Source: Dyella silvae (GTDB lineage: Bacteria > Pseudomonadota > Gammaproteobacteria > Xanthomonadales > Rhodanobacteraceae). Taken from it: DNA of 64,000 nt. Each line of letters starts with the position of its first letter. Position 1 is the first letter of the stretch. The stretch spans positions 1 to 64,000 of the forward strand of contig NZ_JAPJBQ010000009.1 of NCBI RefSeq assembly GCF_026421305.1, in the 5' to 3' direction. Below are positions 1 through 64,000 of this stretch, in pieces. Position numbers and translations under genes: made by a program. Below the pieces are notes generated by a model. It had not been told where the DNA came from and did not search any database. It saw nothing but the letters and a program-made list of their open reading frames with translations.

Positions 1-13
1 ATTCGTAGCCTGC

Positions 14-114
14 GTTGGTCACATGCGGCCGCCAGGGAGTGGGGCGTGGCGCAGCACCTGACTGGCCGTCAGGTCAAGCCGCGACCCACTCCCTGGCGGC
101 CGCATGTGACCAAC
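14..114 (-). repeat. Hairpin element copy A: conserved core, variable arms
   Basis: Two 30-base arms (14-43 and 85-114) are perfect reverse complements around a 41-base centre. On the minus strand the centre begins CGCGGCTTGA, carries the small hairpin CCTGAC-ggcca-GTCAGG, and ends CTGCGCCACGC. The same centre occurs on the plus strand at 20429-20467 between arms of unrelated sequence. The inner stem differs by a T-A to A-T swap between the copies, which fits selection for a folded RNA or single-stranded DNA. I do not recognise the family. Confidence 0.8.
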
Positions 115-121
115 CCTCCGG

Positions 122-219
122 GCCGGGTCTGTTTGCCCACCAGCCTGCGTCATCACTCGGTCGTGTATCGACATACACTTCCTCGCTCTTCCTGGTCTGG
201 CGGGCAAACAGCTCCCGGC
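122..219. repeat. Imperfect long inverted repeat
   Basis: GCCGGG (122-127) and CTGTTTGCCC (129-138) are complementary to GGGCAAACAG (202-211) and CCCGGC (214-219). A 6-bp hairpin GTGTAT-cgac-ATACAC lies inside (163-178). Together with hairpin element A and the terminator at 436-467, this suggests a structured transcript, but I see no match to a known RNA family. Positions 221-435 hold nothing I can name. Confidence 0.55.
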
Positions 220-435
220 GCAGGCCACGAATAGAGACAGAGCAGGCTCTACAACTGCCCCGAACGCGCAGGTTTGGACCTTTCTGGTCGCTAATGGTAC
301 CGCCTGCCAGGCCTTCCGGCCGCTGGCACGCTTCCTGCTTTGACTTAAGTGCACTTTCCACGGGCAGAAGCGGCGCGATAACGCGTGCTGAGATCGAGCG
401 ACAGGGGCTCGGTTGCGTGCCGGGAGAGGAAGCAA

Positions 436-467
436 GACGGCGCCCCTTGGGGCGCCGTCGTTTTTTT
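436..467 (+). terminator. Rho-independent terminator
   Basis: A perfect 11-bp GC-rich stem (436-446 with 449-459, two-base loop) is followed by a run of seven T. It is the strongest intrinsic terminator in the first kilobase and has no protein gene directly upstream. It may therefore end a non-coding RNA or a gene lying left of the window. Confidence 0.85.
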
Positions 468-510
468 CAGGCCTTGCGCGAAAAACATGCGCTTACGGGC
501 CTATATAAGA

Positions 511-573
511 TCTGGCGCCCGGCGGTCTCAGGAACAGGGGGAATCCAGGATGACCGTGTTGCCGGGCGCCAGA
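511..573. repeat. 13-bp inverted repeat in the leader of a small gene
   Basis: TCTGGCGCCCGGC (511-523) is perfectly complementary to 561-573, and CGGTC/GACCG (523-527 and 552-556) extends the pairing inside. It lies about 240 bases upstream of the small gene at 816, so it could be a leader structure or the remains of a repeat. The rest of 574-800 shows nothing distinctive. Confidence 0.6.
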
Positions 574-815
574 AACCGAAAAACAGTTTGCTGGCAGCGG
601 TGATTTGCCGCCCGTCTGGGGTTGGATATTTACCCCTGCAGCGTGAACGTGAAGTGACTAAAACGCCCGTTTGTGTCAACTCTCGGCACCTGCTGACGCG
701 CAGCGTCATTTCGTGATCCACCGCCAAGATAAACGTGATGTCCATCACGCTGATGGCACGGCTGTTGCTTCCTTCCATTTGCCAGTCGAGGACTGCCGTT
801 GTGGAGGGTCAGGTG

Positions 816-1001
816 ATGGAACTCAGCATGGATTTCCAACCCGTTTATCAGCACCACGATCTACTGATCGAACTTGGCCGTGTCGAAATGGCCATGGAAT
901 ATCTGGAAGAGCGCAGCGAGAACGAACGTCAGGCGCTTCGCCCGCGTCTGGTGTCGCGTATGAGCCGTCTTCGTGATGAGCTGGAACGTCTCGCCGTCTA
1001 G
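816..1001 (+). CDS. Small acidic/helical protein of unknown function (61 aa)
   Basis: Hypothetical protein starting MELSMDFQP. The ATG at 816 follows GGAGGG about eight bases upstream, which is why I prefer it over the in-frame ATGs further upstream. The product is rich in Glu, Arg, Leu and Met and looks all-helical (a LLIELGRVEMAMEYLEERSE stretch, then an arginine-rich C-terminus), so a short coiled coil or dimerising helix is possible. It has no signal peptide or membrane segment. It is convergent with pepN across a strong hairpin and has a structured region upstream. I do not recognise the family. The ribosome-binding site and codon pattern are the main reasons to believe it is real. Confidence 0.6.
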   Translation: MELSMDFQPVYQHHDLLIELGRVEMAMEYLEERSENERQALRPRLVSRMSRLRDELERLAV

Positions 1002-1096
1002 TTTTGCGACCGGCACGGTGGGCGTTTGGACGTCTGAACGCTCGCCCGCATCAGCGCAGGCCCTCCCGCCTGCAGGTTTCCCGTAACACCCTCTTA

Positions 1097-1135
1097 CGCC
1101 CGGGTGCCCCGCTGCTGGCGGGAAGCACTCGGGCG
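1097..1135. terminator. Bidirectional terminator-like hairpin between convergent genes
   Basis: Outer arms 97-107 and 125-135 of the second kilobase pair with one G-T, and an inner stem CCCGC-tgctg-GCGGG (1108-1122) completes a 16-bp hairpin. It lies between the convergent small gene (ends 1001) and pepN (ends 1159). T runs are short on both sides, so the strength is uncertain. Confidence 0.55.
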
Positions 1136-1158
1136 CTCCTTTGAACGTGCCGCCGGTG

Positions 1159-3816
1159 TCAGCCGTGCTGCATGCCTTGCACGATTTCCCTGAGGTTGCG
1201 CGACAGGCCCGGCCGCGAAGCGAGCGTGTCGATGGCGGCACGCGCAGCGGCATGGCGGCCTGGCTCAAGGCGTTGCCATCCGTTGAACGCCGTGGCCAGC
1301 CGTGCGGCCACTTGCGGGTTGATCGCGTCAAGCTGCTGCAGCCGTTGGGCGAGTAGCTGGTAGCCGCTGCCGTCAGCGCGATGGAAGCCATCCGGGTTGC
1401 TGCGCGCCCAGCTGCCGAACAGCGCATTCACGCGGTTGGGATTCTTCAGGGTAAACGCACCGTCGCTCTCCAGCGCGAGCACGCGCTCAACCACCGTCTC
1501 GCCGGGGAGCTGTGTCTGTACGGAGAACCATTTGTCCATCGCCAGCGGGTTGTCCGCATAGCGCTCGCGGAAATGCAGCAGCGCCGCACGCGCCTGAGGC
1601 GCATTGCCCCGAACGAGTACGGACAGTGCTGCCAGTCGATCAGTCATGCTGGGCGCGTTGTCGTACTGCAGTGTGGCCAGTGTGTGCGCAGTCCATGGAT
1701 CGATACGCGCGATCAACTCAAGCACGCGGCGCTTGAGGCGGCGACGCCCCTGGCTGATCGCATCCAGTTCCAGCGTCGTGTGTGCCAGCAGCGCGTCATA
1801 GCGTTGTTGCAGCGCTTCACGACCGATGCGCAACGCCAGCTGTTCCTGCAGCTGCTGGCGCAGCACGTGGACGTGCGACGGGTCGACCACGCGCTCGCGC
1901 TCGGCCAACTCAATCTCACCCGGCGGGGTCAGCAGATCGGCGAGCAGGGCATCGTCCAGCGTGCTGTCGCCAAAGAGTGCCGCCAGCGCGTCGCACCACG
2001 CGTCGAGCGAGTCGGTGGTCTTGCCATCACGGAGGTTGTCGAAGGCGCGAGCCGCCAGTTGCTGGCCAGCCTCCCAGCGATTGAAGCCGTCGACGTCGTG
2101 GCGCAGCAGCAGTGCCAGTTCACCGGGTGCGTAATCGCACTCGAGAATAACCGGCGCGGAAAAGCCACGAAGCAGCGAAGGCACCGGGGCCGCATGCACG
2201 TGCTGGAACACAAACGCCTGTTCCGTCCGATCCAGCACCACCACACGTTCGGAGTCACCGGATGCCGTTGCGTTATCGCCAGCCAGGTGCAACGGCAACA
2301 TGCGCCCGTCGCGATCAAACAGCGCCAGTTTCACCGGAATGGGAACTGGCTGCTTGTGTGGCTGGCTTGGCGTTGCCGGCGTATGTTGCGACAGCGTCAG
2401 CGTATAGGTGCGGTGCGCGGCATCGTAATGACCGCGTGCGCTGACGCGCGGCGTGCCCGCCTGCGCATACCACGCCAGATAAGGCATCAGGTCCATCTGA
2501 TTGGCGTCGCCGAGTGCGCCGAGGAAATCTTCCAGCGTGGCCGCATGGCCATCGTTGCGCGAGAAGTACAGATCCATCCCGCGACGGAAGCCTTCACGGC
2601 CCAGTCGGCCAGCCACCATGCGCACCAGCTCAGAGCCTTTCTCGTAGACGGTGGCGGTATAGAAATTGTTGATCTCGCTGTACTGGGCGGGGCGCACCGG
2701 ATGCGCGAGCGGGCCGGCATCTTCGGGAAACTGTGCGCGGCGCAGCAGCGCGACGTCTTCGATGCGCTTGAGCGGCGCGGAATTCATGTCCGCCGAAAAC
2801 TGTTGTTCGCGGAATACGGTGAGGCCTTCCTTCAGCGACAGCTGAAACCAGTCGCGGCAGGTGACACGGTTGCCACTCCAGTTATGGAAGTATTCGTGCG
2901 CGACCACTGCTTCCACTGCGCGGTATTCATCGTCGGTGCTCGAATCGGGATCGGCCAGCAGATACTTCGCGTTGAAGATATTGAGGCCCTTGTTCTCCAT
3001 CGCACCCATGTTGAAGTCGTGCGTCGCCACGACATGGAACACGTCGAGGTCATACTCGCGGCCGTAGGCTTCTTCGTCCCAGCGCATCGAGCGCTCCAGC
3101 GCATCCATGGCGTAGCCACAGCGGCCAATGGCATCCGGCTCGGCCCAGATCACCAGCTGCACCTTGCGGCCGCTCCCGGTGATGTAGTTGCGCTCGATGT
3201 GCTGCAGGCGCCCGGCCACCAGGGCGAACAAATAGCTCGGCTTCGGGTGCGGGTCGACGAAACGGGCCCAATGGCGACCGTCGCCCAGTTCGCCATGCCC
3301 ATCCGGATTGCCGCCGGCCAGCAACACCGGGAACCGGTCGCGGTCGGCGCGCAGTGTCACCGTATAGCTGGCCAGTACGTCGGGACGGTCCGGGAAAAAG
3401 GTGATGTGGCGAAACCCTTCGGCCTCGCACTGGGTGAGCAGAAAGCCTGCTTCACGCGAGCCCGACAGGTACAGGCCTTCCAGTGCGGTATTGGCGGCCG
3501 GCTGCACACGCACGCGCGTTTCCAGCAAGCTGCCGTCGCGCGCGCCATCCACCTCCAGAACCTGGTTGGCGTAGCGCCAGGCGCTCTCTGGCAAGGGCTG
3601 GCCATCCAGTGCAATCGACAGCAATTCCAGGCCTTCGCCATCCAGTCGCAACGGCGCTTGCTGGTCAGGATCGCGTCGCAGATGCAGCTTCGACGTCACT
3701 TCCGTGGTGTCGATGCCGAGGTCAAAAGCCAGTTCGATGGCCGACACGCGCCAGGCGGGGGCGCGATAGTCGCTGAGTCGGATCGGCGTGGTGGAGGCGT
3801 CGTTGCGGTTGCTCAT
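1159..3816 (-). CDS. pepN: Aminopeptidase N (M1 zinc metallopeptidase)
   Basis: Cytoplasmic zinc aminopeptidase of the M1 family, which removes N-terminal residues from peptides in the last steps of protein turnover. The 885-aa product has the usual length of gammaproteobacterial PepN. The exopeptidase signature GAMEN is at residues 271-275. The zinc site HEYFH is at 307-311 (H307, H311, catalytic E308), and the third ligand E330 lies in LSLKEGLTVF. No signal peptide is present, as expected. Its start is at an ATG 66 bases from the divergent epimerase gene, so the two promoters must share that spacer. It is monocistronic as far as the window shows. Identification is secure. Confidence 0.97.
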   Translation of the reverse strand: MSNRNDASTTPIRLSDYRAPAWRVSAIELAFDLGIDTTEVTSKLHLRRDPDQQAPLRLDGEGLELLSIALDGQPLPESAWRYANQVLEVDGARDGSLLETRVRVQPAANTALEGLYLSGSREAGFLLTQCEAEGFRHITFFPDRPDVLASYTVTLRADRDRFPVLLAGGNPDGHGELGDGRHWARFVDPHPKPSYLFALVAGRLQHIERNYITGSGRKVQLVIWAEPDAIGRCGYAMDALERSMRWDEEAYGREYDLDVFHVVATHDFNMGAMENKGLNIFNAKYLLADPDSSTDDEYRAVEAVVAHEYFHNWSGNRVTCRDWFQLSLKEGLTVFREQQFSADMNSAPLKRIEDVALLRRAQFPEDAGPLAHPVRPAQYSEINNFYTATVYEKGSELVRMVAGRLGREGFRRGMDLYFSRNDGHAATLEDFLGALGDANQMDLMPYLAWYAQAGTPRVSARGHYDAAHRTYTLTLSQHTPATPSQPHKQPVPIPVKLALFDRDGRMLPLHLAGDNATASGDSERVVVLDRTEQAFVFQHVHAAPVPSLLRGFSAPVILECDYAPGELALLLRHDVDGFNRWEAGQQLAARAFDNLRDGKTTDSLDAWCDALAALFGDSTLDDALLADLLTPPGEIELAERERVVDPSHVHVLRQQLQEQLALRIGREALQQRYDALLAHTTLELDAISQGRRRLKRRVLELIARIDPWTAHTLATLQYDNAPSMTDRLAALSVLVRGNAPQARAALLHFRERYADNPLAMDKWFSVQTQLPGETVVERVLALESDGAFTLKNPNRVNALFGSWARSNPDGFHRADGSGYQLLAQRLQQLDAINPQVAARLATAFNGWQRLEPGRHAAARAAIDTLASRPGLSRNLREIVQGMQHG

Positions 3817-3882
3817 GGGTACGGCTGGGGGGATAGAGGCTAGTCAGGCTAACATGCGGGCCTTTCCAGGCAGGACAAGGCA

Positions 3883-4887
3883 ATGGCGGACTATCTTGCG
3901 GAACGCGGGCACGTGGGCCATCACGAGATCGTCGTGCTCAGCGATCCCAGCCGGGGGCGGCGGGTGCGCATCGCACGGCGCGGCGCCACCCTGCTGAGCT
4001 TCGAACTGCCTACGAAGCATGGCGTCTACGACATCGCCGACGGTTACCGCGATGCCGGCGAACTCGACACGCGGCCCAGCTCCCGCTTCGCGATCATGGT
4101 GCCGTTCGCCAACCGCATCGACGATGCACGCTATCTGTTCGATGGTGAACCCTATGACCTGCAGCCGGGCGTCGAGGGTGCGTCGCGTGCTGCGCGGCAC
4201 GGGTTTGTGCGTGGCGTGGACTTCACCGTGGCCGACCTTTCCGCCGATGCGCAGGGCGCACGCGTCACGTTCTCCACGCATGCCATTCATCCCGGCGCGC
4301 ATCCGGGTTATCCGTTCGCGATCGATCTTGCAGTGACTTATACGCTCGGCGCCAACGGACTCACGCTGGAGACCGTCATGCGTAATGTGGGGGACGAGGC
4401 AGCGCCATGCTTCTTCGGCTGGCATCCGTACTTCCGGCTTTCCGACGGGCCGATCGATGGCTGGGAGTTGCAGATCCCCGCCGATACGGTGGTACGCACC
4501 GATGCCGGTTTCATTCCGATACCCGGTGATGAAGCGCGCGTGTCGCTCGATAGCGAGCCCGGGCTGGATTTCCGCCAACGGCAGCCGATCGGCGCACGCG
4601 AGCTCAATCACGCGTTCACCGATCTTCGTTGTGATGCGGATGGCCGCGCGCGTACCCGGTTGCGCGATCCGGAAAGCGGACTGGCCATTGCCATGTGGCA
4701 GTCGTCGGGTGTGATGCTGGCCTTTACCGCCGATACCGTGACACGCGATGTCCGGCGGTCGGTGGCGCTGGAGCCGATGGAAAGCTGGGCAGATGCCTTC
4801 AATCGCCCGGATTGCGCCGCAACCATTCGGCTCGAGCCCGGCGCCGAGCGGCGGTTCCTCTGCGGCGTGGAGATCGAAAGCGCATGA
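3883..4887 (+). CDS. Aldose 1-epimerase (mutarotase) family protein
   Basis: Member of the aldose 1-epimerase superfamily (334 aa), which interconverts the alpha and beta anomers of free sugars or related hexose derivatives. Family landmarks are FANRI near residue 75, the first catalytic His in RHGFVRG (H106), the second in FGWHPYFRL (H181), and the C-terminal acid in VALEPMES (E297). It has no signal peptide, so it should act in the cytoplasm. The stop codon overlaps the start of the next gene (ATGA, 4 bases), so the two are co-transcribed and probably translationally coupled. The pairing with an amino-acid dehydratase does not reveal the substrate. A hexose-6-phosphate epimerase (YeaD type) is the main alternative. 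Confidence 0.87.
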   Translation: MADYLAERGHVGHHEIVVLSDPSRGRRVRIARRGATLLSFELPTKHGVYDIADGYRDAGELDTRPSSRFAIMVPFANRIDDARYLFDGEPYDLQPGVEGASRAARHGFVRGVDFTVADLSADAQGARVTFSTHAIHPGAHPGYPFAIDLAVTYTLGANGLTLETVMRNVGDEAAPCFFGWHPYFRLSDGPIDGWELQIPADTVVRTDAGFIPIPGDEARVSLDSEPGLDFRQRQPIGARELNHAFTDLRCDADGRARTRLRDPESGLAIAMWQSSGVMLAFTADTVTRDVRRSVALEPMESWADAFNRPDCAATIRLEPGAERRFLCGVEIESA

Positions 4888-5849
4888 GTCACGCCACGAA
4901 TCCCGCTGCACTGCCCAGCTACGCGCAGATACTGGAAGCCGCCGCGCGCATTGCGCCCTACGCGGTGTTGACGCCGGTGCTGCGCAGCACCGTGCTCAAC
5001 GCGCTGAGCGGCGCCGACCTCTACTTCAAGTGCGAGAACCTTCAGCGTGGCGGTGCCTTCAAGTTCCGTGGCGCCTGCAATGCCGTGTGGTCGATGGACG
5101 ATGAGCAGGCCGCACGTGGCGTGGTCACTCATTCCTCCGGCAACCACGGCAATGCACTGGCGCTGGCGGCCGCCACACGTGGCATTCCGGCGCACGTGAT
5201 CGTTCCGGTTGGCGCGGTGCGCACCAAGGTCGAAGCGATCGAGCGGGCCGGGGCCATCCTGCATCGCTGTGAGCCGACACAGGCAGCGCGTGAAGCCAAG
5301 GCTGAAGAAGTACGTGCCGCCACAGGTGCGGAGCTGGTGCATCCGTTCGCCGATACGCGTGTGATGGCTGGTCAGGGCACGGCCGTGCTGGAGCTGCTGC
5401 AACAGGTGAGCGGTCTGGATGCCGTGATGACGCCGGTGGGTGGTGGTGGCCTGAATGCGGGCACCGCCATTGCGGCTCACGGTGTCGCGCCGCAGTTGGC
5501 CATTCACGGTGCCGAACCGATGGGCGCGGATGATGCGGCCCGTTCGCTCGCGGCGGGTCAGCGCGTGGGGCCCTTTGCGCCCGACACCATCTGCGATGGC
5601 TTGCGTACCTTGATTGGGGAGACCAATTTCGACGCATTGCGCATGCATCGCGTCGAGGTGACCACGGTCAGTGACGACGAAGTCATTGCCGCGATGAGGC
5701 TGCTCTGGAACGAGCTGAAGATCGTGGTGGAGACCTCAAGCGCCACGGTGCTGGCGGCCGTGTTGAAGCGGCCGGAGCGCTTCAAGGGGCAGCGCGTGGG
5801 GTTGATTCTCACGGGTGGCAATGTCGATATCGACGCGCTTCCCTGGTGA
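4884..5849 (+). CDS. PLP-dependent serine/threonine dehydratase
   Basis: Fold-type II pyridoxal-phosphate enzyme (321 aa) that deaminates serine or threonine, or possibly 3-hydroxyaspartate. The cofactor lysine is K60 in GGAFKFRG, the substrate loop SSGNHGNA is at about 84-91, and the phosphate-binding glycine loop PVGGGGLNAG is near 178. It has no C-terminal ACT domain, unlike the biosynthetic IlvA at 20945-22510, so it is a catabolic or racemase-like enzyme. I chose the ATG at 4884, which overlaps the epimerase stop by four bases, because MSHATNPAALP begins just ahead of the conserved fold. Serine racemase cannot be excluded from sequence alone. Confidence 0.88.
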   Translation: MSHATNPAALPSYAQILEAAARIAPYAVLTPVLRSTVLNALSGADLYFKCENLQRGGAFKFRGACNAVWSMDDEQAARGVVTHSSGNHGNALALAAATRGIPAHVIVPVGAVRTKVEAIERAGAILHRCEPTQAAREAKAEEVRAATGAELVHPFADTRVMAGQGTAVLELLQQVSGLDAVMTPVGGGGLNAGTAIAAHGVAPQLAIHGAEPMGADDAARSLAAGQRVGPFAPDTICDGLRTLIGETNFDALRMHRVEVTTVSDDEVIAAMRLLWNELKIVVETSSATVLAAVLKRPERFKGQRVGLILTGGNVDIDALPW

Positions 5850-5860
5850 CCTGTCTTTTT

Positions 5861-5882
5861 CCTCTCCCTTCTGGGGAGAGGG
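5861..5882. repeat. Half copy of the CTCTCCC/GGGAGAGG repeat
   Basis: CCTCTCCC-ttct-GGGGAGAGG forms an 8-bp hairpin between two convergent genes. It matches the ends of the longer repeats at 10449-10572 and 29627-29762. No T run follows, so it is a repeat remnant rather than a clear intrinsic terminator. Confidence 0.7.
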
Positions 5883-5896
5883 AAAGAGCGCGCGCT

Positions 5897-6778
5897 TCAG
5901 CTGCGCCGCAGGCGAAGGCCACTCACAGCCACCAGACCTAGCAAGATAAACACGATGCCGACGGCTTCCATCACGCTCGGGCGCTCGTGCAGGATGGCCC
6001 AGGCCAGCAGCACGCTGACGATAGGCACGCCAAGACTCGCCAGGCTTGCCACGGCGGTCGGCAGCCGATGCAGCACAAGCAGCCACAGGCCCCAGGCGAT
6101 GCTGGATGCCATCACTACGCTATAGGCCAGTCCGCCGATAAATCCCCAGCTCCAGTCGATGGAGCGTTGCGGCACGCAAAGCGCGATCACCACCAGCGCG
6201 AGCGCGCCGAACAGCATCTGCCACGCCGTGAGGTTGAGGGGTGTGGGCCCGTAACGCAGAAACACCCGCTTGCTGAGCACGGTGCCCATCGCCCATGCGG
6301 CGCCTGCGCCGATCGCCAGCACGGTACTGCCGGTGTTTCCCAGGCCATGCCATGGTTCGATGATGCAGGTAAGGCCGACGGCAGCGAGGCCGAGGCCAAA
6401 CCATCGTTGCGGCGTCAGTCGCTCCTGCAGGATGAACCACGCAAGCAGTACGGCCCAGAACGGCATGGTGTAGGCCAGTAGTGCGACGTGTCCGGCGCCG
6501 CCGTTCACCAGAGCCCATTGACCCAACCCTTGAAAGGCGGTGGTCTGGCACAGGCCGATGGCTATCGTGGGCAGCAGCGGCGGCGGACGGAGCGGTTGGC
6601 GAAACACTACCAATGCACCCAGCAGCACCAGCGCGCCCAGTACGTAGCGAATCGCCGCAAAGTCGAAAGGACCCGCGTGGGAGAGCACCTGCTTCATCAC
6701 GACCCAGCTGTAGGCCCAGATGAGGATGGTGACGAGTAGCGCCAGTACGGCGCCGCGGGATGAGGATGGCGATGTCAT
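5897..6778 (-). CDS. EamA/DMT-family membrane transporter
   Basis: Ten-helix permease of the drug/metabolite transporter superfamily (293 aa) with two EamA repeats. Family features include PFDFAAIRYVLG in the first repeat and LAYTMPFWAVLLAWFILQER at its end; the second repeat ends SVLLAWAILHERPSV. It should lie in the inner membrane and export amino acids or other small metabolites, but sequence does not give the substrate. I chose the ATG at 6778 (MTSPSSSRGAVLAL). A TTG at 6871 would add about 30 residues that are not membrane-like. It is convergent with the dehydratase and divergent from tag. Confidence 0.88.
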   Translation of the reverse strand: MTSPSSSRGAVLALLVTILIWAYSWVVMKQVLSHAGPFDFAAIRYVLGALVLLGALVVFRQPLRPPPLLPTIAIGLCQTTAFQGLGQWALVNGGAGHVALLAYTMPFWAVLLAWFILQERLTPQRWFGLGLAAVGLTCIIEPWHGLGNTGSTVLAIGAGAAWAMGTVLSKRVFLRYGPTPLNLTAWQMLFGALALVVIALCVPQRSIDWSWGFIGGLAYSVVMASSIAWGLWLLVLHRLPTAVASLASLGVPIVSVLLAWAILHERPSVMEAVGIVFILLGLVAVSGLRLRRS

Positions 6779-6967
6779 GGAGGAGAATCTGGGATGGATG
6801 AGTGCGCCGATGCTGCCCTTGTCCGGCGCGCATGGGTGGGATAGCGTCGTGGCTTGCCAGACAGCTTGCAAGTGGATGACGTGTCATTCCATTGCGCACC
6901 CGGTCGTTCCGGAGCTGTCGCGTGCGTTGCGTATGTGTCACCCGTCGACCCGAGAAGGATATCCGTC

Positions 6968-7540
6968 ATGGCACCTAAGACATCGAAGCAACGTTGCGCC
7001 TGGGGCGACAGCGCGGACATGCACGACTACCACGACACCGAGTGGGGCACGCCGTTGCATGACGATCAGGCACTGTTTGAGTTTCTGTGCCTTGAAGGTG
7101 CGCAAGCGGGGTTGTCGTGGCGCACCATCCTGCTCAAGCGCGACCACTATCGGCGCGTTTTCCATGACTTCGATATCGCGCGCGTGGCGGCGATGAAGGA
7201 TCGCGAACTGGAGAAGGCGCTGCTCGACCCCGGCATCGTGCGTAATCGCCTCAAGGTCTATGCCGCGCGCGACAATGCCGTGGCGTCGCTTCAGGTCATC
7301 GACGAACACGGCAGCCTGGATCGTTACCTGTGGTCCTTCGTCGACGGAAAGCCCATTCGTAACCGCTGGACCGGACAGGGCGATGTGCCCGCCAGCACGC
7401 CGCTGTCAGATCGCATGAGCAAGGATCTGAAAAAGCGCGGCTTCCGCTTCGTCGGTACCACCATCTGCTACGCCTTCATGCAGGCCACCGGCATGGTCAA
7501 CGATCACGTGGTGAGCTGCTTCCGCCACAAAGCGTCCTGA
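6968..7540 (+). CDS. tag: DNA-3-methyladenine glycosylase I
   Basis: Base-excision repair enzyme (190 aa) that removes 3-methyladenine from alkylated DNA. The structural zinc ligands match E. coli Tag: C10 in RCAWG, H22 in DYHDTEWG, then H180 and C184 in NDHVVSCF. The helix-hairpin region and the GLSWRTILLKR segment around residue 55 are typical. The ATG at 6968 is preceded by AGAAGGA at a good distance. The stop codon abuts the end of the convergent LysR gene with no spacer, so transcription from either side will run into the other gene. Confidence 0.96.
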   Translation: MAPKTSKQRCAWGDSADMHDYHDTEWGTPLHDDQALFEFLCLEGAQAGLSWRTILLKRDHYRRVFHDFDIARVAAMKDRELEKALLDPGIVRNRLKVYAARDNAVASLQVIDEHGSLDRYLWSFVDGKPIRNRWTGQGDVPASTPLSDRMSKDLKKRGFRFVGTTICYAFMQATGMVNDHVVSCFRHKAS

Positions 7541-8461
7541 TCAATGATGCCGATGGCGGATCAGTGCCCGTGGCAGGCGCTGCGGCTCTTGCGCATAACG
7601 CCGGGCCTCTTCGAGTAGCCATGCGCGGAAGGCGAGCAGCGCCGGATGTTGCGAAGAACGCGCCGGATACACCAGATAGTGCGCAAAGTCCGCGCGTAAG
7701 CGGCGCCGGCTAAGCAGTATCAGTTGCCCCGATTCCACCAGCGGTCGCGCCATGGTGAGTCGCCCGAGCGCAATGCCCATGCCTTCGACGGCGGCGTGAT
7801 GCAGTGTTTCGGTATCGTCGAAATGCGCAAGATACCGGTTTGGCGGCACACCGCCAAACGTGCGAAACCATTTCGCCCACACGTTTTCAGGATCGCGTAG
7901 CAGCGGCCATTCCGACAGATTCTTTTGCGTGGGGCGGCCCAATCGTTTGATCAGGTCCGGACTGGCAATCGGCGTCAGCCAGTCGTCAAACAGATGATCG
8001 GCGCGAAGATCCGGCCACTCGCCGGGACCAAAGCGCAAGGCCGCATCGACCGACTCGCGCGAGAAATCCACCAGCGCCGCCGTCGATTGCAGGTTCAGAT
8101 GCAGCTGAGGATGCGCGGAGACGAATCGCGACAATCTTGGCACCAGCCAGCTCGATGCCACGGAAGGCATAACGCTGATGGTGAGTTCGTCGGACGGTGG
8201 CGCAATGAATTCGTGCAGCGCGCGCTCAATGGATTCAAATTGCGGCCCCACCAGCTCAAGCAGCCGCGCGCCCTCCGGCGTGAGGTCGACACCGCGCGGA
8301 CCGCGGACGAAAACGCGTTGACCAAGGCGATCCTCCAGTCCGCGGATCTGGTGACTCAAGGCGCTGGTGGTGAGATGCATATGCCGGGCCGCCAGCGAAA
8401 GATTGCCGGTGCGAGCAGCAAGCACAAAGCCTTGCAGCGCGGTGAGTGGCGGTCGGCTCAT
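7541..8461 (-). CDS. LysR-family transcriptional regulator (GcvA-like)
   Basis: LysR-type regulator (306 aa). The winged helix-turn-helix is in residues 1-65 (LSLAARHMHLTTSALSHQIR followed by LEDRLGQRVFVR), and the rest is a periplasmic-binding-protein-like effector domain. The N-terminal pattern MSRPPLTALQGFVLAARTGN is that of the GcvA/AmpR branch. It is divergent from the small gene at 8571, and LysR proteins often control their divergent neighbour, but the neighbour is of unknown function. A T-N11-A type half site may lie in 8462-8570; I could not pick one with confidence. Confidence 0.9.
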   Translation of the reverse strand: MSRPPLTALQGFVLAARTGNLSLAARHMHLTTSALSHQIRGLEDRLGQRVFVRGPRGVDLTPEGARLLELVGPQFESIERALHEFIAPPSDELTISVMPSVASSWLVPRLSRFVSAHPQLHLNLQSTAALVDFSRESVDAALRFGPGEWPDLRADHLFDDWLTPIASPDLIKRLGRPTQKNLSEWPLLRDPENVWAKWFRTFGGVPPNRYLAHFDDTETLHHAAVEGMGIALGRLTMARPLVESGQLILLSRRRLRADFAHYLVYPARSSQHPALLAFRAWLLEEARRYAQEPQRLPRALIRHRHH

Positions 8462-8570
8462 GTTGAAATAGCCTCAATTCTGGATTGCAAAAGTCTCGCT
8501 TTTTGCGTGCGTCCAGTTGGCCTAGTGTCGGTGCTGCCCACCTGACGGGCACCACACGAGGATTGCCATC

Positions 8571-8774
8571 ATGCTGTTCTTCGGCTTCTCATTTCCCAAG
8601 GTGCCGGCGGCGACTTCAAAACCCGACCAGACCGTTCTGACCGACCTTGCCGCCACACCGGTCACTGTAGCGCCGGCTTCATATACGGAACGTCATTGCG
8701 ACCAGAACGTCGTCGATGGCCTGGGCCATTACATCGACAGTCGTCTCGGCGAGGGGCGATTTCGCATTGATTGA
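8571..8774 (+). CDS. Small hypothetical protein (67 aa)
   Basis: Unrecognised short protein beginning MLFFGFSFPKVP. It has a hydrophobic first ten residues, a threonine/valine-rich middle (VLTDLAATPVTVAPAS) and a polar C-terminus ending YIDSRLGEGRFRID. The ATG at 8571 has a GAGG motif 9-12 bases upstream. It is divergent from the LysR regulator and could be its target. No domain or membrane helix is clear. It may be real because both the start and the divergent position make sense, but evidence is limited. Confidence 0.45.
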   Translation: MLFFGFSFPKVPAATSKPDQTVLTDLAATPVTVAPASYTERHCDQNVVDGLGHYIDSRLGEGRFRID

Positions 8775-8789
8775 TCGCTCGCCAGCGGC

Positions 8790-9671
8790 TCAACGGCGGC
8801 GCGAACCGCGCAGGCTATCGATGGAAAAGCTCGCGATTTCGCCGCCGCCCGCCAAGCGGCGGGACTGACCCGGCGGTGGGCCCCAGGCATGCGCGGTCAC
8901 CACTTCCCAGGTCGCCGGAATACGCCCATCGACACGCATGGTTTCGTAGGCGGCCAGCATGCGCTGGTAATGCGCCTTGCCGAGCAGATGACGCTCGCGT
9001 TCGCGATCGGCGTTGGTGGCGCCAAGCCCCTGCAACTCCTTCAGCAACATGCGGGGCTCGCTATAGGTCAGCGTGTAGCGATCCACATCCAGCACGGGGT
9101 CGCGCAGGCCCGCGTTGATCATCGCATCGCCCAGGTCGTGCATGTCGAGGAAGCGGCTGACATGAGGTTGCTGGTCGGCTTCGGCCCAGGCGGCGCGAAG
9201 CTCTTTCAACGTATCCGGTCCGAAGGTGGAAAACACCAGCAGGCCGCCCGGCTTGAGCACGCGCACGCATTCGCCGAACAGTGCGGGCAGATCGTCGATC
9301 CACTGGAAGCACAGGTTGGAGTGCAGCACATCGACGCTGTGATCGGGCAAGGGCAACGCGGTGGCTTCGGCGCATACGCGCTGGAACGGCTTGAGCCAGC
9401 TGTTGTGCTTCTTGGCCGCGCGCAACATGGGCAGCGCAAGATCCATCGCGACCACTTGCGCCTTGGGATAGCGCTTGCGCAACAGCGCTGTGCCGCGACC
9501 GGTGCCTGCGCCCACGTCGATCACGCGCTCGGGCGTGTCCAGATAGAAGCCCAGGCGGTCGAGCAGCAGCGTCTGCACCTCGCGTTGCAAGGCATCATGC
9601 TGTTCATAGGTGTTCGCCGCGCGGCCGAAATTGCGGCGCACTTGCTGGCGGTCGAAATGCGAGTCGGTCAT
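8790..9671 (-). CDS. bioC: Malonyl-ACP O-methyltransferase BioC
   Basis: SAM-dependent methyltransferase (293 aa) that methylates the free carboxyl of malonyl-ACP, so that the fatty-acid machinery can build the pimelate chain of biotin. The SAM-binding loop VIDVGAGTGRGT is at 50-61. The BioC-type segments NLCFQWIDDLPALFGE and FSTFGPDTLKELRAAW follow. It is the last gene of the biotin operon and its ATG overlaps the bioH stop by four bases (ATGA), so the pair that starts and ends pimeloyl-ACP synthesis is translationally coupled. Identification is secure from sequence and context. Confidence 0.96.
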   Translation of the reverse strand: MTDSHFDRQQVRRNFGRAANTYEQHDALQREVQTLLLDRLGFYLDTPERVIDVGAGTGRGTALLRKRYPKAQVVAMDLALPMLRAAKKHNSWLKPFQRVCAEATALPLPDHSVDVLHSNLCFQWIDDLPALFGECVRVLKPGGLLVFSTFGPDTLKELRAAWAEADQQPHVSRFLDMHDLGDAMINAGLRDPVLDVDRYTLTYSEPRMLLKELQGLGATNADRERERHLLGKAHYQRMLAAYETMRVDGRIPATWEVVTAHAWGPPPGQSRRLAGGGEIASFSIDSLRGSRRR

Positions 9672-10438
9672 CGGAAGCTGTCCAGCACCGGCGTCAGCGC
9701 GTTCGCGACGTCATCGGCATAGCCAAAGAACGGCGCATGGCCGGCATGCGCGATTTCAACGTAGCTGCCACGCGCCTGCCCGGCCGACCACGCCATGGCA
9801 GGCGGCGGCACGATGCGGTCGCGATGGCCCACGATCCATGCATTGGGTACGTCGAGATTGGCGAGATCGGCGCGGCGATCGGTGACTTCGAGAATGCGGA
9901 TGCCTTCCTGCAGCACGCGCAGATCGGGTTCGCCGCGCTGGAAGATCAGGTTGCGCAGGTGACGCACTTCGGCCATGGGATCGCGGCTGCCCATGGCCTC
10001 CAGCGCGATGAAGCGCTCCAGCGTGCCGTGATAGTCGGTTTCCAGATCGGTGGCGAGCTGGCGTACCAGTTTGGGGTCGCTGCCGTGCGGCCAGTCGTCG
10101 CCGCGCGAGAACTTCGGTGTGCCGTCGATAATGCCAAGCCCGCGCACATGGTGCGGATGCTCCAGCGCCGCAGTCATCGCGATGAGGCCGCCAAGCGACC
10201 AGCCGATCCAGATGGCGGCCGGCGTCATGCGCGCGATCGCTTCGGCGCACACGGACGGTTCCAGCGGCAACGTGCTGTCGCGCGAGTAGCCGTGGCCGGG
10301 AAGATCGACCACGTGCATGGTGCAGCGATCGGCCAGCACCTCGCACAGCGGCTCCATCATGCCGCCGTGCATGGCCCAGCCGTGGAGAATCACCACGGGG
10401 ATGTCGCCGTGGCCGCGGGTTTCGATGTGGAGGCTCAT
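9668..10438 (-). CDS. bioH: Pimeloyl-ACP methyl ester esterase BioH
   Basis: Alpha/beta hydrolase (256 aa) that cleaves the methyl ester from pimeloyl-ACP methyl ester to end BioC-primed chain elongation. The oxyanion segment [10 protein letters not shown] is at 17-26, the nucleophile S81 lies in GWSLGG, and the catalytic histidine is in HAGHAPFF near the C-terminus. I chose the ATG at 10438 (MSLHIETRG); upstream codons run through an intergenic repeat and encode no conserved sequence. The start overlaps the trhO stop by four bases and the stop overlaps bioC by four bases. Confidence 0.95.
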
Positions 10439-11304
10439 GCGCTCTTGGCTCCCTCTCCCATCTGGGGAGAGGGTTGGGGTGAGGGGTGGGTGCTTGCGGT
10501 GGAGTTGCTCAAGGCGAGTTCTTCGCAAGATTGACCCCTCACCCCGGCCCTCTCCCCGAAGGGGAGAGGGAGAAGTGCGGCGGGTGCGAGATCTTTGTCT
10601 ACAGCGCCACGCTCATCAAACACGAAGCAGTCCCCTTGCCAATGCGTCCCGTCGGTTTCCTCGAAGTACTTCAGAATGCCGCCTTCGAGCTGATAGACGT
10701 TGCCGATGCCGATGTCCTGCATATGCAGCACGGCTTTCTCGCAACGGATGCCACCCGTGCAGTACGACACCACCGTCTTGTTCTCGAAGCGTGCGCGATC
10801 AGCAGCGATCGCCGCGGGAAATTCCGTGAAGCTGGCAATGCGGTAATCCACCGCGTTGTTGAACAGGCCCACGTCCGTTTCGTAGTCGTTGCGCGTATCC
10901 AGCAGCACCACTTCGCGTCCGTCGTCGTCATGTCCCTGCGCCAGCCAGCGCTGCAGCTTCACCGGTGCCACGGACGGGGCGCGGCCACCTTCTGGTCGAA
11001 TGGTCGGCATGCGCATGGTGATGATTTCTTTCTTCAGGCGCACACGCATGCGACCGAACGGCACTTCGTCGGAGATCGACACCTTCGGCTCCAGACCCGC
11101 AAAACGCGGATCGGTGCGCAGCCAGTCCATGAACGTATCGATAGGTTCGCTCGGGCCGGCCAGGAACAGATTGATGCCCTCGGGCGCCAAGAGAATGGTG
11201 CCCTTGAGTGACAGCGCCTCACAGCGCTCGCGAATGCGCTCGCGCAGCTCGGGCAGATCGTCCAGACTGACGAAGCGGTAGGCGGAAAGATTGATGATCG
11301 TCAT
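10435..11304 (-). CDS. trhO: tRNA uridine(34) hydroxylase, rhodanese-type, with a repeat-encoded tail
   Basis: YceA/UPF0176 family protein (289 aa) that uses a rhodanese domain to hydroxylate uridine 34 of certain tRNAs (5-hydroxyuridine). The N-terminal ferredoxin-like domain spans about 1-115. The rhodanese domain contains LLDTRNDYE (134-142) and the active cysteine C182 in [11 protein letters not shown]. The conserved part ends near residue 240. Residues about 245-286 ([15 protein letters not shown]... [12 protein letters not shown]) are encoded by the dispersed repeat at 10449-10572. The gene sits between bioF and bioH and overlaps the bioH start by four bases. I chose the ATG at 11304 ([11 protein letters not shown]). 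A role in biotin synthesis is not known; co-expression is all the context shows. Confidence 0.92.
10449..10572. repeat. CTCTCCC...GGGAGAGG dispersed repeat inside trhO
   Basis: The element is bounded by short hairpins: CCCTCTCCCAtctGGGGAGAGGG at one end and CCTCTCCCCgaaGGGGAGAGGG at the other. Inner GGGGTGAGGGG and CCCCTCACCCC motifs are also complementary. The same layout recurs at 29627-29762. This copy is read through by trhO as its last ~42 codons and ends just before the bioH start codon. Confidence 0.85.
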
Positions 11305-11333
11305 GGCGGGGGAGGGGTACGGCAAGGCCGCCA

Positions 11334-12515
11334 TTATACGGGCCGCTTCACAGGCAGCCCGGACAGCGCCTCCAGCAGGCGGTCCACATCGGCTTCCTCG
11401 TGTGCCGCAGACAGCGTGATACGCAGCCTGGCCTTGCCCTGCGGCACCGTGGGCGGGCGGATCGCGGTGACCAGAAAACCCTGTCGCTCCAAGGCTTCCG
11501 AAGCATCCAGCGCCATCCGGGCGTCGCCCAGCAGCAGCGGCTGGATGGCGGTGGGCGAAGGCATCAGGGGCAGGCCGAGCTGGGCAGCACCCTGACGGAA
11601 ACGGGCGATAAGCGTATGCAGTTTGTTGCGCCGCCAGCTTTCCGTCTGGGCCAGCGTCACCGCAGCCAGGGTTGCGGCGGCGAGGGCAGGCGGCATGGCG
11701 GTCGTATAGATATAGGTGCGCGCGGACTGGACCAGGCCATCGATCAACGCCGCCGATCCCGCCACGAACGCGCCGCTGCAGCCCAGCGCTTTGCCCAGCG
11801 TGGCCATCAGCACCGGCACCTCGTTCTGACCGAGCCCGGCGGCAGTCACACTGCCTTCGCCCTGCGCGCCGAGCACGCCGAGACCGTGTGCGTCATCCAC
11901 CATGAAGGTGGCGTTCTCCTGCCGGCACAGGGCGGCAAGATCGCCTAGCGGTGCGATATCGCCATCCATGCTGAACACGCCGTCGGTGGCGAGCAGTGCC
12001 GCTGTGTCGGTGTGGCTGGCAAGTTGCCGCGCGGCCGCTTCGACATCGGCATGCGGATAGCGCTTCAGTTCGGCGCCCGCGAGCTGCGCGCCATCGAGCA
12101 GGCAGGCGTGATTGAGTTTGTCCTGCACGCACAAGTCGTCGCGTTGCAGCAGCGCCTGCATCACGCCGAGGTTGGCCATGTAGCCGGTGGAAAACAGCAG
12201 CGCGCGTTCGCGTCCGGTCCACGCCGCCAGGGCTTCTTCCAGCTCGGCGTGCGCGGTGCGGTGGCCGCAGATGAGATGGGCCGAACCGCTGCCTACGCCG
12301 TTGTCATCGGCAGCGCGCTTGAGCGCGTCGATCAGAGCCGGATGCTGGGCGAGGCCAAGGTAGTCGTTGCTGCAGAACGAAAGCAGGCGGCGCCCTTGGC
12401 TTTGCACCCACGCACCATCGGCATGCTCGATGGTGCGCAGGCGACGCAGCAGGCCAGCTTGCGCGCGTTCGGCGCTGCGCTGGGCGAGTCGCTCGGTGAG
12501 CGTTGGACGCGTCAT
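11334..12515 (-). CDS. bioF: 8-amino-7-oxononanoate synthase BioF
   Basis: PLP-dependent alpha-oxoamine synthase (393 aa) that condenses pimeloyl-ACP with alanine in the first ring-forming step of biotin synthesis. The cofactor lysine is K242 in [12 protein letters not shown]. The aldehyde-stacking H-rich segment [11 protein letters not shown] is at 132-142, and [11 protein letters not shown] (207-217) carries the ring-nitrogen aspartate. I chose the ATG at 12515 ([10 protein letters not shown]) rather than an upstream in-frame start that overlaps the end of bioB. It lies 14 bases after bioB and 29 bases before trhO, so one transcript is expected. Confidence 0.96.
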
Positions 12516-12529
12516 GGCGCTACCGCCAT

Positions 12530-13570
12530 TCAGGCGGCGGCGCTGCAACCGCAACCGTTACCACAGCTGCCGCTATCCGCTTCAAGAATGTCTGCATGCA
12601 CGGTGCCGGCTTCTTCCACCACTTCCAGTGGATGCAGGTTGAGGCGCTTGAACAGCTGGCGATCGTGTTCCACGTCGGGGTTGCCCGTGGTGAGCAGCTT
12701 TTCGCCGTAGAAAATCGAGTTGGCGCCGGCGAAGAAACACAGTGCCTGCACGGCATCGTCCATCTGCTGGCGGCCGGCGGAGAGTCGCACCATCGAGGCC
12801 GGCATCAGAATGCGTGCCACGGCAATCGTGCGCACGAAATCGAACGGGTCGATGGCGTCGGTACCGTTGAGCGGCGTGCCTTCCACCTGCACCAGCTGGT
12901 TGATCGGCACCGAATGCGGGTGCTCGGGCAGCGTGGCCAGTGTCTGCAGCAAGCCGGCGCGCTGATCGCGCGTCTCGCCCATGCCCACGATGCCGCCGCA
13001 GCAGGTCTTAAGGCCTGCTTGGCGCACGTGTTCCAGCGTATCCAGGCGATCCTGATACTGGCGGGTGTGGATGATTTCGCCGTAGAACTCCGGCGCCGTA
13101 TCCAGGTTGTGGTTGTAGTAGTCCAGGCCCGCCTGCTTCAGCGCGGTGGCCTGCTCGCCGTTGAGCATGCCGAGCGTGGCGCAGGTTTCCAGGCCAAGGC
13201 CCTTCACGGCGCGCACGATCTCCGCCACCTTCACGACGTCGCGGTCTTTAGGGCTGCGCCATGCGGCGCCCATGCAGAAGCGGCTGGCACCCGCATTCTT
13301 TGCCGCCTGCGCGCGGGCCACCACGGCTTCCACGCTCATCAGCTTCTGTGCTTCCACGCCGGTGTCGTAACGCGCGGCCTGCGGACAGTAGGCGCAATCC
13401 TCGGGGCAGCCGCCGGTCTTGATCGACAACAGGGTCGACACCTGCACGGCGTTGGGGTCGTGGTGTTCGCGATGCACCGAGTGCGCACGGTGCAGCAGCT
13501 CGTTGAACGGCAGGGCGAACAGGTCGGCGACTTCAGCGCGCGTCCAGTCGTGGCGGATCGGTTGGGCCAT
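12530..13570 (-). CDS. bioB: Biotin synthase BioB
   Basis: Radical-SAM enzyme (346 aa) that inserts sulfur into dethiobiotin. The [4Fe-4S] radical-SAM motif CPEDCAYC gives C55, C59 and C62. Downstream cysteines in [17 protein letters not shown] and LKTCCGG fit the [2Fe-2S] sulfur-donor site. An unusual C-terminal tail ends [11 protein letters not shown], a cysteine-rich stretch that the catalytic core does not need. It is the first gene of the minus-strand operon bioB-bioF-trhO-bioH-bioC. bioA and bioD are not in the window. A BirA-like operator lies upstream (13622-13656). Confidence 0.98.
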
Positions 13571-13621
13571 GGCGACAGCTCTGGGTGGGGATTGGCGGAA
13601 AGTGTGGCAGGGCGTTTTTTG

Positions 13622-13656
13622 TTGTCAACTTTCAAAAGTCATAACCGGTTGACGAT
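13622..13656 (-). promoter_or_regulatory. Candidate BirA operator and bioB promoter region
   Basis: TTGTCAAC (13622-13629) and GTTGACGA (13648-13655) form an inverted repeat with one mismatch. The nine-base half sites are separated by 16 bases, the layout of the E. coli BirA operator (TTGTAAACC-N16-GGTTTACAA). The site lies 52 bases upstream of bioB. Whether this genome's BirA has a DNA-binding domain cannot be seen here. Confidence 0.55.
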
Positions 13657-13713
13657 GCGCGGACGTATGGCAGCGGCTACCATCGGGCCCATTACTCCGT
13701 GGGAGTCGTTGGT

Positions 13714-13920
13714 ATGAGTGCAGGACAAGGCAGTGCGGGCAACGTGCTCGCGGCCATCTGCAGTTTCTTCATCCCGGGTCTGGGCCAGCTGGTTCAGGGC
13801 CGTTTCTGGATTGCGCTGGTGATGTTCGTGCTGGCCGCCATCCTGTGGATCGTGTGGCTGGGATGGATCATCCATCTGTGGTCCATCCTCGACGCCGCGA
13901 TGTTCAAGCCCAAGCAATGA
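13714..13920 (+). CDS. Small TM2-like membrane protein (68 aa)
   Basis: Short inner-membrane protein with two hydrophobic helices: about residues 5-20 (NVLAAICSFFIPGLGQLVQG) and 26-55 (IALVMFVLAAILWIVWLG). The turn FIPGLGQLVQGRFW resembles the glycine-rich GxGQ turn of TM2-type small proteins, whose function is unknown. I chose the ATG at 13714. The next gene, comF, begins 16 bases downstream, so the two are probably co-transcribed. Competence or DNA uptake is one possible link, but nothing in this protein proves it. Confidence 0.75.
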   Translation: MSAGQGSAGNVLAAICSFFIPGLGQLVQGRFWIALVMFVLAAILWIVWLGWIIHLWSILDAAMFKPKQ

Positions 13921-13935
13921 AAGGGAGTCGAGCGC

Positions 13936-14658
13936 ATGAATGCGCTTTCATGGGTTCGCCCCGCAGCGAAGGCGCTGCAACGATTCGTTCTGCCGTTTCA
14001 TTGCCTGCTGTGCGGCGCAGCGGGCAACGACGGCCTGGATCTCTGCCGCGACTGCGCCGCCGAGCTGCCGCGTAACCGTATTTGTTGCCTCCGTTGCGCG
14101 TTGCCACTGGCGCAGCCGACCTTGCTGTGTGGCCAGTGCATCAAGCGCCCGCCGCCGTGGGAAGCGGCGTGGGTGCCTTTCCGCTATGCGTGGCCGCTGG
14201 ATCGGCTGGAATCGCGCTTCAAATTCGGTGCCGACCTGGCGGCCGGGCGGGTGTTGTCCGCGCTGTGGTTGCGCGAGTTACCACCGGATAGCCGCCCGCT
14301 GTGGATCGTGCCGGTGCCGCTGCATCGCACACGCCTTCGTCAGCGCGGCTACAACCAGGCGCTGGAACTGGCCCGGCCATTGGCGCGCCATTTCGATGTG
14401 CCACTGCGCCATGACGTGCTGCAGCGCGCGCGCCCCACCACAGCCCAGACCGATCTCTCCGCATTGGCCCGCCGACGCAACGTGCGTGGTGTCTTCACGA
14501 CCAGATCGGGCATGGCCTTGCCCGCGCACGTTGCCTTGCTCGACGACGTGATGACCACCGGCGCCACCCTCGTCGAATGCGCCAAAGCGTTGCGCCGCGC
14601 CGGCGTGCAGCGTGTCGATGTGTGGGCATTGGCACGCGCGCCGATATCGCGCGGTTAG
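13936..14658 (+). CDS. comF: ComF-family phosphoribosyltransferase-like protein
   Basis: ComF/GntX family protein (240 aa), associated with DNA uptake and use in competent bacteria. An N-terminal zinc-finger region has paired cysteines C23/C26, C37/C40, C51/C54 and C65/C68. The C-terminal half is a type I phosphoribosyltransferase fold with RQRGYNQALELA (the ComF signature) and the PRPP loop VALLDDVMTTGATL at about 199-212. It is divergent from bioB across the small membrane gene, the same neighbourhood found in other Xanthomonadales. Its substrate is unknown. Identification to family is firm. Confidence 0.92.
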   Translation: MNALSWVRPAAKALQRFVLPFHCLLCGAAGNDGLDLCRDCAAELPRNRICCLRCALPLAQPTLLCGQCIKRPPPWEAAWVPFRYAWPLDRLESRFKFGADLAAGRVLSALWLRELPPDSRPLWIVPVPLHRTRLRQRGYNQALELARPLARHFDVPLRHDVLQRARPTTAQTDLSALARRRNVRGVFTTRSGMALPAHVALLDDVMTTGATLVECAKALRRAGVQRVDVWALARAPISRG

Positions 14659-14771
14659 TCACGGTGGCGTGAGGCCAGTCTTCACGCCGGCCCGCCATGG
14701 GCCGGCGCAGCATGTGGCAGATCGGCCGGGCGAACCGCCCGGAGACGACTCACTCTCTCAGGAGATGCCCC

Positions 14772-15125
14772 ATGTTGAACTGGCCCGACTATCGCAAGGA
14801 ACTCCTCGGCCGCATCGGCGAAATCAGCAAGCTGAGCCCGGACACGGTGGGCGGCTACCAGACGCTCACCAAGGCCAACAGCAAGAATGGCCACCTGGAT
14901 GCCAAGACGCGCGAGCTGATTTCGCTGGCGGTCGCCGTCACGACACGCTGTGACGGTTGCATCACCGTGCATACCGCCGAAGCGCTCAAGCACGGCGCCA
15001 GCCATGAGGAAATTGCCGAAGCACTGGGCGTGGCGGTGGCCATGAACGCGGGCGCGGCACTGGTGTATTCGGCCCGCGTCATGGATGCCGTCAGCGCCTA
15101 CGAGTCGGCAGCGCGCCCGGCGTAA
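14772..15125 (+). CDS. Carboxymuconolactone decarboxylase/AhpD-like protein
   Basis: Single-domain CMD family protein (117 aa) with the AhpD-type redox motif C60-D-G-C63 followed by H67 (TTRCDGCITVHTAEA), so a peroxidase-linked thiol function is more likely than lactone decarboxylation. The ATG at 14772 has CAGGAG eight bases upstream. The C-terminal 28 bases of the gene overlap the end of the convergent DoxX-like gene at 15098, an unusual tail-to-tail overlap. The partner peroxiredoxin is not in the window. Confidence 0.88.
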   Translation: MLNWPDYRKELLGRIGEISKLSPDTVGGYQTLTKANSKNGHLDAKTRELISLAVAVTTRCDGCITVHTAEALKHGASHEEIAEALGVAVAMNAGAALVYSARVMDAVSAYESAARPA

Positions 15126-15964
15126 GGCGCTGTGCGGTAGGAGTCGGCCACCACCCAGGCACCGCAGGCAATAGCGGCGGAGATGACGAAAGCCGTCCAC
15201 GTGGTGCGGTCGGTTGGCGTGGCGACGATGGCGGGTACCCACACCAGCGACGTGATGATCCACAGCATCGCCGCTTCCAATGTGGCGGCGAGACGTGGCA
15301 GCACGCCAAACAGCACGCCAAGGCACGCGGCGATGCTGCCGGCACCGGTGAGATACGCCCAGCCGAGCCGGTAAGGCAGCCACGCCGGCACAAACGCAGC
15401 CGTCTGTTCGCTGTAGACAAAGTGCGAAAGCCCGATCATCGGCAGCGACAGCGCAAACAGCACCCGGGCATGGCGCATGCCGCGTTCGCCCGCGATGTAC
15501 TTCAGCCAACCATCACTCGTGTTGCCTCGTTGCGTGGCCAGCAACACCCAGGCGCCGGCAAGCATCACGGCAATCTCGCCGAAACCCAGCCAGCTCAGCT
15601 CCACGGCTGGCGCTACCAGCAGCGCTGGCAGCTTCAACAGCACCACCCACAACAACAAAAACACCGTTAATACGACTGCCGACGTGCTTGCGGTGGACTC
15701 GAACAGCAAACCAACCCCACACGCCAGCTCAATCAGCGCGATGGCGTACGCCACCAGCGTCTGACCGGGTAAGTGATCTATGGGAATGTGTTGCCACACC
15801 ATGGCGACATCGCCATAGATCAGGCCAAGCACGCCCAGGCCGATCATGGTGCTGGCAAAGAAAAACTGCGAAGGACGTCGCTTGGTGCGCGGCCAGCTGG
15901 CCGTTTGAACCGAAGCATTGCTGACAGCCACGTCGGCTGACGTTGGTCGATACGAACTCTCCAT
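15098..15964 (-). CDS. DoxX-like integral membrane protein
   Basis: Inner-membrane protein (288 aa) with about eight hydrophobic helices, made of two DoxX-like halves. Typical segments are STMIGLGVLGLIYGDVAM, VAYAIALIELACGVGLLFE and, in the second half, FALSLPMIGLSHFVY and GWAYLTGAGSIAACLGVLFG. DoxX proteins are linked to redox and oxidative-stress functions, but the role of this branch is unknown. I chose the ATG at 15964 because AGGAGCGAGGT lies directly upstream; longer in-frame extensions are not membrane-like. Its 3' end overlaps the AhpD-like gene, and a thiol/oxidative-stress link between the two is only a suggestion. Confidence 0.78.
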   Translation of the reverse strand: MESSYRPTSADVAVSNASVQTASWPRTKRRPSQFFFASTMIGLGVLGLIYGDVAMVWQHIPIDHLPGQTLVAYAIALIELACGVGLLFESTASTSAVVLTVFLLLWVVLLKLPALLVAPAVELSWLGFGEIAVMLAGAWVLLATQRGNTSDGWLKYIAGERGMRHARVLFALSLPMIGLSHFVYSEQTAAFVPAWLPYRLGWAYLTGAGSIAACLGVLFGVLPRLAATLEAAMLWIITSLVWVPAIVATPTDRTTWTAFVISAAIACGAWVVADSYRTAPYAGRAADS

Positions 15965-16173
15965 ACCTCGCTCCTGTATAGCGGAAGGACACGGAACCAT
16001 CAGTACGAACCACGACACGGCCGGCACACAATGGGCCGTGTTGAACAAACGGGGTATTGCTGCGGAGGGACACGCGGGGGCCATTAGATAGGTAAGCCCG
16101 CCTTCGTGCAATCGATGCGATGATCTCAGTCTGTACCGTGCCGTTTCGCTTGCCGAGAACGAAAGGAGGCCCC

Positions 16174-16593
16174 GTGTTCCAGCATCGCCGCATCGATCGC
16201 CTGCCCGCCGACGCGGACCCGGACGGTCTCAAGCTGTACGGCATTTCGTCGAGCGGGCAAGCGGTGGACTTCGCCCGCTACTCGCCACAGCTGCAAACGA
16301 TGAAGGATGCGCGACCCGTGCGCTGGGCGCAGACACCGGCGTTCGCCATCTGTCATGACGGCGCGAGCGCACGCTACCTCGTGCTGGGATGGTGGGGTAA
16401 CGACAACGAAATGTTCGTGGCCGTTGCCGCAGATGATGGTTCCGGCTGGGTCGAAGATATGTCCCGCTACTCGTTCTGCCTGTGGGACATGGAAGTGATG
16501 TGGCACGAACGCAACGCGTTTGTGGTGGAGATGTACGGCGCAACGCCCAGCCTCGAGGCGTACCGGGCGAATCGGTTCACCCATGTGTTGTAG
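16174..16593 (+). CDS. Hypothetical protein (139 aa)
   Basis: Soluble protein of unknown function beginning MFQHRRIDRLPADADP at a GTG. The GTG at 16174 has AAAGGAGG four bases upstream, a much better start than the upstream ATG at 16120, which lacks a ribosome-binding site. The sequence is rich in aromatic residues (YLVLGWWGNDNEMFVAVAA, then YSFCLWDMEVMWHERNAFVV), suggesting a compact beta-rich fold. No signal peptide or known motif is visible. It stands alone between the DoxX-like gene and a palindromic repeat. Confidence 0.7.
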   Translation: MFQHRRIDRLPADADPDGLKLYGISSSGQAVDFARYSPQLQTMKDARPVRWAQTPAFAICHDGASARYLVLGWWGNDNEMFVAVAADDGSGWVEDMSRYSFCLWDMEVMWHERNAFVVEMYGATPSLEAYRANRFTHVL

Positions 16594-16636
16594 TTGCGAT
16601 CAAGGCGTGGTGCCTTTCTGAGCGTCACCATTGTGC

Positions 16637-16767
16637 TCGTCATTCCGGCGCAGGCCGGAATCCAGTTACGAGGTATCTCGATTTTCGCGACAAGAGCCAG
16701 GGCGCTTGTTTCATCGCGAAAATCGCACGTAGCGGTCACTGGATTCCGGCCTGCGCCGGAATGACGA
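16637..16767. repeat. Long palindromic repeat (TCGTCATTCCGG type)
   Basis: Two 30-base arms (16637-16666 and 16738-16767) are perfect reverse complements, with a second 12-bp inverted repeat CGATTTTCGCGA inside (16679-16690 and 16714-16725). Members of the same family, with diverged arms, lie at 22775, 24873, 27762 and 43549. All are intergenic, as expected of REP- or MITE-like elements. Confidence 0.88.
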
Positions 16768-16802
16768 ACAAAGGCGAGGACTCGCAGCCTCCGGGCATCG
16801 AA

Positions 16803-18071
16803 TTAGATCGCCGCAGCACTGGCCGAAGCACGACGCAACAACAGCTCTTGCTCTCGCGTATTGCGGGTAAGTGATGCGGCACGCTCGAATTCGTCGCGCG
16901 CCTCACGATGACGGCCGAGCCGGCTGAGCAGTTCGCCGCGCACGCTCGGCAGCAGGTGGTACTGGCGCATCAGCGGTTCATCACGCAAGGCGTCGACGAG
17001 CGATAGTCCGACATCCGGACCAAAGGCCTGCGCGTGCGCCACCGCGCGGTTGAGCGCCACCACCGGCGACGGCATGCGTTGTGCCAGCGCGTCGTAAAGC
17101 GAGGCGATGCGCGACCAATCGGTGTCCTCCACGGATCGCGCCCTGGCATGACAGGCGGCGATAGCTGCCTGCAGCGCATACGGCCCGCCACTGCCACCCA
17201 ACGCGTCGACACGTTGCAACGCCGCCAACCCACGCCGGATCAACAGCTGATCCCAGCGTGCGCGATTTTGTTCTGCCAGCAGGATCGGTTCGCCATCGGG
17301 ACGCGTGCGCGCCGCCGTGCGCGATGCCTGGATCTCCATCAGCGCCACTAGTCCATGCACTTCCGGTTCGTTGGGTGCCAGCCCGGCGAGCACGCGGCCC
17401 AGCCTCAAGGCTTCGTCGCACAGCGCCGGGCGCATCCAGTCACCGCCCGACGTAGCGGCGTACCCTTCGTTGAAGATGAGATAGACCACTTCGAGCACCG
17501 AGGCCAGCCGCACAGCCAGCTCCTCGCCGCGCGGCACCTCAAACGGCACCTGCGCCTCGCTGAGGGAGCGCTTGGCGCGCACAATGCGCTGCGCCACCGT
17601 GGGCTCGGGCACCAGAAATGCGCGGGCGATCTCCGGCGTCGTGAGGCCGCCGAGCAGGCGCAGCGTAAGCGCCACCCGCGCCTCCGTAGACAGCACCGGA
17701 TGACAGGCTGTGAATATCAGGCTCAGCAGATCATCACCCACCGGGTTGTCGAGCATGGCATCTGGATCCCCCACGGATTGTTCGAGCTGATCCTCGATCT
17801 CGCGCGTGAGCTCGTGTTCCTTGCGCCGGTGCAGGGCATGGCGGCGCAGCTGGTCGATCGCACGATGCTTGGCCGTGGTCATCAGCCATGCGCCGGGGTT
17901 GCGGGGCACACCGGTCGACGGCCACTGCTCCAGCGCCGTCACCAGCGCGTCCTGCGCCAGTTCTTCGGCCATGCCCACATCGCGCACGATGCGGGCGAGG
18001 CCGGCAATCAGCCGGGGCGATTCGATGCGCCAGACGGCGTCGATGGTGCGGTGGATGTCGTTGGCTGCCAT
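16803..18071 (-). CDS. ECF42-type RNA polymerase sigma factor with TPR-like extension
   Basis: Extracytoplasmic-function sigma factor (422 aa). Sigma-2 covers about residues 1-85 (AEELAQDALVTALEQWP; PGAWLMTTAKHRAIDQLRR). Sigma-4 covers about 120-175 (TPEIARAFLVPEPTVAQRIVRAK). A long helical C-terminal extension follows, which is the hallmark of the ECF42 (DUF6596) group and carries TPR-like repeats. ECF42 factors have no anti-sigma factor and are usually encoded with DGPF/YCII proteins. That is seen here: the VOC and YCII genes lie directly upstream on the same strand (18127-18996). The signal and targets are unknown; self-control of this cluster is expected. Confidence 0.92.
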   Translation of the reverse strand: MAANDIHRTIDAVWRIESPRLIAGLARIVRDVGMAEELAQDALVTALEQWPSTGVPRNPGAWLMTTAKHRAIDQLRRHALHRRKEHELTREIEDQLEQSVGDPDAMLDNPVGDDLLSLIFTACHPVLSTEARVALTLRLLGGLTTPEIARAFLVPEPTVAQRIVRAKRSLSEAQVPFEVPRGEELAVRLASVLEVVYLIFNEGYAATSGGDWMRPALCDEALRLGRVLAGLAPNEPEVHGLVALMEIQASRTAARTRPDGEPILLAEQNRARWDQLLIRRGLAALQRVDALGGSGGPYALQAAIAACHARARSVEDTDWSRIASLYDALAQRMPSPVVALNRAVAHAQAFGPDVGLSLVDALRDEPLMRQYHLLPSVRGELLSRLGRHREARDEFERAASLTRNTREQELLLRRASASAAAI

Positions 18072-18126
18072 AGCCCCCGATCACAGCACCACCTCCGATG
18101 CGGCGCAAGTTCATCGCGCCCGGGTT

Positions 18127-18549
18127 TCAGGGCGGCGACATCACCATCCACTGCACACCGAAGCGGTCGCTCAGCATGCCGAAGCTGGAGGCAAAGAAGG
18201 TGGGCGAGAGCGGCATGGTGGCCTGCCCGCCACCTTCAAGCAGCGCGTCGAACCGGTGTTTGGCTTCGGCTCCGTCCTTGACGTTGAGCACGAGCGAGAA
18301 ACCGCGGAAATCCGGCGTGCCGCCGCACTCGCCATCGGACGCGTTGACCAGCGAATCGCCTATCGTGAAGGAGGCATGCATGACTTTCTCGCCATCGGCC
18401 GGAGTAGGGCAGTTGGCCTGATCGCCGGGCTGCGCCGGGGCGTCCTTGAAGCGAATCAGATGCTGCACCTGGGCGCCCACGGCCTTGCCATAGAAGGCGA
18501 GCGCCTCGTCGCAACGACCATCGAAAAACAGATAAGGCTGGATCTGCAT
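18127..18549 (-). CDS. VOC-superfamily protein (PhnB-like)
   Basis: Vicinal-oxygen-chelate fold protein of the PhnB/3-demethylubiquinone-like branch (140 aa). Landmarks are the opening QPYLFFDGRCDEALAFYGK, HASFTIGDSLVNASD in the middle and FGMLSDRFGVQWMVM at the end. It is not a proven enzyme: metal ligands are incomplete in this branch. It lies between the YCII gene (18 bases upstream) and the ECF42 sigma factor and is presumably co-transcribed with both. A role in phosphonate use is unlikely despite the family name. Confidence 0.85.
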   Translation of the reverse strand: MQIQPYLFFDGRCDEALAFYGKAVGAQVQHLIRFKDAPAQPGDQANCPTPADGEKVMHASFTIGDSLVNASDGECGGTPDFRGFSLVLNVKDGAEAKHRFDALLEGGGQATMPLSPTFFASSFGMLSDRFGVQWMVMSPP

Positions 18550-18567
18550 GACGGTGTCTCCGTTGGG

Positions 18568-18996
18568 TCAGCGGCGGTCGCACATCTTTGCGCGTAGCTG
18601 TTCTTCCTGTTCGCGCAGTTCGGGCGTAAAGGCTTCGCCGAAATCTTCTGCTTCGTACACGCGGCGGATTTCGATCTCCGACGTACCCTCCTCAAACGGG
18701 TTGGGACAGCGTTTGAGCCATTCGACGGCTTCTTCCAGCGAGCCGACCTGCAGCAACCAGAAACCGGCGATCAGCTCCTTGGTTTCCGTGAACGGCCCGT
18801 CGATGACCGTGCGCTTGTCGCCGTCATAACGGATGCGTGCGCCGCGCGAGCTGGGGTGCAGGCCTTCGCCGGCCAGCATGACGCCGGCCTTGACCAGTTC
18901 CTCGTTGAACTGGCCCATCTCGGCCAGCAGTTTCTCGCTTGGCATCTCGCCGGATTCGGACGCGCGCGTGGCGCGGACCATAGCCATGACTCGCAT
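18568..18996 (-). CDS. YCII-related (DGPF domain) protein
   Basis: DGPF/YCII domain protein (142 aa) with the diagnostic VIDGPFTETKELIAGFW motif at about 65-81. The family is related to YciI, a dimeric alpha/beta-barrel fold, and its function is unknown. It is the standard partner of ECF42 sigma factors, and here it is the first of three minus-strand genes that end with that sigma factor. I chose the ATG at 18996 because AAAGGAG lies eight bases upstream; a GTG nine bases further upstream is in frame but too close to the ribosome-binding site. Confidence 0.9.
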   Translation of the reverse strand: MRVMAMVRATRASESGEMPSEKLLAEMGQFNEELVKAGVMLAGEGLHPSSRGARIRYDGDKRTVIDGPFTETKELIAGFWLLQVGSLEEAVEWLKRCPNPFEEGTSEIEIRRVYEAEDFGEAFTPELREQEEQLRAKMCDRR

Positions 18997-19121
18997 GAGG
19001 ATCACTCCTTTGGACAGTGTGAACGGACCGCCAGAAGGCGGCTTTCATGCAGACGACGAACGGTATCCGCCGGAATCGACAGGACAGGCGAATGATTTTC
19101 CACGCAGCGCGAAAGACAGGC

Positions 19122-19185
19122 GGGAGCACCCCCTGTGCGCGACTGTGGCACCGTGGGCGAGAAGTCGCGCACTGGGTGCGCTCCC
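19122..19185. repeat. Imperfect palindrome with GTGCGCGAC arms
   Basis: GGGAGCACCC...GTGCGCGACT at the left is complementary to AGTCGCGCAC...GGGTGCGCTCCC at the right, with about 18 bases between. A single arm (CCTGTGCGCGACTA) recurs at 20922-20937. It lies between the YCII gene and ubiA, and belongs to the REP-like class. Confidence 0.65.
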
Positions 19186-19202
19186 ACTAGGGCCTGCGGC
19201 TT

Positions 19203-20222
19203 TTAGCGGACGGCCAGCGCCAGCACGATGCCGATCCACAGCGCCATGCCCAGCCAGTTGTTGTTGCGGAACGCCCACAGGCAGGCGTCGCGGTTGCGGT
19301 CGCGGATGCGCCACATCTGCCAGCCAAACAACCCGGCGGCAGCCAGCAGCCCCAGCCAGTACGGCCAGCCGAGAGCGCTGCGCTGACCCACAAACAGCAT
19401 CGCCAGCAGGAACGTACCCATCAGGATGCCCAGGATCGGCAGATCCGCATCGCCAAACAAAATGGCGGTGGACTTGGCGCCCGCCTTGATGTCGTCGTCG
19501 CGATCCACCATGGCGTACTGCGTGTCGTAGATCACCGACCACAGGATGTTGGCGATAAACAGCAGCCAGCCCACCGCCGGCACGGTGTTGGACACCGCGG
19601 CGAAGGCCATCGGAATCGACCAGCCAAAAGCCGCGCCCAGCACGACCTGCGGCATCTGCGTATAGCGTTTGGTGAACGGGTAGATCGCCGCCAGCGCGGC
19701 GCCGCCGAGCGACAGCCATACCGTGAGCTTATTGGTGAACAACACCAGCACAAACGAGAACGCCAGCAGGCAGGCGAACACCAGCAGCGCCTCGCGAGGC
19801 GTCACGCGGCCCGTCGCGATAGGGCGCCCGGCGGTGCGGGCCACCTGGGGGTCGAGCTTGCGATCCGCGAAGTCGTTGATGGCACAGCCCGCCGCGCGCA
19901 TGGAGAACACGCCCAGCGTAAAGATCACCAGCAGCTTCATGGGCGGGAAATCCGCCGCCGCCAGCCACAGCGCCCACCACGTCGGCCACAACAGCAGCAA
20001 GGCCCCGATGGGACGATCCATGCGGGTAAGCACGAGATAGTCGCGCGCCTTGGTGCGATAGCGCGCAGGCAGCCGTTGCAATAGCCAGTCCAGCACGCGC
20101 GTGGCGCGGGTGGAGCTGTCGGCCGGCTGTGCGATGCCAACCGATCTCACCGCCGGGCGCACCCGGGGCGTGGTGGACGAAGACAGGTTGCGCCGCTGGC
20201 GCTTGCGGGATGTCGGAGCCAT
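19203..20222 (-). CDS. ubiA: 4-hydroxybenzoate polyprenyltransferase UbiA
   Basis: Integral-membrane prenyltransferase (339 aa) that attaches the polyprenyl chain to 4-hydroxybenzoate in ubiquinone synthesis. The first prenyl-diphosphate site is NDFADRKLD (N116, D117, D120, D124). The second is in the [13 protein letters not shown] segment around 230-242. About 40 residues at the N-terminus (basic, Ser/Thr-rich) extend beyond the usual start; the ATG at 20222 is in frame, but an internal start near [16 protein letters not shown] cannot be excluded. chorismate lyase (ubiC), its frequent partner, is not beside it. The region upstream is the nested inverted-repeat block. Confidence 0.95.
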
Positions 20223-20308
20223 TCGCCCAGTTTAGCCTGCACCACCCTCACGCGTGGCGTGACCTGTTGCCCGGGTTGTCGCAACGCCGTCACAAAGCTG
20301 CCTACACT

Positions 20309-20529
20309 AGGGAAGCTCTGATCGATTCCACGCACCCGTCACCGCACGGTATGCACGCATACCGTGCGGCCCCAACATTCTGAATTGAAAAGACGGGGTG
20401 ACGTCCAGAAGGCCCACCGGCTGTGTCACGCGGCTTGAACAGACGGCCAGTCTGCCCTGCGCCACGCGACACCGCCGGTGGGCCTTCTGGACGTCATGCC
20501 GGGTACGTGGAATCGATCAGAGCTTCCCT
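20309..20529. repeat. Nested inverted-repeat block with 24-bp outer arms
   Basis: Outer arms 20309-20332 and 20506-20529 are perfect reverse complements (24 bp). Inside lie a 12-bp hairpin with a CACG loop (20342-20353 with 20358-20369) and hairpin element copy B (20399-20496). The block ends 17 bases before the first possible start codon of the FosX-like gene. It could be a small non-autonomous mobile element with the outer arms as its termini. No target duplication is obvious. Confidence 0.8.
20399..20496 (+). repeat. Hairpin element copy B: conserved core, variable arms
   Basis: Arms 20399-20421 and 20474-20496 are perfect 23-base reverse complements. GTGTC/GACAC (20423-20427 and 20468-20472) pairs inside them. 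The core 20429-20467 begins CGCGGCTTGA, carries CAGAC-ggcca-GTCTG (20440-20454), and ends CTGCGCCACGC. It is nearly identical to the core of copy A (44-83, minus), while the arms share no sequence with that copy. Confidence 0.8.
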
Positions 20530-20558
20530 GCCGCACGAAAGATCGGATGCACCGCACC

Positions 20559-20915
20559 ATGCCCAAAGCCCTGAGCCACATCGCCTTGATCGTCGCGCAT
20601 CCCACGCGCACCGCCCATTTGCTTACCGGCGTGTTCGATGACGCGCGCATCGTTCAGGAAGAGAACCCCGATGACGCCCATCCGGAAGTCATCGTGGCGC
20701 TGGCCGGCCTGGAGTTCGCCCTGATCCGTGGTAGCGGCCCTGCCGCACGCAATGGCGACCACATCGCGTTCGCCGTCAGCAAGGAAGAACAGCTGGCGTG
20801 CGCGAGGCGTCTGGACGAACTGGCGCTGGATTACCAGATGGCGCGCGGGGACACGGCGCTCTACTTCAGCGATTACGACAACCATGTGTTTGAGCTGGAG
20901 GTTGTCGAAGGCTGA
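20559..20915 (+). CDS. FosX-like VOC-fold epoxide hydrolase/glyoxalase-type protein
   Basis: Single-domain VOC protein (118 aa) resembling the FosX branch of fosfomycin resistance enzymes. Metal ligands are H7 (SHIALIV), H68 (GDHIAFAVS) and E112 (YDNHVFELEV). E43, in HPEVIVALAGLEFAL, lines up with the general-base glutamate of FosX, which hydrolyses the fosfomycin epoxide with water. Whether fosfomycin is the substrate here is not known; many chromosomal relatives are weak or inactive. ATGs at 20547 and 20559 are both possible; I chose the second because it starts next to the conserved strand. The gene stands alone, right after the inverted-repeat block. Confidence 0.7.
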   Translation: MPKALSHIALIVAHPTRTAHLLTGVFDDARIVQEENPDDAHPEVIVALAGLEFALIRGSGPAARNGDHIAFAVSKEEQLACARRLDELALDYQMARGDTALYFSDYDNHVFELEVVEG

Positions 20916-20944
20916 GGGGAACCCTGTGCGCGACTAGCCCATCC

Positions 20945-22510
20945 TCACTCCCTCAACAACAACCGATACGCCGGGTTCTCACTCTCATCCCGAAACGGAT
21001 ACCCCAACGTATCGAGAAACGCCTGGAACAACGCCCGCTCGTGCTGCGGCACCTGAATGCCGACCAGAATGCGCCCGTAATCCGCGCCTTGATTGCGGTA
21101 ATGGAACAGGCTGATATTCCAGTCCGGATGCATATGGCCGAGAAAGCGCGTGAGCGCGCCGGGCCGCTCCGGAAACTCAAAGCGATAGAGCAGCTCGTCG
21201 CGGGCGAGTGGTGAGCTGCCGCCAATCATGTGGCGCAAGTGCAGCTTTGCCAGTTCGTCGTCGGTGAGATCGAGCACGCCGAAACCATGCGTGCGGAAGG
21301 CGTCGATCAGGGTGTCGCGTTCATCGCGGCGCGTGGTCTGCACGCCCACGAAGATATGGGCTTCGGACGTGTTGCCAATGCGATAGTTGAACTCCGTGAT
21401 GCTGCGCTGATCCAGCGCCGCACAAAAGCGCCGGAAGCTGCCGCGTTCCTCGGGAATGGTGACGGCAAACACAGCCTCCCGTTGCTCACCCACCTCGGCG
21501 CGCTCGGCGACGAAGCGCAGCCGGTCAAAATTGAGGTTCGCGCCGGAGACAATGGCCACCATCGGGTGCTCCATCGCGCCGTGCGTGGCGACGTAGTGCT
21601 TGAGCCCAGCCAGCGCAAGCGCGCCTGCGGGCTCCGGGACGCTGCGCGTGTCCTGAAATACGTCACGGATGGCGGCACAGATCGCGTCGGTATCCACGCG
21701 CACCATGTCGTCCACGTAGCGGTCGCACAACGCATACGTAAGGTCACCCACGCGCTTGACCGCAGTGCCATCCGCAAACAATCCGACTTCCGCCAGCGTC
21801 ACCGGCGAGCCGGCTTGCAGCGATTGCGTCATCGCATCGGAATCACAGGTCTGCACGCCGATCACTTTGACCTCGGGCCGCAGCGCCTTCACATACCCCG
21901 CGATACCTGCCAGCAAACCGCCACCACCCACCGGTACGAAGATCGCGTGCAGCGCCCCTGGATGCTGGCGCAGAATTTCCATGCCTACCGTGGCCTGACC
22001 CGCGATCACCGCCGGGTCATCGAAGGGGTGCACAAAGGTATAGCCGTGCTCTGCCTGCAACCGCGCGGCCGCAGCCTGCGCGTCGCTGTAAGAATCGCCA
22101 GCCAGCATCACCTCCACCAGCGATCCACCGAAGCGGCGTACCGCGTCCACCTTTACCTGCGGAGCCGTCACCGGCATCACAATGATGGCGCGAATGCCAA
22201 GCCGCGCGGCCGCCAGCGCAACACCCTGCGCGTGATTACCTGCCGACGCCGCAATGACACCGCGCGCACGCTCGGCGGCGCCAAGCCCCGCCATGCGGTT
22301 GTAAGCGCCGCGCAACTTGAAGGAAAACACGGGCTGCTGATCTTCGCGCTTGAGTAAGACACGCTGGCCCAGGCGGGCCGACAGCAGCGGCGCCGCTTCC
22401 AGCGCGGTCTCGCGCGCCACGTCGTAGACGCGTGCGCCCACCGTTTGCCGCAGCAATTCGTGTTCGCTGAGACTGCTAGTGGCTGTTACGCGTTCAGCCG
22501 CCACATTCAT
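20945..22510 (-). CDS. ilvA: Threonine ammonia-lyase, biosynthetic (IlvA)
   Basis: PLP enzyme (521 aa) that deaminates threonine to 2-oxobutanoate, the committed step to isoleucine. The catalytic domain (about 1-340) has the cofactor lysine K65 in FSFKLRGAYN, SAGNHAQGVA and the glycine loop PVGGGGLLAG. The C-terminal third carries two ACT-like regulatory segments (VTIPEERGSFRRF and LYRFEFPERPGALTRF) that give isoleucine feedback. It is the last gene of the branched-chain operon and its start overlaps the ilvM stop by four bases (ATGA). Confidence 0.97.
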   Translation of the reverse strand: MNVAAERVTATSSLSEHELLRQTVGARVYDVARETALEAAPLLSARLGQRVLLKREDQQPVFSFKLRGAYNRMAGLGAAERARGVIAASAGNHAQGVALAAARLGIRAIIVMPVTAPQVKVDAVRRFGGSLVEVMLAGDSYSDAQAAAARLQAEHGYTFVHPFDDPAVIAGQATVGMEILRQHPGALHAIFVPVGGGGLLAGIAGYVKALRPEVKVIGVQTCDSDAMTQSLQAGSPVTLAEVGLFADGTAVKRVGDLTYALCDRYVDDMVRVDTDAICAAIRDVFQDTRSVPEPAGALALAGLKHYVATHGAMEHPMVAIVSGANLNFDRLRFVAERAEVGEQREAVFAVTIPEERGSFRRFCAALDQRSITEFNYRIGNTSEAHIFVGVQTTRRDERDTLIDAFRTHGFGVLDLTDDELAKLHLRHMIGGSSPLARDELLYRFEFPERPGALTRFLGHMHPDWNISLFHYRNQGADYGRILVGIQVPQHERALFQAFLDTLGYPFRDESENPAYRLLLRE

Positions 22511-22752
22511 GGCGTGCTGGCGGCCGGGTGGGTGACTTCGATGACATCCACCAGTTTGCGGGTTTGCTTGATGATCTGTTCCACGGTGTCGTCGGCGCCG
22601 TGCATCACCAACGTCAGTTGCGATACGGCGGGATCGCGCGTGGCGGCAACGGTGAGCGAGTCGATATTGCAGTGGCGCGCGGCGAACAGGCCGGCGACGC
22701 GCATTAGTGCGCCGGATTCGTTTTGCAGAAGGATGGATAGCGTGTGTTTCAT
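22507..22752 (-). CDS. ilvM: Acetolactate synthase small subunit, IlvM type
   Basis: Short ACT-domain regulatory subunit (81 aa) beginning KHTLSILLQNESGALMRVAG. Its length matches the E. coli IlvM type rather than the ~160-aa IlvH/IlvN, so it is an ACT domain with no C-terminal half. It should bind the large subunit IlvG, raise its activity and set valine sensitivity. It sits between ilvG and ilvA as in enterobacterial ilvGMEDA, and overlaps ilvA by four bases. The 105-base gap to ilvG holds a palindromic repeat. Confidence 0.9.
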   Translation of the reverse strand: MKHTLSILLQNESGALMRVAGLFAARHCNIDSLTVAATRDPAVSQLTLVMHGADDTVEQIIKQTRKLVDVIEVTHPAASTP

Positions 22753-22774
22753 GGCAACCCCTTACGCCTCCTAC

Positions 22775-22854
22775 TCGTCATTCCAGCGGAAGCTGGAATC
22801 CAGTGCCTTGTAGGTCGGAAAAGTCACTGGGTTCCAGCTTTCGCTGGAACGACG
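22775..22854. repeat. Palindromic repeat between ilvG and ilvM
   Basis: TCGTCATTCCAGC... at 22775-22804 is complementary, with a few mismatches, to 22826-22854. It is a member of the repeat family at 16637 and lies inside the operon, where it could form an RNA hairpin that affects processing or relative expression of the flanking genes. Confidence 0.8.
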
Positions 22855-22857
22855 CTG

Positions 22858-24723
22858 CTAGAACATGTCGCTCTTCGAATCTCCAACCTCTGCTGGCGCC
22901 ACGCGCGACGGAATGAAATCACCGGTGATCATCTGCGCATACGTCGCGCCCGGCCCCACCATCGGGTACACGCCGGCATCTGGGTCGATCATCACTTCCA
23001 GAAAGGCCGGACCTTCAAACGCAATGAAATCGGCAATGGTGGCGGCTAGCTCCGCCTTGTCTTCGAGCCGCTTCGCCCACTCAAAGCCATCGGCCTGTGC
23101 TGCCTTGATGAAGTCCTTCTTGTGCAGGCTCTTGTCGGACGAAGCAAAGCGGCCACGGAAGAACAGCTTCTGCCATTGCCGCACCATGCCGTCGCCGATG
23201 TTGTTGAGCACCACCACCTTCACCGGCAGGCCGTAGGTGGTGACGGTCTCAAGCTCGCCCAGGTTCATGCGAATGCTGGCGTCACCGTCGATATCGATCA
23301 CCACCGCATCGCGGCGCGCGAACTGCGCGCCAATCGCGGCTGGCAGGCCGAAGCCCATGGTGCCCATGGAGCCGGAGGTGAGCCAATGCCGCGGCTCGCG
23401 GAAATCGAAGTACTGCGCCGCCCACATCTGGTGTTGCCCGACGCCGGTGCTGATCACGGCTCGGCCCTGCGTGTGGCGATTGATCGCCTCGATCACGGCC
23501 TGCGGCTGAATCAACGGGCTTTCGCGATCGTAGTTCAACGCATGCGTTTGCTTCAGTGCGCCGATGTGATCGTGCCAGTGGGCATAGCGGCCTTCGGCGC
23601 CAAAATTGAAGCCGTGCCGCACGCCAAATTGATGGAGACGAGACAGCGTGCGATCCAGGTCGCCGTGATGATGCCAGTGTACGGACTTCACCTTGCCGAT
23701 CTCGGCCGGATCGATATCGATCTGTGCGATGAAACGCGCATGGGGGGCGAAGCGATCCGGCACGCTCGCGACGCGGTCGTCGAAACGCGCGCCAAGCGCC
23801 AGCAAAAAGTCGCAGTCTTCCACCGCATAGTTGGCATACGCGGTGCCGTGCATGCCAAGCATGTGCAAGGCGAGCGGTTCGGTCGTGTCGATGGCGCCGA
23901 GGCCCATCAGGGTCGTCGTCACGGGCAAGCCGAACTGCGCGACGAAAGCGCGCAACGTGGCCGATGCCTCGCCGGCAATCACACCGCCGCCTGCATAGAT
24001 CAGCGGGCGCCTGGCCTTGGCCAGCGCGTCAAAAAAGGCGTCGCACTGTGCATCGTCCACGCGGGCGGTTTGAATCGCATGCTGGCGCGCGCGGTAGCCG
24101 GGAATGGGTAACGTGCCTTCACCGGCGAAGGTGAGCGTGGTGTTCTGCACGTCTTTCGGAATGTCGACCACCACCGGGCCGGGACGTCCGCTGCGCGCGA
24201 TTTCGAAGGCCGTGCGCAAAGTTGCTTCCAGCCGCTCTGGATCCGTGAGCAGGAACACGTGTTTGGCGCACGGGCTCATGATGTTGCTGACCGGAGCCTC
24301 CTGAAACGCATCGCTGCCCAGCGCACCGGTGGGCACCTGGCCACAGATCACCACCATCGGCACCGAGTCGGACATCGCATCGCGTACCGGTGTCACCATG
24401 TTGGTGGCGCCTGGGCCGGAAGTGACAATGGCCACGCCTACCTTGCCCGACGCGCGCGCATAGCCTGCGGCCATGAACCCCGCGCCCTGCTCGTTGGCGG
24501 GCACGATCAGCGGCATCGGCTCGCCGCCCAGTGGCGAGAGGTGCGTGGCGTTGTAACGAAACACGGCGTCATACACCGGCAGAATGGCGCCGCCCGAGTA
24601 ACCGAACAGCACGCCGACGCCTTCATCGGCCAATACCTGCACGACCACTTCCGCGCCGCTCATGGACTGGCCGGCGAGCGGATGGGTGGAAGCGTGTGAG
24701 GGTAGGTCCTTCTGAAGTGGCAT
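22858..24723 (-). CDS. ilvG: Acetolactate synthase large subunit
   Basis: TPP- and FAD-dependent acetohydroxyacid synthase (621 aa) that makes 2-acetolactate for valine/leucine and 2-aceto-2-hydroxybutanoate for isoleucine. The activating glutamate is in VPANEQGAGFMAAGYARA, and the Mg-TPP motif is in IDIDGDASIRMN. The central FAD-binding and C-terminal TPP domains are complete. I chose the ATG at 24723 (MPLQKDLPSHAS); a TTG eight codons upstream is also in frame. Pairing with an IlvM-type small subunit supports the IlvG name over IlvB/IlvI, but the sequence alone does not separate them. Confidence 0.95.
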   Translation of the reverse strand: MPLQKDLPSHASTHPLAGQSMSGAEVVVQVLADEGVGVLFGYSGGAILPVYDAVFRYNATHLSPLGGEPMPLIVPANEQGAGFMAAGYARASGKVGVAIVTSGPGATNMVTPVRDAMSDSVPMVVICGQVPTGALGSDAFQEAPVSNIMSPCAKHVFLLTDPERLEATLRTAFEIARSGRPGPVVVDIPKDVQNTTLTFAGEGTLPIPGYRARQHAIQTARVDDAQCDAFFDALAKARRPLIYAGGGVIAGEASATLRAFVAQFGLPVTTTLMGLGAIDTTEPLALHMLGMHGTAYANYAVEDCDFLLALGARFDDRVASVPDRFAPHARFIAQIDIDPAEIGKVKSVHWHHHGDLDRTLSRLHQFGVRHGFNFGAEGRYAHWHDHIGALKQTHALNYDRESPLIQPQAVIEAINRHTQGRAVISTGVGQHQMWAAQYFDFREPRHWLTSGSMGTMGFGLPAAIGAQFARRDAVVIDIDGDASIRMNLGELETVTTYGLPVKVVVLNNIGDGMVRQWQKLFFRGRFASSDKSLHKKDFIKAAQADGFEWAKRLEDKAELAATIADFIAFEGPAFLEVMIDPDAGVYPMVGPGATYAQMITGDFIPSRVAPAEVGDSKSDMF

Positions 24724-24872
24724 GTTCACGGTGATCGGGTTTCCCAAGGAGCCGCCGTGGCAATGGCGGTGAGTAGCGGTTTGAAAGCTCCCTCCCTTGT
24801 TTGCAAGGAGGGGTGGCGAGGGGCACGTGCGGGGTGGTGGTCCCTCTCATGCGAAACGAACACTCCCATCGC

Positions 24873-24961
24873 CGTCATCCCTGCGAAAGCAGGGATCCAG
24901 TGCCTTTGAAGTCTTGCGGCGCGTCAAAAGTCACTGGATTCCTGCCTTCGCAGGGATGACG
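24873..24961. repeat. Palindromic repeat between ilvC and ilvG
   Basis: CGTCATCCCTGCGAAAGCAG... (24873-24901) pairs with 24933-24961, with a loop of about 31 bases. It is of the same family as 16637 and 22775. The 248-base gap between ilvC and ilvG also holds a degraded copy of the CTCTCCC-type repeat (about 24783-24850); nothing else is visible there. Confidence 0.8.
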
Positions 24962-24971
24962 AGCAATGGCA

Positions 24972-25991
24972 TCAACCCACCTTCTTCAAAGGCTCCGCCG
25001 CAGCCTTCGGCGCATTCGCCTGCAGCCACGGCATGCGCGCGCGCAGCTTCGCGCCGACCTGTTCGATCGGATGCTCAAGGTCCGCCTGCTTGAACTTCTT
25101 GTAGTTGGGCAAACCCGCCTTGTGCTCAGCGATCCAGTTGCGCGCGAAGGTGCCGTCCTGAATGTCCTTCAGCACGTCTTTCATACGCGCCTTGGTGCCG
25201 GCATCGATCACGCGCGGGCCGCTGACGTAGTCGCCGTACTGTGCCGTTTCGGAGACAAACTCCAGCATGCGTGCGATGCCGCCTTCGTAGAACAGGTCCA
25301 CGATCAACTTCAGCTCATGCAGCACTTCGTAGTAAGCGATCTCGGGCTGGTAGCCCGCTTCCACCAGCGTTTCGAAACCGGCCTGCACCAGCGAGCTGGC
25401 GCCGCCGCACAGCACCGCCTGTTCGCCGAACAGATCGGTTTCGGTCTCTTCCTTGAAGTCGGTCTTGATCAGCAGCGCGCGGCCGCCGCCGATACCGTCG
25501 GCATAGGCCTTGGCCCTTGCTTCAGCCTGGCCGCTGACATCCTGATGGATGGCCCAGATGCTGGGCACGCCACGGCCGATCTCATACTCGCGGCGCACCA
25601 GTGCGCCCGGTCCCTTCGGTGCCACCAGAATCACGTCGATGTCGCTGCGCGGTTCGATCTGCTTGAAGTGCACATTGAAGCCGTGCGCGAACAGCAGCGC
25701 GGCGCCGGGCTTGATGTTCGGCTCGATGTGCTCTTTGTACAGCGCGGGCTGCACCATGTCCGGCGTCAGCACGGCGACGAGATCGGCACCTTTCACTGCT
25801 TCGCCTGGTTCGGCCACGTTGAAGCCTTCGGCGCGGGCCTTCTCCCACGAAGGGCCGCCCTTGCGCAGGCCGACCACGACATCGAGACCGGAGTCGCGCA
25901 GGTTGAGGGCGTGGGCGCGGCCCTGGCTGCCATAGCCCAGTACGGCGATGCGGGCTTTGGCGAGAGTGTCGTTGGAAGCTTGGTTGCTCAT
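24972..25991 (-). CDS. ilvC: Ketol-acid reductoisomerase (NADP+)
   Basis: Class I KARI (339 aa) that rearranges and reduces acetolactate to dihydroxyisovalerate, the shared step of valine, leucine and isoleucine synthesis. The dinucleotide-binding motif is [19 protein letters not shown] near the N-terminus. The metal-binding knotted domain includes [12 protein letters not shown] and the segment around [17 protein letters not shown]. It lacks the duplicated domain of the E. coli class II enzyme. The ATG overlaps the ilvD stop by four bases. Confidence 0.97.
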
Positions 25992-27709
25992 GCGGTGACT
26001 CCTGCAGTCGTGTCTTCGTGTGCGTGGTAGGAAGAAGTAGCTGTATGGGTGGTGCGTACTGCGGATGGATGCGTGGTGGCGCCGTCGGAGGCGGAGCCGA
26101 CCAGTTGTGCGTACTTGGCCAGCGCGCCGCGGGTGACCTTGGGCGCCGGTGGCTGCCAGCCGGCGCGGCGTGGGGCGAGGTCGGCGGTGGTGCTGATCTC
26201 GCGGGTGTCGGCGTCGATGCGGATGCGATCGCCTTCGCGCAGCAGCGCAATGGGGCCGCCGCGTGCGGCTTCAGGGGCGATGTGTCCGACCATGTAGCCG
26301 TGCGTGGCGCCGGAGAAGCGGCCGTCGGTGATCAGCGCGACGTCGTCACCGAGACCACGTCCGACCAAGGCGGCAGTGACGCCCAGCATTTCGCGCATGC
26401 CCGGGCCGCCGGCGGGGCCTTCATTGCGAATGACGATGACATCGCCTTTCTCGATCAGGCCGCCCTGCACGGCGGCGAAAGCCTGTTCCTCGCTTTCGAA
26501 GACGCGAGCGCGGCCTTCAAAGTGGTTCGCGCCCTTGCCGGCTAGCTTGAGGATGCAGCCCTCTGGCGCGAGGTTGCCGTAGAGGATCGAGTAGCCGCCT
26601 CGCGGCTTCAGCGGTTGCGTGACCGGATGCACCACGTCCTGCTTTTCTGCGCGTGGCGCGGCGGCGGCTTCCTCAAAAAGGCTGCGGCCAGTGATGGTGG
26701 GCGCATCGTCCAGCATGCCCGCCGCGATGAGTTCCTGCGCGACGCGTGCGCTGCCGCCTGCACCGAACATCTCCACGGCGGTATAGCGGCCACCTGGCAG
26801 CAGATCGGCGATCACGGGTGTCTGCCTGGATGCCGGCTCGAAGTCCTCCAGCGTCCACGGCGTGCCCGCTTCGCGCGCAATGGCCAGCAGATGCAACACC
26901 GCATTGGTGGAACCGGCGGTGGCCGCGACCATGCGAGCGGCATTGCGGAATGCTGTCTGCGTGAGCAGTTCGCGTGGCGTGCGGTTCTCCTTCAGGCACG
27001 TCATCACCAGCTCGCCGCAGCGGCGCGCGGCGGCTGCCTTGGCCGGATGAGTGGCGGGAATATCGTTGAAGCCCATCGGCGACAGGCCCAGCGTGGACAG
27101 CACCATCGCCATGGTGTTGGCTGTGAACTGGCCGCCGCAGGCGCCGGCGCCCGGGCAGGCGTCGCGCTCGACTGCGGTGAGTTTGGCGTCGTCGATCTTG
27201 CCGGCGCCATGCGCGCCGACCGCCTCAAACACCTGCTGGATGGTGATGGGGTGATTGTCGTGCGTGCCGTGCGCAATGGTGCCGCCGTACAGCGCGACGC
27301 TGGGGATGTTGAGGCGAGCCATTGCCATCGCAGCAGCGGGAATGGTCTTGTCGCAACCGCACAGCACCACCATCGCATCAAGGCAGTGGCCGTCGACAGC
27401 CAGCTCGATCGAATCGGTAATCACCTCGCGGCTGATCAACGACGCGCGCATGCCCGGCGTGCCCATGGCGATGCCATCGGTGACGGCAATGGTGTTGAAC
27501 TCGATCGGCGTGCCGCCGGCGGCGCGGATGCCTTCGGCGACGTGTTCGGCGAGTTCGCGCAGATTGAGATTGCACGGACTCACGTTGGACCACGTATGCA
27601 CCACCGCGACCAGCGGTTTGGTGATGGCGTCGTCGTCGAGTCCCGTGGCGCGCAGCATGGCGCGTGCGGGGGCGCGGTCGGGTCCGGTTTTGATCAGGTC
27701 ACTACGCAT
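25988..27709 (-). CDS. ilvD: Dihydroxy-acid dehydratase
   Basis: Fe-S dehydratase of the IlvD/Edd family (573 aa) that makes the 2-oxo acids for valine and isoleucine. Cluster cysteines are in [12 protein letters not shown] and [14 protein letters not shown]; the third conserved region is [18 protein letters not shown] chose the ATG at 27709 ([14 protein letters not shown]) rather than a TTG nine codons upstream. The last ~30 residues are Thr/His/Ser-rich and look unconserved. It overlaps ilvC by four bases; a palindromic repeat fills the gap to leuB. Confidence 0.96.
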
Positions 27710-27761
27710 GCGTGGTTTCCGAAGAATGGAGATCAAGGCTTGCAGCTGCCGACAAAGTTGC

Positions 27762-27871
27762 CGTCATCCCAGCGAAAGCTGGGATCCAGTGACTTTTGCG
27801 TGCCGTAAAGGCGCTGGATGACCAGCCCTTCGGCTGTTGAAAGAGCGCCTCCAGCTTTCGCTGGAATGACG
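27762..27871. repeat. Palindromic repeat between leuB and ilvD
   Basis: CGTCATCCCAGCGAAAGC... at 27762-27790 pairs imperfectly with 27849-27871. The centre includes a second short palindrome (CCAGCCCTTCGGCTG). It is of the same family as 16637. Positions 27710-27901 hold nothing else that I can see. Confidence 0.75.
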
Positions 27872-27901
27872 ATGTGGAACTAACCAAGGGAATGGCAAAG
27901 A

Positions 27902-28999
27902 TCAGCCGCATGCGCGCCCCCAGCGGAGAAAAGCCGCCGCGTTGCAGGCGTGTTCGTCAATGGCGGCGAGCACGGCCTCCAGCACCTCCTGCGTACCGGC
28001 GGTGCCGCCGATATCGCGCGTGTGCGGCCCTTGCTCCAGCACATCGGCGACGGCGGCCTCCACCGTGCCCGCTTCCTGTTCCATGCCCAGCGAGTGACGC
28101 AACAGCATGGCGGCGGAGAGAATGGCGCCGATGGGATTGGCCACGCCCTGGCCGGCGATGTCTGGCGCAGAGCCGTGGATCGGCTCGTACAGACCGCCCT
28201 TGCTTTCGCCCAGTGATGCGGATGGCAGCAGGCCCAGGGAGCCGGCCAGTGCAGCGGCTTCGTCGGTCAGGATGTCGCCGAACAGATTCTCGGTGACTAC
28301 GACGTCGTACTTGCCCGGCTGCGTCAGCAGCAGCATCGCCATGGAGTCGACCAGCTGGTGTTCCAGCTTCACGTCCGGAAATTCGTTAGCGATGCGCTGC
28401 ACCGTGGTGCGCCACAGACGCGAGGTTTCCAGCACGTTGGCTTTGTCCACCGAGGTCACGTGCTTGCGGCGTTCGCGTGCCAGCTCAAAGGCACGGCGCG
28501 TCACGCGTTCGACTTCGGCCACCGTGTACTTGCACTCATCGGTGGCGGTGTCGAAGGTGCGCGTCTTGGCACCGAAGTAAGCACCGCCGGTGAGTTCGCG
28601 CACGAACAGCACGTCGACGTTCTTCAGTTTTTCGTTCTTCAGCGGCGACAGCGCGGCCAACGCCGGATGGACCTGCAGCGGACGCAGGTTGGCATAGACG
28701 CCAAGGGCAGCGCGCAGAGCGAGCAAACCCTGTTCCGGACGAACCGGTGCATTCGGGTCGGACCACTTCGGGCCACCAACCGCGCCGAGGAGCACGGCAT
28801 CAGCGGCCTTGCAGGCTTCCAGTGATGCGGCCGGCAGCGGTTCGCCGGTGGCATCGATGGCGCAGCCACCGATCAGCTGTTCTTCGAAATGGAAGTGATG
28901 GTCGTAGTGCGCGGCAACGGCATCGAGTACGGCAACCGCCGCTGCAGTGACCTCGGGACCGACGCCGTCGCCGGGCAGGGTGACGATATGCGCTCTCAT
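27902..28999 (-). CDS. leuB: 3-isopropylmalate dehydrogenase
   Basis: NAD-dependent oxidative decarboxylase (365 aa) of leucine synthesis. Features are [10 protein letters not shown] at the N-terminus, the substrate-binding [33 protein letters not shown], and the metal/substrate aspartates around [13 protein letters not shown]. The NAD-site segment [21 protein letters not shown] confirms NAD rather than NADP specificity of the IPMDH type. The start overlaps the leuD stop by four bases. Confidence 0.97.
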
Positions 29000-29580
29000 G
29001 CAGCTTTCTCCATGCGTTGTTCGTAGGCGGTGATGGCGTCCTGGTGTTGCTGGAGATAGCCCAGCTGGTCTACGCCGTTGAGCAGGCAGTGACGTGCAAA
29101 GGGTTCGAGCTGGAAGCGGATGTGGCCGCCGTCCGGCAGGGCGATGACCTGCTCGCGCACGTCGATGCTGAGTTCGATACCGGGATGGTCGAGCAGCCAG
29201 CGGTGCTCGGCATCGTCCAGCACGATGGCAAGCAGGCCATTCTTCAGTGCGTTGTTGCGGAAGATGTCAGCGATCTCGCTGCACAACACGGCCTGGATGC
29301 CGTAGTCGAGCAAGGCCCACGGCGCGTGTTCGCGCGAGGAACCGCAACCGAAGTTGCGGCCGGCAACGAGGATGGCGCAACCCTTCGCTTGCGGCTGGTT
29401 CAGCGGGAAGGCCGGGTTATCGCTGCCATCGGTCTGATAGCGCCAGTCGTTGAAACACAGCTTGCCCAGGCCGGCGCGTTCGGTGGTGGTGAGAAAGCGC
29501 GCCGGGATGATGCGGTCGGTGTCGATGTTCTCGTCCGGCAGTACGGCCGTGCGGGAGTGGAGGCGGGTGATGGGACGCAT
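28996..29580 (-). CDS. leuD: 3-isopropylmalate dehydratase small subunit
   Basis: Swivel-domain subunit (194 aa) of isopropylmalate isomerase, paired with LeuC. Conserved parts are [17 protein letters not shown] near the start and the substrate loop [19 protein letters not shown] chose the ATG at 29580 ([11 protein letters not shown]), which has CGGAGA upstream; an in-frame GTG 24 bases earlier is less likely. It overlaps leuB by four bases. A 136-base repeat separates it from leuC, an unusual break between two subunits of one enzyme. Confidence 0.96.
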
Positions 29581-29626
29581 TAACAGATCTCCGGACAACA
29601 GCACGCTGCAAAGGTGCGCGCACTAG

Positions 29627-29762
29627 CTCCCTCTCCCCTGCGGGGAGAGGGTGGGGGTGAGGGGCGGGTGCTTGCGATGGCATTCATCGAAGCGACGCTC
29701 GAAGAGGCGATGAGGCCAGATTGACCCCTCACCCCAGCCCTCTCCCCGCAGGGGAGAGGGAG
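29627..29762. repeat. CTCTCCC...GGGAGAGG dispersed repeat between leuC and leuD
   Basis: Same layout as 10449-10572: terminal hairpins CTCTCCCCtgcGGGGAGAGG and inner GGTGAGGGG / CCCCTCACC pairs, with a variable middle. It lies in the spacer between the two isomerase subunit genes. Confidence 0.85.
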
Positions 29763-29779
29763 CGAAAAGCTCACGCGCT

Positions 29780-31189
29780 TCATGCTGCCACCTCCGTCAT
29801 GTACTCACGCGGATCAGCAATGCGGCCGGCCACAGCCGAAGCAGCAGCCGTCGCCGGACTCGCCAGCACCGTGCGCGCGCCCTTGCCCTGACGACCTTCG
29901 AAGTTGCGATTGGAGGTACTCACCACCAACTGACCCGGCTGCGCCAGGTCGCCATTCATGGCGATGCACATCGAACAACCCGGCACGCGCCACTCGGCAC
30001 CGGCCGAGGTAAACACGTGATGCAGGCCTTCGTTCTCCGCATCGCGGCGCACCGCTTCGGAGCCCGGCACCACCAGCATGCGCACACCTTCCGCCACGCG
30101 CCGGCCACGCAGCACGTGAGCGGCTTCGCGCAGGTCGGACAAACGCGAGTTGGTGCAGCTGCCGACGAACACCACGTCCACCGGCGTGCCCTGCATGGGC
30201 TTGCCCGGCTCGCTCTTCATGTAGTCGAGCGCGCGTTTCTCCTGCGCGTTGCGGGCGGCTGGCACCGGCTTGTCCATGGCGATGGCCATGCCTGGGTGCG
30301 TGCCGTAGGTGACCGTGGGGCGCACTTTGGTCGCGTCGATGTGTACTTCGCGGTCGTACGCGGCGCCGTCGTCGGTACGCAGCGAGGTCCAGCGCGCGAC
30401 GGCGGCATCCCACGCGGCGCCCTGCGGTGCGCGCGGGCGGCCCTTCAGCCAGGCGAAGGTGGTGTCGTCCGGTGCGATCAGGCCGGCGCGCGCGCCTGCT
30501 TCGATGGACATGTTGCACACCGTCATGCGCTCTTCCATCGACATCTGCGCGATGGCTTCGCCGCGATACTCGATGACGTAGCCGGTGCCGCCATCCACGC
30601 CGATCTCGCCGATGATGTGCAGGATCAGATCCTTGGCACCCACGCCGGCCGGCAGCTTGCCATCCACATGGATCGCCAGGGTTTTCGGCTTGCGCTGCAA
30701 CAGGCATTGGGTCGCCATCACATGGCCGACTTCGGTGGTGCCGATGCCGAACGACAACGCGCCGAACGCGCCGTGCGTGGAGGTGTGGCTGTCGCCGCAC
30801 ACGATGGTCATGCCCGGCTGTGTTGCGCCGAGCTCAGGGCCGATCACGTGCACGATGCCGCGGTCGTTGCTATCCCAGCCGTGCAGCTCAACGCCGAACT
30901 CGCGGCAATTCGTTTCGAGCTGCGCGACCTGCGCCTTTGCTTCCGCGTTCGCGTAAGGGCGTTCGCCATCCGCACCGGCGGGCAGGGTGGGTGTGGAGTG
31001 GTCCAGCGTCGCCAGCATGCGATCAGGGCGACGCAGCTTCAGGCCGCGCTCGCGCAGTTCGCTGAACGCCTGCGGTGAAGTGACTTCGTGCACCAGGTGC
31101 AGGTCGACGTAGAGGACGGCCGGCGTGTCGGTGGACTCGGGTGCAACGACGTGCGCGTCCCAGATTTTTTCGAAAAGCGTCTTAGCCAT
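29780..31189 (-). CDS. leuC: 3-isopropylmalate dehydratase large subunit
   Basis: Aconitase-family subunit (469 aa) that carries the [4Fe-4S] cluster for isomerising 2- to 3-isopropylmalate. The cluster cysteines are in [14 protein letters not shown] and [31 protein letters not shown] is the conserved substrate segment. I chose the ATG at 31189 ([13 protein letters not shown]); it shares one base with the ilvE stop (TAATG), so translation is coupled to ilvE. Confidence 0.97.
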
Positions 31190-32127
31190 TACGCAGCCTC
31201 CTGCGCGGCTTCGACTTGAACTGGGGTGAGCCAATTCCACTGGTCTTCCGTGGTGCCGTCGAACAGCCCGAAGAAGGCCTTTTGCAGCGCGCGAGTCACA
31301 TCACCCGGCCGCCCGGCACCGACTTGCTTGCGATCCACCGAACGCACCGGCGTGATCTCGGCAGCAGTGCCGGTCATGAAGATTTCATCGGCGGTGTACA
31401 GCGCTTCACGCGGCAGGTCGCGTTCTTCCACCGCGATGCCGAGTTCGCCCGCGAGCGTGATCACCGATTCGCGCGTAATGCCAGCCAGAATGCCTGCACT
31501 GGTCGGCGGCGTGAGCAGCTTGCCGTTCTTCACCAGGAACAGGTTTTCACCCGCACCTTCGCTCAGCAGGCCGTTGTGGCCCAGCGCGATGCCTTCGGCG
31601 TAGCCGCCGCGGCGTGCCTCAAGGGCAATCAGCTGGCTGCTGAGGTAATTGCCGCCCGCCTTGGCCCAGCTGGGAAAGGTGTTTGGGGCGGGACGATGCC
31701 ATGACGACACGCACACGTCGGCGCCATGTTCGATGGCGTCGCCGAGATACGCACCCCATTCCAGCGCCATGATCGCCACGTCGACCGGCGAGTCGCCCTT
31801 GGGTAACACGCCAAGGCCGCCTGCGCCGCGGAACACGATCGGACGCACATAGGCTGCCTTCATGCGGTTGGCGCGGATCACCTCGTGACAGGCCGCGTTG
31901 ATCTCGTCTTCGGAGTAACCGATCTCGATCTCGTAAATTTTGGCCGACTCGAACAGGCGGCGCGTGTGGTCGGCGAGGCGGAAGTAGGCCGGCCCTTGCG
32001 GCGTCGCATAAACGCGTTCGCCTTCGAACACCGAAGAGCCGTAGTGCAGTGCGTGAGTGCTGACGTGAACGGTGGCCTCGGTCCAGGGTTTGATCTGGCC
32101 GTTGTGCCAGAGGAATGGCGTGGTCAT
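31189..32127 (-). CDS. ilvE: Branched-chain-amino-acid aminotransferase
   Basis: Fold-type IV PLP aminotransferase (312 aa) that does the last step for leucine, isoleucine and valine. The opening [24 protein letters not shown] and the segment [13 protein letters not shown] are typical of BCAT. The cofactor lysine is in the [13 protein letters not shown] region, and [14 protein letters not shown] and [12 protein letters not shown] follow. It lies 18 bases after leuA and is coupled to leuC by TAATG. Confidence 0.96.
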
Positions 32128-32145
32128 TGTGAGATCTCCTCGGAG

Positions 32146-33738
<1,593 letters not shown>

Positions 33739-33772
33739 TGCTTAGCTCCGCTGGCACGCGCCGTTGGGCAAC

Positions 33773-33806
33773 AAAAAACCCCGCATCCGTTACCGGGTGC
33801 GGGGTT
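33773..33806 (-). terminator. Attenuator terminator of the leu-ilv operon
   Basis: On the minus strand a 13-base stem with one mismatch (33806-33794 with 33789-33777, GUAA-type loop) is followed by six T. It lies between the leader peptide and leuA. The leader segment GGTGCGGG (33858-33865, just after the Leu/Val/Ile codons) is complementary to CCCGCACC in the 5' arm (33796-33803), so it can compete with terminator formation. Confidence 0.88.
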
Positions 33807-33853
33807 CTTCGGTGGTATTCAGGTGATCTTTCTAGTTACCTGGACACACGCCC

Positions 33854-33991
33854 TCAGCCCGCACCTCCGTTGGTAATAAGGAGTACGAGTACAAGGGCAA
33901 GAAGGAGGTTGTTGCGAAGGCGCGGCGCGCCGCCGATGGTCGGAGGACCAATCGGTTCGGCAATGCGATCGTGGCTGTTGCGCTGCGTCAT
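33854..33991 (-). CDS. leu-ilv operon leader peptide (45 aa)
   Basis: Small reading frame ahead of leuA, beginning MTQRNSHDRIAEPIG and ending NNLLLALVLVLLITNGGAG. Eleven consecutive residues near the end include six Leu, two Val and one Ile, the amino acids made by the operon. Ribosome stalling at these codons would alter pairing of the following RNA and prevent the terminator at 33773-33806. The putative -10 box (or Shine-Dalgarno) TAGGGT lies only seven bases before the ATG. This is classic attenuation as in E. coli ilv and leu operons, but the long N-terminal part (30 residues before the Leu run) is unusual. Confidence 0.87.
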   Translation of the reverse strand: MTQRNSHDRIAEPIGPPTIGGAPRLRNNLLLALVLVLLITNGGAG

Positions 33992-33998
33992 GTGATCG

Positions 33999-34028
33999 AC
34001 CCTAATGGGGGCCGTAACGGGTTGTCAA
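33999..34028 (-). promoter_or_regulatory. Promoter of the leu-ilv operon
   Basis: On the minus strand a perfect -35 box TTGACA (34028-34023) is followed after 18 bases by TAGGGT (34004-33999), a TAnnnT-type -10. If correct, transcription would start at or within a base or two of the leader-peptide ATG (33991). TAGGGT could instead serve as a Shine-Dalgarno sequence, eight bases from the ATG. Confidence 0.6.
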
Positions 34029-34125
34029 CAGTTTCTTTTGAAATTTTTGAGATCGCGTGCCGCCGCGCACATTTGGACGTCCAGATGGCTAGACGCCTTC
34101 CGATGCCCGCGACGCTGATGAAACC

Positions 34126-34743
34126 TCACTCGCTGGCGAGCTCCTGCAGGTACAGCGCCAGGGCGCGCTGCAGCTGGGTTTGCGCGGACTGACGGAGGGT
34201 TGCCGGCTGCTCGTTCTGGAGCGCCGTAGCGGCCTTCATCAGTTGCTGCACCACCATCGCGGCGGGGCGAAGATCACCGGCGGCGAGCTTTGGCGCATGG
34301 ATGGCGAGAATCTGGCAGAGATAATCGCGCATGCGTTGGCGTATGGTGCGGCCCAGCAAAGAGGGCTGTGAGCCGGTGGCTTCCTGCAGCGCCACGAACG
34401 AAGGGTGCTGCTTGCGGTAATCAGCGAAGGTGCGGATGAGCCGGCCCGCCAGTTCGTTGGTATCCCAGCCCGGCACGTGTTCCAGCAGGCGCTCCATGCG
34501 CGCGTAAAGCGCCTCGGCATGGTCAAGCATCAGCGCCTCGGCCACCGACTCCTTGGTGGGGAAGAATTGGTAGAGCGAACCAATCGACGCCCCCGCCCGG
34601 GCGGCGATTTCGGTCATGGTGGTGGCGTCGTAGCCTCTTTCGACGAAACACGCGGATGCGGCTGAAAGCAGCGCCGCTACGCGCTCGCGCCCACGCTGAC
34701 GCTGTGGCGAGCGGCCGCTCTGGCTTGAATTTTGTGAGGGCAT
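34126..34743 (-). CDS. TetR-family transcriptional regulator
   Basis: TetR-type repressor (205 aa). The DNA-binding helix-turn-helix is at about 23-68 (LLSAASACFVERGYDATTMT, then GASIGSLYQFFPTKESV), and the ligand domain ends with a C-terminal helix rich in Gln/Leu. I chose the ATG at 34743 (MPSQNSSQSG), nine bases after GGAG. It is divergent from the YecD-like hydrolase, and an 8-bp palindrome lies just upstream of its start. It likely represses itself and possibly the hydrolase. The inducer is unknown. Confidence 0.9.
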   Translation of the reverse strand: MPSQNSSQSGRSPQRQRGRERVAALLSAASACFVERGYDATTMTEIAARAGASIGSLYQFFPTKESVAEALMLDHAEALYARMERLLEHVPGWDTNELAGRLIRTFADYRKQHPSFVALQEATGSQPSLLGRTIRQRMRDYLCQILAIHAPKLAAGDLRPAAMVVQQLMKAATALQNEQPATLRQSAQTQLQRALALYLQELASE

Positions 34744-34757
34744 CCTCATAAACTCCA

Positions 34758-34777
34758 ATGTGAGGGTAGCCTCACAT
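34758..34777. promoter_or_regulatory. Candidate TetR operator
   Basis: ATGTGAGG (34758-34765), four bases, CCTCACAT (34770-34777): a perfect 8-bp inverted repeat in the 165-base spacer between the divergent TetR and YecD-like genes, 15 bases from the regulator's start. A further half site CCTCAT lies at 34744-34749. Confidence 0.6.
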
Positions 34778-34908
34778 ATCTGATCCTTGTCCGGTAGCCG
34801 CCATGGTAAGGCCAGAGGCGGTGCAACCGCGATGTTGTCACTTTCCACCGGCGTTCGGGCAAGCCTCGCCCTGGCATGGCTGGCGCCACCAATGGCGGAG
34901 TATTTCCC

Positions 34909-35481
34909 ATGGAAAAGCTGGACCCCCGCACCACCGCGCTGGTGCTGATCGACCTTCAGAAAGGCATTGCCGGCTATGCCGGTGGCCCGCATGCCGCGGA
35001 CGACGTGTTCGAACGCGCTGGCCGCCTGGCCGCACGCTTCCGCGAAATCGGTGCGCCCGTCGTGCTGGTGCGGGTGAATTTCTCGGCGGATGGCAGCGAC
35101 ATGTTGCGCCCACTGGCCGACAAGCCGTCGCCAGGCAGGGATGGCCTGCCTGCCAACTGGCTGGAGTATGCCGATCAGCTCAATGCTGGCGAGGGCGACA
35201 TCCACATCATCAAGCGCCAATGGGGCGCCTTCTATGGCACCGAGCTTGAACTGCAGTTGCGCCGCCGTGGCATCACCCAGATCGTGCTGGGAGGGATTTC
35301 CACCAACATCGGCGTGGAGTCGACAGCACGCAACGCGTTTGAGCTTGGCTTCCAGCAGGTATTGGTGGAGGACGCCATGAGCTCTGCCGACGCGGTGCAT
35401 CATCGTTTCGCGGTGGAGAACATCTTCCCCCGGCTGGGGCGCGTGCGTTCCACGGAAGCCGTGCTGGCAGCGCTGGCCTGA
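34909..35481 (+). CDS. yecD: YecD-like isochorismatase-family hydrolase
   Basis: Cysteine-hydrolase-fold protein (190 aa) very similar in pattern to E. coli Yec[21 protein letters not shown] at the start, [22 protein letters not shown], then [20 protein letters not shown]. The aspartate (D15) and the lysine of IIKRQ are present, but the position of the usual catalytic cysteine is Gly in STNIGVEST, as in YecD and isochorismatases. Its substrate is unknown. I chose the ATG at 34909, with GGAG upstream, instead of an in-frame ATG at 34876. It is divergent from a TetR regulator that may control it. Confidence 0.9.
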
Positions 35482-35528
35482 GGCATCGTCGCCCTTTTCC
35501 CCTGCCCGGAATGACATGCCGGGAAGGG

Positions 35529-35554
35529 TCTGGCACTTTGCGGGAAGTGCCAGA
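35529..35554. terminator. Hairpin between convergent genes
   Basis: TCTGGCACTT (35529-35538) and AAGTGCCAGA (35545-35554) form a perfect 10-bp stem with a TGCGGG loop between the yecD-like gene and thrC. No T run follows on either strand, so a terminator role is possible but not typical. Confidence 0.45.
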
Positions 35555-35569
35555 TTCTCGGACCGAGCT

Positions 35570-36880
35570 TCACGCGGTCTGGTAAGCCAGCCAGTGCTTC
35601 AGTGCTTCGTCACTGGCAGGCATGGGCTCTGCGTGGGCCGGGCGTTGCAGCATGGCTTGCAGTGCGGGTGGCACGAGGATGGTGCGGCCAATCAGTGGCT
35701 CGACCACGCTGTCGAATTTCGACGGGTGGGCAGTGGCCACCACGGCCCACGCAAGATCGGTATCGCTCATGCCATCGAGCACATGCATGGCCGTGGCCGT
35801 GTGCGGACAGAACAGCTCGCCGTGATCACGCGCATGCCTGGCGATGGTGTCTCCAATGACGTCATCGTCCACGCTGCTGGCGTGCAGCTGCAGGCGTAGT
35901 TCGTGATCACGCGGAAAGGTCCAGCGCAGGCGTTCGAAGTTGCTTGGCGCGCCCACATCCATGGCATTGGCCAGCGTAGCTACGGCGGGACGGGGCGAGT
36001 AGGGCGCACCATCGAAGTAGTCGCTCAAGGTCGCATTGGCGTTGCAGGCCAGGTGGATTTCACCCACCGGCAAGCCCATCTCGCGAACCCATACGCAGGC
36101 CAGCGCGTTGCCGAGATTGCCGGTAGGCACAATGAAGTTGAGCGGCCTGTGGTGGCGATGCCACCAACCCAGGGCAGCATGCGCGTAGTAACTCATCTGC
36201 GGCAGCAGACGACCCAGGCTGATGCTGTTGGCAGACGACAACGGCACATGGGATTGCAGCTCGGTGTCGTTGAGTACGGCTTTCGCCATGCGCTGGCAGT
36301 CATCGAACGTGCCGGCGACGCGCAGCGCTTGCACGTTGTCGCCAAAGCAGCCCAGCTGGTGCGCCTGTCGGGGCGACACGCGGCCATCCGGATAGAGAAC
36401 AACGACGCGAATGCCGGGCTGCCGATGGAAGGCAGCCGCGACGGCGGCTCCGGTGTCACCGGAGGTGGCGACGACGATGGTCAGCGGCGCCGCCGCATCC
36501 CGGCGCAATCGCCGGAAACAGGCAGCCAGAAAGCGTGCGCCAATGTCCTTGAACGCAGCACTCGGGCCGTGGAAAAGCTCCAGTACGGAGGCGTCGTTGC
36601 GAAAGGATAGGGGGCGCAGCGGCACGTCAAAATCGAACGCCTCACGGCAAATGGCCGGCAACTCGCCAGCCATCGGCGAGCCGCGAAAAAACGGCTCCAG
36701 CAACGTAGAGGCGGTATCGGCCAGCGAACCGTTGGGATCAAACAAGGACGGATCCAGCGACGGCAGAGCCTCAGGCACGTACAAGCCGCCATCCGGCGCA
36801 AGCCCGGCAGCAATCACCTGTTCGATGCCCGCCGCATGTCGCGCGCCACGGGTGCTGCGGTAGTGCAACGGCTCACTCAT
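35570..36880 (-). CDS. thrC: Threonine synthase
   Basis: PLP-dependent enzyme (436 aa) that converts O-phosphohomoserine to threonine. The cofactor lysine is in [13 protein letters not shown] near residue 110. The phosphate loop [12 protein letters not shown] and the N-terminal YRSTRG segment are typical of the E. coli-type enzyme. The start overlaps the thrB stop by four bases. It is the last gene of hom-thrB-thrC. Confidence 0.97.
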
Positions 36881-37851
36881 GCCGCGGCCTCGCTCAACAC
36901 CGTGGCGGCTGGTCCGTTGATGGGCGACACCAGTGCGTCGCTGGCCAGACCCTCTTCGGCAAACGCGGCCACCATCGCTGCGGCGGCACGCTCGGCGTCG
37001 TCGCGCCGCTCATACCAGCCGAACACGCTGGGGCCGCCACCGGAAATGCTGGCGCCCAGCGCGTTGTGATCGAGCGCGGCCTGCTTCACGCGTGCAAAGC
37101 CAGGAATCAGCGGCGCGCGGCGGGGTTCCACCAGCACATCCTTCAGACCTTCACGCACCAGCGTGGCATCACCGCGATGACAACCCGTCAGCACCAGCGC
37201 GAGATTCGCGTGCTGCGTCACTACGTCGTGCAACGCAAAGCCATCGGCCAGCACGGTGCGGGAGCGCCGTGTTTCCAGCACCACATGGGGATGCACCAGC
37301 GCGCAATGCCAGCTGTCAGGCACCGGCAGGCGCAAGATGCGATCGCGTGTGGCCAGTACCAGGCCACCCAGCAGCATGGGACCGATGTTGTCGCCATGGC
37401 GGCTGCCACTCGCCACGGATTCCCCATCCATCGCAAACCCGTATAGCGCCTCGCGCGGCAGCTCTCGCTCGAGCAAGGCATTGGCCGCCACCAGCGCAGC
37501 AACGCATGAGGCCGCGGAGCCGCCCATCCCGGAGCCGAGCGCAATGCCTTTGTACAGCTCCACTTCGAAGCCGTGACGCAAGCCCAGCGCGCGACGCAGC
37601 GAGAGCAGCGCAGCGCCCGCGGTATTGGCGGCGGCATCGAGCGGCAAGTCGGTCACGCAGCCGTGCACGGCGGCGATGCGCACGGTGGGCTCATCGATAC
37701 GCCGCACCACCGCGCGATCACCCGCACCGGCCACGGTATGGCCCAGAATGTCGAAGCCCACCGCGACATTGCCGACGCTGGCATACGCCATGGCCTGAGC
37801 GCTCAACGCGCGTTGCGGGTTCGTCATGGGATCGGCCAACTGCGCACTCAT
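36877..37851 (-). CDS. thrB: Homoserine kinase
   Basis: GHMP-family kinase (324 aa) that phosphorylates homoserine. The ATP-binding glycine-serine loop is [19 protein letters not shown] near 105-122; the N-terminal [14 protein letters not shown] and the C-terminal [14 protein letters not shown] motifs complete the family signature. The start overlaps the end of hom by four bases and the stop overlaps thrC by four bases, so all three enzymes are translationally coupled. Confidence 0.97.
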
Positions 37852-38999
37852 GGGCGCACCTCCAGTGATTCGGCAATGCGTAACAGGTCAGCGAAGATAC
37901 CAGCTGCCGTTACTTCTGGGCCGGCACCGGGTCCTTGCACCAGCATCGGGTTCTCGCGATAGCGGTGCGTGGTGAACTGTACGATGTTGTCCGTGAGTCG
38001 CGTGTGCGCGAACGGATGCAAAGCGGGCAGCACGGCCAGGCGTACGCTGGCGTGCCCGTTCGCGTCGAGGCTGGCGACATGGCGCAGTACGCCGCCTTGT
38101 GTCTGAGCGGACGCAACGTTGCGAGCCATGGAGGCGTCGAGCAGATGCAGATGCTCCAGGGCGTCCTCAACGGAAAGCGCGGCAAGCTCGGGGGGCACCA
38201 GGCTTTGCACCTCCACATCGTCCAACGACAGCGACCAGCCCGCTTCGCGAGCGAGGATCACCAGCTTGCGCGCCACATCGAGACCCGAAAGATCGTCGCG
38301 CGGATCAGGCTCCGTATAACCCAGCGCGTGGGCTTCGCGTACCAGTGCGGAGAACGGGCGGCTGCCGTCGTGGCGATGGCAGAGCCACGCCAGCGTGCCG
38401 GAGAACATGCCCTCGACAGCGAGCAGCTCATCGCCGGTATCCAGCAGATCGCGCAAGGTCTGCACGACGGGAAGGCCGGCGCATACCGTGGCTTCGTAGC
38501 GAAAACGCGCACCCTGACTGCAGGCGGCGCGAATGGCCTGCAGACGCCATAGCGGTCCGCTGCCGGCAAGCTTGTTTGGCGTGACGACGTGGATGCCATC
38601 AGCCAGCCACTCCGCATAACGCGAGGCCACCGCTTCGTTCGCACTGCAATCGATCAGCAGCGCATGGCGGCCGTCCTCACCGCGCACATGGGCAGCAAAT
38701 TCGCGGAGGTCGCTGGGGCGCCAGGTTTGCGCGGTGCCATGGCGGCCATTGAGTTCCGGGTCGTCGGCATCCAGCCACATGCGGCGGCTGGCGGCGACGC
38801 CGCAGAGCTTAAGGTCCAGTCCGGCACGCGCCAGCCGCGGCTGCGCTGCGCGTAGCTGGTCAAGCAGGGCGCTGCCGACACGGCCGGGGCCGATCAGGCC
38901 CACGGCAAGCACGCGCTGGCGTGCGGTGACCGTCGGCAGCGCCATGGCATGCGGCGGTAGCGACGGTTGTTCGAGCGATGGTGATGCAGCAACGTTCAC
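37848..38999 (-). CDS. hom: Homoserine dehydrogenase without aspartokinase or ACT domain
   Basis: Stand-alone homoserine dehydrogenase (383 aa) equivalent to the C-terminal half of bifunctional ThrA/MetL. The NAD(P) site is [29 protein letters not shown] and the catalytic segment [19 protein letters not shown] follow. No aspartokinase domain precedes it and no ACT domain follows it, so the usual allosteric threonine inhibition may be absent. I chose the GTG at 38999 because TTGGAGG lies six bases upstream; the ATG 18 codons later is less favoured. It is the first structural gene after a Thr/Ile-rich leader. Confidence 0.93.
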
Positions 39000-39050
39000 G
39001 ATGGCCTCCAATAGGGGCCCGTGCTCGCTGGCGGGGTACGGAGAGTGCAC

Positions 39051-39077
39051 CGGCCCGCCTCATCGAGGGCGGGGCCG
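39051..39077 (-). promoter_or_regulatory. Attenuator-position hairpin of the thr operon
   Basis: CGGCCCGCC (39051-39059) is complementary to GGCGGGGCCG (39068-39077) with a one-base bulge, between the thr leader stop and hom. The position suits an attenuator, but there is no T run downstream on the minus strand, so control may be Rho-dependent or translational. Confidence 0.5.
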
Positions 39078-39093
39078 TTTGCGTTAGGGAAAC

Positions 39094-39246
39094 TTACTCG
39101 CGCACGGCAACCCACCCCGACCCGGTGGTAATAGTGGTCGTGGTGGTGGTCGTAGCGGCGATGGTCATGGCGCCTGCGCACAGTTGCATGCGCCCGGTGG
39201 AAACCGGGTACGAAGGCATGCGTGCTGGCATGAATGACGGCGACAT
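39094..39246 (-). CDS. thrL: thr operon leader peptide (50 aa)
   Basis: Small reading frame ahead of hom, beginning MSPSFMPARMPSYPV and including MTIAATTTTTTTITTGSGW near the C-terminus. The Thr/Ile run matches the purpose and pattern of E. coli ThrL. I give the ATG at 39246, but in-frame ATGs at 39231, 39219, 39189 and 39168 are also possible; the last gives a 24-residue peptide. TAAGGTCG lies upstream of 39246 exactly as TAGGGTCG does in the leu-ilv leader, and a -35-like TTGACT (39283-39278) is 18 bases further upstream. Confidence 0.85.
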   Translation of the reverse strand: MSPSFMPARMPSYPVSTGRMQLCAGAMTIAATTTTTTTITTGSGWVAVRE

Positions 39247-39324
39247 GGCACCGACCTTAGGTCGATTGCTGCACTGCAGTCAACAGGTACAAGTGAAACT
39301 TTAGCCGTCTGGCCTTCCGAAGCC

Positions 39325-39576
39325 TCAGTCGCGATTACCCCAATGCCAACGGGGCGGTTCGCCCTTGATCCAGCACACCAGGAGCAGTGCGGAGGTCAGC
39401 ACGCCGACGCAGAGCAACAGCAGGCCGTGTTCATGGTGAGGCATCAGCCACGACATGCACGCTCCCAACAGGCCGGCGTAGATCAGCATCACCACCAGGC
39501 CCTGCCAGGTGGTGGGAAAGCCCCAGCCCCATCCATAGCGTTTGGCCGGAAACCAGTATTTCTGCTCGCCTTGCAT
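39325..39576 (-). CDS. Small two-helix membrane protein (83 aa)
   Basis: Small inner-membrane protein with an aromatic N-terminus (QKYWFPAKRYGWGWGFPTTW) and two hydrophobic helices at about 26-45 and 51-70. The C-terminus KGEPPRWHWGNRD is polar and Trp-rich. I chose the ATG at 39576 because AGGGGG lies seven bases upstream; longer in-frame extensions are Arg-rich and unlike protein. Function is unknown. It is just upstream of the thr promoter on the same strand, but not part of that operon. Confidence 0.75.
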   Translation of the reverse strand: MQGEQKYWFPAKRYGWGWGFPTTWQGLVVMLIYAGLLGACMSWLMPHHEHGLLLLCVGVLTSALLLVCWIKGEPPRWHWGNRD

Positions 39577-39650
39577 CGAACGCCCCCTGCGGCGTTGGGT
39601 GGGAACGCGGCGGAGTCTACGCCACCGCGCGCTCCGCACCAGTGCTTGCC

Positions 39651-41636
39651 TCAGTGTGAGAGATCGATGGCGTAGACGGCGGAGCCATCGCCGCTGTCGC
39701 TGAGCTGGCGAATGCCCTTCAGACCCGCATCGTGCGCCACATCCTGCTTGCCGCTCGCGCCCTTGAACACCACGTCGCCGCGCGTCTTCAGCGGAGCGAA
39801 GCGCCAGGAGGATGACGGGAGATCCTTCGCGTCGATCGTCTGCTGATGCTGCAGCCACCTGGCCAGGATCTCGCGTGCGCCGTCTGGCGCGGACAGCACA
39901 ATGTTGCTGCCATCCAGGCCAGGGAAGTTGCCGCCACCGCTGGCGCGGTAGTTGTTGGTGGCCACGATGAACCGCTGTTGCGGCGACACCGGCTTGCCTT
40001 TGTAGCGAAGTTTGACGATGCGCTGACCCGCCGGCTTCGACACATCGATCTCATAGCTCAGCTCACCCTGGATCTGGTCGAAATTGAAGCCGGGGTAGTG
40101 ATCATTGATCAGCGATTGTTCGCCGTCCTTCGCCGGGTCGATACGGTTGAAGCGCTCGGCGGACTTCTCCAGCCAGGCTTTAAGGCCGGTGCCATCCACC
40201 TGCACGGCGGCCAGCGTGTTGGGGTAGAAGTACAGGTCAGCAGCGCTGCGCAGGGTCAGCGGGCCAGCGGCCACATCGGTGTAGTCATCGGGGCCGCCGA
40301 AGCCGGTACGGAACGCAGCGGCCGCCGAGAGCACCGGCAACGAGGCCAGCTCCGGATGCTGCCTGGGCAGTTCACGCTGCACGTAATCGCGCATGGCAGC
40401 ATTGATGGGCGCCAGTGCGGTCATGTTGCCGACGTCGGCGAAATAGCTGCTCATGCGCACGCGGGTGGTGCCGATCGGCGTGTTGACGTAGGCCATGGCG
40501 GCCTCATGGGCCTGTGCCACCACCGGCGCGATGGCCGGGTCGGCCGGCACGCAGTCGTTCTTGGCCGGACAGATGGGCCGCACCTCACTGTGCGTCTGGC
40601 CGGCGTCGATCACCCAGCGGCCGTCCTTGCGCTGCAGGGCGAGGTCGATCACGCCCAGGTCCTTGCCGAAGAAGCCGCCCATCACCGCCGGCTTGCCGCG
40701 TACGAAACCGCGTTCCGCATCCACCTCGGCCATGCCTTTGTAATGAGGGCCGGGGAATTCGGTGTGGGAGTGGCCCAGCAGCAGCACGTCGATGCCGGGG
40801 AGGCCGGCGAGATACCAGCCGCCGTTTTCCATGTCGGACGTGTACGGCGCGGTGTTGAGCCCGCCATGCAGAATGGCGACCACCAGGTCAGGGTGCTGCG
40901 CTTCCAGTTCCGGCAGGTACTTCTGCGCCGCCTCAACCACGCCGGTCACGGTGACCTTGCCGGCGAGGTTCTGTTTGTCCCACTCCAGGATCGGCGGCGG
41001 CGTAAAGCCAATGATGCCCACCTTGAGCGACACACGGCGGCGGGTGCCGTCCGGGGCCGTGACGCTGATGTCCTTCTGCACCACCGTCCAGGGTTTGAAG
41101 ATCGGCGCACCGTCGCGGGCACTGAACACATTGGACAGCACCAGCGGAAAGTGCGGGCCGGCACAGCGATCCGCGCGGCCGCCCTCGACGTTCATCGGGG
41201 TGCCGCTGACCTGGGAGAGGAAGCCCAGGCCGTAGTTGAACTCGTGGTTGCCCGCGGTGCCGCCGTCGTAACCCATGACGTCCATGGCGCGGTAAATGCC
41301 CAGCTCCTCGTTGCAACCGATCGGCTTCACCTGAGCCTGGTAGTCGGCCAGCACGCTGCCCTGAATGGTGTCGCCGCTGTCGAACAGGAAGCTGTCCGGA
41401 AACTGCGTGCGCGCCTGACGGATCAGCGTGGCGGTGCGCTCGTAACCCAGGGAGCGGTCCTCGCGCTGCTTGTAATAGTCATAGCTGAGCACGTTGGCGT
41501 GGACATCGGTGGTTTCCAGGATGGCCACCTGGGCCCGGCTACCTTCCGGCAGGTTCTCGGGCCGGGTCGTCTGGCTCGCGCAACCGGCCAGCGCGGCGGC
41601 GGCCAGGACGGCGAGGGGGAGCAGGCGAGGGGTCAT
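39651..41636 (-). CDS. cpdB: CpdB-like 2',3'-cyclic-nucleotide phosphodiesterase/3'-nucleotidase lipoprotein
   Basis: Calcineurin-type metallophosphoesterase joined to a 5'-nucleotidase C-terminal domain (661 aa), releasing nucleosides and phosphate from cyclic nucleotides outside the cytoplasm. The metal motifs are TTDVHANVLSYDYYK, FDSGDTIQGS, GTAGNHEFNYG and LLGHSHTEFPG. A lipobox LAGC at C19 shows it is a lipoprotein, whereas E. coli CpdB is soluble in the periplasm. The C-terminal substrate segment LYFYPNTLAAVQVDG is present. It is divergent from the sulfatase-like gene. Confidence 0.92.
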   Translation of the reverse strand: MTPRLLPLAVLAAAALAGCASQTTRPENLPEGSRAQVAILETTDVHANVLSYDYYKQREDRSLGYERTATLIRQARTQFPDSFLFDSGDTIQGSVLADYQAQVKPIGCNEELGIYRAMDVMGYDGGTAGNHEFNYGLGFLSQVSGTPMNVEGGRADRCAGPHFPLVLSNVFSARDGAPIFKPWTVVQKDISVTAPDGTRRRVSLKVGIIGFTPPPILEWDKQNLAGKVTVTGVVEAAQKYLPELEAQHPDLVVAILHGGLNTAPYTSDMENGGWYLAGLPGIDVLLLGHSHTEFPGPHYKGMAEVDAERGFVRGKPAVMGGFFGKDLGVIDLALQRKDGRWVIDAGQTHSEVRPICPAKNDCVPADPAIAPVVAQAHEAAMAYVNTPIGTTRVRMSSYFADVGNMTALAPINAAMRDYVQRELPRQHPELASLPVLSAAAAFRTGFGGPDDYTDVAAGPLTLRSAADLYFYPNTLAAVQVDGTGLKAWLEKSAERFNRIDPAKDGEQSLINDHYPGFNFDQIQGELSYEIDVSKPAGQRIVKLRYKGKPVSPQQRFIVATNNYRASGGGNFPGLDGSNIVLSAPDGAREILARWLQHQQTIDAKDLPSSSWRFAPLKTRGDVVFKGASGKQDVAHDAGLKGIRQLSDSGDGSAVYAIDLSH

Positions 41637-41823
41637 GCGGCACAGTCCATGGTGGCAAAGGGCGAGACCCTAACAGATCGGCGTGACAGCTCGCCGGCGG
41701 CAACGGCCGCTGAACCGTTTCGCGGCATCCCCTCGCCGTTGCCGGCCGTTGTGCATGTGACATTCGCAAGTCCGTAGAATTGCGTCTCGATGACACTGAG
41801 GCCGGACAGGGGGCCCATCCGCT

Positions 41824-43536
41824 ATGCCGCGTTTTGTGCGGAAGACTGGATTATGGTTGGTGGCCGCAGGGTTCTTTCTGTTTTGCGTAAGCATGACAGC
41901 CCTGCCCGAACCGGACCATTTGCAGCAGACGTTTGTGATCGCGCTCATGGTGTGCGCGTTCGGTGTGTGCCTGTTCGCTTTTGGCCGTCCGGCCATGGCG
42001 CTGGTGGTGAGTGGCGGCCTGTTCCTCGGCCTCAACTTTCTCTCAGTGCTCAAGCTGCGCTATCTCGATTCGCCGCTGATGCCGGCGGACTTCATTTACT
42101 ACGCGCGTAGCAGCCTGCTGGAAACGCTGGGGCACTACCCGCACCTGTGGGGCCTGTGCCTGGTGATTGGCGTGGTGACGCCACTGGCCTTGTGGGCGGT
42201 GTGGCGCTGGGATCGCCGCTTGCTCGCGCATGTGACCCCCCGTCGTGCGTGGGCGCTGCGTGCGGGTGGCGTAGCGCTTTGGGCGATGGCGTTCTGGGTG
42301 TGCCTGTGGCCCAACGGGCCCTTTGCCGAGGTGCACGCGAGAAACGTGTGGGAGAAGCTCTCCGACGACGCGCAGATCACCAACTTCTTCGTCAACTTCA
42401 GCGATTCGGACGTCCGCATGCCCGAAACGGGCGACGATACGGCGGCTGAGCAGGAGTGGGGCCCGACGGCCGCGCGTGATCCGGCGGCCTTGCCCCGTTC
42501 ACCGGAAAGCTACCCGGACATTGTGCAGGTGCTGGAAGAGAGCACCTTCAACCCGTCCAACTTCACTCAGTGCAATATCCCCGAATGCCGCGTCGGCATG
42601 TTCAAGCCCGACGCGCGCACCCGCGCCACCGGTCCGATGCGCGTGCACACGTTCGGCGGCGGCACCTGGGTCAGCGAGTTCGCCACGCTCACCGGCATGC
42701 CGCAGGACATCTTCGGCCCGGGCGGCATGTATGCCCCGTATGTGCTGGCGCCGCACGTGCGCGACAGCCTGCCGTTGCAGCTGCAGCGGCTGGGGTATCT
42801 CACCGTGGCGATCTATCCCACCAATGGCAGCTTCCTCAACGGCCGCAATGCGTACAAGGCGTATGGCTTCGACGAGTTCTACGATGCCGGTCAGCTGGGT
42901 CTGAAGGAGTGGGAGGAAACCGACAAGCAGATGTTCGACGCGGCCAAGCGTGTCTACGACAAGGTGAAGAAGCCGGGCCAGCCGGTTTTCGTAATGATCC
43001 TCACGCTGGCCCAGCATGGCCCGCATGACTCCGATCCGCTGTCGACCTTGCCGGCACCGTTCAACAAGGCGCCGCTGAAGGGCTTGCCGGAGCGCGAGTC
43101 GCTTAACTTCAACACCTACCTGTCGAACCTGCACAACTCCGACGTGGCCATGCGCGGCCTGGAGCACGATTTCCTTGATCGCACGCAACACACGGTGATC
43201 GTGCATTTCGGTGACCACCAGCCGTCATTCAGCGGCTTGATCCGTGACATGCCGCGTACCTGGCCGACAGAGATGGCGGCGCACAAGGACTACCTCACCT
43301 ATTACATGATCAAGAGCAACTTCGAGAGCACGGCCCTGCCGCGCTATCCGATGCTCGATATCGCGTTGCTGCCGAGCATGGTGTTGCAGGCGGCGGACGT
43401 GCCGACGGACCCGTACTTCTCTGCCGCCATCGCGCTGCGTACGCGCTGCAATGGTCTGTACACCGATTGCGCGCAGCCGGAGCTGGTGAAGTCGTATCAC
43501 ACGTGGATTTTCGATCGGCTGCACGTGTACGAGTAA
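41824..43536 (+). CDS. LtaS/phosphoglycerol-transferase-like membrane sulfatase
   Basis: Membrane-anchored alkaline-phosphatase-superfamily protein (570 aa). About four to five N-terminal hydrophobic helices (residues 8-165) are followed by an extracytoplasmic sulfatase domain. The nucleophile region is near EESTFNPSNFTQ, with metal ligands in MILTLAQHGPHDSDP and VIVHFGDHQPSFSG. Relatives transfer phosphoglycerol or phosphoethanolamine to surface glycans or lipids, so modification of periplasmic glucans or lipopolysaccharide is a fair guess, not a certainty. It is monocistronic, and a palindromic repeat lies at its 3' end. Confidence 0.85.
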   Translation: MPRFVRKTGLWLVAAGFFLFCVSMTALPEPDHLQQTFVIALMVCAFGVCLFAFGRPAMALVVSGGLFLGLNFLSVLKLRYLDSPLMPADFIYYARSSLLETLGHYPHLWGLCLVIGVVTPLALWAVWRWDRRLLAHVTPRRAWALRAGGVALWAMAFWVCLWPNGPFAEVHARNVWEKLSDDAQITNFFVNFSDSDVRMPETGDDTAAEQEWGPTAARDPAALPRSPESYPDIVQVLEESTFNPSNFTQCNIPECRVGMFKPDARTRATGPMRVHTFGGGTWVSEFATLTGMPQDIFGPGGMYAPYVLAPHVRDSLPLQLQRLGYLTVAIYPTNGSFLNGRNAYKAYGFDEFYDAGQLGLKEWEETDKQMFDAAKRVYDKVKKPGQPVFVMILTLAQHGPHDSDPLSTLPAPFNKAPLKGLPERESLNFNTYLSNLHNSDVAMRGLEHDFLDRTQHTVIVHFGDHQPSFSGLIRDMPRTWPTEMAAHKDYLTYYMIKSNFESTALPRYPMLDIALLPSMVLQAADVPTDPYFSAAIALRTRCNGLYTDCAQPELVKSYHTWIFDRLHVYE

Positions 43537-43548
43537 CACGCTCCTGCT

Positions 43549-43576
43549 CGTCATCCCGGCGAAAGCTGGGATGACG
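43549..43576. repeat. Short palindromic repeat, possible bidirectional terminator
   Basis: CGTCATCCCGGC-gaaa-GCTGGGATGACG is a 12-bp stem with one mismatch between the convergent sulfatase and nagA genes. It is the short version of the 16637-type repeat. Confidence 0.75.
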
Positions 43577-43593
43577 GTTCTTTGAGGTTTTTG

Positions 43594-44748
43594 TCAGCTA
43601 CCGTAGCGCACGCCGTTAACCCAGGTTTCCTTTACCACCAGGTCGTCATCCAGCACGGCGAAGTCGGCTCGCTGGCCAGCCACCAGCCGGCCTTGCGTGC
43701 GATCCAGGCCCAGCCATGCTGCGGGATAGGCGCTCGCCATGCGCGAGGCCTCGGCGAGCGGCAGGCCCACCATGTTCACCAGATTGCGCACGCCGGTGGC
43801 CATATCCAGCGCAGAACCGGCGAGCACGCCGGCGTCGCTCTGGCAGATGCCGTCGCGGGCAATGATGGTCTGTCCGTTGAGCACGTATTCGGGGTTGTCG
43901 GCACCTACCGGCGGCATGGCGTCGGTGACCAGCACGCTCTTGCCGTGCGCCTTGGCCGCGATGGCCACGCGCAGAGCCACGGGATGCACGTGATGGCCGT
44001 CGACGATCAGGCCGCACCAGCTGTGCGGATCATCCAGCGCCGCGCCGACCACGCCGGGTTCGCGGCTGCCCAGCGGCGTCATCGCGTTGTAGAGATGGGT
44101 GAAACCGCACACACCGGCATCGAGCGCCGCGCGGGTGGTGGCGTAGTTGGCGGCGGTATGACCCGCGACCACCAGCACGCCGGCTTCGCTGAGCTGGCGG
44201 ATGGTATCCAGTGGCACTTCTTCCACTGCCAGCGTCAGCATCACCACGCCGCGGCGCTTGCGCGTGATCGCGGCGAGATCGTCGGCATCTGGCAGGCGGA
44301 ACAGGCTGGCGTCGTGGATGCCCTTGCGCGCGGTGGCGAGGAAGGGACCTTCCAGATGAATGCCGAGCACACCCGGCACGCCTTGTTCGATGGCGGCATC
44401 GACGGCGTCCAACGCCTTGTGCATCACTTCCGCAGTATCGGTGATCAGCGTCGGCAGAAAACCGGTGGTGCCGAACTTGCGGTGAGCGGCGCTGATGGTG
44501 GCCAGCGCTTCCACGGTCGGTTCGGCGTTGAACAGAACGCCGCCGCCACCGTTGACCTGCACGTCGATAAAGCCGGGGGCCAGCAGATGCCCCTTGAGGT
44601 CATGCACTCGAGCGCCGGTCACTCGCGGATCGTCGGCGCGCGCTATCGCTTCAATGGATTGGCCGCGAACAAGCACCGCCAGCCCGCTCTGCGGGCCGTG
44701 GTCCAGCAGCACGCGGCCGTTGACGAGTGCGGTGAGCGGCGCAGTCAT
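43594..44748 (-). CDS. nagA: N-acetylglucosamine-6-phosphate deacetylase
   Basis: Amidohydrolase (384 aa) that converts GlcNAc-6-phosphate to glucosamine-6-phosphate. Motifs are PGFIDVQVNGGGGV, GIHLEGPFLATARKG, VVAGHTAA, GFTHLYNAM and LVTDAMPPVGADN, which supply the metal ligands and catalytic aspartate. I chose the ATG at 44748, which shares one base with the nagB stop (TGATG) and has GGAG eight bases upstream; a GTG one codon earlier is in frame. It is the last gene of nagP-nagR-nagB-nagA. Confidence 0.96.
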   Translation of the reverse strand: MTAPLTALVNGRVLLDHGPQSGLAVLVRGQSIEAIARADDPRVTGARVHDLKGHLLAPGFIDVQVNGGGGVLFNAEPTVEALATISAAHRKFGTTGFLPTLITDTAEVMHKALDAVDAAIEQGVPGVLGIHLEGPFLATARKGIHDASLFRLPDADDLAAITRKRRGVVMLTLAVEEVPLDTIRQLSEAGVLVVAGHTAANYATTRAALDAGVCGFTHLYNAMTPLGSREPGVVGAALDDPHSWCGLIVDGHHVHPVALRVAIAAKAHGKSVLVTDAMPPVGADNPEYVLNGQTIIARDGICQSDAGVLAGSALDMATGVRNLVNMVGLPLAEASRMASAYPAAWLGLDRTQGRLVAGQRADFAVLDDDLVVKETWVNGVRYGS

Positions 44749-45782
44749 CACATGGTCTCCGTCACTTTGCGCAGATGCGGCGGCACATCCGGGTCGAATC
44801 CGCGCGCCAGCGACAAAGCGCTGGCGGCACGATAGAAACTCTGCACGGCCAGCAGCGGCGCCACGATGGGCGCAATGCCTTCCGGCAGCGGCAGCTTGTC
44901 CGGATCATGGTTGCCCGGCGCGGCAATGAACACGCGGGCGCCACGCGCGCGAAATTCGTTCGCTACCGCCATGGTGTTGTCCATCGTGCCGTCGTCCTGC
45001 GCGAAGAACAGCACGGGGAAACCCGCACCAACCAGCGCCATCGGGCCGTGCTTCACTTCGGCAGCGCTGAACGCTTCGGCGTGCAGGCCACAGGTTTCCT
45101 TGAGCTTGAGAGCCGCTTCCAGTGCGCCGCCGAAGCCGAAGCCGCGGCCGACCACAAACAGATTGCTGGCGTTGGTCAGGCCTTCGATGAGCGCGCTCCA
45201 ATCGCAATCCCAGCCACGGCGCAGGTCGTCCGGCAGGCGGTTGACGATGGCGTGCAGGGTTTCGTCGTCGCTCCAGTGCGCGGTGAGCTGCAGCACGGCG
45301 GCCAGCGTGGCGAGGTAGCTTTTGGTGGCAGCGACGCTCAGCTCCGGACCGGCGCGCAGTGGCACGAAGGTATCGGCCATGGCGGCAAGCGGCGAATCTT
45401 CCACATTCACCAGCGCCACCACGTGGGCACCGGCATCCTTGGCGGCCTGCGCGCTGCGCAGCAGGTCCGGGCTCTTGCCCGATTGCGAGATGGCGACAAA
45501 CAGCGCGCCGTCGAGGTTCAGATCCGCATCGTAGATGGACGAGATCGACGGCGACGCCGAGGCCGTAATCAGGCCCAGGCGCGTTTCGAACACGTACTTG
45601 GCATAGGCGGCGGCGTGGTCGGAGCTGCCACGCGCGCAGGTAACGATGAAGCGGGGCGGGTTGGCCCGCAGCTGCTCGCCGAGCGCCTTCAGGATCGGCG
45701 CGTTCTCGCGCAGCTGGCGCTCGACCACGGCGGCCGTTTCGTGGGCCTCGCGGTACATCAGGGTGGAGCTGGCTTCTTTCAT
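44748..45782 (-). CDS. nagB-II: Glucosamine-6-phosphate deaminase, SIS-domain type (NagB-II)
   Basis: Two-SIS-domain protein (344 aa) of the AgaS/GlmS-C family. It replaces classical NagB in Shewanella- and Xanthomonas-type GlcNAc pathways and deaminates glucosamine-6-phosphate to fructose-6-phosphate. Sugar-phosphate sites are TCARGSSDHAAAYAKYVFE and SISSIYDADLNLDGALFVAISQSGKSPD in the first SIS domain, and VGRGFGFGGALEAALKLKETC with EVKHGPMALVG in the second. It lacks the glutaminase domain of GlmS. It is coupled to nagA and lies 60 bases after nagR. Confidence 0.93.
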   Translation of the reverse strand: MKEASSTLMYREAHETAAVVERQLRENAPILKALGEQLRANPPRFIVTCARGSSDHAAAYAKYVFETRLGLITASASPSISSIYDADLNLDGALFVAISQSGKSPDLLRSAQAAKDAGAHVVALVNVEDSPLAAMADTFVPLRAGPELSVAATKSYLATLAAVLQLTAHWSDDETLHAIVNRLPDDLRRGWDCDWSALIEGLTNASNLFVVGRGFGFGGALEAALKLKETCGLHAEAFSAAEVKHGPMALVGAGFPVLFFAQDDGTMDNTMAVANEFRARGARVFIAAPGNHDPDKLPLPEGIAPIVAPLLAVQSFYRAASALSLARGFDPDVPPHLRKVTETM

Positions 45783-45842
45783 CGTCCTATCTCAGTGACA
45801 TGCTCGGGGCGCATGCCGCGGGGCTGAAGGCGCGTAGCGTCT

Positions 45843-46895
45843 TCAGCCCTTGCGGGGCGCCGGGGTTTGGGGTGGCGCGGTGGAGCCGCGCACGACCAGT
45901 TCGGGGACAAAACATTCGCTATGCGGCATGTCTACCGACGCGCCGGCCTTGCGCTGCAGCTCGGCCATCAGCTGAAGCGCCGCATGGCGGCCGATATCGC
46001 TGGTGGACTGACGTGCGGTGGTCAGCGCGGGCCATGCCTGCTTGGAGAACGGGCTGTCCTCGAAACCGGCAATGGAGAGATTCCACGGCACATCCAGCCC
46101 GCTGGAACGCGCCGCCGCCAGCACACCGGCAGCGATTTCGTCGTTGCTGCCGAAGATCGCCGTCGGCGGATCCTTCAGCGCCAACAGTTTGCGTGCGCCA
46201 CGGAAACCGTCGTCAAACGCATAGCGGCCGGGCAGCACCAGCTTCTTGTCGAGCGGCAAGCCGTAATCCTTCAGCGCATCGGCATAGCCCTGGTAACGCT
46301 CCGGGCTGGAGCGATGGTGCGGTTCGCCCCACAGGAAGCCGATGCGCTTGTGGCCCATCTGAATCAGGTGTTCGGTGATGGCATACGCCGCGCTGCGGTC
46401 ATCGATGTAGACGCAGGGCGCACCATCATGAGGATCTTCGCGCGAGGAAATGATGCGCACGAAGCTGACGTCATTGGCCGTCAGCGTGGCAATCAGCTCG
46501 GCCTGCTCAGACATCGGCGGGGCCAGCACCAGACCGGCCAGCCGGTTGCGCTCGACCAGCGAGCACAGTTCGTTGGCGAGGTCGGGCGATGTCGAGTCGC
46601 ACGGGTGAATCAGCAGGCCGAAGCCGCGTTCGCGGCAGGCCGACAGCACGCCGTCCTGCATGCTGATGACGTAATGCGCGTTCGGGTTGTCATACACCAG
46701 CCCGATGGCATAGGCATGCGTGCTGCGTAGCCCGCGCGCTGACGGATTGGGTTGATAGCCGAGGGCCTCGATGGCGCGCTCGACCTTTTCGCGTGTGTCG
46801 GCGCGTACCGAAGCCTCCCGGTTGATCACGCGTGACACGGTTTTGAGCGAAACGCCCGAACGCTTGGCGACGTCCTTGATGGTGGGGTTGCGCAA
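45843..46895 (-). CDS. nagR: LacI-family repressor of GlcNAc use (NagR-like)
   Basis: LacI/GalR regulator (350 aa). The helix-turn-helix NPTIKDVAKRSGVSLKTVSR and hinge helix NPSARGLRS are intact, and the sugar-binding domain is of normal length. The start is a TTG at 46895 (GGAG about nine bases upstream); no ATG or GTG fits before the helix-turn-helix. It is co-transcribed with nagP, nagB and nagA. The near-perfect palindrome TTGACAACGTTGTCAA upstream of nagP and of both kinase genes is the expected operator for this protein. Confidence 0.92.
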   Translation of the reverse strand: MRNPTIKDVAKRSGVSLKTVSRVINREASVRADTREKVERAIEALGYQPNPSARGLRSTHAYAIGLVYDNPNAHYVISMQDGVLSACRERGFGLLIHPCDSTSPDLANELCSLVERNRLAGLVLAPPMSEQAELIATLTANDVSFVRIISSREDPHDGAPCVYIDDRSAAYAITEHLIQMGHKRIGFLWGEPHHRSSPERYQGYADALKDYGLPLDKKLVLPGRYAFDDGFRGARKLLALKDPPTAIFGSNDEIAAGVLAAARSSGLDVPWNLSIAGFEDSPFSKQAWPALTTARQSTSDIGRHAALQLMAELQRKAGASVDMPHSECFVPELVVRGSTAPPQTPAPRKG

Positions 46896-46965
46896 CGTGA
46901 GGACTCCGGGGGAACAGGGATGGGCATCGTAGCCCAGTGGAACTCGGTTCGGCGGCGCCCGGCGG

Positions 46966-48252
46966 TCAGGGCGCGTGCTGGCCCACGCGGTGCCCTCTCA
47001 GCCCGTAATAGAGGATGTACAGGTAGCAGGGCACCATCAGCGCCATGAATACCAGCTGGAAATTGAAATGCTGTTTCAGGTGCACGAACAACTGGGGAAT
47101 CAGCGCACCGCCTGCGATGGCCATGATCAGCAGCGCCGACCCGCGCTCGGTCAGACGGCCCAGGCCGTGGATAGCGAGCGGGAAAATGGCCGGCCACATC
47201 ATGGCGTTGGCAAAACCCAGTGCCGCCACAAAGCCCACCGAGGTGTGGCCCTGGGTGACATAAGCGCCCACCGTAAACAGCACGCCCAGCACCGCCGACA
47301 CCGCCAGATAGCTCTGCTGCGAAATGAAGCGCGGAATGAACACCAGGCCCGCCAGGTAACCGGCCAGCATCGCGATCAGGGTGTAGGAGGTGAAATGCTT
47401 GGTTTCCTCCAGCGGCAGCCCGAAGCCCTGGCCGTAGGTGCCGATGGCATCGCCGGCCATCACTTCGGCGCCCACATAGAGGAACAGACACAGCACGCCC
47501 AGCCACAGATGCGGGAAGCTGAAGATGCCGCCCTTGGCGTGGCCGATATCGGTTTCGGCATTGGCGCCGGCCGGTTTGATTTCCGGGAGCGGCGAGCGGA
47601 CGACCCAGATCGCCAATAGCACCAGCAGGCCGGCCATGATCATGTAAGGCATGTGGATCTTGGCAGCGAACGCATTGAGCAGCGCTTCGCGTGCCTCAGC
47701 CGTCGGCGCGGCCTTCACCTGCTGATCGAACGTGTCGATGCCGGACAACACCAGCGCGCCAAACACGAACGGCGCCAGCGCACCGGCCACTTTGTTGCAG
47801 ATGCCCATGAAGGCGATGCGCTGCGCGGCGCTGTCGATGGGGCCGAGAATGCTGATGTACGGGTTGGACGCCGTTTGCAGCAGCGCCAGGCCGGCGCCAA
47901 TGACAAACAGGCCGACCAGTGCGGGGTAAAAAATGCGCATGCTAACGAACTGGCCGAACAGCACCGCGCCTATCGCCATCACGAAGAGGCCGAGGCCCAT
48001 GCCCTTCTTCATGCCCGTGCGGCGCAGCACGCTCGACGACGGAATGGCCAGGAAAAAGTAGGAAAAGTAGAACACCAGCGGCACCAGGAACGCGGAAACG
48101 TCATCCACGTTGAAGGCGAGTTTTACAAAGGTGATCAGCGGGCCGTTGAGCCAGGTGACGAAGCCGAAGATAAAAAACAGGACGCCGATGATCAGCATCG
48201 GCACCACACTGGAAGAGCGCGGCTCTCCGGCGGCTAGCGAAGTGGCAGACAT
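46966..48252 (-). CDS. nagP: N-acetylglucosamine permease NagP (FucP-type MFS)
   Basis: Twelve-helix sugar:proton symporter of the FucP/GluP branch (428 aa). Features are FFIFGFVTWLNGPLI in helix 1, GAGLALLQTASNPYI in helix 4 and VGAEVMAGDAIGTYGQ at the start of the second half. NagP homologues import GlcNAc across the inner membrane in Shewanella and Xanthomonas, which fits the operon. It is the first gene of nagP-nagR-nagB-nagA, with GGGGGAGC upstream of the ATG and an operator-bearing promoter at 48321-48350. Confidence 0.94.
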   Translation of the reverse strand: MSATSLAAGEPRSSSVVPMLIIGVLFFIFGFVTWLNGPLITFVKLAFNVDDVSAFLVPLVFYFSYFFLAIPSSSVLRRTGMKKGMGLGLFVMAIGAVLFGQFVSMRIFYPALVGLFVIGAGLALLQTASNPYISILGPIDSAAQRIAFMGICNKVAGALAPFVFGALVLSGIDTFDQQVKAAPTAEAREALLNAFAAKIHMPYMIMAGLLVLLAIWVVRSPLPEIKPAGANAETDIGHAKGGIFSFPHLWLGVLCLFLYVGAEVMAGDAIGTYGQGFGLPLEETKHFTSYTLIAMLAGYLAGLVFIPRFISQQSYLAVSAVLGVLFTVGAYVTQGHTSVGFVAALGFANAMMWPAIFPLAIHGLGRLTERGSALLIMAIAGGALIPQLFVHLKQHFNFQLVFMALMVPCYLYILYYGLRGHRVGQHAP

Positions 48253-48320
48253 GGAAATGGAAGCTCCCCCGGATGGCCGGACACAGATGGGCCGCTGCGG
48301 CCCGATTCCCCGAATGACCT

Positions 48321-48350
48321 TTTATCGACGCTAAGAGCAACGTTGTCAAA
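48321..48350 (-). promoter_or_regulatory. nagP promoter with NagR operator
   Basis: On the minus strand, -35 TTGACA (48349-48344), 17 bases, -10 GATAAA (48326-48321). The operator half-palindrome TTTGACAACGTTGCTC (48350-48335) overlaps the -35, so repressor binding would block RNA polymerase. Confidence 0.8.
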
Positions 48351-48587
48351 TTTTGGCAGTATCAGGCCATCCGGGCGCGGTCAAAAGCGGGGCATGAAAT
48401 TGCCTTTTGCGAGGCACTCTGCTGCGCCGCGGCAGGCTGAATTTTGCGCCAGCATGGCGCGTGCCAAATGGTAAAAAAAGCATTGACAACAATGTGTTGC
48501 AATGCGTCATGTTTCTGCGCCGGCGATGCGAATTGATGCGATTGCTGTCACGCGCCAAAGCGTTGTTTCGCATGAAAAAACGGTTTA

Positions 48588-48603
48588 TTGACAACGTTGT
48601 CAA
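48588..48603 (+). promoter_or_regulatory. NagR operator and promoter of the first kinase gene
   Basis: TTGACAACGTTGTCAA is a perfect 16-bp palindrome and contains a -35-like TTGACA. TCGTTACCAGACTCCGG follows and is conserved ahead of the second kinase gene at 58181-58197, where CAGACT sits 17 bases after TTGACA as a weak -10. The rest of 48351-48587 is AT-richer; TTGACAACAATGTGTTGCAA at 48483-48502 may be a degenerate extra site. Confidence 0.82.
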
Positions 48604-49700
48604 TCGTTACCAGACTCCGGTCAAAAATCGGTCATGCCATGGGGGTGGCGTGACGCAGACATGGCGAGGGGATGACGGTGGCGCAGCAAGGCAACCACAG
48701 TCAGGGGGCGCGTCAATGGTCACTGCAGTCCGCGGTGTTCCTCGCTGCGGATATCGGTGGCACTCACGCACGCATCGGGCTGGTGAGCCGGCAGGCGGAC
48801 GGTGCGCGCCCGGTGACGGTGCTGCAGTACCACCGCTATGCCTGCGCCGACTGGCCCAGCCTCACGGCCGTGCTCAAAGACTTCGTCGGCCAGTTGGACC
48901 GCTCGGTGCATGTGGACCGTTGCGCCGTGGCCAGCGCCGGTTACGTGCTGGGCGACGCCATCGTCAACGACAACCTGCCGTGGCCGGTCTCCATCCGCGA
49001 TATCCGCGACAGCCTCGGCATCGACCAGCTGGCGGTGGTCAATGACTTCGAAGCGGTGGCCTATGCCACCCAGTTCCTCAGCCAGGCCGACACCACGCCG
49101 GTGATCGAAACCACTGCGCCGCGCGCGGCCGGTCCCGTGCTGGTGATGGGGCCCGGTACCGGGCTGGGCTCGGCCGTGCTGCTGCCCGGCAAGCCGCACG
49201 CCACCGTGCTGGCCACCGAGGCGGGCCAGATCGCCCTGGCGCCGGGCAACGAACGCGAGATCGAGATCCTGCGCTATCTGGCGCGCGACCGCGCCTACGT
49301 GTCGTTCGAGCACGCCTTGTCCGGCCCGGGCTTGCTCAACCTTTATCGCGCCATTTGTTCGCTGCGCGACCAGTCGCCCGCACTCAGCGCCCCCAGTCAG
49401 GTGACGCAAGCCGCGCTGGAGCGCAGCGACGCTGCCGCGGCCGAAGCGCTCGAGGTGTTCTGCGGGTTGCTCGGCAGTTTCGTCGGCGATCTGGTGTTGC
49501 TGTACGGCGCGCGCGGCGGCGTGTTTCTCGCCGGCGGCATCCTGCCGCACATCCGCGATGTGCTGCTCACCAGCAGCTTCCGCCAGCGCTTCTTCAACAA
49601 AGGCGTCATGCGCGCCTTTCTGCAACAGGTTCCCGTACGACTGATGGAACACGGCCAGCACGGCGTGATTGGCGCGGCCAGTTTGTATCTGGATGGCCAA
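48588..49700 (+). repeat. Segmental duplication, copy 1 (operator plus kinase gene)
   Basis: The block from the NagR palindrome to the kinase 3' end recurs at 58166-59270. Coding parts differ mostly at scattered third positions; the short region between promoter and start codon and the first ~20 codons are diverged. Confidence 0.88.
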
Positions 49701-49736
49701 AGCACAAACACAGGGGATATCGCAGCACCTACGTAG
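48678..49736 (+). CDS. Glk-family sugar kinase, probable GlcNAc kinase, copy 1
   Basis: Bacterial glucokinase (Glk) family enzyme (352 aa). The phosphate-1 motif is FLAADIGGTHARIGLVSRQ and the catalytic region VVNDFEAVAYATQ contains the base aspartate. GPGTGLGSAVLL and GGVFLAGGILPHIR bind ATP. In Xanthomonas-type GlcNAc regulons such proteins act as NagK-II, and the operator and neighbours support that here, though glucose cannot be excluded. I chose the GTG at 48678: GAGGGG lies six bases upstream, at the same place as in copy 2. It is followed by a TonB-dependent receptor. The central ~316 residues are identical to copy 2 except for about three substitutions. Confidence 0.88.
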   Translation: MAQQGNHSQGARQWSLQSAVFLAADIGGTHARIGLVSRQADGARPVTVLQYHRYACADWPSLTAVLKDFVGQLDRSVHVDRCAVASAGYVLGDAIVNDNLPWPVSIRDIRDSLGIDQLAVVNDFEAVAYATQFLSQADTTPVIETTAPRAAGPVLVMGPGTGLGSAVLLPGKPHATVLATEAGQIALAPGNEREIEILRYLARDRAYVSFEHALSGPGLLNLYRAICSLRDQSPALSAPSQVTQAALERSDAAAAEALEVFCGLLGSFVGDLVLLYGARGGVFLAGGILPHIRDVLLTSSFRQRFFNKGVMRAFLQQVPVRLMEHGQHGVIGAASLYLDGQSTNTGDIAAPT

Positions 49737-49833
49737 CATCGTTGCACTGAACCGGGCGCAAGCCCAGACAGCCACGCAGCAGCGGATGACGCACCACTTT
49801 CCGTTGCCGTTATGCCTTCGAGGGGAGGATGCC

Positions 49834-52608
49834 ATGTCACACCGCAAAACTCTGCTAGCCGCCAGCATCATTGCCGGCTTGTGTCTTTCCATGTCGCTGC
49901 AAGCGCAGGATGCCACGCAGACCAACAGCGCCAGTAGCAACAGCAACACGCAGTCGGCCAATCCGCAGCAGCAGGCGAATCCGTCACAGGCTAAACAGCT
50001 GGAAGCCGTGACGGTGGTCGGCATTCGCGCCAGCTTGCAGCAGTCACTGGAAACCAAGCGCAACGCCGACGCCATCGTCGACGCCATTACGGCGGAAGAC
50101 ATCGGCAAATTTCCTGCCACCAACGTGGCCGAAGCGCTGGCGCAGATTCCTGGCGTCACGCTGGATCGCCTGTTTGGCGCGACCCAGCGCGTGAGCATCG
50201 ATGGTATCGATCCCAGCCTCAACCTCGCCTTTCTCGACGGCCACCCCGTAGCGCAGGCGATGTGGCTGTACGGCGACAGCCCGAACCGCGGCTTCAACTA
50301 CTCGCTGTTGCCGCCGGAAATCCTCGGCTCGCTGGAGGTCTACAAGAGCCCTGAGGCACGACTGCCCGAAGGCAGCCTCGGCGGCACGGTGATCATGCAC
50401 ACCATCCAGCCGCTCGATGTGCCGTCCAATACGCTGAGTGGCACGTCCGGCGTGAACTACAACGACATGGTCGACAAGAACCGGCCTAACGCCTCGGTGT
50501 TTTACGCCTGGCACACCGCGGACAAAACCTTTGGCGTTGACGTTTCATTGCAGCACTACGAGCAGAAGACGGACCGCCAGGGCCAGGAAATCTTCGGCTA
50601 CACGCCGGTGGCCAACATCGCGGCGGTAAACCCTGCCATCGCCGCGCAGGTGGCGGCGGGACAGCTCCATCCCTATGACCAGATGCCGAACGAGCTCAAC
50701 GTTGCCAACTTCGAGCAGACTGAAAAGCGCAGCAGCGTACTGGTGAACCTGCAGTACCGGCCTAACGACCATTTCGACTCGACGCTTAGCCTGCTGTACA
50801 TGGTCGACCGGCTCGACAACCTCAACGTGTCGCTGTATCCGATCCCGGCCTTCGATTTCGCCGGCATCTCCCGGCTCGCCTCGGGCGGCAACAACATCGT
50901 GACGTCGGGCACGCAGGTGGGTACGCCGTGCTTCAACACGACCAGTTGCACAAGCACGGCGCAGAGCTTCATGGATAACGATGCGCGCAAGTCGTTCATC
51001 CGCACCCGAGGCGCCGACTGGCGCGGAACCTACAAGGGCGACGGCTGGCGCGTGTTCGGTCAGTTGGGTGTCAGTACCTCGTACAACGACATCAGTCAGG
51101 CGTTCAAGGAACTGTTCTACGGCGGCGGTTTCAACTGGAACATCCATAACGGCTTCAACTACACCGACCTGGCCACTGCCAACAACCCGCAGTACTGGGC
51201 CGACAACAACTTCGGCGGCAACATTGGCTACAAGCCCTACAAGGCGCGTGACCAGTATGGCCAGTTCGACTTCACCAAAGATTTCGACGGCTTCCTCAAC
51301 AACGTGCAGGTGGGCGCGCGCTGGGCAGCGCACTGGGAGAGCCAGTCGCTGATGATCTTCAACGAGGGTGTGCCGAACATGACACTCAACCAGATCGGTT
51401 ATGGCGGCCTCACCAACCTGAAAGGCGCTTCCGATGTCGGCTTGAGCGGCAGTTCGGTCCGCCATGTGCAAACGCAGGGCTTCGACGCCATCTATAACGC
51501 GGTGCTCAATGGCAACGTTCTGATCGCCAACGATCCGGTCGACTATTGGGACAACACCTTCAACGTGAAGCAGGAGAACACCGCTGCTTACGGTCAGTTG
51601 AATTTCGGCAATGACACCGTGCACGGCAATCTTGGCGTCCGTTGGGTGCAGACCAAGATCAGCTCATGGGGCTACAACGTGCCCAGCACGTGTACCACCT
51701 GGAACTGCGTATTCCCGCCGGGCTTTGGTTACGTAGGTTCCAGCAGCACCAACGACAACTGGCTGCCTGCGCTTAACGTGGCCTGGAACGTCATGCCGGA
51801 CCTGATCCTGCGCGCTGCCGGCTCGGAAACAGTGGCCTATGCGCCGTACAACCAGTACGCGCCGTACTTCGAAGCCAACGACACCGTGCTCACGGCCACC
51901 GCCGGCAACCCGAACCTCAAGCCGTATCGCTCAGTGAATGGCGATCTGTCGGCCGAGTGGTACTTCAACTCCGAGTCGGTGGTCGCGATCTCCGGCTTCT
52001 ACAAGAACGTGCTCAACTACGTCGTCAATGCAGCCACCACGCAAGGCCGCCAGAACGGTTCGTGGGCGCAGCTGATTCAGGGGCCGACAGGCCAGATGCT
52101 GGTCAGCAACGGCTCCTGCACGCTCACGGGCTTCTGCCAGTACAGCGTGTCGGCACCGATCAACGGCGGCCGCGCCAAAGTGAAGGGCGCCGCCATCAGC
52201 TATCAGCAGGCCTTCGGTGATAGCGGCTTCGGTCTGCGTGCCAACTACACCTACTCCGACTCCAGTACGCACTCGGGCGGCCCGCTGCCGTACAACTCCA
52301 AGAACTCGTACACCCTCGCGCCGTACTTCGAAAAGGGTCCGTACACCGCGAGCATCTCGTACAACTACCGCAGCAAGTACCTCGCCGGCGGCTACGTGGC
52401 CGGTGCGCCGAACGCTTACACCGACAGCTACAAAGAACTCGACGCATCCGCAGGCTACAAGTTCAACGATCACTTCTCGCTGACCTTCGACATGCTCAAC
52501 CTGCTCAACTCGACCTACAAGCAGTTCTACGGTTCAAGCATGACCCAGCTTGCCAACGAGTACAGCAGCGGCCGCGAGTATCTGCTTCAGGCCCATTTCA
52601 AGCTCTGA
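49834..52608 (+). CDS. TonB-dependent receptor 1 (GlcNAc-regulon linked)
   Basis: Outer-membrane TonB-dependent receptor (924 aa). The signal peptide is in residues 1-25 (KTLLAASIIAGLCLSMSLQA). A Q/N/S-rich linker follows, then the plug with VTVVGIRASLQQSLETKR and ITAEDIGKFPATNVAEALA, and a beta-barrel ending in the aromatic-terminated strand YLLQAHFKL. It should import chito-oligosaccharides or another GlcNAc-bearing substrate, as inferred from its position behind the NagR-controlled kinase. GGGGAGG lies upstream of the ATG at 49834. The upstream leader and first ~19 codons match receptor 2; the rest does not. Confidence 0.93.
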   Translation: MSHRKTLLAASIIAGLCLSMSLQAQDATQTNSASSNSNTQSANPQQQANPSQAKQLEAVTVVGIRASLQQSLETKRNADAIVDAITAEDIGKFPATNVAEALAQIPGVTLDRLFGATQRVSIDGIDPSLNLAFLDGHPVAQAMWLYGDSPNRGFNYSLLPPEILGSLEVYKSPEARLPEGSLGGTVIMHTIQPLDVPSNTLSGTSGVNYNDMVDKNRPNASVFYAWHTADKTFGVDVSLQHYEQKTDRQGQEIFGYTPVANIAAVNPAIAAQVAAGQLHPYDQMPNELNVANFEQTEKRSSVLVNLQYRPNDHFDSTLSLLYMVDRLDNLNVSLYPIPAFDFAGISRLASGGNNIVTSGTQVGTPCFNTTSCTSTAQSFMDNDARKSFIRTRGADWRGTYKGDGWRVFGQLGVSTSYNDISQAFKELFYGGGFNWNIHNGFNYTDLATANNPQYWADNNFGGNIGYKPYKARDQYGQFDFTKDFDGFLNNVQVGARWAAHWESQSLMIFNEGVPNMTLNQIGYGGLTNLKGASDVGLSGSSVRHVQTQGFDAIYNAVLNGNVLIANDPVDYWDNTFNVKQENTAAYGQLNFGNDTVHGNLGVRWVQTKISSWGYNVPSTCTTWNCVFPPGFGYVGSSSTNDNWLPALNVAWNVMPDLILRAAGSETVAYAPYNQYAPYFEANDTVLTATAGNPNLKPYRSVNGDLSAEWYFNSESVVAISGFYKNVLNYVVNAATTQGRQNGSWAQLIQGPTGQMLVSNGSCTLTGFCQYSVSAPINGGRAKVKGAAISYQQAFGDSGFGLRANYTYSDSSTHSGGPLPYNSKNSYTLAPYFEKGPYTASISYNYRSKYLAGGYVAGAPNAYTDSYKELDASAGYKFNDHFSLTFDMLNLLNSTYKQFYGSSMTQLANEYSSGREYLLQAHFKL

Positions 52609-52633
52609 TTACCTTGCAACACCTCCCCGCTAT

Positions 52634-52663
52634 GGGCCTGGCGGCTTGCCAGGCCCTTTTTTT
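52634..52663 (+). terminator. Rho-independent terminator of the first kinase-receptor operon
   Basis: GGGCCTGGC (52634-52642) and GCCAGGCCC (52648-52656) form a perfect 9-bp stem followed by seven T, 25 bases after the receptor stop. Confidence 0.9.
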
Positions 52664-52696
52664 GTCCGCGAGGTGTGATCGATGGTGTGGCCGGGA

Positions 52697-53350
52697 TCAG
52701 TCGAGCGCGCCAGCGCCGAGCCGCTCGTCGGTATGCCGGGTAGCAGCGACGCGCAGGGCGATGGAAAGGCCGCGCACTACATCCTCTTTCGACATGCTCG
52801 GTGTATTGGGAAAGTGAGCTGCCTGCAAGGGCAGGTAGGGAATGTGGATAAAGCCTGCGCGCACACCGTGTTGCTTCGCTGCCAGATGCAGCATGAGATA
52901 GGCGACGTGATTGCACACGAAGGTGCCCGCCGTGTTCGATATCTCGGCCGGCAGGCCCTCGGCAAGCAGCGCCTTGAGCATCGCCTTGATGGGCAGTGTG
53001 CTGAAGTAGGCGGAGGGGCCGTCGGCGGCAATGACCTCGTCGATGGGCTGCGCGCCGGCGTTGTCCGCGATGCGGGCATCCTGCACGTTGATCGCCACGC
53101 GCTCGATCGAGAGGCGGCTGCGTCCGCCAGCCTGTCCCACGCCAAGCAGTAGGGCGGGCCTCACTTCATCGATAGCGAGCGCCAGTTCGCGCTGTGAATC
53201 CGCAAAGGCGGTCGGCAGCAGGCGCGACATCACGCGATGACCGCCGACCGTCTGGCCGTCCAGTTCACGCACGGCTTCCCATGACGGATTGATGCTCTCG
53301 TTGCCGAAAGGCGTGAAGCCGGTCAACAGGATGCTTGGCAGCTTGCTCAT
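52697..53350 (-). CDS. pcp: Pyroglutamyl-peptidase I
   Basis: C15 cysteine peptidase (217 aa) that removes N-terminal pyroglutamate from peptides. Catalytic residues are E83 (SIERVAIN), C146 (AGTFVCNHVAY) and H169 (GFIHIPYLP), matching E81/C144/H168 of the family. ATGs at 53359 and 53350 are both possible; I chose 53350 because MSKLPSILLTGFTPFG matches the usual short N-terminus. It ends the pxp operon and would supply the 5-oxoproline that PxpABC opens. Confidence 0.95.
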   Translation of the reverse strand: MSKLPSILLTGFTPFGNESINPSWEAVRELDGQTVGGHRVMSRLLPTAFADSQRELALAIDEVRPALLLGVGQAGGRSRLSIERVAINVQDARIADNAGAQPIDEVIAADGPSAYFSTLPIKAMLKALLAEGLPAEISNTAGTFVCNHVAYLMLHLAAKQHGVRAGFIHIPYLPLQAAHFPNTPSMSKEDVVRGLSIALRVAATRHTDERLGAGALD

Positions 53351-53378
53351 GACAGCCATCTCGGGGTCTGAAGCGTTA

Positions 53379-54347
53379 TCAACGGAACACCAGCAGCCAC
53401 ATCATGACAAAGGTGGCGATGAAGATGGCGACTGCGCTCCAGAACTGTGCACGTATGACGCCATATGGGTTGCGTAGTTCCAGCAAGGCAGCGGGAACCA
53501 GGTTGTAGTCCGCCGCCATCGGCGTAAGCAGCGTGCCGCAATAGCCGCACAGCATGCCCATGGAGCCGAGAATCGCGGGGTTGGCGCCGTACTGTTTCAC
53601 CAGCAGTGGCAAGCCAATACCCGCCATCATTACCGGGAAGGCCGCAAACGCATTGCCCATGATCACGGTGAACAACACCATGCCAAGTGCGAACACCAGC
53701 AGGCATGCAAACGCGCTGCCCTCTGGCAATGCCGCGTTGGCGAGCGCGGCCACCGCCGTGCCGACGCCGCTATGCGTGAACACTTCGCCGAGCGCCGCCA
53801 GTAGCAGTGGCAGCAGGGCAGCCCAGCCGATGGCGTCGAGCAGGCGGCGGCCCTCCGCGAGGCCCTGATGCAGCGGTGCGCGTGCGACCCGTGCGGCAGC
53901 CAGCCAGGCCACGACACAGGCCAGCGCCAGCCCGGTGAGGGTCATCTGTGCAGGAGCAAACACCGCATGGCCTGCGATGGAGAGATGCGTGCCGAACAGC
54001 GCGACGAACAACGTCACCAGAGGAATCAGCAAGGCGGGTACGAACAGCTTGTGACCCAGCTTTCTGGCCGAAGCGGCGCGCTCCGCGGCACGCGAGTCTT
54101 CGGGGTGAGCGTGACGGCGCATTGTCGGCGCAAGCGCGGCCAGCGCTATGACCATGCCGCCAGCGATCTGCGCGGGCCATGCGTTGCCGGCTTTCTGTTG
54201 CGCCAGTACGTAGTCGCCGCCGCCAAACAGCAGGCCGAGAAGCAGCCAGAAGGCAGCGCGGTAGCCGTGTCCCTGGCGCACGTTGAGCCACGCGGTGTAG
54301 AGAAGAAACGCCGCGATCAGCCAGTACGCGTACTCGATGCGCAGCAT
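53379..54347 (-). CDS. DUF979 membrane protein, probable part of a 5-oxoproline-linked transporter
   Basis: Integral-membrane protein (322 aa) with about nine hydrophobic helices, of the DUF979 family. It is always seen with DUF969, encoded two bases upstream here. Segments such as GNAFAAFPVMMAGIGLPLLV and GYCGTLLTPMAADYNLVPAALL resemble the re-entrant/ion-transporter superfamily layout. Its place between pxpA and pcp suggests that the DUF969-DUF979 pair imports 5-oxoproline or pyroglutamyl peptides. That is inference from context. Confidence 0.85.
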   Translation of the reverse strand: MLRIEYAYWLIAAFLLYTAWLNVRQGHGYRAAFWLLLGLLFGGGDYVLAQQKAGNAWPAQIAGGMVIALAALAPTMRRHAHPEDSRAAERAASARKLGHKLFVPALLIPLVTLFVALFGTHLSIAGHAVFAPAQMTLTGLALACVVAWLAAARVARAPLHQGLAEGRRLLDAIGWAALLPLLLAALGEVFTHSGVGTAVAALANAALPEGSAFACLLVFALGMVLFTVIMGNAFAAFPVMMAGIGLPLLVKQYGANPAILGSMGMLCGYCGTLLTPMAADYNLVPAALLELRNPYGVIRAQFWSAVAIFIATFVMMWLLVFR

Positions 54348-54349
54348 GC

Positions 54350-55045
54350 TCAGCTTGCCTTGCCGTCACGCAGTAGCGCGGCGCGGCGCTCCAGCCGGCG
54401 CTGGTAGAGCCAGATGCGCACGGACTGAATCACGAAGGCAGCAATCGCCGTCGGCAGTGCCCACAGGGCAATCGACAGCGGCGTGAGGTCGATGCCGTGC
54501 TGCGCGTAAAAGCCCTGAATCAGCAGCACCGCACCCAGCGCGATAAAGACGTCTTCGCCGAAGAATCGGCCGACATTGTCAGTGGCGGCGGCGACGGCGC
54601 GCAGCTCGTCGCGATCGTCGTCCGTCAGGGTCGGCAGAATCTTCTCGGCAGCGGCCTCGCTCATCGGCGCCAATAGCGGACGCACGGTTTGCGCTGCGCC
54701 AGCGACGCCAGTCAGGCCGAGCATGGCGAGCACCTCGCGCACCATCAGATAGCCGATGAGCAAACGCGCGAGCGTGAGTCCGCGTAGCCTCCCCATCCAC
54801 TGTTGAGCATGTTCGCGCAAACCGGCGTGTTCGAGCAGGCCAATGGCGGGGAGCGTGAGCACGAACAACAGCAGCATGCGTGCGGAAACAAAACTCCTGC
54901 CAAGTAGCGCCAGCAGGTCCGGTACCGGGAGGTGCGCCAGCAAGCCACTGACCAGTGCGGCGCAGACCACGACGGGCACGGCGTTGAAGCGCAGGGCGAA
55001 GCCAATCACGATCACCGCCACGCCCAGCAGTGGCCAGTAGTTCAC
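54350..55045 (-). CDS. DUF969 membrane protein, partner of DUF979
   Basis: Integral-membrane protein (231 aa) with about six hydrophobic helices, DUF969 family. Typical segments are [18 protein letters not shown] at the start and [27 protein letters not shown]. The start is the GTG at 55045, which overlaps the pxpA stop (GTGA, 4 bases); ATG-led extensions upstream run inside pxpA and are Arg/Cys-rich. The pair with DUF979 and the pxp context suggest one transport unit. Confidence 0.86.
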
Positions 55046-55818
55046 GTGGTATGCCCTGTGATGTGAGGTGCAGCAATGACGATATCGGCGGCCTCGAGCG
55101 CTGCGCGCAACTGGCGGGCAAAGGCCACGGCATGTGCGCCGTCGCCATGCACGCACAGCGTGTCTGCCTGCAGGGAGACGATGGAGCCATCCACGGCGCG
55201 CACCTGGCCTTCGCGAACCATCGCCATGGCTTGCGCAATCGCTTCATCCCCTTCGGTGATGACAGCATCGGGTTCGCGCCGCGGTTGCAGCGAACCGTCG
55301 TCGCGATAGCGACGATCGGCGAAGGCCTCTGCGGCCACCGGAAGACCTGCCGCCAGCCCCGCATCGACCAGTGCCGAGCCGGCCAGGCCGAACAGACGCA
55401 GGTTCGGATCAAAGTCGCGCGTGGCGCTGGCAATGGCTTCGGCGAGGCGGATGTCCCGTGCTGCCATGTTGTACAGCGCGCCATGCGGCTTCACGTGGCG
55501 CAGCAGGGTGCCCGCGGCTTGTGCGAAGCCATGGAGCGCACCGATCTGATAAAGCGTCATGGCATAGGCTTCGTTGGGTGTCACCGCCAGTTCGCGGCGG
55601 CCGAAGCCCTGCAGATCAGGCAGCGATACATGGGCACCAATGGCGACGCCGTGCTGCACGGCCAGCGCCACGGTATGGCGCATGATGTCCGGGTCACCTG
55701 CATGAAACCCGCAGGCAATGTTGGCCGAGCTGACGACGGCAAGCAGGGCGTCGTCGTTGCCCATGCGCCAGGCGCCAAAGGATTCGCCCAGGTCGCTGTT
55801 GATGTCGATGGCTTTCAT
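55042..55818 (-). CDS. pxpA: 5-oxoprolinase subunit PxpA (LamB/YcsF family)
   Basis: Subunit A (258 aa) of the ATP-dependent prokaryotic 5-oxoprolinase, which opens 5-oxoproline to glutamate. The signature [18 protein letters not shown] opens the protein; [14 protein letters not shown] and [13 protein letters not shown] are the conserved metal/substrate segments. An 84-base purine-rich spacer separates it from pxpC, and no clear Shine-Dalgarno is visible before its ATG. It overlaps the DUF969 start by four bases. Confidence 0.95.
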
Positions 55819-55902
55819 AGTGAAAACAGTGAAGAGAAGTGAGTAGTGAGAGAGGGCACCGCCAGCGTGCCGGCTTCTCTCTCCATTCTCACTCCTCTCT
55901 AC
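55819..55902. repeat. GAGTGAGTAG-type purine repeat spacer
   Basis: AGAGAAGTGAGTAGTGAGAGAG on one side (given here in two parts: AGAGAAGTGAG, TAGTGAGAGAG) and the pyrimidine-rich complement motif CTCTCTACTCACTCCTCGCTC near 55895 face each other around a GC-rich centre. It separates pxpC and pxpA, which in other genomes are usually tightly packed. Confidence 0.55.
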
Positions 55903-56886
55903 TCACTCCTCGCTCTGTCGTTGTGCGATGTGGCGGAGTAGCCGTTGCAGCCGTTCCTGGCGTTGGGCCAGCCGTTGCAGTGACTCGTCCAGCGTGGTTT
56001 CCCTGAAGCATACGGTATCGCCCGGACGCCGCTGCGCCAGCCTCGCCAGATCCACGGCGGCCAGCTGGCCGATACGGGGATAGCCACCGGTGACCGGCGC
56101 CTCCGACTGCAGCAGGATCGGCTGTCCCGAAGGTGGCAATTGCAGGGTGCCGGGCAGGGTGGCTTCGGAAATCAGTTCCAGTGGTTGCTGCAAGCTCAGC
56201 GATGCGTGATCGAGGCGGCTCGCCGTGCGGTTGCTGTCTTTGCTGATGGTGTAAGTGGTGTTGAACACTGCGTGCTGCGAGGCGGCGTCCAGCGCATCGA
56301 AGTGATGGCCGCGCATGAGGGCGAGCGGCCCGTTGTGATAGTCCAGCCACGGTTGCGGATCGAGGCCCCAGGGCAGCACGTGTGTAGCGTCGGCCGGGCG
56401 AAGCCATGCACAGGCATCGCTGGCGCCGATGGCAAGCTGATCGTTCGCCTGCAGGCTGCGTCCGTCGAAAGGCCCTATGCGCGCGTGCAGGTCGGTGCTG
56501 CGGCTGCCCAGCACCACGGGTGTTGCCCATCCCCCGCGCACGGCGAGATATCCCCGGCAACCATGCCGCATGCCGCCGAGACGCAGCACGCTGCCCGCGG
56601 GTAGCGCACAACAGGTCCAGGTGGGTATCCGGTGGTGATCCACGTGTGCATCGATGTCAGCGCCGGTCAGCGCAATCACCGCGTTTTGCTCAAAGCGCAA
56701 CGTCGGGCCCAGCAGCGTGAACTCCAGCGCCGCTTCGTCGCCAGCGTTGCCGACCAGTGCATTGGCGAGCCGCCAGGCGGGCCAGTCCATCGCGCCAGCA
56801 CGTCCGACACCGAGCCCCGCATAGCCGGCGCGGCCGCCGTCCTGCACGCTGGTGAGCAGGCCCGGTTTGATGACCAGGACGCTCAT
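55903..56886 (-). CDS. pxpC: 5-oxoprolinase subunit PxpC (biotin-dependent carboxylase-like)
   Basis: Subunit C (327 aa) of prokaryotic 5-oxoprolinase, formerly KipA/urea-amidolyase-like. Conserved segments are IKPGLLTSVQDGGRAGYAGLGV at the start (two parts), GAMDWPAWRLANALVGN, and SEAPVTGGYPRIGQLAAVDLA toward the end. The start overlaps the pxpB stop by four bases. The last ~25 residues are Gln/Arg-rich and unconserved. Confidence 0.94.
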   Translation of the reverse strand: MSVLVIKPGLLTSVQDGGRAGYAGLGVGRAGAMDWPAWRLANALVGNAGDEAALEFTLLGPTLRFEQNAVIALTGADIDAHVDHHRIPTWTCCALPAGSVLRLGGMRHGCRGYLAVRGGWATPVVLGSRSTDLHARIGPFDGRSLQANDQLAIGASDACAWLRPADATHVLPWGLDPQPWLDYHNGPLALMRGHHFDALDAASQHAVFNTTYTISKDSNRTASRLDHASLSLQQPLELISEATLPGTLQLPPSGQPILLQSEAPVTGGYPRIGQLAAVDLARLAQRRPGDTVCFRETTLDESLQRLAQRQERLQRLLRHIAQRQSEE

Positions 56887-57587
56887 CCACGCTCCTCCAT
56901 CAGCTTTTCATACGCATCCTGTCCGATGGCGTGAAAGCGCACCCGATCGCCGGGCAGCAGCAGCGATGGCGATACAGCGTGCAGGTCGAACAACTTAGAC
57001 GGCGTGCGGCCGATCAACTGCCAGCCGCCGGGCAACGCCTGCGGATAGATGCCGGTCTGGTTGCCGCCAATGGCGACGCTGCCTGCAGGCACGCTGAGGC
57101 GTGGATCGGCGCGGCGCGGCATGGCGAGCGCCGGATCGAGGCCAAGCAGATAAGGAAAGCCGGGTGCAAAGCCCAGCATGGCGACGCGATAGGTCACGGC
57201 GCAGTGCCGCGAAATGACTTCATCGGGTGTAAGCCGCGTGTGGCCGGCGACAACGGATAGATCCGGCCCTGCTTCGCCGCCGTACCACACGGGAATGACC
57301 ACTTCACGCGACGCGTCGGTGGTGGTGACGATGTTTGCCAGCATCGAGCGCAAGGTGTCGTACTGATGCTGCGGTGAAAGCGCGTCTTCGTCGCCACGCC
57401 ATCGCGTTGCGTCGAAACGCACGAGCAGGCTGGCGTACGCAGGCACACATTCAATCTCTGGCATGCGCTCGCGCAGTTGCTGTGCGGCGGCATGCACGCG
57501 CGCATTGATATCGGGATCGATGGTGTCGCCGAAGCGCACCAGCCATGCATCTTCCGCCAGCGGTTCTATGTCGATCGTGGACGGCAT
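56883..57587 (-). CDS. pxpB: 5-oxoprolinase subunit PxpB
   Basis: Subunit B (234 aa) of prokaryotic 5-oxoprolinase, formerly KipI-like. Features are VPAYASLLVRFD, the IPVWYGGEAGPDL segment, and the diagnostic LGFAPGFPYLLGLDPAL with RLSVPAGSVAIGGNQTGIYP. It is the first gene of the minus-strand operon pxpB-pxpC-pxpA-DUF969-DUF979-pcp. The promoter should lie in 57588-57900; I see no certain boxes. Confidence 0.95.
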   Translation of the reverse strand: MPSTIDIEPLAEDAWLVRFGDTIDPDINARVHAAAQQLRERMPEIECVPAYASLLVRFDATRWRGDEDALSPQHQYDTLRSMLANIVTTTDASREVVIPVWYGGEAGPDLSVVAGHTRLTPDEVISRHCAVTYRVAMLGFAPGFPYLLGLDPALAMPRRADPRLSVPAGSVAIGGNQTGIYPQALPGGWQLIGRTPSKLFDLHAVSPSLLLPGDRVRFHAIGQDAYEKLMEERG

Positions 57588-58165
57588 GAACTCAGGCCGC
57601 GCCGCAGGTAAACAGGTGCTCGCGTTTCGTCGGCAGGATGTGGTTGGTTTTTCGAATCATTGTGTGTCGACGTCATCCGCGCGTGGCGCACCGGCCAACA
57701 CTGTAGGCGCGCAGTCATCGCACGAAAAGCCTGCGCCATGGCCGCCGCGATGGTCTCCACGTTTCGTATCCCTCCACAGCGGCTGCGTGTCTGGTCTGCA
57801 CGATCTTGCGTGCATCGGGCAAGCGATTTTTCCCTGGAACGACGCAGGTATGACGTGAAATTGCGTTGACATGTCGCGTGTCTCTGCGATCTAGCAACGT
57901 TGTCATATATTCGCCCTTTCACGCTGCGACTTGCTTCGTTCGTGGCCGTGAATCCCCCCATTCAGGCGTGTATGAGGAGCCTGATTGGCCGCTCAGGACA
58001 TTCCGATTTGGCGCGACGCGCAAAGGCGAAGCTTGTCTTGTTTTGTGGATTTATAACCAATGAAAACAATCAATTATGGTGGTGATGCCCACGGCTTGGC
58101 CGAGCACGCCCGGGCCTGATGCTGTCCCGCCGCACGGGTGCCAGGCCGCGTATGACACTCGAATA
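57588..58165. other. Intergenic region with orphan NagR half site
   Basis: About 580 bases without a convincing gene; the short frames inside lack ribosome-binding sites and family resemblance. It contains AGCAACGTTGTCAT at 57893-57906, the same orientation and form as the nagP operator, with TTGACA at 57866-57871 nearby. An AT-richer stretch at 58025-58080 contrasts with the surroundings. Confidence 0.6.
57893..57906. promoter_or_regulatory. Orphan NagR-type operator
   Basis: AGCAACGTTGTCAT shares GCAACGTTGTCA with the nagP operator. It lies 306 bases upstream of pxpB and 349 bases upstream of the second kinase gene. No good -10 box fits on either strand, so the controlled gene is unclear. 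Confidence 0.6.
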
Positions 58166-58181
58166 TTGACAACGTTGTCAG
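58166..58181 (+). promoter_or_regulatory. NagR operator and promoter of the second kinase gene
   Basis: TTGACAACGTTGTCAG, with a perfect 14-bp core palindrome (58167-58180), followed by TCGTTACCAGACTCCGG as in copy 1 at 48604. It lies 73 bases upstream of the GTG start of kinase copy 2. Confidence 0.85.
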
Positions 58182-59270
58182 TCGTTACCAGACTCCGGCC
58201 AAACACAAAGCCACGTTTACAGAAACGTGACACCACGATGACGAGGGGATCGCAGTGGGCGAAGGGGTGAGCCGCAGCGCGCGTGAGTTCTTGGCGCAAG
58301 AAGCCATGTTTCTCGCGGCTGACGTCGGAGGTACACACGCACGCATCGGACTGGTGAGCCGGCAGCCGGACGGCGCGCGCCCGGTGACGGTGCTGCAGTA
58401 CCACCGCTATGCCTGCGCCGACTGGCCCAGCCTCACGGCCGTGCTCAAGGACTTCGTGGGCCAGTTGGATCGTTCGGTGCACGTGGACCGTTGCGCCGTG
58501 GCCAGCGCCGGTTATGTGCTGGGCGACGCCATCGTCAACGACAACCTGCCGTGGCCGGTCTCCATCCGCGACATCCGCGACAGCCTCGGCATCGACCAGC
58601 TGGCGGTGGTCAATGACTTCGAAGCGGTGGCCTACGCCACCCAGTTCCTCAGCCAGGCCGACACCACGCCGGTGATCGAAACCACCGCGCCGCGCGCGGC
58701 CGGTCCCGTGCTGGTGATGGGGCCCGGTACCGGGCTGGGCTCGGCCGTGCTGCTGCCCGGCAAGCCGCACGCCACCGTGCTGGCCACCGAGGCGGGCCAG
58801 ATCGCCCTGGCGCCGGGCAACGAACGCGAGATCGAGATCCTGCGTTATCTGGCGCGCGACCGCGCCTACGTGTCGTTCGAGCACGCCTTGTCCGGCCCGG
58901 GCTTGCTCAACCTTTATCGCGCCATTTGTTCGCTGCGCGACCAGTCGCCCGCGCTCAGCGCCCCCAGTCAGGTGACGCAAGCCGCGCTGGAGCGCAGCGA
59001 CGCTGCCGCGGCCGAAGCGCTCGAGGTGTTCTGCGGTTTGCTCGGCAGTTTCGTCGGCGATCTGGTGTTGCTGTACGGCGCGCGCGGCGGCGTGTTTCTC
59101 GCCGGCGGCATCCTGCCGCACATCCGCGACGTGCTGCTCACCAGCAGTTTCCGCCAGCGCTTCTTCAACAAAGGCGTCATGCGCGCCTTTCTGCAACAGG
59201 TTCCCGTACGACTGATGGAACACGGCCAGCACGGCGTGATTGGTGCGGCGGGTTTGTATCTGGACGGACA
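58166..59270 (+). repeat. Segmental duplication, copy 2 (operator plus kinase gene)
   Basis: Counterpart of 48588-49700. Between promoter and start codon the two copies differ in sequence, but GAGGGG and the GTG start are kept at the same spacing. Confidence 0.88.
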
Positions 59271-59292
59271 GCAGGGCGTGAGTCCGTCCTGA
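58255..59292 (+). CDS. Glk-family sugar kinase, probable GlcNAc kinase, copy 2
   Basis: Second Glk-family kinase (345 aa), almost identical to copy 1 over the shared domain; the differences seen are I/V in FLAAD(I/V)GG, A/P in SRQ(A/P)DG and S/G near GVIGAA(S/G)LYLDG. N- and C-terminal ends differ (MGEGVSRSAREFLAQ here). The same catalytic and ATP motifs are present. The GTG at 58255 has GAGGGG seven bases upstream. It is followed by a different TonB-dependent receptor. Two NagK-II-type kinases within one GlcNAc regulon are known in Xanthomonas; the very high identity here suggests recent duplication or gene conversion. Confidence 0.88.
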   Translation: MGEGVSRSAREFLAQEAMFLAADVGGTHARIGLVSRQPDGARPVTVLQYHRYACADWPSLTAVLKDFVGQLDRSVHVDRCAVASAGYVLGDAIVNDNLPWPVSIRDIRDSLGIDQLAVVNDFEAVAYATQFLSQADTTPVIETTAPRAAGPVLVMGPGTGLGSAVLLPGKPHATVLATEAGQIALAPGNEREIEILRYLARDRAYVSFEHALSGPGLLNLYRAICSLRDQSPALSAPSQVTQAALERSDAAAAEALEVFCGLLGSFVGDLVLLYGARGGVFLAGGILPHIRDVLLTSSFRQRFFNKGVMRAFLQQVPVRLMEHGQHGVIGAAGLYLDGQQGVSPS

Positions 59293-59531
59293 CGCTCCCT
59301 CGGGCTCGCGTTCGCTTTTGGGGGGACACGCGAGTGGGAGGAAGCACGAGGGGGCGTTACCAAAAACGCGAATAACAGGCGGTGCCGTCAAGGACGCCTG
59401 CAAGGGAAGAACGCAGTACCGAAGCATCACCGCCGTTGCACTGAACCGGGCGCGAGCCCAACAGACCGCCACGTTGCAGCCGGACGACCCACGACATCCG
59501 CTGCCGTTATGCCTTTTGAGGGGAGGAAACC

Positions 59532-62345
59532 ATGTCACACCGCAAAACTCTGTTAGCCGCCAGTATCGTCGCAGGCCTGTGTTTGTCCGGCTCCGTGTAT
59601 GCCGCTGACAACGCACCGGCAGCGCAGCCCGGCTCGGCCGCCACCACCCAGGACACCGCACAGCCCGGGGCTGACAAGTCCAAGGCCAAGGAACTTGGCA
59701 CCGTCACCGTCGTCGGTATCCGCGATTCGGAAGCTGAGTCGCTGAACCTCAAGAAGGCTGCCGACACGCACATTGAAGTGATCACTGCCGAAGACATCGG
59801 CAAGCTGCCGGCCAAGAACGTGGCCGACACGCTGCAGCGTCTGCCCGGCATCAACATCAGCTCGTCCAGCGCCAACGAAGGCGGCTTCGACGAGAACGAC
59901 CGCGTGAGCCTGCGCGGCACCAACCCCAGCATGACCCAGACCCTGGTCAACGGTCATACCGTCGGCACCGGCGACTGGTTCGTGCTGAACCAGGTGCAGA
60001 CCGTGGGCCGCAGCGTCAGCTATTCGCTGCTGCCGGCCGAAACGGTGAGTGAAGTGGTGGTGCACAAGACGTCCGAAGCCAAGCTGCAGGAAGGCGGCAG
60101 CGCCGGCACCGTCGACATCATCACGCGCAAGCCGCTCGAGTTCGCCAAGCCGATCACCATGCAGGGCTCCATTGGTGGCGTGTATTCCGACCTGCCGGGT
60201 GACGTCAAGCCGCAGTTCAATGGCTTGTTCAACTGGAAGAACAGCGACAGCACCTTCGGCGTGATGGCGCAGGCGTTCTATGAGAAGCGCAGCCTGCAGC
60301 GCGACGGTCAGGAAATCGTGGGCGGTTACAACAAGATCGGCGCGACCGATCCCATCGCCGTGGCACACCCCGATCTCGCCGGCGTGTACTACCCGAACCT
60401 GATCGGCCAGACCTTGTTTACGCAGACGCGTACGCGCAAGGGCGGCACGATCGATATCGAGTGGAAGCCGCTCGACAACCTGACGCTGAACCTCAACAGC
60501 TTCTATTCCGACCTCAAGGCCGACAACTACAACCGCAACTACATGTTGTGGTCGAGCAAGTTTGTCCCCAGCGGCGTCGGCCTGCAGCCGGGCTACACCG
60601 TGTCGGGCAACATGCTCAAGAACGCCACCTTCGCACCCCCGGGTGCGGCGGGTATCTGCGATGCGACCACCACGCCGGCGACCACCTGCGCCAACACGCC
60701 GTACGGCGTGTACGACATGATCTCGCGTCCGGGCGCATCCTCGTCCACCTCGTACACCACGCTGGATGCCGAGTGGCGCGCGAATGACCATCTCACCTTC
60801 ACCGGCCAGCTCGGCACCACGCAGGGCAAGGGCAACAGCGATCAGCAGGATGTGCTCGAGCTGGGCTACGGCGCCGGCGGCGGCGCTTCGTGGAACATGA
60901 ATGGCACGGGCAAGCCGACCAACTGGTCCGTCGGCGGCGACAACAGCACCCCGTCTGGCATCCTGCCGTCGGCCGGCTGGATCTTCGGCGACCAGGACAT
61001 CCACGTGAAGGACAAGGAGAACTTCGGCCAGGTCGACGGCGAGTGGGCCTTCGACAGCTCGCCGATCTACCTCAGCACGCTGGACTTCGGCCTGCGTTAC
61101 TCCGATCACACCCGCGAGAACAAGACCGACATCGGCCAGGGCCCGACCGGCGACTGGCAGAACCTCGCGAACTATCCGACCAACTGGTCGAACTACCCCA
61201 GCAGCTTCAACAGCGATCTTGGTGTGAACGGTCCGGGCCCGGTGTGGTACTACAGCCCGGGTTCCCTGGCTGCATTCGACGCCCGCTTTGCCAATCGCGA
61301 CCCGGTGACGCGCTTCAACTGGCAGAACGTCTACAAGGTCAACGAAAAGGACACGGCGGCCTATCTGCAGGCAAACTTCACGGGTGATCGCTGGAGCGGC
61401 AACGTCGGTCTCCGCTACGTCTACACCAAGGAAGCCATCACCTATAACTCGCCGCAGGCAACGCCGTACACGACGGTGGGCCCGATCACCGGTTCGGCGT
61501 TCGGCGACTACTACTCCAACACCTATAACCACAGTTACGACAAGGTGCTGCCGAGTGCGAACCTGCGCTTCAGCCTCACCGACGACGTGATTGCGCGCTT
61601 CGCCGCTTCGCAGACCATGACCCGTCCGGATTACTCCGCACTGGCCGGTTCGTACTCGCTGGATGACCTGACCCACACCGGTACCGGTGGCAACCCGCAG
61701 CTCAAGGCGTTGACCTCGACCAACTTCGACGCCGCGCTGGAGTGGTACTTCGCGCCGCGTGGCCTGGTGTCGGCCGCTGTCTACAACATGGCGTTGAGCA
61801 ACTACGTCAACTTCGGCAACCAGAACATGGTGTTCAAGGATCAGCAGGCCAGCAAGGCTGCCGGTCATGACGTGCTGGCAACCTACCAGGTCAGCGTGCC
61901 GACCAATGTTGACGGCAACGTCAAGGGTGTGGAGCTGAATTACATCCAGCCCATCGCCGACAACTGGGGTGTGCAGGTCAACTACACCTACGCACAGGGT
62001 CGCGCGGACAATGGCCAGCCGTTGCAGGGCACCTCGAAGCACACCTACAACGCGTCGGCTTACTTCGAAAACGAGCTGTTCAACGCCCGCCTCAGCTACA
62101 CCTATCGCTCGTCGTTCTTCGACGGCGTGAGCCGTTCGGACACGTACTACCAGGCAGGCGTGGGCAACCTCGCGTTCTCGGCTGGCTACAACGTGACCAG
62201 CTGGATGTCGCTGCGCTTCGACGCGATGAACCTCAACAACCCGAAGTACCGCTATTACACGGTCAACCCGGCCTACGGCAATCAGCTGAACTCGTATTAC
62301 GTGAACGGCCGTCAGTACTACCTGACCGCGAACTTCAAGTACTGA
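59532..62345 (+). CDS. TonB-dependent receptor 2 (GlcNAc-regulon linked)
   Basis: Outer-membrane TonB-dependent receptor (937 aa). The signal peptide KTLLAASIVAGLCLSGSVYA is nearly the same as in receptor 1. A linker rich in Ala/Gln/Pro/Asp follows, then the plug with VTVVGIRDSEAESLNLKK and ITAEDIGKLPAKNVADTLQ, and the GTVDIITRKPLEF motif at the plug-barrel junction. The barrel ends YYLTANFKY. Beyond the signal peptide it is only distantly related to receptor 1, so it probably takes a different oligosaccharide. GGGGAGG lies upstream of the ATG. A terminator follows. Confidence 0.94.
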   Translation: MSHRKTLLAASIVAGLCLSGSVYAADNAPAAQPGSAATTQDTAQPGADKSKAKELGTVTVVGIRDSEAESLNLKKAADTHIEVITAEDIGKLPAKNVADTLQRLPGINISSSSANEGGFDENDRVSLRGTNPSMTQTLVNGHTVGTGDWFVLNQVQTVGRSVSYSLLPAETVSEVVVHKTSEAKLQEGGSAGTVDIITRKPLEFAKPITMQGSIGGVYSDLPGDVKPQFNGLFNWKNSDSTFGVMAQAFYEKRSLQRDGQEIVGGYNKIGATDPIAVAHPDLAGVYYPNLIGQTLFTQTRTRKGGTIDIEWKPLDNLTLNLNSFYSDLKADNYNRNYMLWSSKFVPSGVGLQPGYTVSGNMLKNATFAPPGAAGICDATTTPATTCANTPYGVYDMISRPGASSSTSYTTLDAEWRANDHLTFTGQLGTTQGKGNSDQQDVLELGYGAGGGASWNMNGTGKPTNWSVGGDNSTPSGILPSAGWIFGDQDIHVKDKENFGQVDGEWAFDSSPIYLSTLDFGLRYSDHTRENKTDIGQGPTGDWQNLANYPTNWSNYPSSFNSDLGVNGPGPVWYYSPGSLAAFDARFANRDPVTRFNWQNVYKVNEKDTAAYLQANFTGDRWSGNVGLRYVYTKEAITYNSPQATPYTTVGPITGSAFGDYYSNTYNHSYDKVLPSANLRFSLTDDVIARFAASQTMTRPDYSALAGSYSLDDLTHTGTGGNPQLKALTSTNFDAALEWYFAPRGLVSAAVYNMALSNYVNFGNQNMVFKDQQASKAAGHDVLATYQVSVPTNVDGNVKGVELNYIQPIADNWGVQVNYTYAQGRADNGQPLQGTSKHTYNASAYFENELFNARLSYTYRSSFFDGVSRSDTYYQAGVGNLAFSAGYNVTSWMSLRFDAMNLNNPKYRYYTVNPAYGNQLNSYYVNGRQYYLTANFKY

Positions 62346-62367
62346 TTTAACGCTTTCTCCCCGCGAA

Positions 62368-62399
62368 CGGGCCCGGCACACTTGCCGGGCCCGATTTTT
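62368..62399 (+). terminator. Rho-independent terminator of the second kinase-receptor operon
   Basis: CGGGCCCGGCA (62368-62378) and TGCCGGGCCCG (62383-62393) form a perfect 11-bp stem followed by ATTTTT, 23 bases after the receptor stop. Confidence 0.9.
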
Positions 62400-62421
62400 C
62401 GTTGGGGTACACGCTGGAGCC

Positions 62422-62501
62422 TGTTCAAAATCTCTGTACGACGTCGTGACGTTGAGGGACTCGTGCGGGTGCGCGATCTCGTAGCACAGAGATTTTGAAC
62501 A
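62422..62501. repeat. 16-bp inverted repeat upstream of the GH9 gene
   Basis: TGTTCAAAATCTCTGT (62422-62437) and ACAGAGATTTTGAACA (62486-62501) are perfect reverse complements around 48 bases of unrelated sequence that includes ACGACGTCGT. The arms look like transposon or MITE termini. No target duplication is clear. Confidence 0.75.
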
Positions 62502-62533
62502 CGCTTTTGCCTGAATCTGCCGGAGTCGATGAC

Positions 62534-64000
62534 GTGAAGCGATGTCGCCGTGTTGCGGTTGCGCTGCTGCTGGTCATGGCCCATTCCGCCGTTGCATCGG
62601 AGTGGAAGGTGTTGGTCGACCAGGTGGGTTATGACACCAGGGCCAACAAACAGGCCGTGGTGATGGTGCCATCGGGATCGCCGCCATCGTCGTTCCAGGT
62701 GATAAACGCCGACACGGGCGAGCAGGCCTGGCAGGGCAGCCTCACTGCGGTGGGCAGAGTGGAACGCTGGGGCGAGCAACAGTACGCCGTGGCCGACTTC
62801 AGCGGACTGACCAAGCCCGGGCACTACTACGTCACGCTGCGGGAAGGCGATCACAACGCGCAGTCATGGACCTTCGACGTCCAGGACAACGTGCTGGAAC
62901 GCCACACGCTGTCCAACGTCATCTATTACTTCAAGGGCCAGCGTTCCAGCGGTTTGCTCGACAAGGCCGACATGCATCTCGCGCGGCCGGATGGCCAGCC
63001 CGGCACGCTTGACCTTCATGGTGGCTGGTATGACGCCACCGGTGACTACGGTATCCACCTGTCGCACCAGAACCTCACGAGTTATTTCAACCCGCAGCAG
63101 GTGCCTCTGGCTGCGTGGAGCCTGCTGCGCACCTGGCAGTTATTGGACGCGCGCCACGACAAGAACTTCAATGAATACCAGCGCCGCCTGCTCGACGAAG
63201 GTCTGTTCGGTGCGGATTTTCTCGTACGCGACAAACGGCCTGACGGATCGTTCTACCAGTCCATCGAGGGGCCCGGGCCTGGCAAGTTGCCGAATGATCG
63301 CATCATTGGCGATCCCAACTGGCGCACGCAGATCAAGCGCAAGCCCAGCGATGAAACCGGCAAGATCGAGCAGCCGGCGCGTGGGCCGCACGCCTTCGAG
63401 GCGAGTTTCCGCGCTGGCGGTGGCATGGCTATCGCCGCGTTGGCCCTGGCCGCGAGCACCGGCGTCGATGGTGACTTTACGTCAAAGGATTATCTGAAAG
63501 CCGCCGTGGAGGCGTACCGCTTTCTGGATGTGCACAATCGCGAGCTGACCAACGACGGTAAGGACAATATCGTCGACGACTACTGCGCCTTGCTCGCGGC
63601 GGTGGAGCTGTACCGCGCCACGCATGACGAGGTGTGGCGCAAGGCAGCGGATCAGCGTGCGGATCACCTGATGGGGCGCTTGATCAGTCACGGCGGCCAC
63701 CGTGACTACTGGCGTGCCGATGACGGCACGCGACCGTTCTTCCATCCGTCCGATGCCGGTATGCCGGTGATCGCGCTGGTGGAGTACGCCTCGATCGCCG
63801 ATGCGCATCGCCAGGCAAAGGTGCGTGATAGCGTGAAGCGATCGCTTGCGTCCGAGCTTGCGATGACGGTCAACGTCGCCAATCCTTTCGGCTACGCGCG
63901 ACAGTTGGTGCGCGGCGGCGACGGTGAGGTGCGGCCGGCCTTCTTCTTCCCCCATGACACGGAAGCCGCCCCGTGGTGGCAGGGCGAGAATGCGCGCATC
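62534..64000 (+). CDS. Glycoside hydrolase family 9 protein with N-terminal Ig-like domain (partial, runs off the window)
   Basis: Secreted or lipid-free periplasmic hydrolase, 489 residues visible with no stop before the edge. The GTG at 62534 has GGAG eight bases upstream and opens a signal peptide (KRCRRVAVALLLVMAHSAVA). The CelD_N-like Ig domain begins WKVLVDQVGYDTRANKQAVV. The GH9 barrel has GGWYDATGDYGIHLSHQN around residues 163-180, where the two aspartates (D167, D171) match the catalytic-base region; one residue is inserted relative to the usual DAGD. That spacing recalls GH9 exo-glucosaminidase/chitobiase-like enzymes of chitin clusters. The acid glutamate lies beyond the window. 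Its location after the GlcNAc receptors supports action on chito-oligosaccharides. Confidence 0.82.
   Translation, partial: MKRCRRVAVALLLVMAHSAVASEWKVLVDQVGYDTRANKQAVVMVPSGSPPSSFQVINADTGEQAWQGSLTAVGRVERWGEQQYAVADFSGLTKPGHYYVTLREGDHNAQSWTFDVQDNVLERHTLSNVIYYFKGQRSSGLLDKADMHLARPDGQPGTLDLHGGWYDATGDYGIHLSHQNLTSYFNPQQVPLAAWSLLRTWQLLDARHDKNFNEYQRRLLDEGLFGADFLVRDKRPDGSFYQSIEGPGPGKLPNDRIIGDPNWRTQIKRKPSDETGKIEQPARGPHAFEASFRAGGGMAIAALALAASTGVDGDFTSKDYLKAAVEAYRFLDVHNRELTNDGKDNIVDDYCALLAAVELYRATHDEVWRKAADQRADHLMGRLISHGGHRDYWRADDGTRPFFHPSDAGMPVIALVEYASIADAHRQAKVRDSVKRSLASELAMTVNVANPFGYARQLVRGGDGEVRPAFFFPHDTEAAPWWQGENARI

Follow-up and report, generated by a model that had tools for sequence, protein, structure and literature searches.

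Leader regions of the leu-ilv and thr operons

The window, a 64,000-nt stretch of DNA from the soil bacterium Dyella silvae (genome size, 4.45 Mb), carries a leu-ilv operon and a thr operon on the minus strand, each preceded by an ORF for a leader peptide. The leu leader ORF (33854..33991) comprises 45 codons, ends with LLLALVLVLLITNGGAG, and contains a Leu/Val/Ile run, LLLALVLVLLIT, near its end. Its terminal part includes an antiterminator strand, GGTGCGGG (33858..33865). An intrinsic terminator (33773..33806), composed of a GC-rich hairpin and six T residues, lies downstream, and its 5' arm is complementary to this strand. The first gene past this attenuator is leuA (32146..33738, assigned by NCBIfam), followed by ilvE, leuC, leuD, and leuB.

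The thr leader ORF (39094..39246) comprises 50 codons and holds the stretch TTTTTTTITT. It is followed by hairpin 1 (39050..39077), downstream of which a U-tract is absent, and by hairpin 2 (38997..39023), which lies over the Shine-Dalgarno sequence GGAGG (39005-39009) and the GTG start codon (38997-38999) of hom. The hom gene (37848..38999, assigned by NCBIfam), which encodes a homoserine dehydrogenase that lacks an aspartate kinase domain, is the first gene past the leader and is followed by thrB and thrC. It matched the homoserine dehydrogenase half of bifunctional NCBIfam models at scores below their cut-offs, and its start codon was chosen from the Shine-Dalgarno match.

A letter-by-letter check of the coordinates revealed a common layout upstream of the two leaders, TTGAC(A/T)-18-TA(A/G)GGT-7-ATG on the minus strand. 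In the leu-ilv leader, the candidate -35 element TTGACA (34023..34028) is separated by an 18-nt spacer from the candidate -10 element TAGGGT (33999..34004), which precedes the ATG at 33991-33989; the longer motif TAGGGTCG occupies 34004-33997 and leaves five bases before the ATG. The corresponding elements of the thr leader are TTGACT (39278..39283), TAAGGT (39254..39259), and the ATG at 39246-39244. Transcript starts are predicted at A33991 and A39246, respectively, each within 1-2 bases. The preliminary description had reported a shared motif at equal spacing with a TTGAC(A/T) box 18 bases upstream in both leaders, which proved exact. Moreover, the pattern TTGACN-N12..24-TARGGTCG-N3..8-ATG had two matches in the 4.45 Mb genome, namely these leaders, and the same pattern read backwards had none.

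Conservation of the promoter layout in relatives

Next, the layout was compared among 105 leaders of relatives, comprising 63 distinct leu leaders and 42 thr leaders. These leaders had been selected in part for their codon run, and the leu start codons were picked by the first codons together with the Leu/Val/Ile run. In four thr leaders (L111, L140, L118, and L133), the start was shifted from an earlier in-frame ATG, located within the -10 element or spacer, to the ATG of the peptide beginning MSP. The leaders were 38-53 codons long. TTGAC, a spacer of 17-18 nt, TANNNT, and a gap of 6-8 nt to the ATG were found in all leu (63/63) and thr (42/42) leaders, the spacer being 18 nt in every thr leader. 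The layout was also kept in the subsets unselected for the promoter, which were chosen by downstream-gene homology (20/20 for leu, by LeuA homology only) or, for thr, by downstream-gene homology or gene neighborhood (31/31). The gap was 7 nt in 79 leaders, 6 nt in 21, and 8 nt in five, so that the hexamer was placed to put the predicted start site on the AUG in 105/105. The nucleotide preceding the ATG was C in 104 leaders and T in one; thus, the A of the AUG is the fitting purine, 7-9 bases past the hexamer.

Within the hexamer, T1, A2, and T6 were invariant in 105/105 leaders, whereas bases 3-5 varied and included versions without Shine-Dalgarno character (TACGTT, TAGCGT, TAACGT, and TAGTGT; TACCTT was also seen). 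In the sister family, an extended -10 element (TGN-TNNNCT) occupied the same place in all 11 of the order-level leaders without TANNNT, with hexamers that are T- and C-rich at that position. An extended -10 element at the same position and gap was likewise present in three leaders from Lysobacter and one from Dokdonella, all identified through their codon run.

The preliminary description had left open whether the shared motif is a -10 element or a Shine-Dalgarno sequence. If it were the latter, the promoters would lie further upstream and conventional 5' untranslated regions would precede both leader ORFs. The AGGG and TAAGG of the window are indeed spaced suitably for ribosome binding ahead of the ATG, and they could contribute if the transcripts started at a more distant upstream site. 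Some pairing with the anti-Shine-Dalgarno sequence is also predicted for the 20 nt before the ATG in the 105 leaders, with medians of -5.3 (leu) and -4.25 kcal/mol (thr) and a strongest duplex of -9.6 kcal/mol. However, GGAG, GAGG, or AGGA occurred in these 20 nt in one of the 105 leaders only. It is the G-rich middle of the hexamer that varies, while T1, A2, T6, and the TTGAC 17-18 nt upstream are fixed in every leader, and the sister-family hexamers are T- and C-rich in that position. The Shine-Dalgarno reading was rejected on this substitution pattern and is very improbable. A dual use is only slightly less remote: a near-leaderless promoter would be accompanied by a second upstream start, from which species with TAAGGT or TAGGGT would use the motif as a Shine-Dalgarno sequence. 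It would fit the frequency of TAAGGT (15/42 thr and 7/63 leu leaders), and we regard it as improbable.

The invariant T1, A2, and T6, the free bases 3-5, and the extended -10 element of the sister family at equal distance instead argue for the -10 reading. TAGGGT and TAAGGT are therefore very probably sigma-70-type -10 elements. From their placement and the usual distance between a -10 element and the start site, transcription would begin on or near the A of the AUG, such that the leu-ilv and thr leaders would be leaderless or nearly so, with attenuation coupled to them.

The background frequency of the layout was assessed in 57 stretches, namely the window plus 56 loci from relatives (a number of them overlapping or derived from the same strain), which together contain 19,493 ATGs. 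TANNNT at a gap of 6-8 nt preceded 182 of these ATGs and the full pattern TTGAC-17/18-TANNNT-6..8-ATG preceded 94 (93 distinct); judged by eye from the N-terminal peptides, all 94 were leu or thr leaders. A scan of the D. silvae genome with TTGACN-15..17-TANNNT-0..30-ATG, whose spacer is too short to catch the leu and thr promoters (spacer 18), gave 21 matches for the pattern and 21 for its reverse, indicating no surplus at these spacers. Two MarR-family genes (Pfam) in this genome have a similar layout, one with spacer 17 and gap 7 and the other with spacer 16 and gap 8. In a scan of the family genomes with TTGACA and a 17/18-nt spacer, matches were listed from 29 of 59 genomes, at least 135 in all (128 distinct, nested longer copies excluded). 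Among the matches listed, the gap was 7 in at least 22, 6 in at least seven, 8 in at least eight, and 28 in at least 31. The peak at gap 7 is partly due to the leu and thr leaders themselves, since 14 of the listed matches with gap 6-8, at most half of them, were leaders already in the set. A sigma-70 consensus scan of 33600-39500 detected no promoters, even those of the leaders, and also missed the leu terminator; it was thus uninformative. The thr pattern with a wider gap to the threonine codons was present in 8/59 family genomes.

The third positions of the first nine codons of the leu leader were no more variable than the other positions. The conservation of the N-terminus may therefore reflect the RNA and not the peptide.

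Structures downstream of the leader peptides

A hairpin with a T-run of at least five between the leader and the first gene was found in 62/63 leu leaders. In a truncated co-transcriptional model (mean of 62), the modeled pairing between the terminator 5' arm and the leader end was 0.65-0.69 when the ribosome edge lay 12-36 nt before the stop codon, 0.11 with the edge at the stop codon, and 0 beyond it. Only this model was informative for leu, because in equilibrium folding the terminator dominated at every ribosome position (0.90-0.97). Covariation in the antiterminator was not found; the arms are nearly invariant, so that own pairs (-18.0 kcal/mol) and cross-species pairs (-17.8 kcal/mol) were alike. 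As modeled, the leu leader is a classical terminator/antiterminator attenuator.

A leader with a threonine-codon run preceded hom in 45/48 loci with this gene. Two of the three exceptions (L139 and L141) show a leader start where one is expected but failed the codon-run filter, and the third (L013) begins within hom. No U-tract terminator was present in any of the 42 thr leaders; the 18 nt downstream of hairpin 1 held a maximal T-run of only 0-2. It is nevertheless possible, though on balance we doubt it, that hairpin 1 of the thr leader acts as an unusual terminator lacking the U-tract, or with the assistance of Rho, and that transcription is attenuated as in leu. The distinct versions of hairpin 1 fold strongly, at -14.4 to -22.5 kcal/mol, and its 5' arm is able to pair with the end of the leader, at a mean of -22.0 kcal/mol for own pairs and -20.8 kcal/mol for cross-species pairs. 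Furthermore, Streptomyces thrL and leuL1 are reported as a leader peptide followed by a hairpin without a U-tract (PMC8079986). On the other hand, a T-run of at least five occurred in 62/63 leu terminators but 0/42 thr leaders, and the former number indicates that these species use ordinary terminators.

Hairpin 2 is conserved, with 88.0% of cells paired compared with 41.6-68.2% for slid partners, a value that was also 88.0% in shuffles. Covariation was absent from hairpin 2 and limited to one pair in one sequence in hairpin 1; RNAalifold on the whole alignment gave -5.95 kcal/mol with one covarying pair, located outside both hairpins. In equilibrium folding, the accessibility of the hom Shine-Dalgarno sequence was flat with respect to the modeled ribosome position (0.16-0.19), and that of the start codon increased only from 0.17 to 0.24. 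The position of hairpin 2 over the hom ribosome-binding site faintly suggests translation control.

Proposed mechanism and comparison with known leaders

From the layout described above, we infer the start nucleotide, leaderless initiation, and ribosome stalling as follows. As the leader AUG emerges from RNA polymerase, a ribosome would load there without a Shine-Dalgarno sequence and would slow at the Leu/Val/Ile or Thr codons if that amino acid is scarce. In leu-ilv, the slowed ribosome would allow the leader end to pair with the terminator 5' arm, and transcription would continue. The thr leader would combine an equal kind of sensor with hairpins lacking a U-tract, and its likelier output would be translation of hom via the ribosome-binding-site hairpin. 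A broader extension to the Lysobacterales, in which the leu/branched-chain and thr leaders would be obligately leaderless with different outputs, termination for leu-ilv and translation for hom, is speculative and rather unlikely. In that reading, leaderless loading would free the sensor from Shine-Dalgarno initiation and let it respond to the status of 70S/leaderless initiation in addition to charged tRNA.

The leu, ilv, and thr attenuators of Escherichia coli likewise have leader peptides with codon runs before the operons, and leu uses the same terminator/antiterminator logic. However, in E. coli an untranslated 5' end with a Shine-Dalgarno sequence precedes the leader ORF, and the thr leader described here has no U-tract terminator. 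Rfam leader families gave no leader match in 27000-42000 of the window; the eight matches obtained (E up to 1) were all to microRNA models sitting on a GC-rich palindrome and were rejected. At the one hisG locus searched (L115), no histidine-codon run was found in the three forward frames.

The preliminary description considered attenuation by leaderless leader peptides unusual, which is too strong, as it has been reported for Sinorhizobium meliloti trpL, Corynebacterium ilvB, and several Streptomyces lividans leaders. For S. meliloti trpL (rnTrpL, peTrpL), experiments are reported to place the transcript 5' end at the leader peptide ATG (PMC7298713). This resembles the start predicted here and is likewise linked to ribosome-dependent transcription attenuation of an amino acid operon, but it concerns an alphaproteobacterium, tryptophan, and a 14-residue peptide (PMC7298713). 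Leaderless leader peptides are also described for S. lividans leuL1/2, trpL1/2, ilvL, metL, and thrL, with the -10 consensus TAnnnT and some leaders without a U-tract terminator (PMC8079986), for C. glutamicum ilvBNC (PMC11857589), and for C. diphtheriae ilvB (PMC5784534). These actinobacterial cases share with the present one a leucine, branched-chain, or threonine leader peptide on an mRNA that is leaderless, as predicted here. The S. lividans peptides described there have 12-29 residues and few control codons (PMC8079986), in contrast to the 38-53 codons and longer runs in this gammaproteobacterial order.

No description of leaderless leader peptides in gammaproteobacteria was found in the literature searched, most subscription papers lying outside the search. 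With the arrangement documented in Actinobacteria and Sinorhizobium, what would be new is a predicted gammaproteobacterial case, in which attenuation of two operons side by side would rely on leaderless translation. The leu and thr operons would then be expected to respond to conditions that favor or disfavor leaderless initiation. The comparison also assigns a proposed promoter and a proposed start codon to 105 leaders and suggests that one sensor layout can be combined with a leader lacking an intrinsic terminator as well.

The LEU element of actinobacterial leuA combines a leucine leader ORF with an RNA structure over the Shine-Dalgarno sequence of the first downstream gene, a role that hairpin 2 may play for hom, and is thought to be independent of leader translation (PMC1262725). 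That element forms a pseudoknot between its leucine codons and the Shine-Dalgarno sequence (PMC1262725), whereas the thr leader has two separate hairpins and threonine codons.

Predicted promoter elements ahead of the leu and thr leaders

The operons leuA-ilvE-leuC-leuD-leuB and hom-thrB-thrC (NCBIfam assignments) are each preceded on the minus strand by a short sensor-peptide ORF. The leu leader consists of TTGACA (34028-34023), an 18-nt spacer, TAGGGT (34004-33999) and a 7-nt gap to the ATG at 33991, and the thr leader of TTGACT (39283-39278), an 18-nt spacer, TAAGGT (39259-39254) and a 7-nt gap to the ATG at 39246, in agreement with the shared motif and spacing of the preliminary description. 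The exact promoter-ATG pattern matched the own genome (GCF_026421305.1) twice, at these two leaders, and no Rfam leader family matched.

The TA(A/G)GGT hexamer could be a -10 element, giving a leaderless mRNA, or a Shine-Dalgarno sequence. A LeuA search returned 80 relatives, the nearest being Dyella, Rhodanobacter, Luteibacter, and other Lysobacterales, with Dyella japonica LeuA at the top (92%, best segment). Leaders were gathered upstream of leuA and hom in 19 of these 80 loci (Rhodanobacteraceae-like) and in further genomes of the same family, yielding 63 leu and 42 thr non-identical leaders. Each of the 105 leaders carried TTGAC and, 17 or 18 nt further on, TANNNT, with the ATG after another 6, 7 or 8 nt. 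These leaders are interrelated and do not represent 105 independent tests; some had been found by patterns already holding part of the scored letters. The full layout was present in all 20 leu leaders picked by LeuA homology alone (19 relatives' loci and the window), in 32/32 anchored on nothing but TTGAC and the opening codons of the leader, in 11/11 whose search pattern held TANNNT, and in 31/31 thr leaders selected without the thr promoter; the other 11 thr leaders were selected with it.

The leu hexamers were TACGGT, TACGTT, TAGGGT, TAAGGT, TAGGTT, TAGCGT, TACCTT, TAGCTT, TACTGT, and TATGGT, and the thr hexamers were TAAGGT, TAACGT, TATGGT, TAGTGT, TATGTT, TAGTCT, and TAAGTT, with five further types seen once. 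In these sequences the invariant positions match a -10 element, whereas the bases that resemble a Shine-Dalgarno sequence are free to vary; GGAG, GAGG or AGGA occurred within 20 nt of the ATG in one of the 105 leaders. The base before the AUG was always a pyrimidine (C in 104), and the gaps place the A of AUG at base 7, 8 or 9 past the hexamer, positions usually included in the start range of sigma-70 polymerase. Because of this position and the preceding pyrimidine, transcription is predicted to start on the A of AUG, give or take one or two bases.

Leaderless leader peptides have been reported in Sinorhizobium meliloti (trpL; PMC7298713), Corynebacterium glutamicum (ilvBNC; PMC11857589), C. 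diphtheriae (ilvB; PMC5784534), and Streptomyces lividans (leuL, trpL, ilvL, metL, and thrL), whose genome uses TAnnnT -10 elements (PMC8079986). None was found for gammaproteobacteria in the literature searched, most subscription papers lying outside its reach. The leaderless-leader layout is already known elsewhere; what appears to set the present case apart is that it is kept for two operons across a gammaproteobacterial order, along with a thr leader lacking a U-tract terminator.

Specificity and variation of the layout

Among 19,493 ATGs in 57 stretches (the window and 56 loci of relatives, some overlapping or from the same strain), TANNNT stood at a gap of 6-8 nt ahead of 182 and the full promoter ahead of 94 (93 distinct). 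All 94 were leu or thr leaders, judged by peptide starts, including the thr leader starts of loci L139 and L141, which lie outside the codon-run-filtered set. A looser scan of the own genome (spacers 15-17) gave no general surplus (21 matches vs 21 in the backward control). Among the matches listed in a family-wide scan, the gap peaked at 7 nt (22 of 135 rows, 11 being leaders of the collected set), with a second peak at 28 nt (31 of 135) belonging to another unit. This peak comprised a conserved TTGACA-TANNNT unit (GGAATAGCTTTCGC), followed about 28 nt downstream by an ATG in many genomes of the family, and other rows.

An order-level search whose only anchors were TTGAC and the opening leader codons matched 51 of 299 genomes, and TANNNT was present in 40 of these rows. 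The other 11 (ten from a second family, one from a different genus within the own family), when read at spacer 18, all showed TGN followed by TTTTCT, TTACCT, TCTTCT or similar, at a gap of 6 or 7 nt, which fits an extended -10 element. The same reading applied to three Lysobacter leaders and one Dokdonella leader found by codon run with no promoter pattern. In these leaders the predicted promoter type differs and the distance to the ATG is the same.

A similar layout was observed in the own genome at two MarR-family genes (Pfam; L156, C11 near 593169, and L157, C20 near 91548), where a TANNNT hexamer lies 7 or 8 nt ahead of the ATG with TTGACA upstream. These genes are possibly leaderless as well.

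The leu attenuator

In 62 of 63 cases the leu leader is followed by a GC-rich hairpin and five or more T in a row, the exception (L128) having GTTTG behind the hairpin. The last leader codons contain GGUGCGGG, complementary to the 5' arm of the terminator hairpin. In a co-transcriptional model of 62 leu leaders, with the RNA cut before the 3' arm, the mean probability of this pairing depended on where the free RNA started relative to the stop: 0.65-0.69 for 12 to 36 nt ahead of it, 0.45 for 6 nt, 0.39-0.43 for 42-48 nt, 0.11 for the stop itself and 0 for positions past it. When the full hairpin was included, the equilibrium fold favoured the terminator at every position, as is usual for attenuators of the leu kind. 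The arms are nearly invariant, and own pairs were no better than cross pairs (-18.0 vs -17.8 kcal/mol).

The first seven leu codons (33971-33991) are closely kept as ATG-NCG-CAR-CGC-ANC-ANC-CAY, and changes at first and second positions were as frequent as at third positions. Much of the leu set was selected by these codons, and the pattern was also present in leaders retrieved through LeuA homology or through their codon run. This constraint seems to act on the RNA, perhaps in leaderless ribosome loading.

The leuC-leuD interval holds a long GC-rich palindrome (29603-29789; CTCCCTCTCCCCTGCGGGGAGAGGG...), which attracted Rfam microRNA matches, all under gathering scores, and may be an intergenic repeat.

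The thr leader and hom

The hom gene (37848-38999) matched the bifunctional aspartate kinase/homoserine dehydrogenase model in its C-terminal part only (positions 462-815 of 819), indicating that the kinase half is absent from it. Two conserved hairpins lie between the thr leader stop and hom. Hairpin 1 is strong, with no U-tract behind it (longest T-run 0-2 in 42/42 leaders), and hairpin 2 spans the hom Shine-Dalgarno and GTG in predicted folds. In hairpin 2, 88.0% of cells were paired, compared with 41.6-68.2% with slid partners; shuffles in the covariation analysis also gave 88.0%, and zero pairs changed on both sides, so that hairpin 2 appears backed by conservation alone.

The end of the thr leader can pair with the 5' arm of hairpin 1. 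Leaders of the L042 (Luteibacter) group paired at -20.5 kcal/mol with their own arms versus -13.6 and -15.0 with those of two larger groups. However, they paired equally with the L008 arm (-20.6 kcal/mol), and Dyella leaders paired better with Luteibacter arms (-26.1 kcal/mol) than with their own (-23.5), and therefore these energies do not establish co-adaptation of leader and arm.

The hom Shine-Dalgarno (mean unpaired 0.17, 42 leaders) was somewhat less accessible than the leuA site (0.28, from the 42 of 63 leaders in which it could be recognised) and than shuffled controls (0.30). Over the modelled ribosome positions its accessibility stayed flat (0.16-0.19), and the start codon opened just from 0.17 to 0.24. 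Translation control of hom seems a somewhat likelier thr output than termination, although we say so without much confidence.
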